Virus record (IMG/VR): IMGVR_UViG_3300048592_000101
Span: 1 to 28,647 of that record
From: a virus
Direction: 5' to 3' (one strand)
DNA length: 28,647 nucleotides
Shown here: piece after piece, positions 1-28,647 of the stretch
Layout: each line of letters begins with the position of its first letter
Numbering within the stretch: position 1 is the first letter of the stretch
The notes under the pieces: generated by a model
What the model saw: only the letters and a program-made list of their open reading frames with translations
What the model was told of the DNA's origin: nothing
Database searches by the model: none
Position numbers and translations under genes: made by a program

Positions 1-165
1 CGCGTCTACCTCTACCGCCTCAATCGCATCCCCTATGGCATCATCGTATTCGGGCGGCAGGAGATCGACGGCGTGATGTGCAGCAAGCATCTGTTCAGCA
101 TCCGCCCGAAGTGGCTGGCCGATATGGTTCTGGCCTCAGCGCTGCGGAAGGCCACCAAGGGCTGA
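1..165 (+). CDS. C-terminal end of an unrecognised protein (cut by window edge)
   Basis: An open frame runs from the first base to a TGA at 163-165 and gives the last 54 residues of a protein. The visible part is basic near its end (RPKWLADMVLASALRKATKG) and contains a YGIIVFGRQE stretch that looks like a beta strand pair. The next gene starts one base after this stop, so the two are probably co-transcribed and translationally coupled. I do not recognise the family. Its place just before the packaging genes is the only functional hint. Confidence 0.55.
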   Translation, partial: RVYLYRLNRIPYGIIVFGRQEIDGVMCSKHLFSIRPKWLADMVLASALRKATKG

Positions 166-166
166 C

Positions 167-895
167 ATGCCCAAAACGCCCGGCGGATGGAAAGGCCAGC
201 GCGGCACACGGCACCAAAGAGGTTATGATTCACGCTGGGATCGCCTGCGCCTAGCCATCCTCGCCCGAGATAACCACCTCTGCCAAGTCTGCAAGGCCGA
301 GGGCAGGCCAACACCCGCCACTGAGGTAGACCACCGCATTCCCAAGGCCAAGGGCGGCACAGACGACCCCGACAACCTGCAAGCCATATGCACACCATGC
401 CACCGCGCCAAGAGCGCAGGCGAGGGCGCACAGGGCAAGACGTGGGAAAGCAGGCGGGCAGCATACGGTATCCCCGAGGGCATGAAGCCAAGCGCTGTGC
501 CGGTGATCCTGATCGCAGGCCCGCCCGGCTCAGGCAAGACAACACACGCCCACGCCATAGCGCGGCAAGGCGACACGATCATAGACCTGGACGATATCGT
601 CCAGAGCATCTGCGGACAGCGTTGGACCGGCGATCTACCCACCATAGGCAAGGCACTAGACCAGCGTGACGCAATCCTGATGGGGTTGCACGCAAGGCGA
701 GGTGGCCGCGTCATCCTGATCATCACCGGCAAGACACCGGACGAGCGGACAGGATGGATGAGGGCACTAGGTCAAAGGGCACGGCTGCACGTCATGCAGA
801 CAGGCGCGGCCGAGTGCATCCGGCGGATCAAGGCAGACCCGGCAAGGGCGTACGCAGTCGCAAGGCAAGTCGAGGTGGTGAGGGCATGGCGGTGA
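167..895 (+). CDS. HNH endonuclease fused to a kinase-like P-loop domain
   Basis: A 242-residue two-domain protein. Residues 20-85 form an HNH nuclease with two zinc-binding pairs (C39/C42 and C75/C78), the D55-H56 catalytic pair, N70 and H79. After a short linker, residues 111-242 form a P-loop NTPase with Walker A GPPGSGKT at 118-125 and a DLDDIVQSI segment at 140-148. That segment resembles the region after the P-loop in T4 polynucleotide kinase and relatives. HNH proteins encoded next to terminase are known in many cos phages to be needed for cos cleavage (established for HK97-type phages). The gene's position before terS fits that role. The kinase-like half is unusual, and its substrate cannot be read from the sequence. 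The ATG lies one base after the previous stop. Confidence 0.85.
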   Translation: MPKTPGGWKGQRGTRHQRGYDSRWDRLRLAILARDNHLCQVCKAEGRPTPATEVDHRIPKAKGGTDDPDNLQAICTPCHRAKSAGEGAQGKTWESRRAAYGIPEGMKPSAVPVILIAGPPGSGKTTHAHAIARQGDTIIDLDDIVQSICGQRWTGDLPTIGKALDQRDAILMGLHARRGGRVILIITGKTPDERTGWMRALGQRARLHVMQTGAAECIRRIKADPARAYAVARQVEVVRAWR

Positions 896-987
896 CGCTG
901 CGCCGCAGCACGATATGCGGCCAGCGCATGGGTGGGGGCCATCCAAACTCTGGGGCTGACGGCAAGCGGACCGGCGACCCTCACTGA
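886..987 (+). CDS. Possible 33-residue ORF overlapping the HNH gene end
   Basis: An ATG at 886 overlaps the last 10 bases of the HNH gene and is preceded by GAGGTGGTGAGGG, a usable ribosome binding site. The product (starts MAVTLRRSTICGQRMGGGH) is basic and glycine-rich with no known motif. It fills most of the gap before terS. It may be a real small gene or a chance frame, and nothing beyond the overlap and Shine-Dalgarno supports it. Confidence 0.25.
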   Translation: MAVTLRRSTICGQRMGGGHPNSGADGKRTGDPH

Positions 988-1043
988 CGTTTTCTGCTAA
1001 CACAGTTTTTCGCCCCGGCATGCTTGGGGCGCATAGGTAGGCC
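988..1043 (+). promoter_or_regulatory. Leader of terS with hairpin; candidate cos neighbourhood
   Basis: This short non-coding stretch before terS holds an inverted repeat, CGCCCC (1011-1016) and GGGGCG (1026-1031), with a 9-base loop. A T-run comes before the hairpin, not after it, so it is not a normal terminator on either strand. In HK97-type phages the cos site lies just upstream of the small terminase gene, so cos could be here. I see no element that proves it. Confidence 0.3.
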
Positions 1044-1496
1044 ATGGCGAGACGACCGAGGATTGACACGGCAGCCGGTGCGGTTGCTGCGGCTCAGGCT
1101 TCACAGGTGCAGATCAGCCCGCCGTCGAATGTTCCGCTGTCGGCTGAGGATCTTCCGTTCTTCGCGAGCGTGATCGACGAGTTTGCGCGGTCGGAATGGA
1201 CGGCACACCAGCTTGAGCTTGCGGCGATGCTGGCGCGGACGATGGCGGACCTTGAGAAAGACCAACGCTTGATGCGTGTCGAGGGGCCGATCCTTGCGAC
1301 GGATCGCGGAACGCCCGTGGTGAACCCGCGCAAGACGGTAATCCAGATGAATGCGTCAATCATCCTGTCCTATCGCCGCAGCTTGCAGTTGCATGCGCGC
1401 GCGCAAGGTGGCGAGGCGCGGGATACTGGCAAGCGCCGGGCGATTGCGAAGGAATACGAGGGAGACGGCGACGACCTGCTAGCCGGGATGAATTGA
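1044..1496 (+). CDS. terS: Terminase small subunit
   Basis: A 150-residue protein with the layout of the P27-like small terminase family. It has an N-terminal helical region (residues 30-75, SAEDLPFFASVIDEFARSEW onward). A central strand-turn segment follows around GPILATDRGTPVVNPRK (residues 81-97), then a helix with LSYRRSLQLHA (residues 108-118). The family binds the packaging start site and regulates the large subunit. The call rests on pattern and on position: portal, protease and capsid genes follow in standard order after terL. Unusually, terL does not follow directly, because an HNH gene is inserted between them. The ATG at 1044 has only a moderate upstream site (GGTAGG). Confidence 0.85.
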   Translation: MARRPRIDTAAGAVAAAQASQVQISPPSNVPLSAEDLPFFASVIDEFARSEWTAHQLELAAMLARTMADLEKDQRLMRVEGPILATDRGTPVVNPRKTVIQMNASIILSYRRSLQLHARAQGGEARDTGKRRAIAKEYEGDGDDLLAGMN

Positions 1497-1498
1497 CA

Positions 1499-1530
1499 AA
1501 GCCGGAACGCGCTGTAACGCGAACCGGCTT
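1499..1530 (+). promoter_or_regulatory. Strong hairpin between terS and the HNH homing-type gene
   Basis: Three bases after the terS stop lies an interrupted perfect palindrome: AAGCCGG (1499-1505), AA, CGCG (1508-1511), loop CTGTAA, CGCG (1518-1521), AA, CCGGCTT (1524-1530). It would fold as a two-part stem with a symmetric AA/AA internal loop. No T-run follows, so it is a poor intrinsic terminator. It more likely stabilises the terS 3' end or limits expression of the endonuclease gene, whose Shine-Dalgarno begins 14 bases further on. Confidence 0.55.
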
Positions 1531-1557
1531 CTAACCCGCAACCTGAGGTGACAGGCA

Positions 1558-2697
1558 TTGGACTACCAGAGAATTTACAGCGCATTCATTGCATCGCGCA
1601 AGGCTATCGAGCATACGCACGAAGGCTACACGGAAAAACACCACATCGTGCCAAGGTCACTTGGCGGTTCAGATGACCGCGAGAACCTTGTGAAGCTGAC
1701 GCCGGAGGATCACTTCTTCGCGCACCTGCTGCTGGCAAAGGCGACAAACAGCGCGAAGGCGTGGGCTGCATGTATGATTCTCGCAGGTGCGAGGAAAAGC
1801 GGGCGCAGACCTGAAGATGTTCGGCGCGGCCTTGTTCGCCACAGGAAGGTTTTCGCGCTTGTTCGTCGCCAATGGGCTGAGGCCAGTCGTGGAGAGGCCG
1901 CTGCAAACGCTGATTTGACAATCTACACGTTCTTTCACAAGGACGGCGGTAAATTCACTGGAACGCGGATCGCGTTTTCTTCGTTTACTGGAATACCAAG
2001 CGTCAACAGAGACCCGCTAGTGAGGGGGGAAGTGTCATCGTCGTTTGGATGGGCGATGAGCATTGATGTCGCGTCAAGCATTGATCGAGTTAAGACGGAA
2101 AAAGCTACAGCAGCTGGGAAGATGCTTCGCGGATACATAAGGGATAAAAAGGTTTATCCTTTCTTTAGGGAGAGTGACGGACTTTTGATGGTCGCGCGCC
2201 AGTCGGCAATGGTCAAGCTTGGGTATATTTCCAATACCGGCGTTAGCTCGCTTTGCATGGGGAAAAGGTTCTCGGCGTCTGGATGGTGTTTGCTGGAGAA
2301 TTCAGATTGGGCGTTTGACCGTTCAAGGCGATCCGGTCGGTTCAGTGGCGCATATATCTCCGAGGAGTTTACGTTTGTAAATTCTGAGACTGGTGAAGAA
2401 GTTAGGTCTACTGCTTGGGAAATGGGAAAGAACCTCAATGGCGGGGATTCAAGGCCGTTTGCGGCAGTAGCTAGCGGGGCAAGGTCCGGGTGGCGAGGGT
2501 GGCACATTATCGGCAGCAAGAAGCCGCGTGTCTGGGCGAAAGAATATAAGTTTGTCAGATCTTCGGACGGCAACGAGATAATAGGCAGCACCTCAGAATT
2601 GGCGGCCATCCTCGGCGTCACAAGGTCTTCTGTATACCGAGCCGCTAGAGGATATGCGCCGCATGTCAAAGGATATTCCATCTGTGACAAGAGGTGA
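1558..2697 (+). CDS. HNH homing-type endonuclease with repeated DNA-binding modules
   Basis: A 379-residue protein starting at TTG 1558 behind a good GAGGTG site. Residues 20-60 carry an HNH nuclease signature: H28-H29, GG at 36-37, N43, LTPEDH with H52, then H56. The remainder contains four successive segments that each look like a NUMOD-type DNA-binding repeat: residues about 122-185, 198-255, 268-320 and 330-378. Two have the clear pattern of a short strand, a turn, then a helix-turn-helix (GEEVRSTAWEMGKNL; GNEIIGSTSELAAILGVTRSSVYRAA). This is the build of a free-standing homing endonuclease. Codon use is clearly more AT-rich than in terS or the capsid genes, which suggests recent arrival. 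The 3' end overlaps the start of terL. Confidence 0.85.
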   Translation: MDYQRIYSAFIASRKAIEHTHEGYTEKHHIVPRSLGGSDDRENLVKLTPEDHFFAHLLLAKATNSAKAWAACMILAGARKSGRRPEDVRRGLVRHRKVFALVRRQWAEASRGEAAANADLTIYTFFHKDGGKFTGTRIAFSSFTGIPSVNRDPLVRGEVSSSFGWAMSIDVASSIDRVKTEKATAAGKMLRGYIRDKKVYPFFRESDGLLMVARQSAMVKLGYISNTGVSSLCMGKRFSASGWCLLENSDWAFDRSRRSGRFSGAYISEEFTFVNSETGEEVRSTAWEMGKNLNGGDSRPFAAVASGARSGWRGWHIIGSKKPRVWAKEYKFVRSSDGNEIIGSTSELAAILGVTRSSVYRAARGYAPHVKGYSICDKR

Positions 2698-4243
2698 GAG
2701 AGTAATCGCGTTCATTGAGAGATATTGCCGTGTCCCAGAGGGGAAGCATGTCGGTAAGCCTCTCAGGCTTATGGAGTTTCAGAAGAGATTTATACGCGAA
2801 GTCTATTCAAATCCGAATGGAACAAGCCGAGCTTATCTCTCGGTTGGAAGGAAAAATGGAAAGTCAGCGACAATCGCTGCTCTGACTCTGGCTCACCTTG
2901 TGGGGCCGGAGGCTAGGTTAAATAGCCAGATTATAAGCGGCGCTCTCTCAAGAGAGCAGGCGTCTATAATCTTTCGGTTGATGCAGAAGATGATCGGGCT
3001 TGATCCTGATCTTCGGCGCAAGGACGTGACGCGCATCGTGCCGTCGCAAAAGCAGATCATCGGCGTTCGGATGAATACGGAATACCGGGCGATTTCGGCA
3101 GAGGCTGGCACGGCGCACGGGCTTTCCCCGGTGCTGGCGATCCTGGACGAGGTGGGGCAGATCAAAGGGCCGCACAGCGACTTCGTGGAGGCCATCACCA
3201 CGTCGCAGGGCGCTCACGAAAACCCGCTGCTGATTGCGATCAGCACGCAGGCGGCTACGGACAATGACTTGTTCAGCCGGTGGATTGACGACGCGGAAAG
3301 CAGCGAAGATCCACGGATCGTGTCGCACGTCTACACCGCGCCGCAGGATTGCGACCTTCTGGACCGTGAGGCATGGCGGGCCGCTAACCCGGCGATGGGC
3401 GAGTTTCGCAGCGTCACCGATCTTGAGGATCTGGCGGCGCGGGCGGACCGTCTGCCGAGCGAGGAAAACAGCTTTCGCTGGCTGTATCTGAACCAGAGGA
3501 TTGAGGCGACCGCGCCATTCATTAGCCGGAAGGTCTGGGAGGAATGCGCGTTCCCAGTTTCGGATCTTGAAGAGGGCGCTGTGGTTTATGGTGGACTTGA
3601 CCTTTCCGCCGCGAACGACCTGACGGCGTTAGTGTTGGTTTCACCCGTGTCGGATGAAGGCAGGACTGTATGGCATGTCCACCCGACATTCTGGTTGCCG
3701 TCTGAGGGGCTGCGAGAGCGTTCAAAGGCTGATCGCGTTGAATACGATGTTTGGGAAAAGCAGGGATACCTGAGCACTACGCCAGGCAGGGCTATCGAAT
3801 ACGAGTTTGTCGCGGCGCACATGAAGTCAGTGTTTGACCGATATGATGTGCGCAAGATCGCGTTCGACCGCTGGCAGTTCAAATACTTGAAGCCGTGGCT
3901 GGCAAAACTTGGGGTTCGGGAAGAACTGTTGGATGGTGACGACTGCTTGTTCGAGGATTTCGGACAAGGCTTCAAGTCCATGTCGCCCGCGCTGCGTGAT
4001 CTGGAAAGCGCGATCCTTACGCGCGGCATCGCACACGGTGACCACCCGGTCCTGTCGATGTGCGCACAGAATGCGGTGGTGCAGCCGGACCCGGCAGGCA
4101 ACCGCAAGCTGGCGAAGAACAAGAGCCGGGGCCGCATCGACGGCATGGTCGCGCTTGCCATGGCAATGAGCGTGGCCGGGACGTGGCAGGACGAAGCGCC
4201 AATGGCAAACATGAATAGCTTCTTTGAGGCCTTGGGGGCTTGA
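2663..4243 (+). CDS. terL: Terminase large subunit (packaging ATPase and nuclease)
   Basis: A 526-residue HK97-type large terminase. The ATPase half has Walker A GRKNGKSA (residues 62-69) and Walker B LAILDE (158-163). The nuclease half begins at VYGGLDLSAANDL with metal-binding D313, and a late acidic residue is D493 in GRIDGMVAL. It translocates DNA into the prohead and cuts it. The start is ambiguous. ATG 2654, ATG 2663 and GTG 2684 are all in frame; 2663 sits 11 bases after AGAGG, while GTG 2684 follows AAAGGA. All choices overlap the end of the HNH gene. Bases up to about 2990 are AT-rich like that gene, and the rest matches the GC-rich capsid genes. Confidence 0.95.
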   Translation: MSKDIPSVTRGERVIAFIERYCRVPEGKHVGKPLRLMEFQKRFIREVYSNPNGTSRAYLSVGRKNGKSATIAALTLAHLVGPEARLNSQIISGALSREQASIIFRLMQKMIGLDPDLRRKDVTRIVPSQKQIIGVRMNTEYRAISAEAGTAHGLSPVLAILDEVGQIKGPHSDFVEAITTSQGAHENPLLIAISTQAATDNDLFSRWIDDAESSEDPRIVSHVYTAPQDCDLLDREAWRAANPAMGEFRSVTDLEDLAARADRLPSEENSFRWLYLNQRIEATAPFISRKVWEECAFPVSDLEEGAVVYGGLDLSAANDLTALVLVSPVSDEGRTVWHVHPTFWLPSEGLRERSKADRVEYDVWEKQGYLSTTPGRAIEYEFVAAHMKSVFDRYDVRKIAFDRWQFKYLKPWLAKLGVREELLDGDDCLFEDFGQGFKSMSPALRDLESAILTRGIAHGDHPVLSMCAQNAVVQPDPAGNRKLAKNKSRGRIDGMVALAMAMSVAGTWQDEAPMANMNSFFEALGA

Positions 4244-4245
4244 GA

Positions 4246-5487
4246 ATGGGTGTTATCGAGAAGGCCCTAGCCCTTGTCGGGCTACAAAGGAAGGCAGAGC
4301 CTCAATTCTGGACTGATGGCCGGGACTTTGGCGTAACCGGATCGGCAGGCGAGATTGTCACGGCATCGTCAACAATGGCGCTGTCTGCCGTCTGGGCTTG
4401 TGCAAACCTTGTGAGCGGCACGATTTCTTCGCTGCCGTTCGAGGTTCATCGCCGTGGCGGCAACGGCATGACGAGCGCTGCGGACCTGCACCCGCTGCAC
4501 TCGGTGATCTACGAAAGCCCGAACTACGATCAGACTGCGCTGGACTTCTGGGATTACCTTTGCCTGTCTCTGGAGCTTTGGGGCAACGCTTACGCCCGTG
4601 TCGAGCGGGCTGGCGGGCGAGTGGTTGCGCTCTACCCGGTGCAGCCCGAGGCCATGACGGTTCGCAGGCTGGAGAGCGGTGCGCTTGAGTATCGCTGGAC
4701 ACAGGACGGAAAGCATTTCCAGCGTTCCGACCGTGACGTGCTGCACATTCGCGGGCCGGGCGGAGATCCGCTTGGCGGCATGTCCACGCTGAAATTCGGG
4801 CGCGAGGCTTTCTCTTCGGCGCTTGCTGCGGATCGCGCGGCGGCTGGCATGTTCCGCAATGGCTTGCGCCCGTCTGGCGTGATCAGCGTGAAGGACTGGC
4901 TGACGCCGGAACAGCGCAAGGTGGCAGAGGAACGGCTGGCTGAGAAATACCTTGGCGCGGTCAATGCCGGGCGTCCGTTCATCGCTGAAGGCGGGATGGA
5001 ATACCAGCACATCAGCATTTCACCTGAAGATGCGCAGATGCTTCAGACGCGGCAATTCGGGATCGAGGAAATCTGCCGGTTCTTCTCTGTGCCCCCGGTG
5101 ATGATCGGGCACGCGGGCGCGGCAACGGCTTGGCCTACGAGCGTCGAGCAACAGATGATCGTATTTCAGACCTACTCTCTGCGCCGCCGCATCAAGCGGA
5201 TTGAACAATCGGTCAACAAGCAGCTTCTGACGGCTGAGGATAGGGCGGCTGGGCTTTCTGCCCGGTTCAACCTTGATGCGCTTCTGCGTGGCGACAGCGC
5301 CTCCCGTTCTGCCTTCTACACCAGCATGAGCAACATCGGGGCCATGACGATCAACGAAATCCGGGCGCGCGAGAACCTGCCTGCGGTGGACGGCGGAGAT
5401 ACGCCGCGCATGCAGATGCAGAACGTGCCCATCACTCAGGCCGGAACGGAGGCCAGCAATGGAAACGACCAGAAACTTCCAGCTTGA
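4246..5487 (+). CDS. Portal protein (HK97 family)
   Basis: A 413-residue portal of the HK97 gp3 type, forming the dodecameric ring through which DNA passes and to which the tail joins. The diagnostic N-terminal stretch is SAVWACANLVSGTISSLPFEV, followed by helical stem and crown regions with RFFSVPPVMIGH and WPTSVEQQ. I chose ATG 4246, two bases after the terL stop, with a GGGGG element 7 bases upstream. An in-frame TTG at 4240 would add two residues. The end overlaps the protease gene by 29 bases. Confidence 0.95.
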   Translation: MGVIEKALALVGLQRKAEPQFWTDGRDFGVTGSAGEIVTASSTMALSAVWACANLVSGTISSLPFEVHRRGGNGMTSAADLHPLHSVIYESPNYDQTALDFWDYLCLSLELWGNAYARVERAGGRVVALYPVQPEAMTVRRLESGALEYRWTQDGKHFQRSDRDVLHIRGPGGDPLGGMSTLKFGREAFSSALAADRAAAGMFRNGLRPSGVISVKDWLTPEQRKVAEERLAEKYLGAVNAGRPFIAEGGMEYQHISISPEDAQMLQTRQFGIEEICRFFSVPPVMIGHAGAATAWPTSVEQQMIVFQTYSLRRRIKRIEQSVNKQLLTAEDRAAGLSARFNLDALLRGDSASRSAFYTSMSNIGAMTINEIRARENLPAVDGGDTPRMQMQNVPITQAGTEASNGNDQKLPA

Positions 5488-6115
5488 AGTCAAATCCCTG
5501 TCCGACGAGGGCGTGATTGAGGGCTATGCCTCGATCTTCGGTAATGTCGATAACGGCGGCGACAAGGTGATGCCTGGCGCGTTTGTCGAGGGGCTAGCGA
5601 AGGCACGGCAGACTGGCCGCAAGGTCAAGATGCTTTGGGAGCATGATACCCGTGAACCGATCGGCATCTGGGACGATCTGGCCGAGGATGCCAAGGGCCT
5701 GTGGGCCAAGGGGCACCTTGTCTTGGAGGTCGAACGCGCCCGAGAGGTCCATGCGCTGATCAAGGCTGGTGCCATCGATGGGCTGTCGATCGGCTACCGC
5801 ACCGAAGTATCAGAGCCAGAAGGCAACGTGCGCCTGCTGAAATCGGTGAAGCTTTACGAGATCTCGATGGTCACGTTCCCGATGAACGAGCGGGCCAAGA
5901 TTTCGTCGGTCAAGGCTGACGGGTGCGAAGCCATTATCGAAAAGCTCTCAGCCGGGGACCGGCTGACCGAGCGGGAATTTGAGACGCTTGCCAAGGGTCT
6001 TGGCCTCTCAAATTCGCAGGCGGAGCGTGCCGCGCGCATCCACCTGAAAGGGCAGGGGGAGCCTGCCGAAGCGGCGAGTGAGGAAGCCCGTTTCTGGGCT
6101 GCCATGCGGGGCTGA
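5459..6115 (+). CDS. Prohead serine protease (HK97 family, S78)
   Basis: A 218-residue maturation protease. The family's catalytic histidine is in LWEHD (H62) and the serine in DGLSIGY (S110). The characteristic SVKLYEISMVTFPMNE segment follows at about residues 128-145. In HK97-type phages this enzyme is packed in the prohead, trims the capsid protein's N-terminal scaffold domain and then degrades itself. It starts inside the portal gene and is followed directly by the capsid gene, the standard order. The C-terminal 60 residues are helical and less conserved, as is usual. Confidence 0.95.
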   Translation: METTRNFQLEVKSLSDEGVIEGYASIFGNVDNGGDKVMPGAFVEGLAKARQTGRKVKMLWEHDTREPIGIWDDLAEDAKGLWAKGHLVLEVERAREVHALIKAGAIDGLSIGYRTEVSEPEGNVRLLKSVKLYEISMVTFPMNERAKISSVKADGCEAIIEKLSAGDRLTEREFETLAKGLGLSNSQAERAARIHLKGQGEPAEAASEEARFWAAMRG

Positions 6116-6147
6116 CGCCCCATCACCCGACAATTTTGGAGGTTCCC

Positions 6148-7350
6148 ATGTCGGAAGCGAAAACGGCTGAGCAGCTTGCCGTTGAAACCAAAGCTGCATT
6201 CGAAAAAGCCCATGATGCCGTGAAGGCAATTGCCGAGGAAGCCCTTGGAAAGGCCGAAAAGGGCGAGAAACTGACCGAGGGTCTGACGGCGAAGGCGGAC
6301 GAAGCCCTGACCGGCATGAACGCCATCAAGGCGCAAATGACCGAGCTTGAGCAGAAGCTGGCCCGTGGTGGCGATCATCAGGCTGAGCAGCACAAGTCGG
6401 CAGGCCAATCATTCGTCGAGTCCGACGAATTCAAGGCTTTCTCTGCCAGTGGCTTTGCCCGCAACGACCGCGCGCGGATCGAACTCAAGGCATCGCTGAC
6501 CAACTCGACCGCCGCTGCGGCTGGTTCTGCTGGCGCTGCCCTGCAATCGACACGTCTGCCGGGTGTTGTCGAGCTTCCGCAGCGTCCGCTGACCATCCGC
6601 GCGCTTCTGGCGCAGGGCAACATGGACGGCCAGGCTATCGAGTTCATCCGTGAGCATTCTGCGACCGCTGGCGCCGCTATGGTTGCTGAGGCCGCTGCCA
6701 AGCCCCAGTCGGATTTCCGTCTGGAAATGGTGACGACCTCGGCCCGCGTTATCGCGCACCACTTCAAGGTGTCGCGCCAAACGCTGTCGGATATCTCGAT
6801 GGTTCGGTCGATGATCGACAATCGCCTGTCCTATGGCCTAGATCTGGTTGAGGAAGACCAGATCCTGAACGGCGACGGCACCGGCCAGAACCTGCTGGGC
6901 CTGACCACGCAGGCGACGGCCTACACCTCGCCACTGGTTGGTGCGGACACCCAGTCGATCGACAAGATCCGGCTGATGATGCTGCAAGTATCGCTGGCGC
7001 TTCTTCCCGCAGACGGCATCGTGATGAACCCAGCTGACTGGGCTTGGATCGAGCTTCTGAAGGATGGGACGAATCGCTACGTCATCGGCAACCCGCAAGG
7101 CACCATCGGCGCGACCCTCTGGGGCCTGCCGGTTGTCGCCACCCCGGCGATGGCGGTGGACAAGGTGCTGGTTGGCGCCTTCCGCACTGGCGCGCAGATT
7201 TTCGACCGCTGGCAGACCAGCATCGAGACCGGCTACGTCAACACGGATTTCACCGACAACATGGTGACGATCCTTGGCGAGAAGCGGGTTGCCCTGGCGA
7301 CCTACCGCCCCGGCGCCTTCATCTATGGCGACTTTGGCCGCGTGGCCTGA
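6148..7350 (+). CDS. Major capsid protein (HK97 fold)
   Basis: A 400-residue HK97-type capsid protein. Residues 1-75 are alanine-, glutamate- and lysine-rich and would form a coiled-coil delta (scaffolding) domain. The fold proper begins at about residue 115, so the protease probably cuts near ELKASLTNS. The C-terminal domain has typical capsid signatures (NGDGTGQNLLGL, PADWAWIELLKDGTNRY, ETGYVNTDFTDNMVTILGEKR). ATG 6148 follows GGAGG at 6138-6142 with good spacing; an in-frame TTG at 6136 overlaps that site and is unlikely to be used. Confidence 0.96.
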   Translation: MSEAKTAEQLAVETKAAFEKAHDAVKAIAEEALGKAEKGEKLTEGLTAKADEALTGMNAIKAQMTELEQKLARGGDHQAEQHKSAGQSFVESDEFKAFSASGFARNDRARIELKASLTNSTAAAAGSAGAALQSTRLPGVVELPQRPLTIRALLAQGNMDGQAIEFIREHSATAGAAMVAEAAAKPQSDFRLEMVTTSARVIAHHFKVSRQTLSDISMVRSMIDNRLSYGLDLVEEDQILNGDGTGQNLLGLTTQATAYTSPLVGADTQSIDKIRLMMLQVSLALLPADGIVMNPADWAWIELLKDGTNRYVIGNPQGTIGATLWGLPVVATPAMAVDKVLVGAFRTGAQIFDRWQTSIETGYVNTDFTDNMVTILGEKRVALATYRPGAFIYGDFGRVA

Positions 7351-7408
7351 TCGGCTTTTTGAGGGGGCGGGCGACTGCCCCCTTTATCAAGCCGATGTGG
7401 AGGCAATC

Positions 7409-7573
7409 ATGGAATACGAAGTGAAGCGCGAGCATCTTGGCGACCGGCCTTATATGCCGGGCGAAAAGCGCACGGCGAACCCCGCCGATGTGGCGCATCT
7501 GGTGCGCGCTGGCGTCCTGATAGAGGCGAAGGTGGATAAGCCTGTAGAGACAAAGGGCCGGGCCAAGAAATGA
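7409..7573 (+). CDS. Small head-region protein of unknown function
   Basis: A 54-residue protein starting at ATG 7409 behind GGAGG (7399-7403). The sequence is charged, with a PADVAHLVRAGVLIEAK core and a basic tail (KGRAKK). Small proteins of this kind sit between the capsid and connector genes in many Rhodobacterales phages, where their role is not established. The PADVAHLV...GVL pattern looks like a short helix and strand that could bind another head protein. The stop overlaps the next start by 4 bases (ATGA), so it is translated with the connector. Confidence 0.75.
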   Translation: MEYEVKREHLGDRPYMPGEKRTANPADVAHLVRAGVLIEAKVDKPVETKGRAKK

Positions 7574-8082
7574 CCCCTGTCCTTGTCACCCCGCCGACTG
7601 CCGAGGTCGTCTCGCTGGCCGACATGCGGGAGCATCTGCGCGTTGATCATCAGGATGACGACGTGCTGATCACCGGCCTTATGGCTGGCGCTGTGGCGCA
7701 TCTGGACGGATGGCGCGGTGTTCTTGGCCGGGCGATCATGCCGCAGACATGGGCGCAGGAATGGACGTGCGCGGGGCCGTATCGGCTGGCGATGCCGGAT
7801 GCGTCGGATCTGGTGGTGACGGTTGACGGAACGCCGACCGTGGATTTTACCGAAACCCTGACGCCGCTTGGCCTTGTGGTGGAAGTCGAGGCTTCCGGCG
7901 ATCTGACGCGGATCGAATACGAATGCGCCCTGCCTGCGGAGCAACTGCCTGCGGTGCAAGTGGCGATCAAGCTACTGGTCGGGCACTGGTATGCGACCCG
8001 TGAGACTGTCGGGCAGTCCATGGAGGCTCTGCCGCTGGCCTTCGACGCGCTGATTGCGCCGCTGCGCCGGGTGAGGGTCTGA
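7570..8082 (+). CDS. Head-tail connector protein (gp6-like)
   Basis: A 170-residue protein of the HK97 gp6 / phiE125 gp8 connector group. The family's N-terminal pattern is plain: SLADMREHLRVDHQDDDVLITGLMAGAVAHLDGWRG (residues 15-50), a helical segment that begins the adaptor ring under the portal. The C-terminal helix AVQVAIKLLVGHWYATRE is also typical. It is translated from an ATGA overlap with the preceding gene, and its own last base is the first base of the next ATG. Function is inferred from family and gene order. Confidence 0.88.
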   Translation: MTPVLVTPPTAEVVSLADMREHLRVDHQDDDVLITGLMAGAVAHLDGWRGVLGRAIMPQTWAQEWTCAGPYRLAMPDASDLVVTVDGTPTVDFTETLTPLGLVVEVEASGDLTRIEYECALPAEQLPAVQVAIKLLVGHWYATRETVGQSMEALPLAFDALIAPLRRVRV

Positions 8083-8414
8083 TGTTCATCGGTGCCGGAA
8101 GCCTGGACCGCCGCATTACCCTGCGGCGCAAGACGGTCACGAATACCGGCTTGGGCACGACCGAGGCATGGGCCGATCTTGGCACGATCTGGGCCAGCCG
8201 CAAGGACGTGTCAGACGGCGAAAAGGCTGCGGCGGGCACGATGCAATCCACGGTCGCGGCGCGGTTTGTGGTGCGGTCGTCCAGCCTGACGCGGGGCCTG
8301 ACGGCTGCTGACAAGCTGATCGAGGGCGGCAGGACGTTCGAGATCACCGGCATCAAGGAGCTTGGGCGCCGGGATTTCTTGGAGATCACGGCAGAGGCGA
8401 GGAACGACCTTTGA
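8082..8414 (+). CDS. Head closure / head-tail joining protein
   Basis: A 110-residue protein of the phage head-tail joining family (SPP1 gp16 type). The start GSLDRRITLRRKT is characteristic of the family: a first beta strand with basic residues. Strands AWADLGTIWASRKDVS, RFVVRSS and FEITGIKELGRRDFLEITAEA then make the expected small beta barrel. It closes the filled head and docks the tail. It overlaps the preceding gene by one base and the next by four. Confidence 0.9.
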   Translation: MFIGAGSLDRRITLRRKTVTNTGLGTTEAWADLGTIWASRKDVSDGEKAAAGTMQSTVAARFVVRSSSLTRGLTAADKLIEGGRTFEITGIKELGRRDFLEITAEARNDL

Positions 8415-8977
8415 AGGTGACGGCTAAGGTATCCGGCTTCAAGGAGCTAGAGGCCGCGCTTGAGGGGATCGAGAAGGCCGCAACCCGCAAGACCGTTGCC
8501 CGGAACGCGCTCAAGAAGGCGGGCGCACCGATTGCCGAGGCGATGAAGGCCAAGGCGCCGCGCGACCGTGGGGTGCTGGCAAACAGCATCATCGTGTCAA
8601 CCAAGATCAAGGGCGAGGCCGGGAAAGCCGCCTATGCCAAGACGATGCGGCAGACGGCTGGCAACAAGGCGCTGGCGGTCAAGTCGATGCGCGATGCACG
8701 GCGCGCTGCGAAGGGCACCATGCCACCGGTCATGATGTTTGTCGGGCCGGGCGAGCGGGCGTTCCACGCTCACTTGGTGGAGTTCGGCACGGCGCCGCAC
8801 ATCAACAAGGGCAAGTTCGCGGGATCGAAGCACCCCGGCACAGCGCCGCAGCCGTTCGCGCGCCCGGCGTTCGACGCGGAAAAGGACAACGCCTTGCAGC
8901 GCATCAGCGACGAATTGCGGGCCGAGATCATGAAGGCAGCCGCACGGCAGGCCAAGCGGAGGGCGAAGAATGGATGA
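8411..8977 (+). CDS. HK97 gp10-like neck/tail completion protein
   Basis: A 188-residue protein starting at TTG 8411, overlapping the upstream TGA (TTGA). The family pattern is visible: GFKELEAALEGIEKAATRKTV near the start, APRDRGVLANSI at residues 57-68, and HLVEFGTAPH with a downstream PQPFARPAFD (residues 118-155). gp10-like proteins sit at the neck or tail end of siphoviruses. A basic helical tail (AARQAKRRAKNG) closes the protein. The start codon is weak, so translation probably depends on ribosomes finishing the preceding gene. Confidence 0.88.
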   Translation: MKVTAKVSGFKELEAALEGIEKAATRKTVARNALKKAGAPIAEAMKAKAPRDRGVLANSIIVSTKIKGEAGKAAYAKTMRQTAGNKALAVKSMRDARRAAKGTMPPVMMFVGPGERAFHAHLVEFGTAPHINKGKFAGSKHPGTAPQPFARPAFDAEKDNALQRISDELRAEIMKAAARQAKRRAKNG

Positions 8978-9347
8978 GGCGCTTTTCGCCCTTCTGACCG
9001 GCAACGCCCCGATCACGGCGCGCGTGGCTGGCCGGATCTACTGGGGCATAGCGGCGCAGGGCATCACCGGCCCTACGCTGGTGCTGAACGTCATCAGCGG
9101 GGCCGACGCGCCGCACCTGACGGGCACGGACGGGTTCTGGCGCTACCGGGTGCAGGTGGACTGCTACGGGGCTGACAGGCCCTCTGCGCGGCTTCTGTCG
9201 CGTGACGTTATCAACTTGCTGAACGGCCACACAGGCGGCTGGTTCAATGCGGTGTTCCTCGACACCACGCGAGAGGATTTCGAGGATGCGGCGGCTGATC
9301 GGCCCTCGCGGATTTCACTGGACTTCAACATCATCTGGAGGGGCTGA
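8970..9347 (+). CDS. Tail terminator protein (DUF3168-like)
   Basis: A 125-residue protein of the DUF3168 type, a group that includes siphovirus tail terminator proteins. Typical signs are the N-terminal helix MDEALFALLTGN, then RVAGRIYWG, TLVLNVISG and the strand RYRVQVDCYGADRPSARLLS. Terminators cap the tail tube when it reaches the length set by the tape measure. The gene overlaps the gp10-like gene by 8 bases and lies directly before the tube gene, as expected. Confidence 0.87.
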   Translation: MDEALFALLTGNAPITARVAGRIYWGIAAQGITGPTLVLNVISGADAPHLTGTDGFWRYRVQVDCYGADRPSARLLSRDVINLLNGHTGGWFNAVFLDTTREDFEDAAADRPSRISLDFNIIWRG

Positions 9348-9349
9348 CA

Positions 9350-9775
9350 ATGCCTGCATCTAACGCAACTGCGGGCTACGGCGCCCGTTTTGGTATCGAG
9401 GGCACCACCCCCGGCACCTACGTCTATGTGGCCGAGGTGGTCAGCATCACCCCGCCCGGTTGGACGCGCGACACTATCGAGGTCACGCACCTTGAGAGCG
9501 ACGACAAAACAAAAGAATACATCGCAAGCCTTGTCGACGCGGGCGAGGCGACGATCACCGTCAACTACCTGCCGAGCGTGACCGACGTTCTGCTTGCGGC
9601 CTTCACGGCTGAGAAGGATGATTTCCGCATCCTGCTGCCGGGCGGCACGCTGGCGCTGGACTTCACCGGCATCGTGACGGGCTACGAATTGGGCGATCTG
9701 GTGGGTGACGATAAGATGAGCGCCACCCTGACGATCAAGGCCACTGGCAAGCCCGCGTTCGTGACGGTGCCATAA
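9350..9775 (+). CDS. Major tail tube protein
   Basis: A 141-residue protein that matches the tail tube family by pattern and position. It begins with a small beta segment (GYGARFGIE), then WTRDTIEVTHLESDDKTKEYIASLVDAGEATITVNYLPS (residues 43-81), which is the tube-family signature. Further strands follow at GGTLALDFTGIVTGYELG and ATLTIKATGKP. It would polymerise around the tape measure to form the non-contractile tube. It starts two bases after the terminator stop and ends in a TAATG overlap with the chaperone gene. Confidence 0.9.
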   Translation: MPASNATAGYGARFGIEGTTPGTYVYVAEVVSITPPGWTRDTIEVTHLESDDKTKEYIASLVDAGEATITVNYLPSVTDVLLAAFTAEKDDFRILLPGGTLALDFTGIVTGYELGDLVGDDKMSATLTIKATGKPAFVTVP

Positions 9776-10119
9776 TGGCGAACAAGATCAAGGGCGAGGT
9801 CGCGCTGTCCTATGAGGGCGCGGCCTATACGCTGGTTCTGGACTTCAACGCGCTTGGCGAGTTTGAGGCGATGATCGATGAGATGTATCCCCCAAAGCCC
9901 GGCACACGCGGCGCCAACGCAATGGTCATCCTGCAAGACCCGAACGGGATGAACCTGCGGGAAATGACTGCGCTATTCTGGGCTGGTCTGAAACAGCGCC
10001 ACCCAGAATTGACGCGCGATGACGCGGGCCGCATCCTGTCGGACAATCTCGACAAGGTGGGCGAGGCTCTGACGGCTTCCTTCCCGGATGCCGAAGAGGG
10101 AAAGCGCAAGCGGGCGTAG
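9775..10119 (+). CDS. Tail assembly chaperone, zero-frame product (GTA gp10-like)
   Basis: A 114-residue protein of the GTA gp10-like tail assembly chaperone group. It has strands KGEVALSYEGAAYTLVLDFNALGEFEAMIDEM at the N-terminus, then helices (LREMTALFWAGLKQRHPELTRDDA). The gene sits where lambda has gene G and ends in a slippery sequence, GGGAAAG (10098-10104), just before its TAG stop. Most ribosomes should finish here. A minority should slip back one base and add the downstream domain, as in lambda gpG/gpGT. The two products together would load the tape measure and recruit tube subunits. Confidence 0.92.
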   Translation: MANKIKGEVALSYEGAAYTLVLDFNALGEFEAMIDEMYPPKPGTRGANAMVILQDPNGMNLREMTALFWAGLKQRHPELTRDDAGRILSDNLDKVGEALTASFPDAEEGKRKRA

Positions 10120-10125
10120 GCCCGC
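10098..10125 (+). promoter_or_regulatory. Programmed -1 ribosomal frameshift signal
   Basis: The heptamer G GGA AAG (10098-10104) is in exactly the right phase with the chaperone frame (GAG GGA AAG). A 5-base spacer (10105-10109) separates it from a perfect 6-bp stem, GCGGGC (10110-10115) and GCCCGC (10120-10125), with a GTAG loop that contains the zero-frame stop. GGGAAAG is the heptamer used by the lambda G-T frameshift. Slipping gives GGG AAA and then reads on from 10104 in the frame of the next ORF. Confidence 0.9.
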
Positions 10126-10445
10126 CACCGACGCTAGAGGGCCTGCTGATCGACTATGTGTCAGCGGGCCTTGACCCCGGCCAGTTCTGGGGCCTGACGT
10201 TCCGCACCTACGATCTGCACATGACGGGCGCGGGGCGCAGGATCGAGCGCCAAGCGGACATGCTGAACCGCCATTCGTGGGGCACGGCTGCGATGACCGG
10301 CGCGGCGATGGCTGGCAAGCTGCCGAAGTTTGACAAGGTATTCCGCCCCAAGCTGAAACAGGGGGCGGTGCAGTCTGCCGAGGTGCTGGAGGCCAACCTG
10401 CGGGCGCTGGCTATCGCGTGGGGGGCGAAGCCTGCGGCAGCGTGA
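10104..10445 (+). CDS. Frameshift extension of the tail assembly chaperone (gpT-like)
   Basis: An open frame in phase -1 to the chaperone gene, reached by the slip at 10098-10104. The fusion would have 110 chaperone residues plus 113 more, 223 in all. The extension includes LEGLLIDYVSAGLDPGQFWGLTFRTYDL, which resembles the second tail chaperone component of GTA-like phages, and a basic helical part (GRRIERQADMLNRHSW). The only plausible independent start is GTG 10158, which has no well-spaced Shine-Dalgarno. That favours synthesis only as a fusion. The last 35 bases overlap the 3' end of a minus-strand gene. Confidence 0.85.
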   Translation, partial: AQAGVGPPPTLEGLLIDYVSAGLDPGQFWGLTFRTYDLHMTGAGRRIERQADMLNRHSWGTAAMTGAAMAGKLPKFDKVFRPKLKQGAVQSAEVLEANLRALAIAWGAKPAAA

Positions 10446-10734
10446 AGCCAATCCGGCGTTCGATGTGCTCTATCGGCATCGTCGCCCCGGCGACCTTGAA
10501 GCCTTCGTTAAGAAGGTGGCGCAGATACATCTTGTTGTAGATGAACGCGAACACGAATCCTGAAAGGCCAATCGTGAAGATTGCGCACACAAGCTGGATG
10601 GCGGCTCCAACCCAGTGCCCCCGCAAAAGCGCCGGGATAAGACCGAAAAAAATGGTCGTCCAAGAGAAGCCAACAGGTGCCTGCCGAAGCTGGCCGGTTC
10701 TCGTGTTCTCAAGGTGCAAGGTCGCAAAAGCCAT
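10411..10734 (-). CDS. Small membrane protein moron (DUF2628-like)
   Basis: A 107-residue protein on the strand opposite to the tail genes. It starts at 10734 behind an AGAGGA site, which argues that it is real. Residues 22-68 are strongly hydrophobic (SWTTIFFGLIPALLRGHW, then VGAAIQLVCAIFTIGLSGFVF), giving two membrane segments. They are followed by YNKMYLRHLLNEGFKVAG, a pattern like DUF2628 membrane proteins. The gene separates the chaperone from the tape measure, which are normally adjacent, so it is a cargo gene. Such genes often act in the lysogen, for example in superinfection exclusion, but nothing here shows its job. Confidence 0.8.
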   Translation of the reverse strand: MAFATLHLENTRTGQLRQAPVGFSWTTIFFGLIPALLRGHWVGAAIQLVCAIFTIGLSGFVFAFIYNKMYLRHLLNEGFKVAGATMPIEHIERRIGFTLPQASPPTR

Positions 10735-10798
10735 TCAATTCCTCTCTGAGGTTTTGGGTCAAACAAGGCGCATTTTGCGCCAACTCTGAGGTTGTGCA
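10735..10798. promoter_or_regulatory. Divergent intergenic region: direct repeats around a hairpin
   Basis: Between the minus-strand moron and the tape measure gene lies a perfect hairpin, GGCGCA-TTT-TGCGCC (10767-10781). It is flanked by two copies of CTCTGAGGTT, at 10744-10753 and 10784-10793. The second copy supplies the tape measure Shine-Dalgarno (GAGG, 7 bases before ATG). Any promoter for the moron must lie here or just inside the tape measure gene. I could not pick a convincing -35/-10 pair. The hairpin could be an operator or mRNA structure. Confidence 0.5.
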
Positions 10799-13066
10799 AT
10801 GGCATCCCAAGCAATCGGCTCTCTTTTTGTCTCGCTTGGGCTGGACACGGCAACATTCTCCGCTGGCGTCAAACAGGCGCAGGGGCGGATTGAAGCCTTC
10901 GCCAATGGGCTGAACAAGCGCCTTGGCCGCATCGGCGACCTGCCCGGCGTGGCAAAGCTGCAAGCCGGTCTGGCTGCTGTCGGCGTGAGCGCGGGCGCAG
11001 CCCTCGGGGCTGCTACCGGCGCGGCTGCGGTTGGCTTGGGCTACATGTCCATGTCGGCAATCACCGCCGCGAAGGAGTTGCAGAACCTGAGCAGCCTTGC
11101 CGGTTCGACGCCCGAGGAATTCCAGAAGATCGCTTACGCTGCCGAGCAAGTCGGCATCTCGCAAGAGAAGATGAGCGACATTCTGAAAGACGTGAATGAT
11201 CGCGTCGGCGACTTCATCGCGACCGGTGGCGGGCCGATGAAAGACTTCTTCGAGCGGATCGCGCCGCAAGTCGGTGTGACTGCCGAGCAGTTCCGCAAGC
11301 TGTCTGGGCCGCAGGCTCTCCAGCTTTACGTTGACAGCCTGGAGAAGGCGAACGTCAACCAGCAAGATTTCACCTTCTTCATGGAGGCGATGGCGTCGGA
11401 CAGCACAGCGCTTCTGCCGATCCTGCGGAATGGCGGGAAGGCGGCGCAGGAATACGGCGACCGGCTTGTTGCGCTTGGCGGCGTCATGTCGAATGAGACT
11501 GTTGCCAAGCTGGCCGGGATGAAAACCGCGCTCAACGAGGTGATGATCGTCATGCGCAGCGTGGGCACCACGCTAGGCGCGGCCTTCGCCCCGGTTCTGC
11601 AATCCCTTGCCCAAGCCTTTGTGTCGCTCATGACGCAGGGCAGCGGGCTTCGCGCGATGCTGGACGGTGTGGCGTCAATCGTTGGCAGGGTGGCCGATCT
11701 ATTCGCGGCACTGGTGAACATCATCGGTTCTGTGGTCGGGGCCGTCTGGAACATCGTCAGCGCATTCGCGTCATGGATAAACGAGATGACGGGCGTCGGG
11801 GATGCCCTGTCGTGGCTGATGGATGTGACAATCCTTGGCTTTGCAGATGCAATCATCTGGATATCCGACTTGATCACCGTGACAGGCGGGCTTGGCGGCG
11901 CGCTGGCTGCGGTTGCAGACATTGCGGCGGAAGTCTGGGACCGGATGAAGCAGGGCGTCCAGTCCCTGTATTATATCTTTGACGCCGCTGCGGCTGGCAT
12001 CGCGTCGGCCTTTATCGGCTCCTTTGCCAGAATTCTGACGGGGTTTGCGTCCCTCACCACCAGCATTGCAAACGGCTGGAATACCCTGATGGGGTCTCTC
12101 GGCATCGAGAGCAACGCCACGGGACTGGGCGAGGGCCTTGCGGCGTCTCTGACCGAGACAGCATCAAGCCTTGCTCAGATTTCAAAAGACGGCTTCGCGA
12201 CCGGCGCGGATTTGCTTGTTGATGCCGCCCGCCCGCTTGAGAGCGTGGCCGCGATCAATGACAAGATCGCCGAGAGCGGCAAGGCTGCGGCTGCGGCGAT
12301 GGGCGGATCTGGTGGCGGTCTGGCTTCTGCGGTTGACGATGCAGGCAAGAAGGGCGGCGGCGCCGCTGCCAAGCTGTCGGACTTGCAAAAGGTCATGCAG
12401 AAGCTGCGCGAGGAAGCCGACAAGCTCAGGGCGACCATGGGCATGTCAGACCTGCAAGCCCAGATCTGGGAGTTGCAGAACGAGGCAGGCGTGGCGGCGG
12501 ATAGCGCGAACGGCAAGCAGATCGCGGATCTGGCCACGCAAGTCGACAAGATGAAGGAATTGAAGGACGCGACCGAAGAATGGCGCGACACCATCGGCTC
12601 CGCGTTTTCGGACTTCATCACGAAGGGCGGCAGCTTCAAGGAGGTTCTGGGCGAGATCATCGGCAAGCTGGCGGAAATGCTGGCATCCAGCGCGTTCAAC
12701 CAACTCTGGGGCGCTGCGGGTGGCAACGGCGTTGTGAGCGGCATCCTGTCCGGCTTGGGCATTGGCGGAAACGCCAACGGCACCCGCGACTGGCGCGGCG
12801 GTCTGACCCGCGTGAACGAGCGCGGCGGCGAGATCATGAACCTGCCCAAGGGCACGCAGATTATTCCGAACGATATCAGCAAGCGCATGGCCGACGCATC
12901 GGGGCGGCAGTCGAGCGTGAATGTGCTTGTCACCCCGTCGCCTTACTTCGACGCGGTGGTTGATCAGCGCGCAACCAACATCACCAAGCAGGGGCTAGCA
13001 CAAGCGCAGAGGCAACAGCCTGACAGCCTGAGGCAATACTCCGCAGACCCACGGAGGCGCAGCTAA
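10799..13066 (+). CDS. Tail tape measure protein
   Basis: A 755-residue protein, the longest of the tail assembly genes before the tip. Its N-terminus (IGSLFVSLGLDTATFSAGVKQAQGRIEAF) is typical of tape measures. It has long alanine-rich helical regions, several hydrophobic segments (residues about 60-85 and 295-330) and a helical coiled region near 525-590. Its C-terminus has the common GGLTRVNERGGEIMNLPKG motif. The protein sets tail length and is ejected with the DNA. At roughly 0.15 nm per residue the tail would be a little over 100 nm. No lysozyme or peptidase domain is visible inside it. The last base is the first base of the next ATG. Confidence 0.93.
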   Translation: MASQAIGSLFVSLGLDTATFSAGVKQAQGRIEAFANGLNKRLGRIGDLPGVAKLQAGLAAVGVSAGAALGAATGAAAVGLGYMSMSAITAAKELQNLSSLAGSTPEEFQKIAYAAEQVGISQEKMSDILKDVNDRVGDFIATGGGPMKDFFERIAPQVGVTAEQFRKLSGPQALQLYVDSLEKANVNQQDFTFFMEAMASDSTALLPILRNGGKAAQEYGDRLVALGGVMSNETVAKLAGMKTALNEVMIVMRSVGTTLGAAFAPVLQSLAQAFVSLMTQGSGLRAMLDGVASIVGRVADLFAALVNIIGSVVGAVWNIVSAFASWINEMTGVGDALSWLMDVTILGFADAIIWISDLITVTGGLGGALAAVADIAAEVWDRMKQGVQSLYYIFDAAAAGIASAFIGSFARILTGFASLTTSIANGWNTLMGSLGIESNATGLGEGLAASLTETASSLAQISKDGFATGADLLVDAARPLESVAAINDKIAESGKAAAAAMGGSGGGLASAVDDAGKKGGGAAAKLSDLQKVMQKLREEADKLRATMGMSDLQAQIWELQNEAGVAADSANGKQIADLATQVDKMKELKDATEEWRDTIGSAFSDFITKGGSFKEVLGEIIGKLAEMLASSAFNQLWGAAGGNGVVSGILSGLGIGGNANGTRDWRGGLTRVNERGGEIMNLPKGTQIIPNDISKRMADASGRQSSVNVLVTPSPYFDAVVDQRATNITKQGLAQAQRQQPDSLRQYSADPRRRS

Positions 13067-13719
13067 TGGCTCAGGTTTTCCCGATATCCAATAGCGCGTT
13101 CTTCGAGGATCTGCACATTCGCAGCGCGTCGTTTGACTTGCCGACCAACCAACTGATCACCCGGTCGGCGGGCGGTGACGTGATGCGGGCCGAGTTGGGC
13201 GCGCGACTTTGGCGTACAACCGTCGATCTGGTGCCAATGACGCACCGGGACGCAGAGCAAATCCGCGCCAAGCTGCACTTGCTGCGGCAGCCGAACGCCT
13301 CGCTGATTATCCGGCCAAAGCCGAATTACGCCCCGGCCTACGACCCCGACGGCAGCATCATCGCATCGTCAACGGTTCTGCTGAATACGGTGCAGTCCAA
13401 CCTGCGGGACATCCGTTTGTCTGGGCTTCCGGCCAGCTACGCGCTAACGCCGGGGGATTATCTCAGCTTCACTTACGGCACCGATCCCGTGCGCTATGCG
13501 TTTCATCAGGTGGTGTCGGCGGCGACTGCCGGGGGTGGTGGCGTAACTCCTGACTTCGAGGTTATCCCGCCAATCCGCCCCGGCTACTCCATCGGCGCGA
13601 CTGTGCGGCTTCTGCGCCCGTGGATGAAGGCTGTTCTTGTCGAAAGCAGCACCGGCACCGCAGGCGTGGCAGTCACTGACGGCCTGTCCCTGACGCTGCA
13701 ACAAACGCTGAGGGGCTAA
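13066..13719 (+). CDS. Distal tail protein, unrecognised family
   Basis: A 217-residue, beta-rich protein directly after the tape measure, translated through a TAATG junction behind GGAGG. Its position is that of lambda gpM or a distal tail (Dit) protein that starts the tail tip. It opens with SNSAFFEDLHIRSASFDLPTNQ, has a DLVPMTHRDAEQIRAKLHLLRQP helix (residues 50-75), and ends with a strand-rich half (AVTDGLSLTLQQTLRG). I do not recognise a named domain. The role is inferred from gene order, with tail tip the most likely location. Confidence 0.75.
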   Translation: MAQVFPISNSAFFEDLHIRSASFDLPTNQLITRSAGGDVMRAELGARLWRTTVDLVPMTHRDAEQIRAKLHLLRQPNASLIIRPKPNYAPAYDPDGSIIASSTVLLNTVQSNLRDIRLSGLPASYALTPGDYLSFTYGTDPVRYAFHQVVSAATAGGGGVTPDFEVIPPIRPGYSIGATVRLLRPWMKAVLVESSTGTAGVAVTDGLSLTLQQTLRG

Positions 13720-13727
13720 TTAGCCCC
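13712..13727. terminator. Perfect 16-base palindrome at two convergent stop codons
   Basis: GGGGCTAATTAGCCCC is a perfect palindrome spanning the TAA of the plus-strand tail gene (13717-13719) and the TAA of the minus-strand moron (13720-13722). It would form the same stem on both transcripts. No T-run follows on either side, so it may be a weak bidirectional terminator or a 3'-end stabiliser rather than a classical intrinsic terminator. Confidence 0.45.
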
Positions 13728-14049
13728 GGCTATTGCCATGCAAAGATGTAAGCCATGCGTCGATATCGTCGCGGCGCCAGTATCTCCGTTTGCCGATGTA
13801 GGTCGGGCGCGGAAACCCAAGGTCAGGATCATTCAGCCAGCGATGGATGGTCATATCTGAAATGTTGCCGCACATCTCGCGCACCGTGTTCGCGCCGATC
13901 ATGGCGCCCTTCGTCAGGTTTGGAGAAATTGGCTTCCGCTTTTCTGTGGGCGGCTCCGCGACTGGAGCACTTTGGGAAAGTCTTATCGCCGTCTCTAGGT
14001 GAGAAAGGCGCCGCACGATGTTCTCAAGAAGAAACTCAATGTTCGACAT
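13720..14049 (-). CDS. AlpA/MerR-like DNA-binding moron
   Basis: A 109-residue protein encoded against the tail operon. Residues 3-25 are a short amphipathic helix (EFLLENIVRRLSHLETAI) that could dimerise. Residues 55-100 form a winged helix-turn-helix of the AlpA/excisionase type: REMCGNISDMTIHRWL, then GFPRPTYIGKRRYWRRDDIDAWL. The frame runs further upstream, but I start it at ATG 14049 because the extra 47 residues are encoded by AT-rich DNA that looks like a leader. The Shine-Dalgarno there is weak (GCGGATGC). Family members act as transcription regulators or recombination directionality factors. Lying alone among tail genes, it is probably expressed from the prophage. Confidence 0.8.
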   Translation of the reverse strand: MSNIEFLLENIVRRLSHLETAIRLSQSAPVAEPPTEKRKPISPNLTKGAMIGANTVREMCGNISDMTIHRWLNDPDLGFPRPTYIGKRRYWRRDDIDAWLTSLHGNSRG

Positions 14050-14207
14050 TTTGCATCCGCTGATGGTGGGTTGATACGCGGCAATGATGCCACTCTTTGC
14101 AACATAGCGCAACAAAAACAATAACTTAAAGTTCGGGGAACAACCGCGAATTTTCATACTTGGTTCCAGACTCTTAGCGGGCAGGACCAATTGATTGAGG
14201 GGCTGAC
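14050..14207 (-). promoter_or_regulatory. AT-rich leader and candidate promoter/operator of the DNA-binding moron
   Basis: This gap is clearly more AT-rich than its surroundings. On the minus strand TTAAGT (14129-14124) and TATGTT (14106-14101) are 17 bases apart and make a modest promoter candidate about 50 bases before the start codon. Two overlapping palindromes sit at its -35: AACTTAAAGTT (14123-14133) and GTTCGGGGAAC (14131-14141). They look like operator half-sites and would suit autoregulation. The right end holds the GAGGGG site for the next plus-strand gene. Confidence 0.35.
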
Positions 14208-14801
14208 ATGCGGGTATATGAAAGCGCCATCGCCAACGTGCTAGCGGCCCGCTCCGGGCTTCTGGTGCGGCATCTGCTGTGGATCGTGGCGAAGAACCGC
14301 GACACAGGCGACCCCGAAAGCATCGGGCTATGGGACGGCGACGATCACGCGGAGTTCACCATCAACAGCGTGGCGCGGGACTACTACGGGGTGGGTGGGT
14401 TGCTTGGCGTCCCTGATCTGACGGCGCGCGTCGGGCTGGAAGTCTGGCAGCCGGAAGTCTTGGTGTCCGGCATCGCGCCCGAGGTGGAGATTGCTTTGCG
14501 GGGCTATGACCCCAAGCTGGCGCGGGTGGAAATCCACCGGGCTTTCTTCGAGCCGAGCGAGGGCACCTTGCGCGGCAGCCCGGTTCGCATCTTCAAGGGC
14601 TGGATTGACGGGGTCAGCATTCCAACGCCCGAGGAAGGCGGGGACGCCACGGCCTCGATCACGCTGGCAAGCAACAGCCGCATTCTGACGCGCACGATCC
14701 CGGCCAAGAAGTCAGACGAGGCGTATCAGCGCCGCAGCGGTGACCGGATCATGCGCTACGCCGATATTGGCGGCACCGTGCAAGTGAGGTGGGGCACATG
14801 A
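14208..14801 (+). CDS. Minor tail protein (lambda gpL-like position)
   Basis: A 197-residue tail protein. The sequence ends with SNSRILTRTIPAKKSDEAYQRR followed by a GDRIMRYADIGG segment, a pattern shared by minor tail proteins that precede the hub peptidase in siphoviruses and GTAs. It has many short strands (VEIALRGYD, VRIFKGWIDGVSI, ATASITLAS). Its place between a gpM-like gene and a peptidase matches lambda gpL, which bridges the tail tip. There are no visible cysteine clusters of the kind that bind iron-sulfur in lambda gpL. It starts behind GAGGGG and overlaps the next gene by four bases. Confidence 0.78.
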   Translation: MRVYESAIANVLAARSGLLVRHLLWIVAKNRDTGDPESIGLWDGDDHAEFTINSVARDYYGVGGLLGVPDLTARVGLEVWQPEVLVSGIAPEVEIALRGYDPKLARVEIHRAFFEPSEGTLRGSPVRIFKGWIDGVSIPTPEEGGDATASITLASNSRILTRTIPAKKSDEAYQRRSGDRIMRYADIGGTVQVRWGT

Positions 14802-15208
14802 AAACCCAAGGCTGGCAACACCGGCTTACGGCCTACCTGTCGAGCGTGGCCGCGCTTCCGTTCGAGGCGGGCAAGCTGGACTGTGCGCTGTTCACGGCGG
14901 GGGCGGTCGCTGCAATGACGGGCGTCGATCACGCGCGCGGATGGCGTGGCAAGTATCGCAGCCTGGCGAAGGGCCGCAAGGTTCTGGAAAAGGCCGGGTT
15001 CGCGGATCACGTCGCCTTGGCGGCTTCGCTCTATCCCGAGGTCGCGCCGATCATGGCGCAAGAGGGCGACATCGCCGTCGTTCCGGCTGAGGATGGGGAA
15101 ATCGGCTTTGCGCTTGGGATTGTGCAAGGTCCGATGATCTACGTCATGGGGCACACCGGCTTGACGCTTGTCCCGCTCACCTCCGCCACGCGGGCTTTCC
15201 GGGTCTAG
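14798..15208 (+). CDS. DUF6950-like tail hub protein, possible cysteine peptidase
   Basis: A 136-residue protein resembling the DUF6950 group found at the gpK position of siphovirus tails. The pattern FEAGKLDCALFTAGAVAAMTG (with C29) looks like the catalytic start of an NlpC/P60-type cysteine peptidase. The later GDIAVVPAEDGEIGFALGIVQG and GHTGLTLVP match the core strands with a possible catalytic histidine (GHTG). A role in opening the cell wall at infection or in tail tip assembly is inferred. The start is ATG 14798 in an ATGA overlap; an in-frame GTG at 14789 is less likely. Confidence 0.75.
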   Translation: MKTQGWQHRLTAYLSSVAALPFEAGKLDCALFTAGAVAAMTGVDHARGWRGKYRSLAKGRKVLEKAGFADHVALAASLYPEVAPIMAQEGDIAVVPAEDGEIGFALGIVQGPMIYVMGHTGLTLVPLTSATRAFRV

Positions 15209-15209
15209 T

Positions 15210-18089
15210 ATGCGCATTCATCTGGTTATCCTTGCCGCCTTCTTGGCGGTTGTCCTGCTTGCGGAACCGGCTGCGGCTGGCCCGGTGATCGGCTTCATCG
15301 CGGGCGCTGCGGCAAAGATCGCGGCGGCAAATGTGGTTGTCGGCGCGCTGATCAAGATCGGCGTGAGCATCGCGCTTTCGGCGCTGTCCACGGCGCTGAT
15401 GGGTAAGCCTCGGTCGAGCGGCATCCAGACCGACACGACGCAAGAGGGCGGCACGCTGAGCCAATCCTTCATCGTGGGCCGCTACGCCACCGCAGGCACG
15501 CGCATCTGCCCGCGCATGACGTTCGGCGACAACAATCGCGACATGTTCGATGTCATCCAGATCAGCGACATGCCGATCACCGCCGTCTCGCGCATTTCGA
15601 TCAACGGCGCCTGGCGGGACATGAACACGGGTGTTTCGTGGGACGGGATCGAGTTCACGGCGGCGGGTGATCTTTACGCGGCGGACATCTTCACCGGCAG
15701 CCAAACCACGGCAAGCCCGCGCTTGATGCTGAAATACAGCAGCGGCGTAGAGCGCCCGTGGCAGTCGGACATGATCGGGCGCAACATGGCCTACGCGGTC
15801 ATGTACCACTACTTCAAGAAAGAGGAACATACCGGCTGGCCGGAACCTCTCTATGAGGTGCAAGGCATCCCGCTCTACGATCCGCGCAAGGACACCACCA
15901 TCGGCGGGTCTGGCGCGCATCGCTGGAACAACAAGTCCACGTGGGAATGGACGGAAAACCCCTGCGTCATCATCTACAACATCCTGCGCGGCATCGAACT
16001 TCCCGACGGTCGGATCTGGGGCGGCGAGTGCGAGCAAGAGGATTTGCCGCTGGCTGTCTGGGCGGCGGCGATGAACAAGTGCGACGAGAGCGTCACGCTT
16101 GCCGGTGGCGGCACCCAAGCGCGCTATCGCTGCGGCTTTGAGATCAAGGTCGCGGACGATCAGCCTGCGGAAATCATCGAGGAATTGCTGAAAGCCTGTT
16201 CCGGGCAGATTGTCGAGATCGGCGGCGTCTACAAGATCAGGGCGCACGGGCCGGGCCTGCCGGTTTACTTCTTCACCGACGACGATCTTCTGGTGACGAG
16301 CGGCCATGAGTTCGATCCGTTCCCCGGCCTTGCCGAGACGTTCAACACCATCCATGCCAGCTATCCCGAGCCTAACAGCATGTGGGAAAGCCACGACGCG
16401 CCCGAGCGGACCAATGCGACGTGGGTGACTGAGGATGACGGGCGGCTGTTGCCTGCCAACGTCTCGCTGCCTGCCGTGCCGATCCGTCAGCAGGTGCAGC
16501 GTCTTATGCTGGCGTGGCTGCGGGATAACCGCCGCTGGCGCAGGCACACAATCACCTTGGGGCACTACGCCGCCGGGGTCGAGCCGCTGGACGTGGTGGC
16601 GTGGACGAGCGCCCGCAACGGCTACACGTCCAAGCATTTCGATGTGGCGCAGGTGGTCGAGAATGCCGCACTGGTGCAGCAGTGGGAAATCCGCGAGGTC
16701 AACCCCGAGGATTACGACTGGGAAACCACTGACGAACTGCCAACCTACACGCCGTCGATCATCCCAGACGGCCCGACAAGCTGGCCTGTGCCCGGCTGGA
16801 CTGTATCTGCGACCACCATCAAGGACGGCGCCGGGCGTGATCGTCGGGCAGCGCTGCGGTTCCAATGGACGGGCAGCGCTGTAGACGCTGACAGCATCCG
16901 GGTTCAAATCCGGGTGCAGGGCGCTACGGCAATATCGGCTTACACCATCGCGGACGTGGAAGCGGGCGATGTGGAATACTCGCGGGGCATCCTGCCGGAA
17001 GTGACCTACGAAGCCCGCGCGCGCCTTCGCCAAGCTGGCCCGACCGAGTGGACGGCATGGCTTGCGGCGACCACACCTGAACTGCGCCTTGGGCCGCAGG
17101 ATCTACCGTCAACCGACTATCAGTCGCTTCTGACCGATAGCGGCATGGTGAGCGGCGCGCCTGCGGCGGCTGGCAGCGCGTGGGGCAAGTTTGGCGACTA
17201 CGACACCTATTGCACCTATGGCGAGCAGGGCGTCACGTTCCTGCCCATGCTTGGCGCTGAGAATGCCAAGTATTGCGTGCGGATCGGCGCCATCCCCACG
17301 GCTGGCGCGGCTTCGGGCATCAACGCCAGGGGCGAGGCCAACAGGTTCGAGGCAGAGGCGGGCGAGACATACCGCATTGCGATGAAGGTGTGGGTCAACA
17401 CCGGCACGGCCTTGATGCGCTGCGGCGTGTCGTGGCGCGACCGGACGGGGGCGGAAATCACATCAGCCGGGGGCAGCACGTTCACGCTGACGACCACGGG
17501 GCAGTGGATACCCGTCTACGCCGATCTGGTGGCGCCTGCGGGGGCTGTCTGGGGCGTGGCGCGGTTCTGGCGCGTCAACAGCGATACGAACAGCGGAAAC
17601 TGCTACATCGCCCGCCCGCGCGTCATGCGTCGGAACTTCAGCGATGTGACGAATGACGGCGACGTATCGATTGAGTGGAACAGCTACGCGGCGGCATGGG
17701 AGACGTTCACCGGCAATGCTGGCCCCACGTCTATCGACAGCATCACCATCGCGGATGCCGAGGCGCAGAAGATCATCGGCAAGGGCGCTTTCATCACCTA
17801 CTCGGCGCAGATCGGCCTTGAACGCACCGGATCGGCTGGCCGGGCGCGGGGCGTGATTTCCTTCGAGACGGGTGGCGGTACGGTCCTTGCCACCTTCGCG
17901 GTGCAGCATCGCGTTGCCGTGAGCGAAGAAATCCAATTCCCGATCACCATCACGCGGAAGGTGACGGTGCCATTCGAATTGCCGCTGACGTTCCTCGTGC
18001 GGGCGACTGGCGAGAACGACGCGGCGGGCGCGGGCAACGTGTTCCGCCTGCGTTATCGGCGGCTTGAAGTCACGGCGGTGAGAAAATGA
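15210..18089 (+). CDS. Tail tip protein (lambda gpJ-like) with C-terminal binding modules
   Basis: A 959-residue protein, the central tip/host-recognition protein. Residues 1-75 are unusual: a signal-like hydrophobic start (RIHLVILAAFLAVVLLAEPAAAG), then an alanine/glycine-rich hydrophobic stretch. This recalls lambda gpI, which has no separate gene here. Residues 85-520 form the J-like core with the WTSARNGYTSKHFDVAQVVEN segment. Residues 521-630 look like a fibronectin III domain. Residues 640-805 resemble a galactose-binding or CBM4/9 jelly roll (EAEAGETYRIAMKVWVNTG). The last 150 residues are a beta-rich terminal domain. The C-terminal modules should contact the host surface. Start ATG 15210 lies two bases after the previous stop. 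Confidence 0.85.
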   Translation: MRIHLVILAAFLAVVLLAEPAAAGPVIGFIAGAAAKIAAANVVVGALIKIGVSIALSALSTALMGKPRSSGIQTDTTQEGGTLSQSFIVGRYATAGTRICPRMTFGDNNRDMFDVIQISDMPITAVSRISINGAWRDMNTGVSWDGIEFTAAGDLYAADIFTGSQTTASPRLMLKYSSGVERPWQSDMIGRNMAYAVMYHYFKKEEHTGWPEPLYEVQGIPLYDPRKDTTIGGSGAHRWNNKSTWEWTENPCVIIYNILRGIELPDGRIWGGECEQEDLPLAVWAAAMNKCDESVTLAGGGTQARYRCGFEIKVADDQPAEIIEELLKACSGQIVEIGGVYKIRAHGPGLPVYFFTDDDLLVTSGHEFDPFPGLAETFNTIHASYPEPNSMWESHDAPERTNATWVTEDDGRLLPANVSLPAVPIRQQVQRLMLAWLRDNRRWRRHTITLGHYAAGVEPLDVVAWTSARNGYTSKHFDVAQVVENAALVQQWEIREVNPEDYDWETTDELPTYTPSIIPDGPTSWPVPGWTVSATTIKDGAGRDRRAALRFQWTGSAVDADSIRVQIRVQGATAISAYTIADVEAGDVEYSRGILPEVTYEARARLRQAGPTEWTAWLAATTPELRLGPQDLPSTDYQSLLTDSGMVSGAPAAAGSAWGKFGDYDTYCTYGEQGVTFLPMLGAENAKYCVRIGAIPTAGAASGINARGEANRFEAEAGETYRIAMKVWVNTGTALMRCGVSWRDRTGAEITSAGGSTFTLTTTGQWIPVYADLVAPAGAVWGVARFWRVNSDTNSGNCYIARPRVMRRNFSDVTNDGDVSIEWNSYAAAWETFTGNAGPTSIDSITIADAEAQKIIGKGAFITYSAQIGLERTGSAGRARGVISFETGGGTVLATFAVQHRVAVSEEIQFPITITRKVTVPFELPLTFLVRATGENDAAGAGNVFRLRYRRLEVTAVRK

Positions 18090-18595
18090 CAGAGCGCGTT
18101 CCCTTTATCGTGCGCAATGCCAACGGCGATCTGATCCGCACCGGCATAACAACCCCGGCCAGCCTGCACCTGCAAGCCCGTGAAGGCGAGACGGTCGAGG
18201 AAGGCTATGCCGAACAGATCGAGGTGCCGGAGGTCGTGCCGCTGGATCGCGTGAAGGCGCGGGCGGTGGCGCGGATCAATGCCAACGCATCCAGCCTGCG
18301 CGGGCAATATATCACGGTCATTCCGGGGCAAGAAATGATCTACCTCGCCAAGGAAGCCGAAGCCGTGCGCTATCTGGCCGAGACGCCCGAGACGCTGGAC
18401 GGCTTCCCAATGCTCGCGGCAGAGGTGGGCATCACGGCCCCCACGGCTTACGAGCTTGCGCAGCTGTGGGCCAACATGAGCGCGCTGTGGCGGCAGGTGG
18501 CAGCGCAGATCGAGACGGCCCGGCTGACGGCCATCTACGCAATCGAGGCGGCAGAGGACGCGGCGGCGGTGGATGCCATCGTGGGGGCGCTCTGA
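18086..18595 (+). CDS. Tail fibre-associated protein (DUF4376-like C-terminus)
   Basis: A 169-residue protein in an ATGA overlap with the tip gene. Residues 1-55 are a small beta domain beginning FIVRNANGDLIRTG. The rest is helical, with the common phage pattern KARAVARINANASSLRG, YLAKEAEAVRYLAE, then a long helix ending AIEAAEDAAAVDAIVGAL. Proteins with this helical half follow tail tip or fibre genes and are taken as fibre components or assembly factors. The exact role is unknown. It ends in a TGATG junction with the next gene. Confidence 0.7.
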   Translation: MTERVPFIVRNANGDLIRTGITTPASLHLQAREGETVEEGYAEQIEVPEVVPLDRVKARAVARINANASSLRGQYITVIPGQEMIYLAKEAEAVRYLAETPETLDGFPMLAAEVGITAPTAYELAQLWANMSALWRQVAAQIETARLTAIYAIEAAEDAAAVDAIVGAL

Positions 18596-19008
18596 TGGAT
18601 CGAGCGTTTTGGAAGGGCGCCCGCGCGGCGGTGTATTCGATATTTCTGATTGTGGGCGGGGCGTTTTGGACGATTGCCCGCGTCCACGGCTTTCACATGC
18701 AGCCCCAGGTTTACGGGGCTGACGTGGTTTCGGTGCCGTCCGAGTTCTGGGCGGCGATGCTCTTTATCCCAAGCGTGACTTACTTGATGGCGCTTTACAT
18801 CAACGGGCGGCGCTGGTGGACGCCGATTGTCCGCCTCGTCTCCGGCCTTTTGGTGGCCCTGAATTTCTCGGCTTTCGTCGTGTCTGCCTACGCCGCGCCC
18901 TTTGGGGCTGTGGTGCTGGTGTGGAGCGCGGCGTTTGGGGCCGCAGTTGTGGTGCTTGCCAGTGTTGATGCCATCGAAGCCAGCCGCCAATGGGAGAGCC
19001 GGAAGTGA
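18595..19008 (+). CDS. Four-helix membrane protein, lysis-region
   Basis: A 137-residue membrane protein starting at ATG 18595, overlapping the preceding stop by one base. Four hydrophobic segments are visible: residues about 12-27 (VYSIFLIVGGAFWTIA), 52-67 (WAAMLFIPSVTYLMAL), 81-95 and 103-125 (GAVVLVWSAAFGAAVVVLA). Charged ends (SRQWESRK) suggest a cytoplasmic C-terminus. It opens the lysis block, so it could be a holin or antiholin, but I do not recognise the family and a separate holin-like gene lies downstream. Confidence 0.72.
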   Translation: MDRAFWKGARAAVYSIFLIVGGAFWTIARVHGFHMQPQVYGADVVSVPSEFWAAMLFIPSVTYLMALYINGRRWWTPIVRLVSGLLVALNFSAFVVSAYAAPFGAVVLVWSAAFGAAVVVLASVDAIEASRQWESRK

Positions 19009-19250
19009 CCGCAGAAGAATTTACCGCGCTGTGGAACGCAGGCGGCCCCGTGCTTGTCGGCCTCGCGGCTGTGATTTCCACCGTCCTCTATGACCGCAAG
19101 CGTCCGAAGAAGGACGAGAACGGCGACAGCATTTCGGATGTGCTGGACGCGCTGAACGAACTGCGGCGCGAGGTGACAGACCGCCTCGCCCGCGTCGAAA
19201 CGGACCTGAAAAACCACCAGCGCGAGATCGACAAGATCGACCGGCGCTAA
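19005..19250 (+). CDS. Membrane-anchored coiled-coil protein, possible spannin-like lysis protein
   Basis: An 81-residue protein with one N-terminal membrane segment (PVLVGLAAVISTVLY, residues 15-29), a basic stop (DRKRPKK), and a heptad-rich charged helix to the end (VLDALNELRREVTDRLARVETDLKNHQREI). This topology is that of inner-membrane spannins and of some holin-accessory proteins, but no outer-membrane partner is seen nested in it. I start it at GTG 19005 (GTGA overlap, as at neighbouring junctions); ATG 18990 would add five residues. Confidence 0.68.
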   Translation: MTAEEFTALWNAGGPVLVGLAAVISTVLYDRKRPKKDENGDSISDVLDALNELRREVTDRLARVETDLKNHQREIDKIDRR

Positions 19251-19265
19251 CCGAGGATCAGAGGC

Positions 19266-19790
19266 ATGGATATGTTTGAGTTGCAGCGGGCCTTGGGCCT
19301 GACTGCCGATGGCAAGCGCGGCCCGGTGACAACTGCGGCCATCCTGAAAGCGGCGGATGACGGGCGGTTGACGGTGACAGAACCTGTCACCCTGCCGGTC
19401 ACGCAAGGCGCCACGCTGAACAGCCGCAGCGAAACCAACCTGCGCGGGGTTCACGCCGATCTGGTCAAGGTCGTGCGGCGCGCGGCTGAGTTGTCGCCCG
19501 TGCCGTTTACCGTGATCGAGGGCCTGCGGACGGTAGAGCGGCAGCGGCAACTGGTGGCCCAAGGCGCCAGCAAGACGATGAACAGTCGCCACATCACCGG
19601 CCACGCCGTCGATCTGGCCCCGCATCGCCCTGACGGGCAAATCGCGTTCGACTGGCCCCTCTATTACAAATTGGCCCCTGCCATGAAGCAAGCGGCCCAA
19701 GAGTTCGGCGTCTCCATCGACTGGGGCGGCGATTGGCGGACGTTCAAGGACGGCCCGCATTTTGAACTGCGTCGCAGCGTTTATCCCTGA
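19266..19790 (+). CDS. Endolysin, M15-type D-Ala/L-Ala-Glu peptidase
   Basis: A 174-residue peptidoglycan peptidase of the M15 family. The zinc ligands are visible as SRHITGHAVDL (H109, D116) and GPHFEL (H165), with D162 three residues before the last histidine in the place of the catalytic acid of phage T5 endolysin. Residues 3-30 (LQRALGLTADGKRGPVTTAAI) look like a shortened peptidoglycan-binding repeat. It would cut peptide cross-links in the wall after holin opening. No signal peptide is present. ATG 19266 has GAGG 9 bases upstream; ATG 19272 with a second GAGG is an alternative. Confidence 0.92.
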   Translation: MDMFELQRALGLTADGKRGPVTTAAILKAADDGRLTVTEPVTLPVTQGATLNSRSETNLRGVHADLVKVVRRAAELSPVPFTVIEGLRTVERQRQLVAQGASKTMNSRHITGHAVDLAPHRPDGQIAFDWPLYYKLAPAMKQAAQEFGVSIDWGGDWRTFKDGPHFELRRSVYP

Positions 19791-19801
19791 AAGGAAACAC
19801 C

Positions 19802-19984
19802 ATGAATGCCGAAATCGCCCGCCTTGCGCGCCACGTCCTGCCGCCTGCCATCGCCTATGCAGTGGCCTCGGGCTGGATCCCCGCATCCCTGCAACAGCCG
19901 CTGATCGAGGCGGTCATCGCCGTCGGCGCCGTCGTTACGGCCATCTTCGCATCCCGTTCGGCGGCGAAGAAAGCGGCCAAGTGA
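19802..19984 (+). CDS. Holin-like small membrane protein
   Basis: A 60-residue protein with a strong AAAGGAA site before ATG 19802. It has two hydrophobic segments (residues 12-26, LPPAIAYAVASGWIP, and 33-50, LIEAVIAVGAVVTAIFAS) and a basic tail (RSAAKKAAK), the usual build of a small class II holin. It follows the endolysin directly. It resembles small putative holins of alphaproteobacterial phages (Pam3 gp28 type). Holin activity is inferred from size, topology and position. Confidence 0.75.
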   Translation: MNAEIARLARHVLPPAIAYAVASGWIPASLQQPLIEAVIAVGAVVTAIFASRSAAKKAAK

Positions 19985-20058
19985 CCATGCCTCCGGGCTG
20001 GTGGATCATCCCCGCTGTCTGGGCGGGGGTGATGATCTGGATCATCATTCTAACGTGA
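19981..20058 (+). CDS. 25-residue membrane peptide after the holin
   Basis: An ORF beginning at GTG 19981 (GTGA overlap with the holin stop) or ATG 19987. It encodes a peptide that is almost one membrane helix: PPGWWIIPAVWAGVMIWIIILT. The tryptophans at the N-terminal end are typical of interfacial anchoring. It is too short for most gene finders. The overlap and the uninterrupted hydrophobic composition suggest it is translated with the holin, perhaps as a lysis modulator. Confidence 0.5.
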   Translation: MTMPPGWWIIPAVWAGVMIWIIILT

Positions 20059-20067
20059 GGTAGCCCC

Positions 20068-20475
20068 ATGGCTTTCCAATTCTCCACGGCAGCCCGCAAC
20101 GCGCTGCTTGACGCTATCGAAACCGCGATTGGCACGGCCCCGATGTTGCGCATCCGCTCGGGCGCTGCTCCGGCCACCTGCGGCACGGCAGACAGCGGCA
20201 CCGTTCTTGCCACCATGACCCTGCCGAGCGACTGGCTCGCGGCTGCATCGGGCGGCACCAAGGCGCTGTCTGGCACTTGGCAGGACGCATCGGCGGATGC
20301 GGCCGGCACGGCAGGGCACTTCCGCATCTACGACAGCACCGGCACGGTCTGTCATATCCAGGGCACCATCACCGTGACCGGCGGCGGCGGCGACATGCAG
20401 CTGGCGACCGTGACCGTGTCGGTGGGTCTGGAAATCGTGGTTTCGTCGTTCGCGATTACCGCTGGCGGCGCCTGA
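20068..20475 (+). CDS. Small beta-rich structural or fibre protein, unrecognised
   Basis: A 135-residue protein with GAGGT upstream of ATG 20068. After an N-terminal helix (STAARNALLDAIETAIG) it is threonine/glycine/valine-rich with regular strands (HFRIYDSTGTVCHIQGTITVTGG, ATVTVSVGLEIVVSSFAITAGG), giving a jelly-roll-like impression. Proteins like this occur with tail fibre genes in Rhodobacterales and other phages and are usually left hypothetical. A virion surface role is inferred from its neighbours, which are fibre-like on the right and lysis on the left. Confidence 0.7.
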   Translation: MAFQFSTAARNALLDAIETAIGTAPMLRIRSGAAPATCGTADSGTVLATMTLPSDWLAAASGGTKALSGTWQDASADAAGTAGHFRIYDSTGTVCHIQGTITVTGGGGDMQLATVTVSVGLEIVVSSFAITAGGA

Positions 20476-20483
20476 TGGGCACG

Positions 20484-20508
20484 CGGGCCGGGTCATCCGG
20501 CCCGTTTC
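20484..20508 (+). terminator. GC hairpin after the beta-rich protein gene
   Basis: CGGGCCGG (20484-20491) and CCGGCCCG (20497-20504) form an 8-bp stem with a 5-base loop, followed by TTTC. It is a possible weak intrinsic terminator or attenuator inside the late operon. The segment CATCCGGCCCGTTTCA (20494-20509), which includes the right arm, is repeated exactly at 20554-20569 inside the next gene. Confidence 0.45.
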
Positions 20509-20528
20509 AACTCTAAGGGGGGTCTGCT

Positions 20529-22058
20529 GTGCCCGCAGCTTCTTGGTTTACTCCATCCGGCCCGTTTCAGGTCACGCCGAACAGCGCGCCATACCAATAC
20601 TACCAGTGCACCTTGGCATGGTCGCATCGGTATGAGGTCAACCAGCTCGACTATCCCCGCGCAATGGAGAGGGTGGTCATCGCGGATCACGGCTGGATCA
20701 ACGTCCAGGGTGAAAACGACGACGATGGCCTGAACATGACCGGCTTCGTCGAGGCGTGGTCGTGGGTCTCGGCCAGCTTCGCTTGGTCAACAAGCTGGTT
20801 CTTCGACCCAGATGAAACCGGCAACTATGTCTTGATCTGGGATCAGGCTGGCGGGCTGTCGAGCGGGCATTATGCGCAGCTTTGGCGCAATGGCACGCTG
20901 GTCGGCTACGTCACGACACAGATCCCCGACTATGGCCTATCCAACCTGCGCCTGCTTGGCGAGGGCGCCACCGCGCTGGCAGGTGAGACACAAGGCTTCT
21001 GGTGGTCGGACAGCGTGGCCATGGACCCGGCCACCATGTTCGCCGAACTCTTCGACGGCGCCAACGGGATGCTGGACCTCAATGCCGATCCGACGATCGA
21101 TGGCGTATCCCCGGATAGCTACTACATCGAACCCGGCGCGGGTGGTGGTGGTGCGGTGGTCACCGGCACGGCTGATGTCACGGGCGCCGCCACCGGCATC
21201 CTGCGCAACTCCGGGACCGTATCCGGCACGGCAGGCGTCACAGGTTCGGCGACTGGATCGGTTCGCGCGACGGCGGCGGTGTCTGGTGTGGCCGGGGTCA
21301 CTGGCTCGGCCACCGCCGCGCTTCGGGATGCCGGTGCCGTGGCTGGTGTCGCAGGCGTCACAGGCGCGGCGTCTGGCGCGGTCAGGGTCTCTGCCGCCGT
21401 GGCTGGTGTTGCCAGCGTCACAGGCAGCGCGGCGGGCACCGTCCGGGCCTCTGCTGCCGTTTCCGGCACGGCTGGCGTATCTGGCGCGGCCTCAGGTGCT
21501 CTGCGTGTGTCTGCCCAGGTCAGCGGCACAGCGGATGTCACTGGCGCTGCAGCTGGCACGGTGTCGGGCGGTGGCGCCTTTGCCTCCGGCATCGCCGATG
21601 TCACCGGGCAGGCCGCAGGGATACTGCGCGCGAGGGCGGTCGTCTCTGGCACGGCGGACGTCAACGGGACGGCAACCGGTTCGCTGAGGGCAGCGGCTGC
21701 CATCTCTGGCACCGCCGGTGTCTCTGGCGCGGCTTCGGGCACGCTGAGGGCCACGGCGACGGCAAGCGGTTCTGCGGACGTCACAGGGTCGGCCGAGGGT
21801 GAATTGTCCTCGGGCAGCATCGCGGCTGAGGTTGCAGGCATCGCAGACGTGACGGGGCAGGCGACGGCAACCCTGCGCGTCTACGCAGTCGTCGCCGGTC
21901 TGGCTGATGTCACTGGTGCGGCTGCGGATGCCGCTGGAACGCCTCGGGATATCCGGGTTTCAGGGATTTGGCCCGTGAACATGGAGGCAGGCATCTGGCG
22001 CGCGCCGGTTGTCGCAGGGATCTACAGCAACATCATCGTGCAAGGGGAATGGGCGTGA
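20529..22058 (+). CDS. Tail fibre-like protein with thirteen 20-residue repeats
   Basis: A 509-residue protein starting at GTG 20529 behind AGGGGGG. Residues 1-205 are a tryptophan-rich globular domain (AWSWVSASFAWSTSWFFDPD), possibly a lectin-like or attachment domain. Residues 213-467 consist of twelve full copies and one partial copy of a 20-residue repeat with consensus GTADVTGAATGTLRASAAVS, almost all exactly 20 long. Each repeat would form short strands, as in a beta-helix or triple-stranded fibre shaft. The C-terminal 40 residues (IRVSGIWPVNMEAGIWRAPVVAG) are a distinct tip. It is probably a side fibre or adhesin; host binding is inferred. Confidence 0.8.
   Translation: MPAASWFTPSGPFQVTPNSAPYQYYQCTLAWSHRYEVNQLDYPRAMERVVIADHGWINVQGENDDDGLNMTGFVEAWSWVSASFAWSTSWFFDPDETGNYVLIWDQAGGLSSGHYAQLWRNGTLVGYVTTQIPDYGLSNLRLLGEGATALAGETQGFWWSDSVAMDPATMFAELFDGANGMLDLNADPTIDGVSPDSYYIEPGAGGGGAVVTGTADVTGAATGILRNSGTVSGTAGVTGSATGSVRATAAVSGVAGVTGSATAALRDAGAVAGVAGVTGAASGAVRVSAAVAGVASVTGSAAGTVRASAAVSGTAGVSGAASGALRVSAQVSGTADVTGAAAGTVSGGGAFASGIADVTGQAAGILRARAVVSGTADVNGTATGSLRAAAAISGTAGVSGAASGTLRATATASGSADVTGSAEGELSSGSIAAEVAGIADVTGQATATLRVYAVVAGLADVTGAAADAAGTPRDIRVSGIWPVNMEAGIWRAPVVAGIYSNIIVQGEWA
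21165..21929 (+). repeat. 60-base tandem repeat array in the fibre gene
   Basis: From 21165 the sequence repeats with a period of 60 bases, each unit encoding GTxxVTGxAxGxLRxxAxVx. Twelve units end at 21896 and a partial thirteenth runs to about 21929. Two units are longer, by 1 and 3 codons, so the phase shifts slightly. Units differ by many substitutions but keep the frame, which indicates selection on the protein rather than fresh duplication. Confidence 0.92.
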
Positions 22059-22330
22059 GCATCATCACATATGAAGACGATCAAACCGTGATAACTGTCG
22101 AGGTGCCCAGCACTTCGCCCACCCTTGCATGGTCCGAAGCAACGGTGCGCCGTGGCAGCACGACGGTTGCAGTGTCAACGTCGATCACCGTGCCGCGCAC
22201 TGTCGTCGCCACCGTTCCAGCGGACGCCCTGACGCCGGGATTGTGGAAGCTCCAGGTTCGCGCCGGGGCAACAGAGGCACAGGCGCAGACCGTCTATGAC
22301 GGGGCTATCGAGGTGCGGGGCAGTATCTGA
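22055..22330 (+). CDS. Small beta-sandwich protein at the end of the late operon
   Basis: A 91-residue protein starting at GTG 22055 (GTGA overlap with the fibre gene), 6-7 bases after AAGGGGA. An ATG at 22049 is also in frame but lies directly on that site. The sequence alternates short strands (QTVITVEVP, ATVRRGSTTVAVSTSITVP, GLWKLQVRAGATEAQAQTVYDGAIEVRG), an Ig-like or other beta-sandwich appearance. It is probably an accessory of the fibre or a virion decoration. I do not recognise a family. Confidence 0.7.
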   Translation: MSIITYEDDQTVITVEVPSTSPTLAWSEATVRRGSTTVAVSTSITVPRTVVATVPADALTPGLWKLQVRAGATEAQAQTVYDGAIEVRGSI

Positions 22331-22421
22331 GGGATTCCCTTACCCCTCCGCCCGTTGTATCATGACGTCAGAGCGCGGCCTTTTCGGTGGTCCTGACTGG
22401 CGCGCCACGGCCCGGTGAGCA
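22331..22421. other. Convergent junction between late and early operons
   Basis: This 91-base gap separates the last plus-strand gene from the last minus-strand gene. AGAGCGCG (22370-22377) and CGCGCTCT (22433-22440) are inverted with 55 bases between them, and TGGCGCGCCA is a 10-base palindrome inside. A terminator is expected here, but I see no clear stem followed by a T-run on either strand. Confidence 0.4.
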
Positions 22422-22541
22422 TCAACGCGGGACGCGCTCTAGCCAAATTCGCCCGTCGGGCTGGACGGTTACGGCGAAGCCTTGCGCCACCCACTCGGAC
22501 ACCGCGCGGCGAATGTCTGACGGTCGCATGATCTGCCCCAT
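22422..22541 (-). CDS. 39-residue phage protein, last gene of the early operon
   Basis: A short gene reading MGQIMRPSDIRRAVSEWVAQ and ending in a small strand pair (FAVTVQPDGRIWLERVPR). ATG 22541 has AGGGGGAG just upstream and overlaps the previous stop (TAATG). The helix-then-hairpin form with RPSDIRRAV is seen in many small phage proteins that precede or control other early genes. No function is known to me. Coding is supported by the junction, the strong ribosome site and a sensible amphipathic sequence. Confidence 0.65.
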   Translation of the reverse strand: MGQIMRPSDIRRAVSEWVAQGFAVTVQPDGRIWLERVPR

Positions 22542-22705
22542 TACTCCCCCTTCTCTTGCAGTGCCGCGCGCAGGTATCGGATTGCCTTCGCCGCCCTGGC
22601 GAGTTTGTTGCGCAGCTGCTGTCGCATGACTGGGCCGATGTGGTCAGTATCCGGCGGGCCGAGATCGAGCCTGCGCAGGATTTCATCAAGCTCTGCGTCT
22701 GTCAT
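22541..22705 (-). CDS. 54-residue helical protein
   Basis: A 54-residue protein, very rich in charged residues and almost certainly helical: MTDAELDEILRRLDLGPP, then MRQQLRNKLARAAKAIRYL. The start is ATG 22705 in an ATGA overlap with the Lar-like gene. The two helices joined by a proline-rich turn could dimerise or bind a partner protein. I do not recognise the family. The stop is shared with the next start (TAATG). Confidence 0.65.
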   Translation of the reverse strand: MTDAELDEILRRLDLGPPDTDHIGPVMRQQLRNKLARAAKAIRYLRAALQEKGE

Positions 22706-23070
22706 CCCTCACCTCGCGCGCGGATGGCGGCGGCGTATTCAGCGGACTTGCTGGCAAGCCATTCCTCAGCTTCTGCAGTGCATGGATGCTCGCCGTTCCA
22801 TCCTTCGCCGCTCTCGTTGAACCCGGCGCGAAATGCCTCCGCGACGATCTCCTGCACCGCTGGCGATGCAGCCAGCGCGGCGCGGGTTAATGGTGCGCGC
22901 CGGTTCCAAGTGCTGGCCGGGTCGAACAAATCCATGGTGTTTTCGTATTTGCTATTGCAGCCGGGGCAGTAGATCACCCCGATTTCATCCCATGGGGTTT
23001 CCCCATCCCGCGAGGTGAGTTCAGCCTCTCCACCGCAGAACGGGCATGGCAGAAGTTCATTGGCGGTCAT
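22702..23070 (-). CDS. Lar-family restriction alleviation protein
   Basis: A 122-residue protein with a Lar-type zinc ribbon at its N-terminus: LLPCPFCGGEAEL (C9, C12), then YCPGCNSKYENTMD (C35, C38) and a TWNRRA end at about residue 54-59. Lar of the Rac prophage reduces cutting by type I restriction enzymes and increases their modification activity (established). This version has an extra helical C-terminal region of about 60 residues. GGAG lies 6 bases before ATG 23070. Together with the cytosine methyltransferase upstream, it suggests that restriction is a strong pressure on this phage. The zinc ribbon is widespread in phages, so the activity itself is inferred. Confidence 0.82.
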   Translation of the reverse strand: MTANELLPCPFCGGEAELTSRDGETPWDEIGVIYCPGCNSKYENTMDLFDPASTWNRRAPLTRAALAASPAVQEIVAEAFRAGFNESGEGWNGEHPCTAEAEEWLASKSAEYAAAIRARGEG

Positions 23071-23266
23071 GGCTATCTCCATTGGCAGCATCATTCATTG
23101 CCTTGATGATAGCATCATTGACAATCGCTTGAACTAGCGGGGAAGTTTCCAGCGCGGCACGGGTGTGAAGGATGTATTCGTGGGCCGTTTCTTCGTGGTC
23201 TGACGTTCCCTCCATCCATATCCACCCATGATCTGGCAACAAAGATATCCGTTCCGGTGCGGTCAT
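23057..23266 (-). CDS. 69-residue protein of unknown function
   Basis: A small acidic protein starting at ATG 23266 behind AAGGAGG, the best ribosome site in this operon. It opens TAPERISLLPDHGWIWMEGT, continues with EYILHTRAALETSPLVQAIV and a helix, and ends with a polar tail. The order RISLLPD...YIxHTRAAL(E)xSPxVQAIV recalls short phage proteins of the DUF551/Ea-type accessory set, and the phrase SPLVQAIV echoes ASPAVQEIV in the Lar-like protein next door. The function is unknown. It overlaps the Lar-like gene by 14 bases. Confidence 0.68.
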   Translation of the reverse strand: MTAPERISLLPDHGWIWMEGTSDHEETAHEYILHTRAALETSPLVQAIVNDAIIKAMNDAANGDSHDRQ

Positions 23267-23388
23267 TGGCCTGCCTCCTTGCGGCGGCGAATGCTGATCG
23301 CGCCACCAATTACACAGACCAGCCCAGCAAAAATGCTGCCGATACCGGCGAAAGCGACGATCAAGTCGGTCATTGGCCTGCCTCCTTG
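23261..23388 (-). repeat. Duplicated 21-base stop/ribosome-site/start junction
   Basis: The sequence read on the minus strand as CAAGGAGGCAGGCCAATGACC occurs twice, at 23281-23261 and 23388-23368. Each copy holds the last codons of one gene (both end in KEAGQ), an AAGGAGG ribosome site, and an ATGA overlap that starts the next gene. The two copies bracket the 36-residue membrane peptide gene. Confidence 0.9.
23263..23373 (-). CDS. 36-residue single-span membrane peptide
   Basis: A peptide starting at ATG 23373 behind AAGGAGG and ending in the duplicated junction. It is one hydrophobic helix, LIVAFAGIGSIFAGLVCVIGGAIS, followed by basic IRRRKEAGQ, so the C-terminus should be cytoplasmic. It is shorter than common gene-calling limits. 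The exact ATGA overlaps at both ends make it a convincing gene. Function unknown; small inner-membrane peptides of early phage operons often alter host membranes or exclude other phages. Confidence 0.7.
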   Translation of the reverse strand: MTDLIVAFAGIGSIFAGLVCVIGGAISIRRRKEAGQ

Positions 23389-23714
23389 GCGCGCAATATC
23401 GCGACATCTACGGCGTCCAGCTTCAACAGCAGGTTATGCAATACCGGCAGCGGGTATGGTTCATGCTCAGCAAGAACGACCGTTGCCGCCTTCGCCGCCT
23501 CGATCAGCGCCGCGATTTCCGGCACCCTCGCGGCCTCCTGCACCGCGTCAGGGGCGGGCGCGGCAAGGGCGATGCGGGCTTCGTCGGCCCATTCACCCGT
23601 TTCGATGAAGCGAAGTGTTCCCGCATCATACTCAACCGCGCACCGTAGCAGACGATCGGCCGCAAGTTTCAGCGCCTCCCGCAGCCGGGCGTTCTCGGTG
23701 TGTAGGTCAGTCAT
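23370..23714 (-). CDS. Helical coiled-coil protein, unknown function
   Basis: A 114-residue protein starting at ATG 23714, nearly all helical. Its N-terminus (TDLHTENARLREALKLAADRLL) is a clear short coiled coil of the type that opens many Ead/Ea22-like and other accessory phage proteins. The rest alternates alanine-rich helices (PEIAALIEAAKAATVVLAEHE, VLHNLLLKLDAVDVAIL). It ends in KEAGQ within the duplicated junction. GGAGAG precedes the start. No enzyme motif is seen. Confidence 0.7.
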   Translation of the reverse strand: MTDLHTENARLREALKLAADRLLRCAVEYDAGTLRFIETGEWADEARIALAAPAPDAVQEAARVPEIAALIEAAKAATVVLAEHEPYPLPVLHNLLLKLDAVDVAILRAKEAGQ

Positions 23715-23811
23715 GGTGTTTGCTCTCCACCCAAGGATAAATGATCAGCGTGGCAAAGACGCCAATGACAACGCCAAAAGCCGTGGCGAGGCAAAGCATG
23801 GCGTAGCCCAT
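23707..23811 (-). CDS. 34-residue membrane peptide
   Basis: A peptide beginning MGYAMLCLATAFGVVIGVFA and continuing TLIIYPWVESKHHD, a single membrane helix of about 22 residues with a polar histidine-rich end. ATG 23811 overlaps the stop of the Ead-like gene (TGATG), and its own end overlaps the next gene by 8 bases. The junctions and composition support expression, although the gene is too short for routine calling. Confidence 0.6.
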   Translation of the reverse strand: MGYAMLCLATAFGVVIGVFATLIIYPWVESKHHD

Positions 23812-24686
23812 CACCGCCCCTCCTGCGTGAGTAGGGCGAGGCGGTCCAGCCGTTCAATCTCCGCTAGGATCAGCGCCCCAGCCTTGACCAGATCACGGCG
23901 GTGGCCGGTTGACTTGAACCAAGACCTTGCCCAAGGCCAGAGCATCGACAAAAGCACTCCGGCTTTGCTCTGCCATTTTCCACCTGTGATCGCGTAGCAG
24001 GCAGCAGCAGCAGCCATTTCGCCATCGACATACAGATCGTCATGCTCCCGCGTCCACCCTTCGGCGCTGACCTGCCGGGCGCGCTCGGCCAGCACATCGC
24101 GGGCGGCGTCGGTTTGCGTTTCCGCCTTGCCCCGCTCATACTCGGCCCGTAGCAGCGCGGTCAGGTGGGACTCGGCGTCGGCGGGGGTGAGTGTTTCAAT
24201 GAAGCCAGCAAGCTGTCTCCGCACACTTTCCGCGCCTTCTCGATGCGAAATGCCGTCTGGTGCCACGAGGATCGTCACGCCCAGAATATTCCGCACCGCA
24301 TCGCGGTAAGCCGCAGCGACAAGGGCGAGGGCGTCGGGCGGGGTGGACAGGCGGGCGACCTCGGCAAGCGCGGCGTCAAGGCGGGATGCGATCTGTTCAC
24401 ATGCCTGCATTGCCCGGTCCCGCTCGGCCTCTGCGGCTTCGGCGCGGGCCAGTAGGGCGGGCACAAGCTCACGCGAGGCGGCGATGAAGCGGGCGTTGGC
24501 CTCGCAGTCGCCGTCTGTCGCCTTCCCCCCGTTGCGCCCAAACCTATGAACGCCCGCCAGAACAATGGGGCTTCGGCCCACCACTTTGACGATGCGGACG
24601 AGTTTGCCCGTCGAGCATCCCCACGGCCCCGGTGTCACGCCGTCAAGTAGCCGCTCCACCGCTTCCCGGCTGGTGTCGATTGTCAT
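23811..24686 (-). CDS. Ead/Ea22-like accessory protein with a C-terminal HDD/GE domain
   Basis: A 291-residue mosaic protein. Residues 6-85 carry the Ead/Ea22-like pattern (REAVERLLDGVTPGPW, later ANARFIAASRELVPALLARAE), then a coiled coil to about 115. A middle helical part contains ESHLTALLRAEYERGKAE. Residues 196-282 are a separate module common in phages: LAERARQVSAEGWTREHDD, DGEMAAAAACYA, LWPWARSWFK, DLVKAGALILAEIERLDR. Its paired acidic residues on helices recall MazG-like nucleotide pyrophosphatases, but this is only a guess. ATG 24686 lies in an ATGA overlap. Such mosaic proteins vary quickly among related phages. Confidence 0.75.
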   Translation of the reverse strand: MTIDTSREAVERLLDGVTPGPWGCSTGKLVRIVKVVGRSPIVLAGVHRFGRNGGKATDGDCEANARFIAASRELVPALLARAEAAEAERDRAMQACEQIASRLDAALAEVARLSTPPDALALVAAAYRDAVRNILGVTILVAPDGISHREGAESVRRQLAGFIETLTPADAESHLTALLRAEYERGKAETQTDAARDVLAERARQVSAEGWTREHDDLYVDGEMAAAAACYAITGGKWQSKAGVLLSMLWPWARSWFKSTGHRRDLVKAGALILAEIERLDRLALLTQEGR

Positions 24687-25057
24687 TTGAAAAACCCTCC
24701 AAAGCTGAGTTTCAGCGCCACCATTGCCCGCGTGTAAGGCTGCCTGACCTTGTATTCCGCGCGCCACTTGCTCCACGTCGGATAGCGGTTGCAGATGTAG
24801 GCCCCGCCGTATTCCAGCACCGCATGCCCGTTGCCCGACTTCGTGATGGTGCGGATGATCCGCGCCCGGCCCGTCAGCAGCGCCTTGACGACGCGCGCCT
24901 TGCTGTTGCCGTGCAGCCGCCACAGCACCGTCAGTGCGAAGTCCTCGCAATCGCCATCCCTGCGCCCGATCACCCACTTGTCGGCCCAGCCGTCGGCGCG
25001 GTAGAGGAAATGCAGGCGCATCCAGGCTGCGGCGTCTTTCATGTCCTGCGTGATCAT
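24683..25057 (-). CDS. Transglutaminase-like cysteine protein
   Basis: A 124-residue protein with the transglutaminase-like peptidase core: RRDGDCEDFALTVLW (C37), then GNGHAVLEYGGAYICNRYPTW (H78). The third member of the triad, normally aspartate after ...lD, is an asparagine here (N90). It could cut or cross-link peptides, or be a non-catalytic relative. The bacterial family (BTLCP-like) is usually exported, but no signal peptide is present. ATG 25057 overlaps the methyltransferase stop (ATGA) behind GGAGAG. Its use in an early phage operon is unclear; a host protein target is possible. Confidence 0.75.
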   Translation of the reverse strand: MITQDMKDAAAWMRLHFLYRADGWADKWVIGRRDGDCEDFALTVLWRLHGNSKARVVKALLTGRARIIRTITKSGNGHAVLEYGGAYICNRYPTWSKWRAEYKVRQPYTRAMVALKLSFGGFFK

Positions 25058-26289
25058 GCGTCTCTCCATTGATCCACGATGGCGATGCGTTCGCCTATCC
25101 ATTCCGCGCAATTTGTCGCCCACGAGTTGCCGATGGCCTTGTAGCGCGGCCCGTCTGCGGCTGGCTTGTTGCGGTAGGGCACTTGGGTCCAGCCGTCAGG
25201 AAATCCCTGGAGCCGCTCGCACTCGACGGGCGTGAGGCGGCGCACGGCGGATGCAGTGACAGCACACTGTATTTGTCCGCCGCCTGTCGGGCTTTGCTTC
25301 GTGAGCGTCAGGGCGTGATCTGCCGCAAATTTTGGCGTCTGCTCCGTAGTCAGGCCAAAGGCGACAGCGATCAGCGTCTCCGTCTCCGCATCGAGGCTCT
25401 GCTGCGCGCTGGCGGTCAGGCAATAGCCTACGTCGCCGGAGTTGGCTTCGATCAGTGCGGCTCCAACGCCTATCCCTGCTCGACCTCCATTAGGTGTCAG
25501 GATGGCGTTGGCGACCTCATCACCGAGTTCTATCTGCGGGGTTCCGTCCCTGCCACGGATCGCAAGGCTTCGCGCAACTCTCGCGGCAATTCCTTGCCCC
25601 GTTTCTCGGCGCGGCGCAGGGTGCCCTGACAGGCTTTCGCGGTCAAATAATACCGCTGCGGCACGTCGCCAGTCTCCAAGATATCCGACAACGAACACAC
25701 GGCGGCGGCGCTGTGGGACAGCCCGAGGGAGGCTGCGTGTTCTGACGTGCTGAGCGTCAAGAGTGCGGTATCCGAACCCATAGCCGAGTTCTTGAAGTCC
25801 GGCCAAGAAACAGGCGAACGCATGGTCTTCATCACTTTCGTATTCGTCAACGACCACGACTTCTTCCCCGACTTTGGGTCCATCGTCACGGTCCAAGTCG
25901 ATGTCCGGCGGACGCTGATCGGGAGCGTCGTGGGAAGTCGCTGAGTAAACTCCGGGGACGTTCTCCCAGACCAGCCAGCGGGGGCGATACTTTGCAGCGA
26001 TGGCAAGATATGTGAGGGCGAGGTTCCCGCGTGGGTCAGCCAGCCCCTTTCGCAGGCCCGCAACGCTGAATGACTGGCAGGGGGTTCCGCCGCAAAGAAC
26101 ATCGACATCTGCATCGGGCCAGTCCTCGTATTTGGTCATGTCGCCCCAATTCGGAACGTCAGGAAAGCGATGCGCCAAGACAGCGCAGGGGAAAGGCTCG
26201 ATCTCGCTGAACGCAACGGGCTTCCAGCCGAGCGGTGCCCATGCGACGGATGCGGCTTCGATGCCGGAGCAGACGCTGAGGTATCTCAA
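25054..26289 (-). CDS. DNA (cytosine-5) methyltransferase
   Basis: A 411-residue enzyme of the C5 family. Motif I is YLSVCSGIEAASVAW (residues 3-17) and motif IV is GGTPCQSFSVAG with catalytic C71. Motif VI is WENVPGV (108-114), motif VIII QRRRRVFVVGYLGDW, and motif X YKAIGNSWATN near the end. The stretch between VIII and X, about residues 235-350, is the target-recognition region and gives no clue to the site. There is no adjacent endonuclease, so it is an orphan that probably protects phage DNA from host restriction. TTG 26289 is supported by the overlapping stop of the gene before it (TTGA) and upstream GGAGGGGCGGGG. Confidence 0.93.
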   Translation of the reverse strand: MRYLSVCSGIEAASVAWAPLGWKPVAFSEIEPFPCAVLAHRFPDVPNWGDMTKYEDWPDADVDVLCGGTPCQSFSVAGLRKGLADPRGNLALTYLAIAAKYRPRWLVWENVPGVYSATSHDAPDQRPPDIDLDRDDGPKVGEEVVVVDEYESDEDHAFACFLAGLQELGYGFGYRTLDAQHVRTRSLPRAVPQRRRRVFVVGYLGDWRRAAAVLFDRESLSGHPAPRRETGQGIAARVARSLAIRGRDGTPQIELGDEVANAILTPNGGRAGIGVGAALIEANSGDVGYCLTASAQQSLDAETETLIAVAFGLTTEQTPKFAADHALTLTKQSPTGGGQIQCAVTASAVRRLTPVECERLQGFPDGWTQVPYRNKPAADGPRYKAIGNSWATNCAEWIGERIAIVDQWRDA

Positions 26290-26459
26290 TTCCCCGCCCC
26301 TCCGCCTGAGTAATATCCACCGCCTGACAGCCCGTCGCCGCAGTGGCCACCTACTGCTATGCGGGATCGGCACCGCGACGGCTCCGTGTCCATGATCTCC
26401 ACAGCGACAGGCCCGCCGATTGCGCAGAGGCCGAACAGCACCCAGATTTTCCAGGTCAT
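26286..26459 (-). CDS. 57-residue membrane or exported peptide with Gly/Tyr-rich tail
   Basis: A gene starting at ATG 26459 (ATGA overlap) and ending at a TGA that overlaps the methyltransferase TTG. It begins MTWKIWVLFGLCAIGGPVAV, a membrane or signal segment. Next comes a short region with two cysteines (C30, C40), then GDGLSGGGYYSGGGAGN. The flexible glycine/tyrosine tail is unusual. Both junctions fit exactly, so it is very likely translated. Function unknown. Confidence 0.7.
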   Translation of the reverse strand: MTWKIWVLFGLCAIGGPVAVEIMDTEPSRCRSRIAVGGHCGDGLSGGGYYSGGGAGN

Positions 26460-26776
26460 TGCCGCACCTCGCGGACGTGGATGATCTGACTGCCGCCATC
26501 AGGGAGATTGGCATTGTGCTGCTCGGCTTGCGCTGATGTGTCCCACGCCATGCCGTCGTAAAGCGTGATCCAGAACTCGCGCGGCTCGCGCGGCTCGCGG
26601 TATTCCTCCACCACGCGGAAGGAACTGATCGGGGTTTTTTTGTCATCCCAGTTCCAGTTGCCCGCAGGTTCCGTGTACCAACCTTCGCAGGTGGAAACCT
26701 GAACGACACTTTCAGCATGAACCGGGCATTCGCCGCCGTTCCAGCCGTACCAGACATTTTCCTTGTATTCGGTCAT
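26456..26776 (-). CDS. Unrecognised small cytoplasmic protein
   Basis: A 106-residue protein starting at ATG 26776, with AGAGGG upstream and an ATGA overlap with the previous gene. It begins TEYKENVWYGWNGGECPVH and is rich in tryptophan and aromatic residues (NVWYGWNGG, WYTEPAGNWNW, FWITLYDGMAW). The centre has an EEYREPREPREFW segment. The pattern WYxWxGGExPVxxxxxVxV is common in small phage proteins of the early region. They look like compact beta domains that may bind a protein or nucleotide ligand. No known function. Confidence 0.7.
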   Translation of the reverse strand: MTEYKENVWYGWNGGECPVHAESVVQVSTCEGWYTEPAGNWNWDDKKTPISSFRVVEEYREPREPREFWITLYDGMAWDTSAQAEQHNANLPDGGSQIIHVREVRQ

Positions 26777-26979
26777 CGCGCTGCCCTCTCTGCCAGCATG
26801 TCCACCCAATTGCGCTGGTTATCGTTGACGAGCTTCCTTGCCCCATCGACATACGCCGACGCCTCCGGCTCGGGGATCCGCACGACGGGCCAGCCGATAT
26901 CCGGCGCGGTCGGGCTGTCGGCGACGACATACCCCGCAAGCAAAACGCCAAGCATGGCGGTGATAACGAGCGGCTTCAT
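26773..26979 (-). CDS. 68-residue exported small protein
   Basis: Starts at ATG 26979 in an ATGA overlap. Residues 1-22 (MKPLVITAMLGVLLAGYVVADS) make a signal peptide or signal anchor with a basic start and a small-residue cut region; no lipobox cysteine is present. The mature part is short and polar (PDIGWPVVRIPEPEASAYVD, then NDNQRNWVDMLAERAAR). It may act in the periplasm, perhaps with the membrane protein encoded just upstream. I do not recognise it. Confidence 0.7.
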   Translation of the reverse strand: MKPLVITAMLGVLLAGYVVADSPTAPDIGWPVVRIPEPEASAYVDGARKLVNDNQRNWVDMLAERAAR

Positions 26980-27332
26980 TTGGCACCTGCCATTTCGGAC
27001 AGTTGCGCGGAAATCGCGGCCTCGATCTGAGAGATGATGCGCTTGCCTGCATCGGACGTGACGACAGCCTCGCCCGCCTCGCTGCCCGCAATCAGCAGGA
27101 CGGTTTCGCGCGACGGCAAAACAGCCGCAGTGATGGCGCAGAATACAAGCAGCCACATCGGCCAGACGATGCCATGGAATTTGGGGTTGACAGTGCGATC
27201 CATGTTGACGCCCGCGTAGACCATTGTCGCGGCTGCGTAGACGGTGCCGCCGATAATGGCTGTGGCTGTGAGAAGGCCTTGCATGTTGCCAACCACATCG
27301 GCGGCGTAGAGCATGATGGATAGGGAATTCAT
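26976..27332 (-). CDS. Two-span membrane protein, unknown function
   Basis: A 118-residue protein starting at ATG 27332 with GGAGG five bases before. It has two membrane segments, residues about 18-42 (QGLLTATAIIGGTVYAAATM) and 54-71 (IVWPMWLLVFCAITAAVL), and a soluble helical tail (AGKRIISQIEAAISAQLSEMAG). A position in an early operon rather than next to the endolysin makes a holin less likely. Superinfection exclusion or host membrane change are possible roles. An alternative ATG at 27344 would add four residues. Confidence 0.7.
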   Translation of the reverse strand: MNSLSIMLYAADVVGNMQGLLTATAIIGGTVYAAATMVYAGVNMDRTVNPKFHGIVWPMWLLVFCAITAAVLPSRETVLLIAGSEAGEAVVTSDAGKRIISQIEAAISAQLSEMAGAK

Positions 27333-27670
27333 TTGCGCCTCCATGGGCTGTTCAGTTGCCCGGCCAGCGCATCAGCGACGACCGGCAGGTAATCGGTGTC
27401 TTGGCCGTAGGTCTCGACCCACCATTCGCGGCGGGTGTGGATGCCGTCGGCCCCGGTGTGGTGACGCTCGCAGAGAGGAATGGTCTGCGTGTCAGGCGCC
27501 TTGCGCTGGCTGTAGCGGCCACAGATCACGTGATGGACCTGCGCCGGGATCTTGCCGCACACGATGCATGGCAACTGCGCCACGCGGGCCATGTGGTCGC
27601 GGCCTGCGCTCTTGGATGGGCGGGGAGCCTTGAGGCCAAGCGGGCCTTTCTGGATGGCGAGGAACGTCAT
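27329..27670 (-). CDS. HNH nuclease of the Ref/DUF968-like group
   Basis: A 113-residue protein with a complete HNH-type zinc nuclease pattern: LPCIVCGK (C35, C38), VHHV (H46-H47), TIPLCERHH (C67, H70-H71) and GIH (H78), followed by a REWWVETYG helix. This spacing matches the Ref family of phage P1, a RecA-dependent nuclease that enhances recombination (established for P1 Ref), and related phage DUF968-type proteins. The neighbouring NinB gene supports a recombination role. The basic N-terminus (GLKAPRPSKSAGRDHMARV) would bind DNA. ATG 27670 has only a weak ribosome site and relies on the overlap with the preceding gene. Confidence 0.82.
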   Translation of the reverse strand: MTFLAIQKGPLGLKAPRPSKSAGRDHMARVAQLPCIVCGKIPAQVHHVICGRYSQRKAPDTQTIPLCERHHTGADGIHTRREWWVETYGQDTDYLPVVADALAGQLNSPWRRK

Positions 27671-28134
27671 GCCGCCACCATCGACATGCCGGGGCCGATT
27701 GCCCGCTTCATTTGCCGGTCGTAGAGGACCACGTTCACCGTTGCGGCGAGGTTCATGCAGCACCGCGTCGGGACATAGACAACATGCTGCGCGCGGTCGG
27801 TATGCTTGCGCCCTAGCGTCCCATCCTCGGGGCCGAACAGATACAGCGCCCGCTTCGGGTGGGTGAAATTCGGCAGAGGCGTTGCGCCCTCGATCAGGTC
27901 AACGACGACGATCTGCGTGTCGTATGGCACGCTCGCCAGCAGGTCATCTACAAGGTAAGTCGGCATGTGCCGGTGAGCGGCTGGCGTGTTGGTGCTGTGG
28001 CTGAGAAACTTGCCGCGCCCTCCTTCGATGCTGACACTGCTGACCCCGTAGCAATGCGCCGCCCGAAGTACCGCGCCGACGTTTTCGCCAGTCTTTGGGC
28101 GATACAGGCCGATACAGGAAAACCCGGTAATCAT
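27667..28134 (-). CDS. SPOUT-class RNA methyltransferase (SpoU/TrmL-like)
   Basis: A 155-residue protein with the three SpoU motifs: ENVGAVLRAA (residues 17-26), LYLFGPEDGTLG (97-108), and VYVPTRCCMNLAATVNVVLYD (119-139), where N128 lies in the knot. Size and motif order match the minimal TrmL-type tRNA 2'-O-methyltransferases (about 155-160 residues), which modify the wobble base. Substitution of the usual SLNLS by CMNLA leaves the exact substrate uncertain. It would bind S-adenosylmethionine at the C-terminal knot. It lies between ninB and the Ref-like gene with ATGA overlaps on both sides, so it belongs to the phage operon. Confidence 0.88.
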   Translation of the reverse strand: MITGFSCIGLYRPKTGENVGAVLRAAHCYGVSSVSIEGGRGKFLSHSTNTPAAHRHMPTYLVDDLLASVPYDTQIVVVDLIEGATPLPNFTHPKRALYLFGPEDGTLGRKHTDRAQHVVYVPTRCCMNLAATVNVVLYDRQMKRAIGPGMSMVAA

Positions 28135-28523
28135 GCCGCCACCTCTGCCCAGATATCCACGCCTTGCTCGGCGCACCACGCTTCCATGAACGTCTGCAGG
28201 TCGGACATTTCGCGCACCGACAGATCCGACGACCGGAAGCCCGTGGGGAAAAACCCGGCCCCATCCAGCGTGGGCAAGAATTGCGCCTCCTTGCCCATCG
28301 CCTTCATGAAGATGCACTTCCACGCATCTGGCTCGAATGACTTGCCGCCGATGGTCATGCGCTTGGACACGCGGCCCAGGATTTCCCACATGCGGTCATT
28401 CTGGGCGTCGCTGCGCTTGGGTGCCTTGAACTCCACGCGCCAACCAAGCTGCGCTGCACGGTCCAGCCATGCGCGCGCGGTGCTGATGCGTGCGGGGTTG
28501 TCCAGCGTGATTGCGTGGCGCAT
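28131..28523 (-). CDS. ninB: NinB-like recombination protein
   Basis: A 130-residue protein of the lambda NinB (Orf) group, which helps load recombinase onto single-stranded DNA covered by SSB. The family core is clear: WRVEFKAPKRSDAQNDRMWEILGRVSK (residues 28-54), KCIFMKAMGKE, then SSDLSVREMSDLQTFMEAWCAEQGV (residues 98-122). In lambda, Orf replaces RecFOR functions. ATG 28523 lies one base after the stop of the preceding gene. The end overlaps the RNA methyltransferase start by four bases. Confidence 0.9.
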   Translation of the reverse strand: MRHAITLDNPARISTARAWLDRAAQLGWRVEFKAPKRSDAQNDRMWEILGRVSKRMTIGGKSFEPDAWKCIFMKAMGKEAQFLPTLDGAGFFPTGFRSSDLSVREMSDLQTFMEAWCAEQGVDIWAEVAA

Positions 28524-28524
28524 G

Positions 28525-28647
28525 TCAGCCCCCAATCGCTGCTGCGATGCGCTCGCGGTAGACGCGCAGCACAGTGTCGCGGTCCACGCCAAGCGCCTCG
28601 GCGGTGTCGGTAATGCGGGCGCCAATGTCTGCCGCGTCAGGCTCGCG
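28525..28647 (-). CDS. C-terminal part of a helix-turn-helix protein (cut by window edge)
   Basis: An open frame enters from the right edge and ends at TGA 28525-28527, giving 40 residues. They contain a likely helix-turn-helix: ARITDTAEALGVDRDTVLRVYRER, where TAEALG and DTVLRVY are the two helices. It may be a DNA-binding early protein, regulator or replication factor. The N-terminal part lies outside the window, so identity is not assignable. It is the most upstream gene visible in this operon. Confidence 0.6.
   Translation of the reverse strand, partial: REPDAADIGARITDTAEALGVDRDTVLRVYRERIAAAIGG

Follow-up and report, generated by a model that had tools for sequence, protein, structure and literature searches.

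The window analysed here, which is the whole of a 28,647-base virus record (IMGVR_UViG_3300048592_000101), contains a homing endonuclease gene at the junction of the terminase genes terS and terL, and it is likely that homing of this gene left a one-sided co-conversion tract in terL by break repair (2684–2975, plus strand, including the Walker A codons). The enzyme would cut HNH-free terL alleles within their 5′ end, probably at a point that corresponds to window positions 2804–2983, and repair from an HNH-positive genome would copy the HNH gene plus the terL sequence beyond the cut. The outcome would be a one-sided tract in which the protein is conserved and the codons are those of the donor. 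For the window phage itself, co-conversion is the best explanation, and the evidence is indirect, as it comes from composition. The mechanism, which had been put forward in a preliminary description of this DNA, is strongly supported by a sister clade and by other HNH-positive lineages.

The gene order is that of an HK97-type phage, with an HNH-kinase gene (167–895), terS (1044–1496, plus strand), the HNH gene (1558–2697, plus strand), terL (2684–4243, plus strand), and the portal, protease, and capsid genes. The terS gene, which encodes the terminase small subunit, matches phrog_5601 (E 4.9e-47). In terL, the gene of the large subunit, the ATPase and nuclease domains are intact (Pfam TerL_ATPase and TerL_nuclease), and the GTG start is kept in all relatives; ATG 2654 and ATG 2663 are possible alternative starts. 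Among named phages, Paracoccus phage Shpa is the nearest over this region (about 70% identity across 44%), although its terL is distant from that of the window (28% identity).

The gene at 167–895, which is located 5′ of terS, encodes a fusion of an HNH nuclease with a P-loop kinase domain (AAA_33). A free-standing relative of its kinase part (29% identity, E 1e-14) was observed between terS and terL of L097 (1481–1960). The phage also encodes, on the minus strand, a C-5 cytosine DNA methyltransferase (25054–26757; PF00145, E 1.7e-40) and a SpoU-type RNA methyltransferase (27667–28389; PF00588, E 4.8e-14).

Composition and codon usage of the terL 5′ end

The HNH gene had been described as AT-rich compared with terS and the capsid genes, and GC3 bears this out, being 57.0 in the HNH gene, 72.7 in terS, which has a native composition, and 75.2 in the capsid gene; that of the portal gene is 71.3. 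The AT-rich style was also said to run through roughly the first 300 bases of terL, including the Walker A codons, and to revert near 2990. Both points agree with our results, as GC3 is 47.4 in terL codons 1–97 and 73.2 in codons 98–519. The best break in terL falls at codon 97 (position 2975, from 47% to 73%); of 2000 synonymous shuffles, 1 equalled or beat it.

Codon usage makes a stronger case than GC for a foreign terL 5′ end. When codons were scored by the usage of HNH codons 113–379 versus the usage of other genes, terL codons 1–97 reached +0.439 per codon. All 184 control windows, matched in length and taken from 18 other genes, scored lower, with a highest value of −0.039 and a mean of −0.279 (s.d. 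0.095). AGA and AGG account for 8 of the 11 Arg codons in terL 1–97 versus 3 of 30 in the remaining terL.

A two-state codon HMM delimited a foreign block at 1756–3005 (plus strand), which covers the DNA-binding part of the HNH protein and the terL 5′ end. The right edge of this block agrees with the 2990 set previously; the left edge, previously set at 1558, has to be moved to near 1756, inside the HNH gene. The first 66 or so HNH codons (1558–1755, plus strand), which encode the nuclease core, look native and stay in the native state of the HMM, and the foreign composition begins after them. Similarity to related HNH proteins also drops sharply past the nuclease core. GC3 alone located no break within the HNH gene (as strong a break arose in 310 of 2000 shuffles), and we place one there because both the codon HMM and the drop in protein similarity point to it. 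It is possible, though less likely than not, that the HNH gene of the window itself arose by a specificity swap, which would have attached a new DNA-binding part and the matching resistant terL 5′ allele to a nuclease core and leader already resident.

Lowered synonymous identity to relatives, together with foreign-like codons, was also observed in terL at 3554–3848, a stretch that does not adjoin the HNH gene, and the codon HMM additionally flagged some gene starts. Mosaicism or unusual composition is therefore present elsewhere in this phage too, and the 5′ tract is its strongest odd stretch and not the sole one.

Comparison of terL with its relatives

Against 14 related terL genes, some of which are near-identical to one another, the protein identity of codons 1–102 is normal (74–82%), and codon identity at shared residues is 33–44% in codons 1–102 versus 40–58% in the rest. 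With pairs of HNH-free relatives as the reference, the synonymous identity of the window is lowered by up to 14 points at codons 21–100 and raised immediately past codon 100. The end branch of the window measures 0.73 in the tree of codons 1–97, whereas it measures 0.30 in the tree of codons 131–500.

Separate trees had been proposed as a check, with the expectation that the two parts of terL would have different nearest relatives. They differ nominally, the N part being nearest to L035/L042 and the C part to L027/L153/L030; the AU test on the N part did not reject the clade of the C tree (p-AU 0.17), and the compared sequences include no donor or close HNH-free relative. A search of IMG/VR, GTDB genomes, phages, and plasmids found neither of these, the best match having about 74% nucleotide identity.

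Divergence of the terL 5′ end in HNH-positive lineages

The 5′ deficit was defined as the identity of terL codons 1–96 minus that of codons 161–495, measured against the nearest uninserted relative, and HNH-positive lineages with a relative above 66% identity were counted. All six usable lineages show a deficit, ranging from −6.4 to about −23 (L104 clade −19 to −23, L154 −17.6, L155 −14.9, L158 −11.9, L153, which equals L233, −7.4, and the window −6.4), versus a mean of −1.2 in 72 uninserted phages (s.d. 3.3), the lineage groupings for this and for the following GC3 comparison having been set after inspection of the data. The value of the window is barely past the 5th percentile of the uninserted phages (−6.0). 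In these groupings, GC3 of codons 1–97 minus that of the rest averaged −7.9 in 8 HNH-positive lineages, compared with +1.1 in 80 without an insert (p 7e-4 by rank test, the lineages being not fully independent). The GC3 drop is absent from L161 and L156, which both carry an HNH gene.

A sister clade (L104, L106, and L234–L241) has an unrelated small HNH gene (phrog_374/phrog_1035) at the terS/terL junction, and L091–L105 include close relatives that lack it. The terS genes of L104 and HNH-free L103 are 97% identical up to the insert, and their terL genes are mostly 92–100% identical past +418, while identity from −60 to +418 is just 60–77%. L104 and L106 show 100% identity from the HNH gene to about +400 of terL, whereas their flanks differ by up to 13–17% per 60-nt bin, and the same pattern was found in the pair L238/L239. 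Comparison of 5 HNH-positive with 10 HNH-negative haplotypes gave 55 fixed differences. All of them fall at terL +0 to +397, whereas the remainder of the gene, which has 325 polymorphic sites, contains not one; the divergence between the two groups is 29.7% in codons 1–139 versus 8.5% in codons 141–499. The 5′ part of the L104 terL is nearest to L114 (82% versus 73% to L103), and its 3′ part is nearest to L103 (94% versus 82%).

In every haplotype of the L104 clade, the tract stops near +400, and its linkage to the HNH gene is complete, which is the mark of co-conversion in a clade that carries a different HNH gene from that of the window. Comparison of these haplotypes shows that an HNH gene travels as one block with some 400 nt of terL, as one-sided co-conversion predicts. 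The terL gene of this clade has two 5′ alleles, one of which is always accompanied by the HNH gene. A homing gene can sort the alleles of an essential gene in natural phage sequences, beyond the crosses of T4. Where terL is used as a phage marker, its first 420 nt or so should not be assumed to have a single history.

An unlikely explanation of these data is ordinary mosaicism, in which the C-terminal part of the HNH gene and the 5′ end of terL arrived through recombination, homologous or illegitimate, that was not driven by an endonuclease. Odd stretches do occur in terL away from any HNH gene, as at 3554–3848 of the window and in L134/L126, where a mosaic stretch covers codons ~280–380; moreover, L146 shows a 5′ deficit of −15.9 with no HNH ORF, even if an HNH gene could have been lost there. 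On the other hand, the divergent stretch of HNH-positive lineages repeatedly lies on the terL side and begins at the HNH gene, and other inserts at the junction are not accompanied by one, as the deficit is +9.6 in L134 and +5.6 in L117, which carry methyltransferases, and +1.0 in L097, which carries a kinase. The common end and the complete HNH linkage of the tract in the L104 clade also argue against mosaicism.

The inserts of L134 (528–1727) and L117 (544–1800) are ParB/DNA-methyltransferase-like genes between terS and terL, and no divergent terL 5′ tract accompanies them. The terS–terL gap of L146 (507–865) is 359 nt long and has no ORF of its own, and neither an HNH remnant nor an Rfam RNA was found in it. 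This gap may be the scar of a lost homing gene.

It is more doubtful still that the terL 5′ end of the phage was recoded in place, that is, changed synonymously to escape cutting and with no donor DNA. The carrier of a homing endonuclease is expected to be self-resistant, and the terL 5′ protein of the window is conserved while its codons are changed. However, about 300 bp far exceeds what a recognition site needs, and the terL 5′ codons match the usage of the HNH gene, unlike random change. The 5′ allele of the L104 clade, being nearest to that of L114, differs in protein too.

The HNH enzyme and its insertion at the terS/terL junction

The gene at 1558–2697, which starts with TTG, is by its sequence a free-standing Mob-type HNH homing endonuclease, with a nuclease core and a repeated DNA-binding region. 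It matches the curated homing families phrog_655, annotated as 'homing endonuclease' (E 3.5e-33), and phrog_10088 (E 1.7e-12), and the Pfam HNH match (E 1.3e-4) is above the cut-off. It shares 46% identity over 100 aa with the nrdA-adjacent endonuclease that is annotated mobE in T-even phages, and its nuclease core is 80% identical to that of L152/L153 across 61 aa. The HNH active site is intact, with H28, H29, P32, N43, H52, and H56 invariant in 7 relatives, and the predicted strand-strand-helix core covers residues 26–63. In the AlphaFold2 model (mean pLDDT 67), the core is followed by four similar strand-strand-helix-helix-strand units, and the best viral fold matches (BFVD) include MobB and MobC of T4 and MobE of phiN3. 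A fold search of the PDB gave no significant match, I-HmuI (1u3e) ranking third by E-value (0.59). The intact HNH residues, the curated-family match, the location outside an intron or intein, and the variable presence among relatives are those of a Mob-type gene.

The conserved terL start, GTG 2684, overlaps the HNH stop by 14 nt. The HNH gene is an insertion at the terS/terL junction, because in HNH-free relatives the two terminase genes adjoin directly or share a few bases. The preliminary description had correctly placed the gene between terS and terL, and its homing "into terL" has to be read as insertion at this junction. An intron- or intein-encoded endonuclease in terL was ruled out, as the full terL aligns from its conserved start with no interruption.

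The best matches of the HNH core lie directly 5′ of terL in 6 of 7 lineages, even where terL is only about half identical, and six of the seven terL-linked copies have their stop between 35 nt inside terL and 1 nt before the terL start. Among 10 distinct terL relatives of 74–78% identity, one (L153) carries an HNH gene at the junction, and the gene is missing from most close relatives. It is very improbable that the HNH protein serves packaging, like gp74 of HK97, instead of homing and that the composition of the terL start is unrelated to it. Terminase-adjacent HNH proteins do act in HK97 packaging, as discussed in PMC10448857, but the usual place 5′ of terS is already taken by the HNH-kinase gene at 167–895, and the gene at 1558 lies 3′ of terS, matches Mob-type homing families, and is not conserved among related phages.

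The two-hairpin RNA leader

The interval from the terS stop to the HNH start holds an RNA leader with two hairpins (1497–1566, plus strand), which is common to four terL-linked lineages, namely the window, L029/L153, L158, and L159–L161. Hairpin 1 has a stem at 1499–1505/1524–1530, an AA/AA internal loop, and an inner stem at 1508–1511/1518–1521. Hairpin 2 has a stem at 1542–1545/1552–1555, and its loop holds the Shine-Dalgarno sequence AGGTG (1546–1550). Compensatory changes occur at five pairs, and 92% of cells pair (n = 4 sequences), while slid versions all remain below 44%. The leader has no match in Rfam.

A covariance model of the leader (R1) was searched against about 1.35 Mb of sequence and gave one further convincing match, in L132 (25.1 bits). 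In this phage, the two-hairpin leader (2665–2730) stands before an unrelated HNH gene (2723–3385), 5′ of terS, and hairpin 2 has the same form built from different bases. A DNA-pattern search for leaders gave 16 matches, among which L254, from the same contig as L132, alone has both hairpins before an HNH gene. The best covariance-model match in a Shinella genome was dropped, having no adjacent HNH gene. The class to which the Shinella match belongs was also searched (385 genomes) and yielded neither a donor nor a close HNH-free relative.

For the mobE gene of Aeh1, control by a hairpin that masks the ribosome-binding site has been reported (PMC2988022), and because of this precedent, translation control is the likeliest role of the leader, which probably limits or times translation of the endonuclease. 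The weaker match in L132 suggests that the leader could be a control element common to different homing genes. We tentatively raise the possibility, with more doubt than confidence, that a clade of Mob-type HNH genes has become specialised on the HK97-type terS/terL junction as a terminase-specific homing cassette that is carried with its own two-hairpin leader.

Comparison with known homing systems

A terminase-linked homing gene with co-conversion is a known kind of system. In the literature searched, neither a terL-linked Mob-type clade with a leader nor a natural terL dimorphism was found described. The target region predicted here and the candidate regulatory RNA are both testable.

In T4, co-conversion and intronless homing are classical (PMC2988022). 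MobE and the other Mob HNH enzymes of T4-like phages (phrog_655) resemble the window gene in their HNH core, in being free-standing genes between essential genes, in the RNA hairpin around the ribosome-binding site, which is reported for mobE of Aeh1 (PMC2988022), and, probably, in the co-conversion of flanking DNA. Unlike them, the window gene lies between HK97-type terS and terL and not beside nrdA/nrdB, has a longer DNA-binding part and a different leader sequence, and is known from sequence alone. The Seg enzymes belong to the GIY-YIG type. SegF and SegG of T4 are cited for intronless homing in which a distant cut leads to co-conversion (PMC12724721, PMC2988022), and the present tract likewise occupies one side, in the neighbouring gene, as a cut located there would predict; homing by SegF and SegG was demonstrated by crosses, whereas that of the window gene is deduced from sequence. 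The packaging HNH of the HK97 gp74 type, discussed in PMC10448857, also adjoins the terminase genes. In contrast to it, the gene at 1558 lies 3′ of terS and is dispensable across relatives, and the gp74-like position is held by 167–895.

Barth et al. (PMC10448857) noted a hot spot of homing genes near the terminase genes, with exchange boundaries at nuclease genes. Their systems are like the present one in the varied endonuclease families at the terminase, the adjoining exchanged segments, and the modular DNA-binding parts. Their neighbourhoods or islands extend over 10 kb, whereas the present case concerns a terL allele of about 400 nt that is fully linked to an HNH gene.
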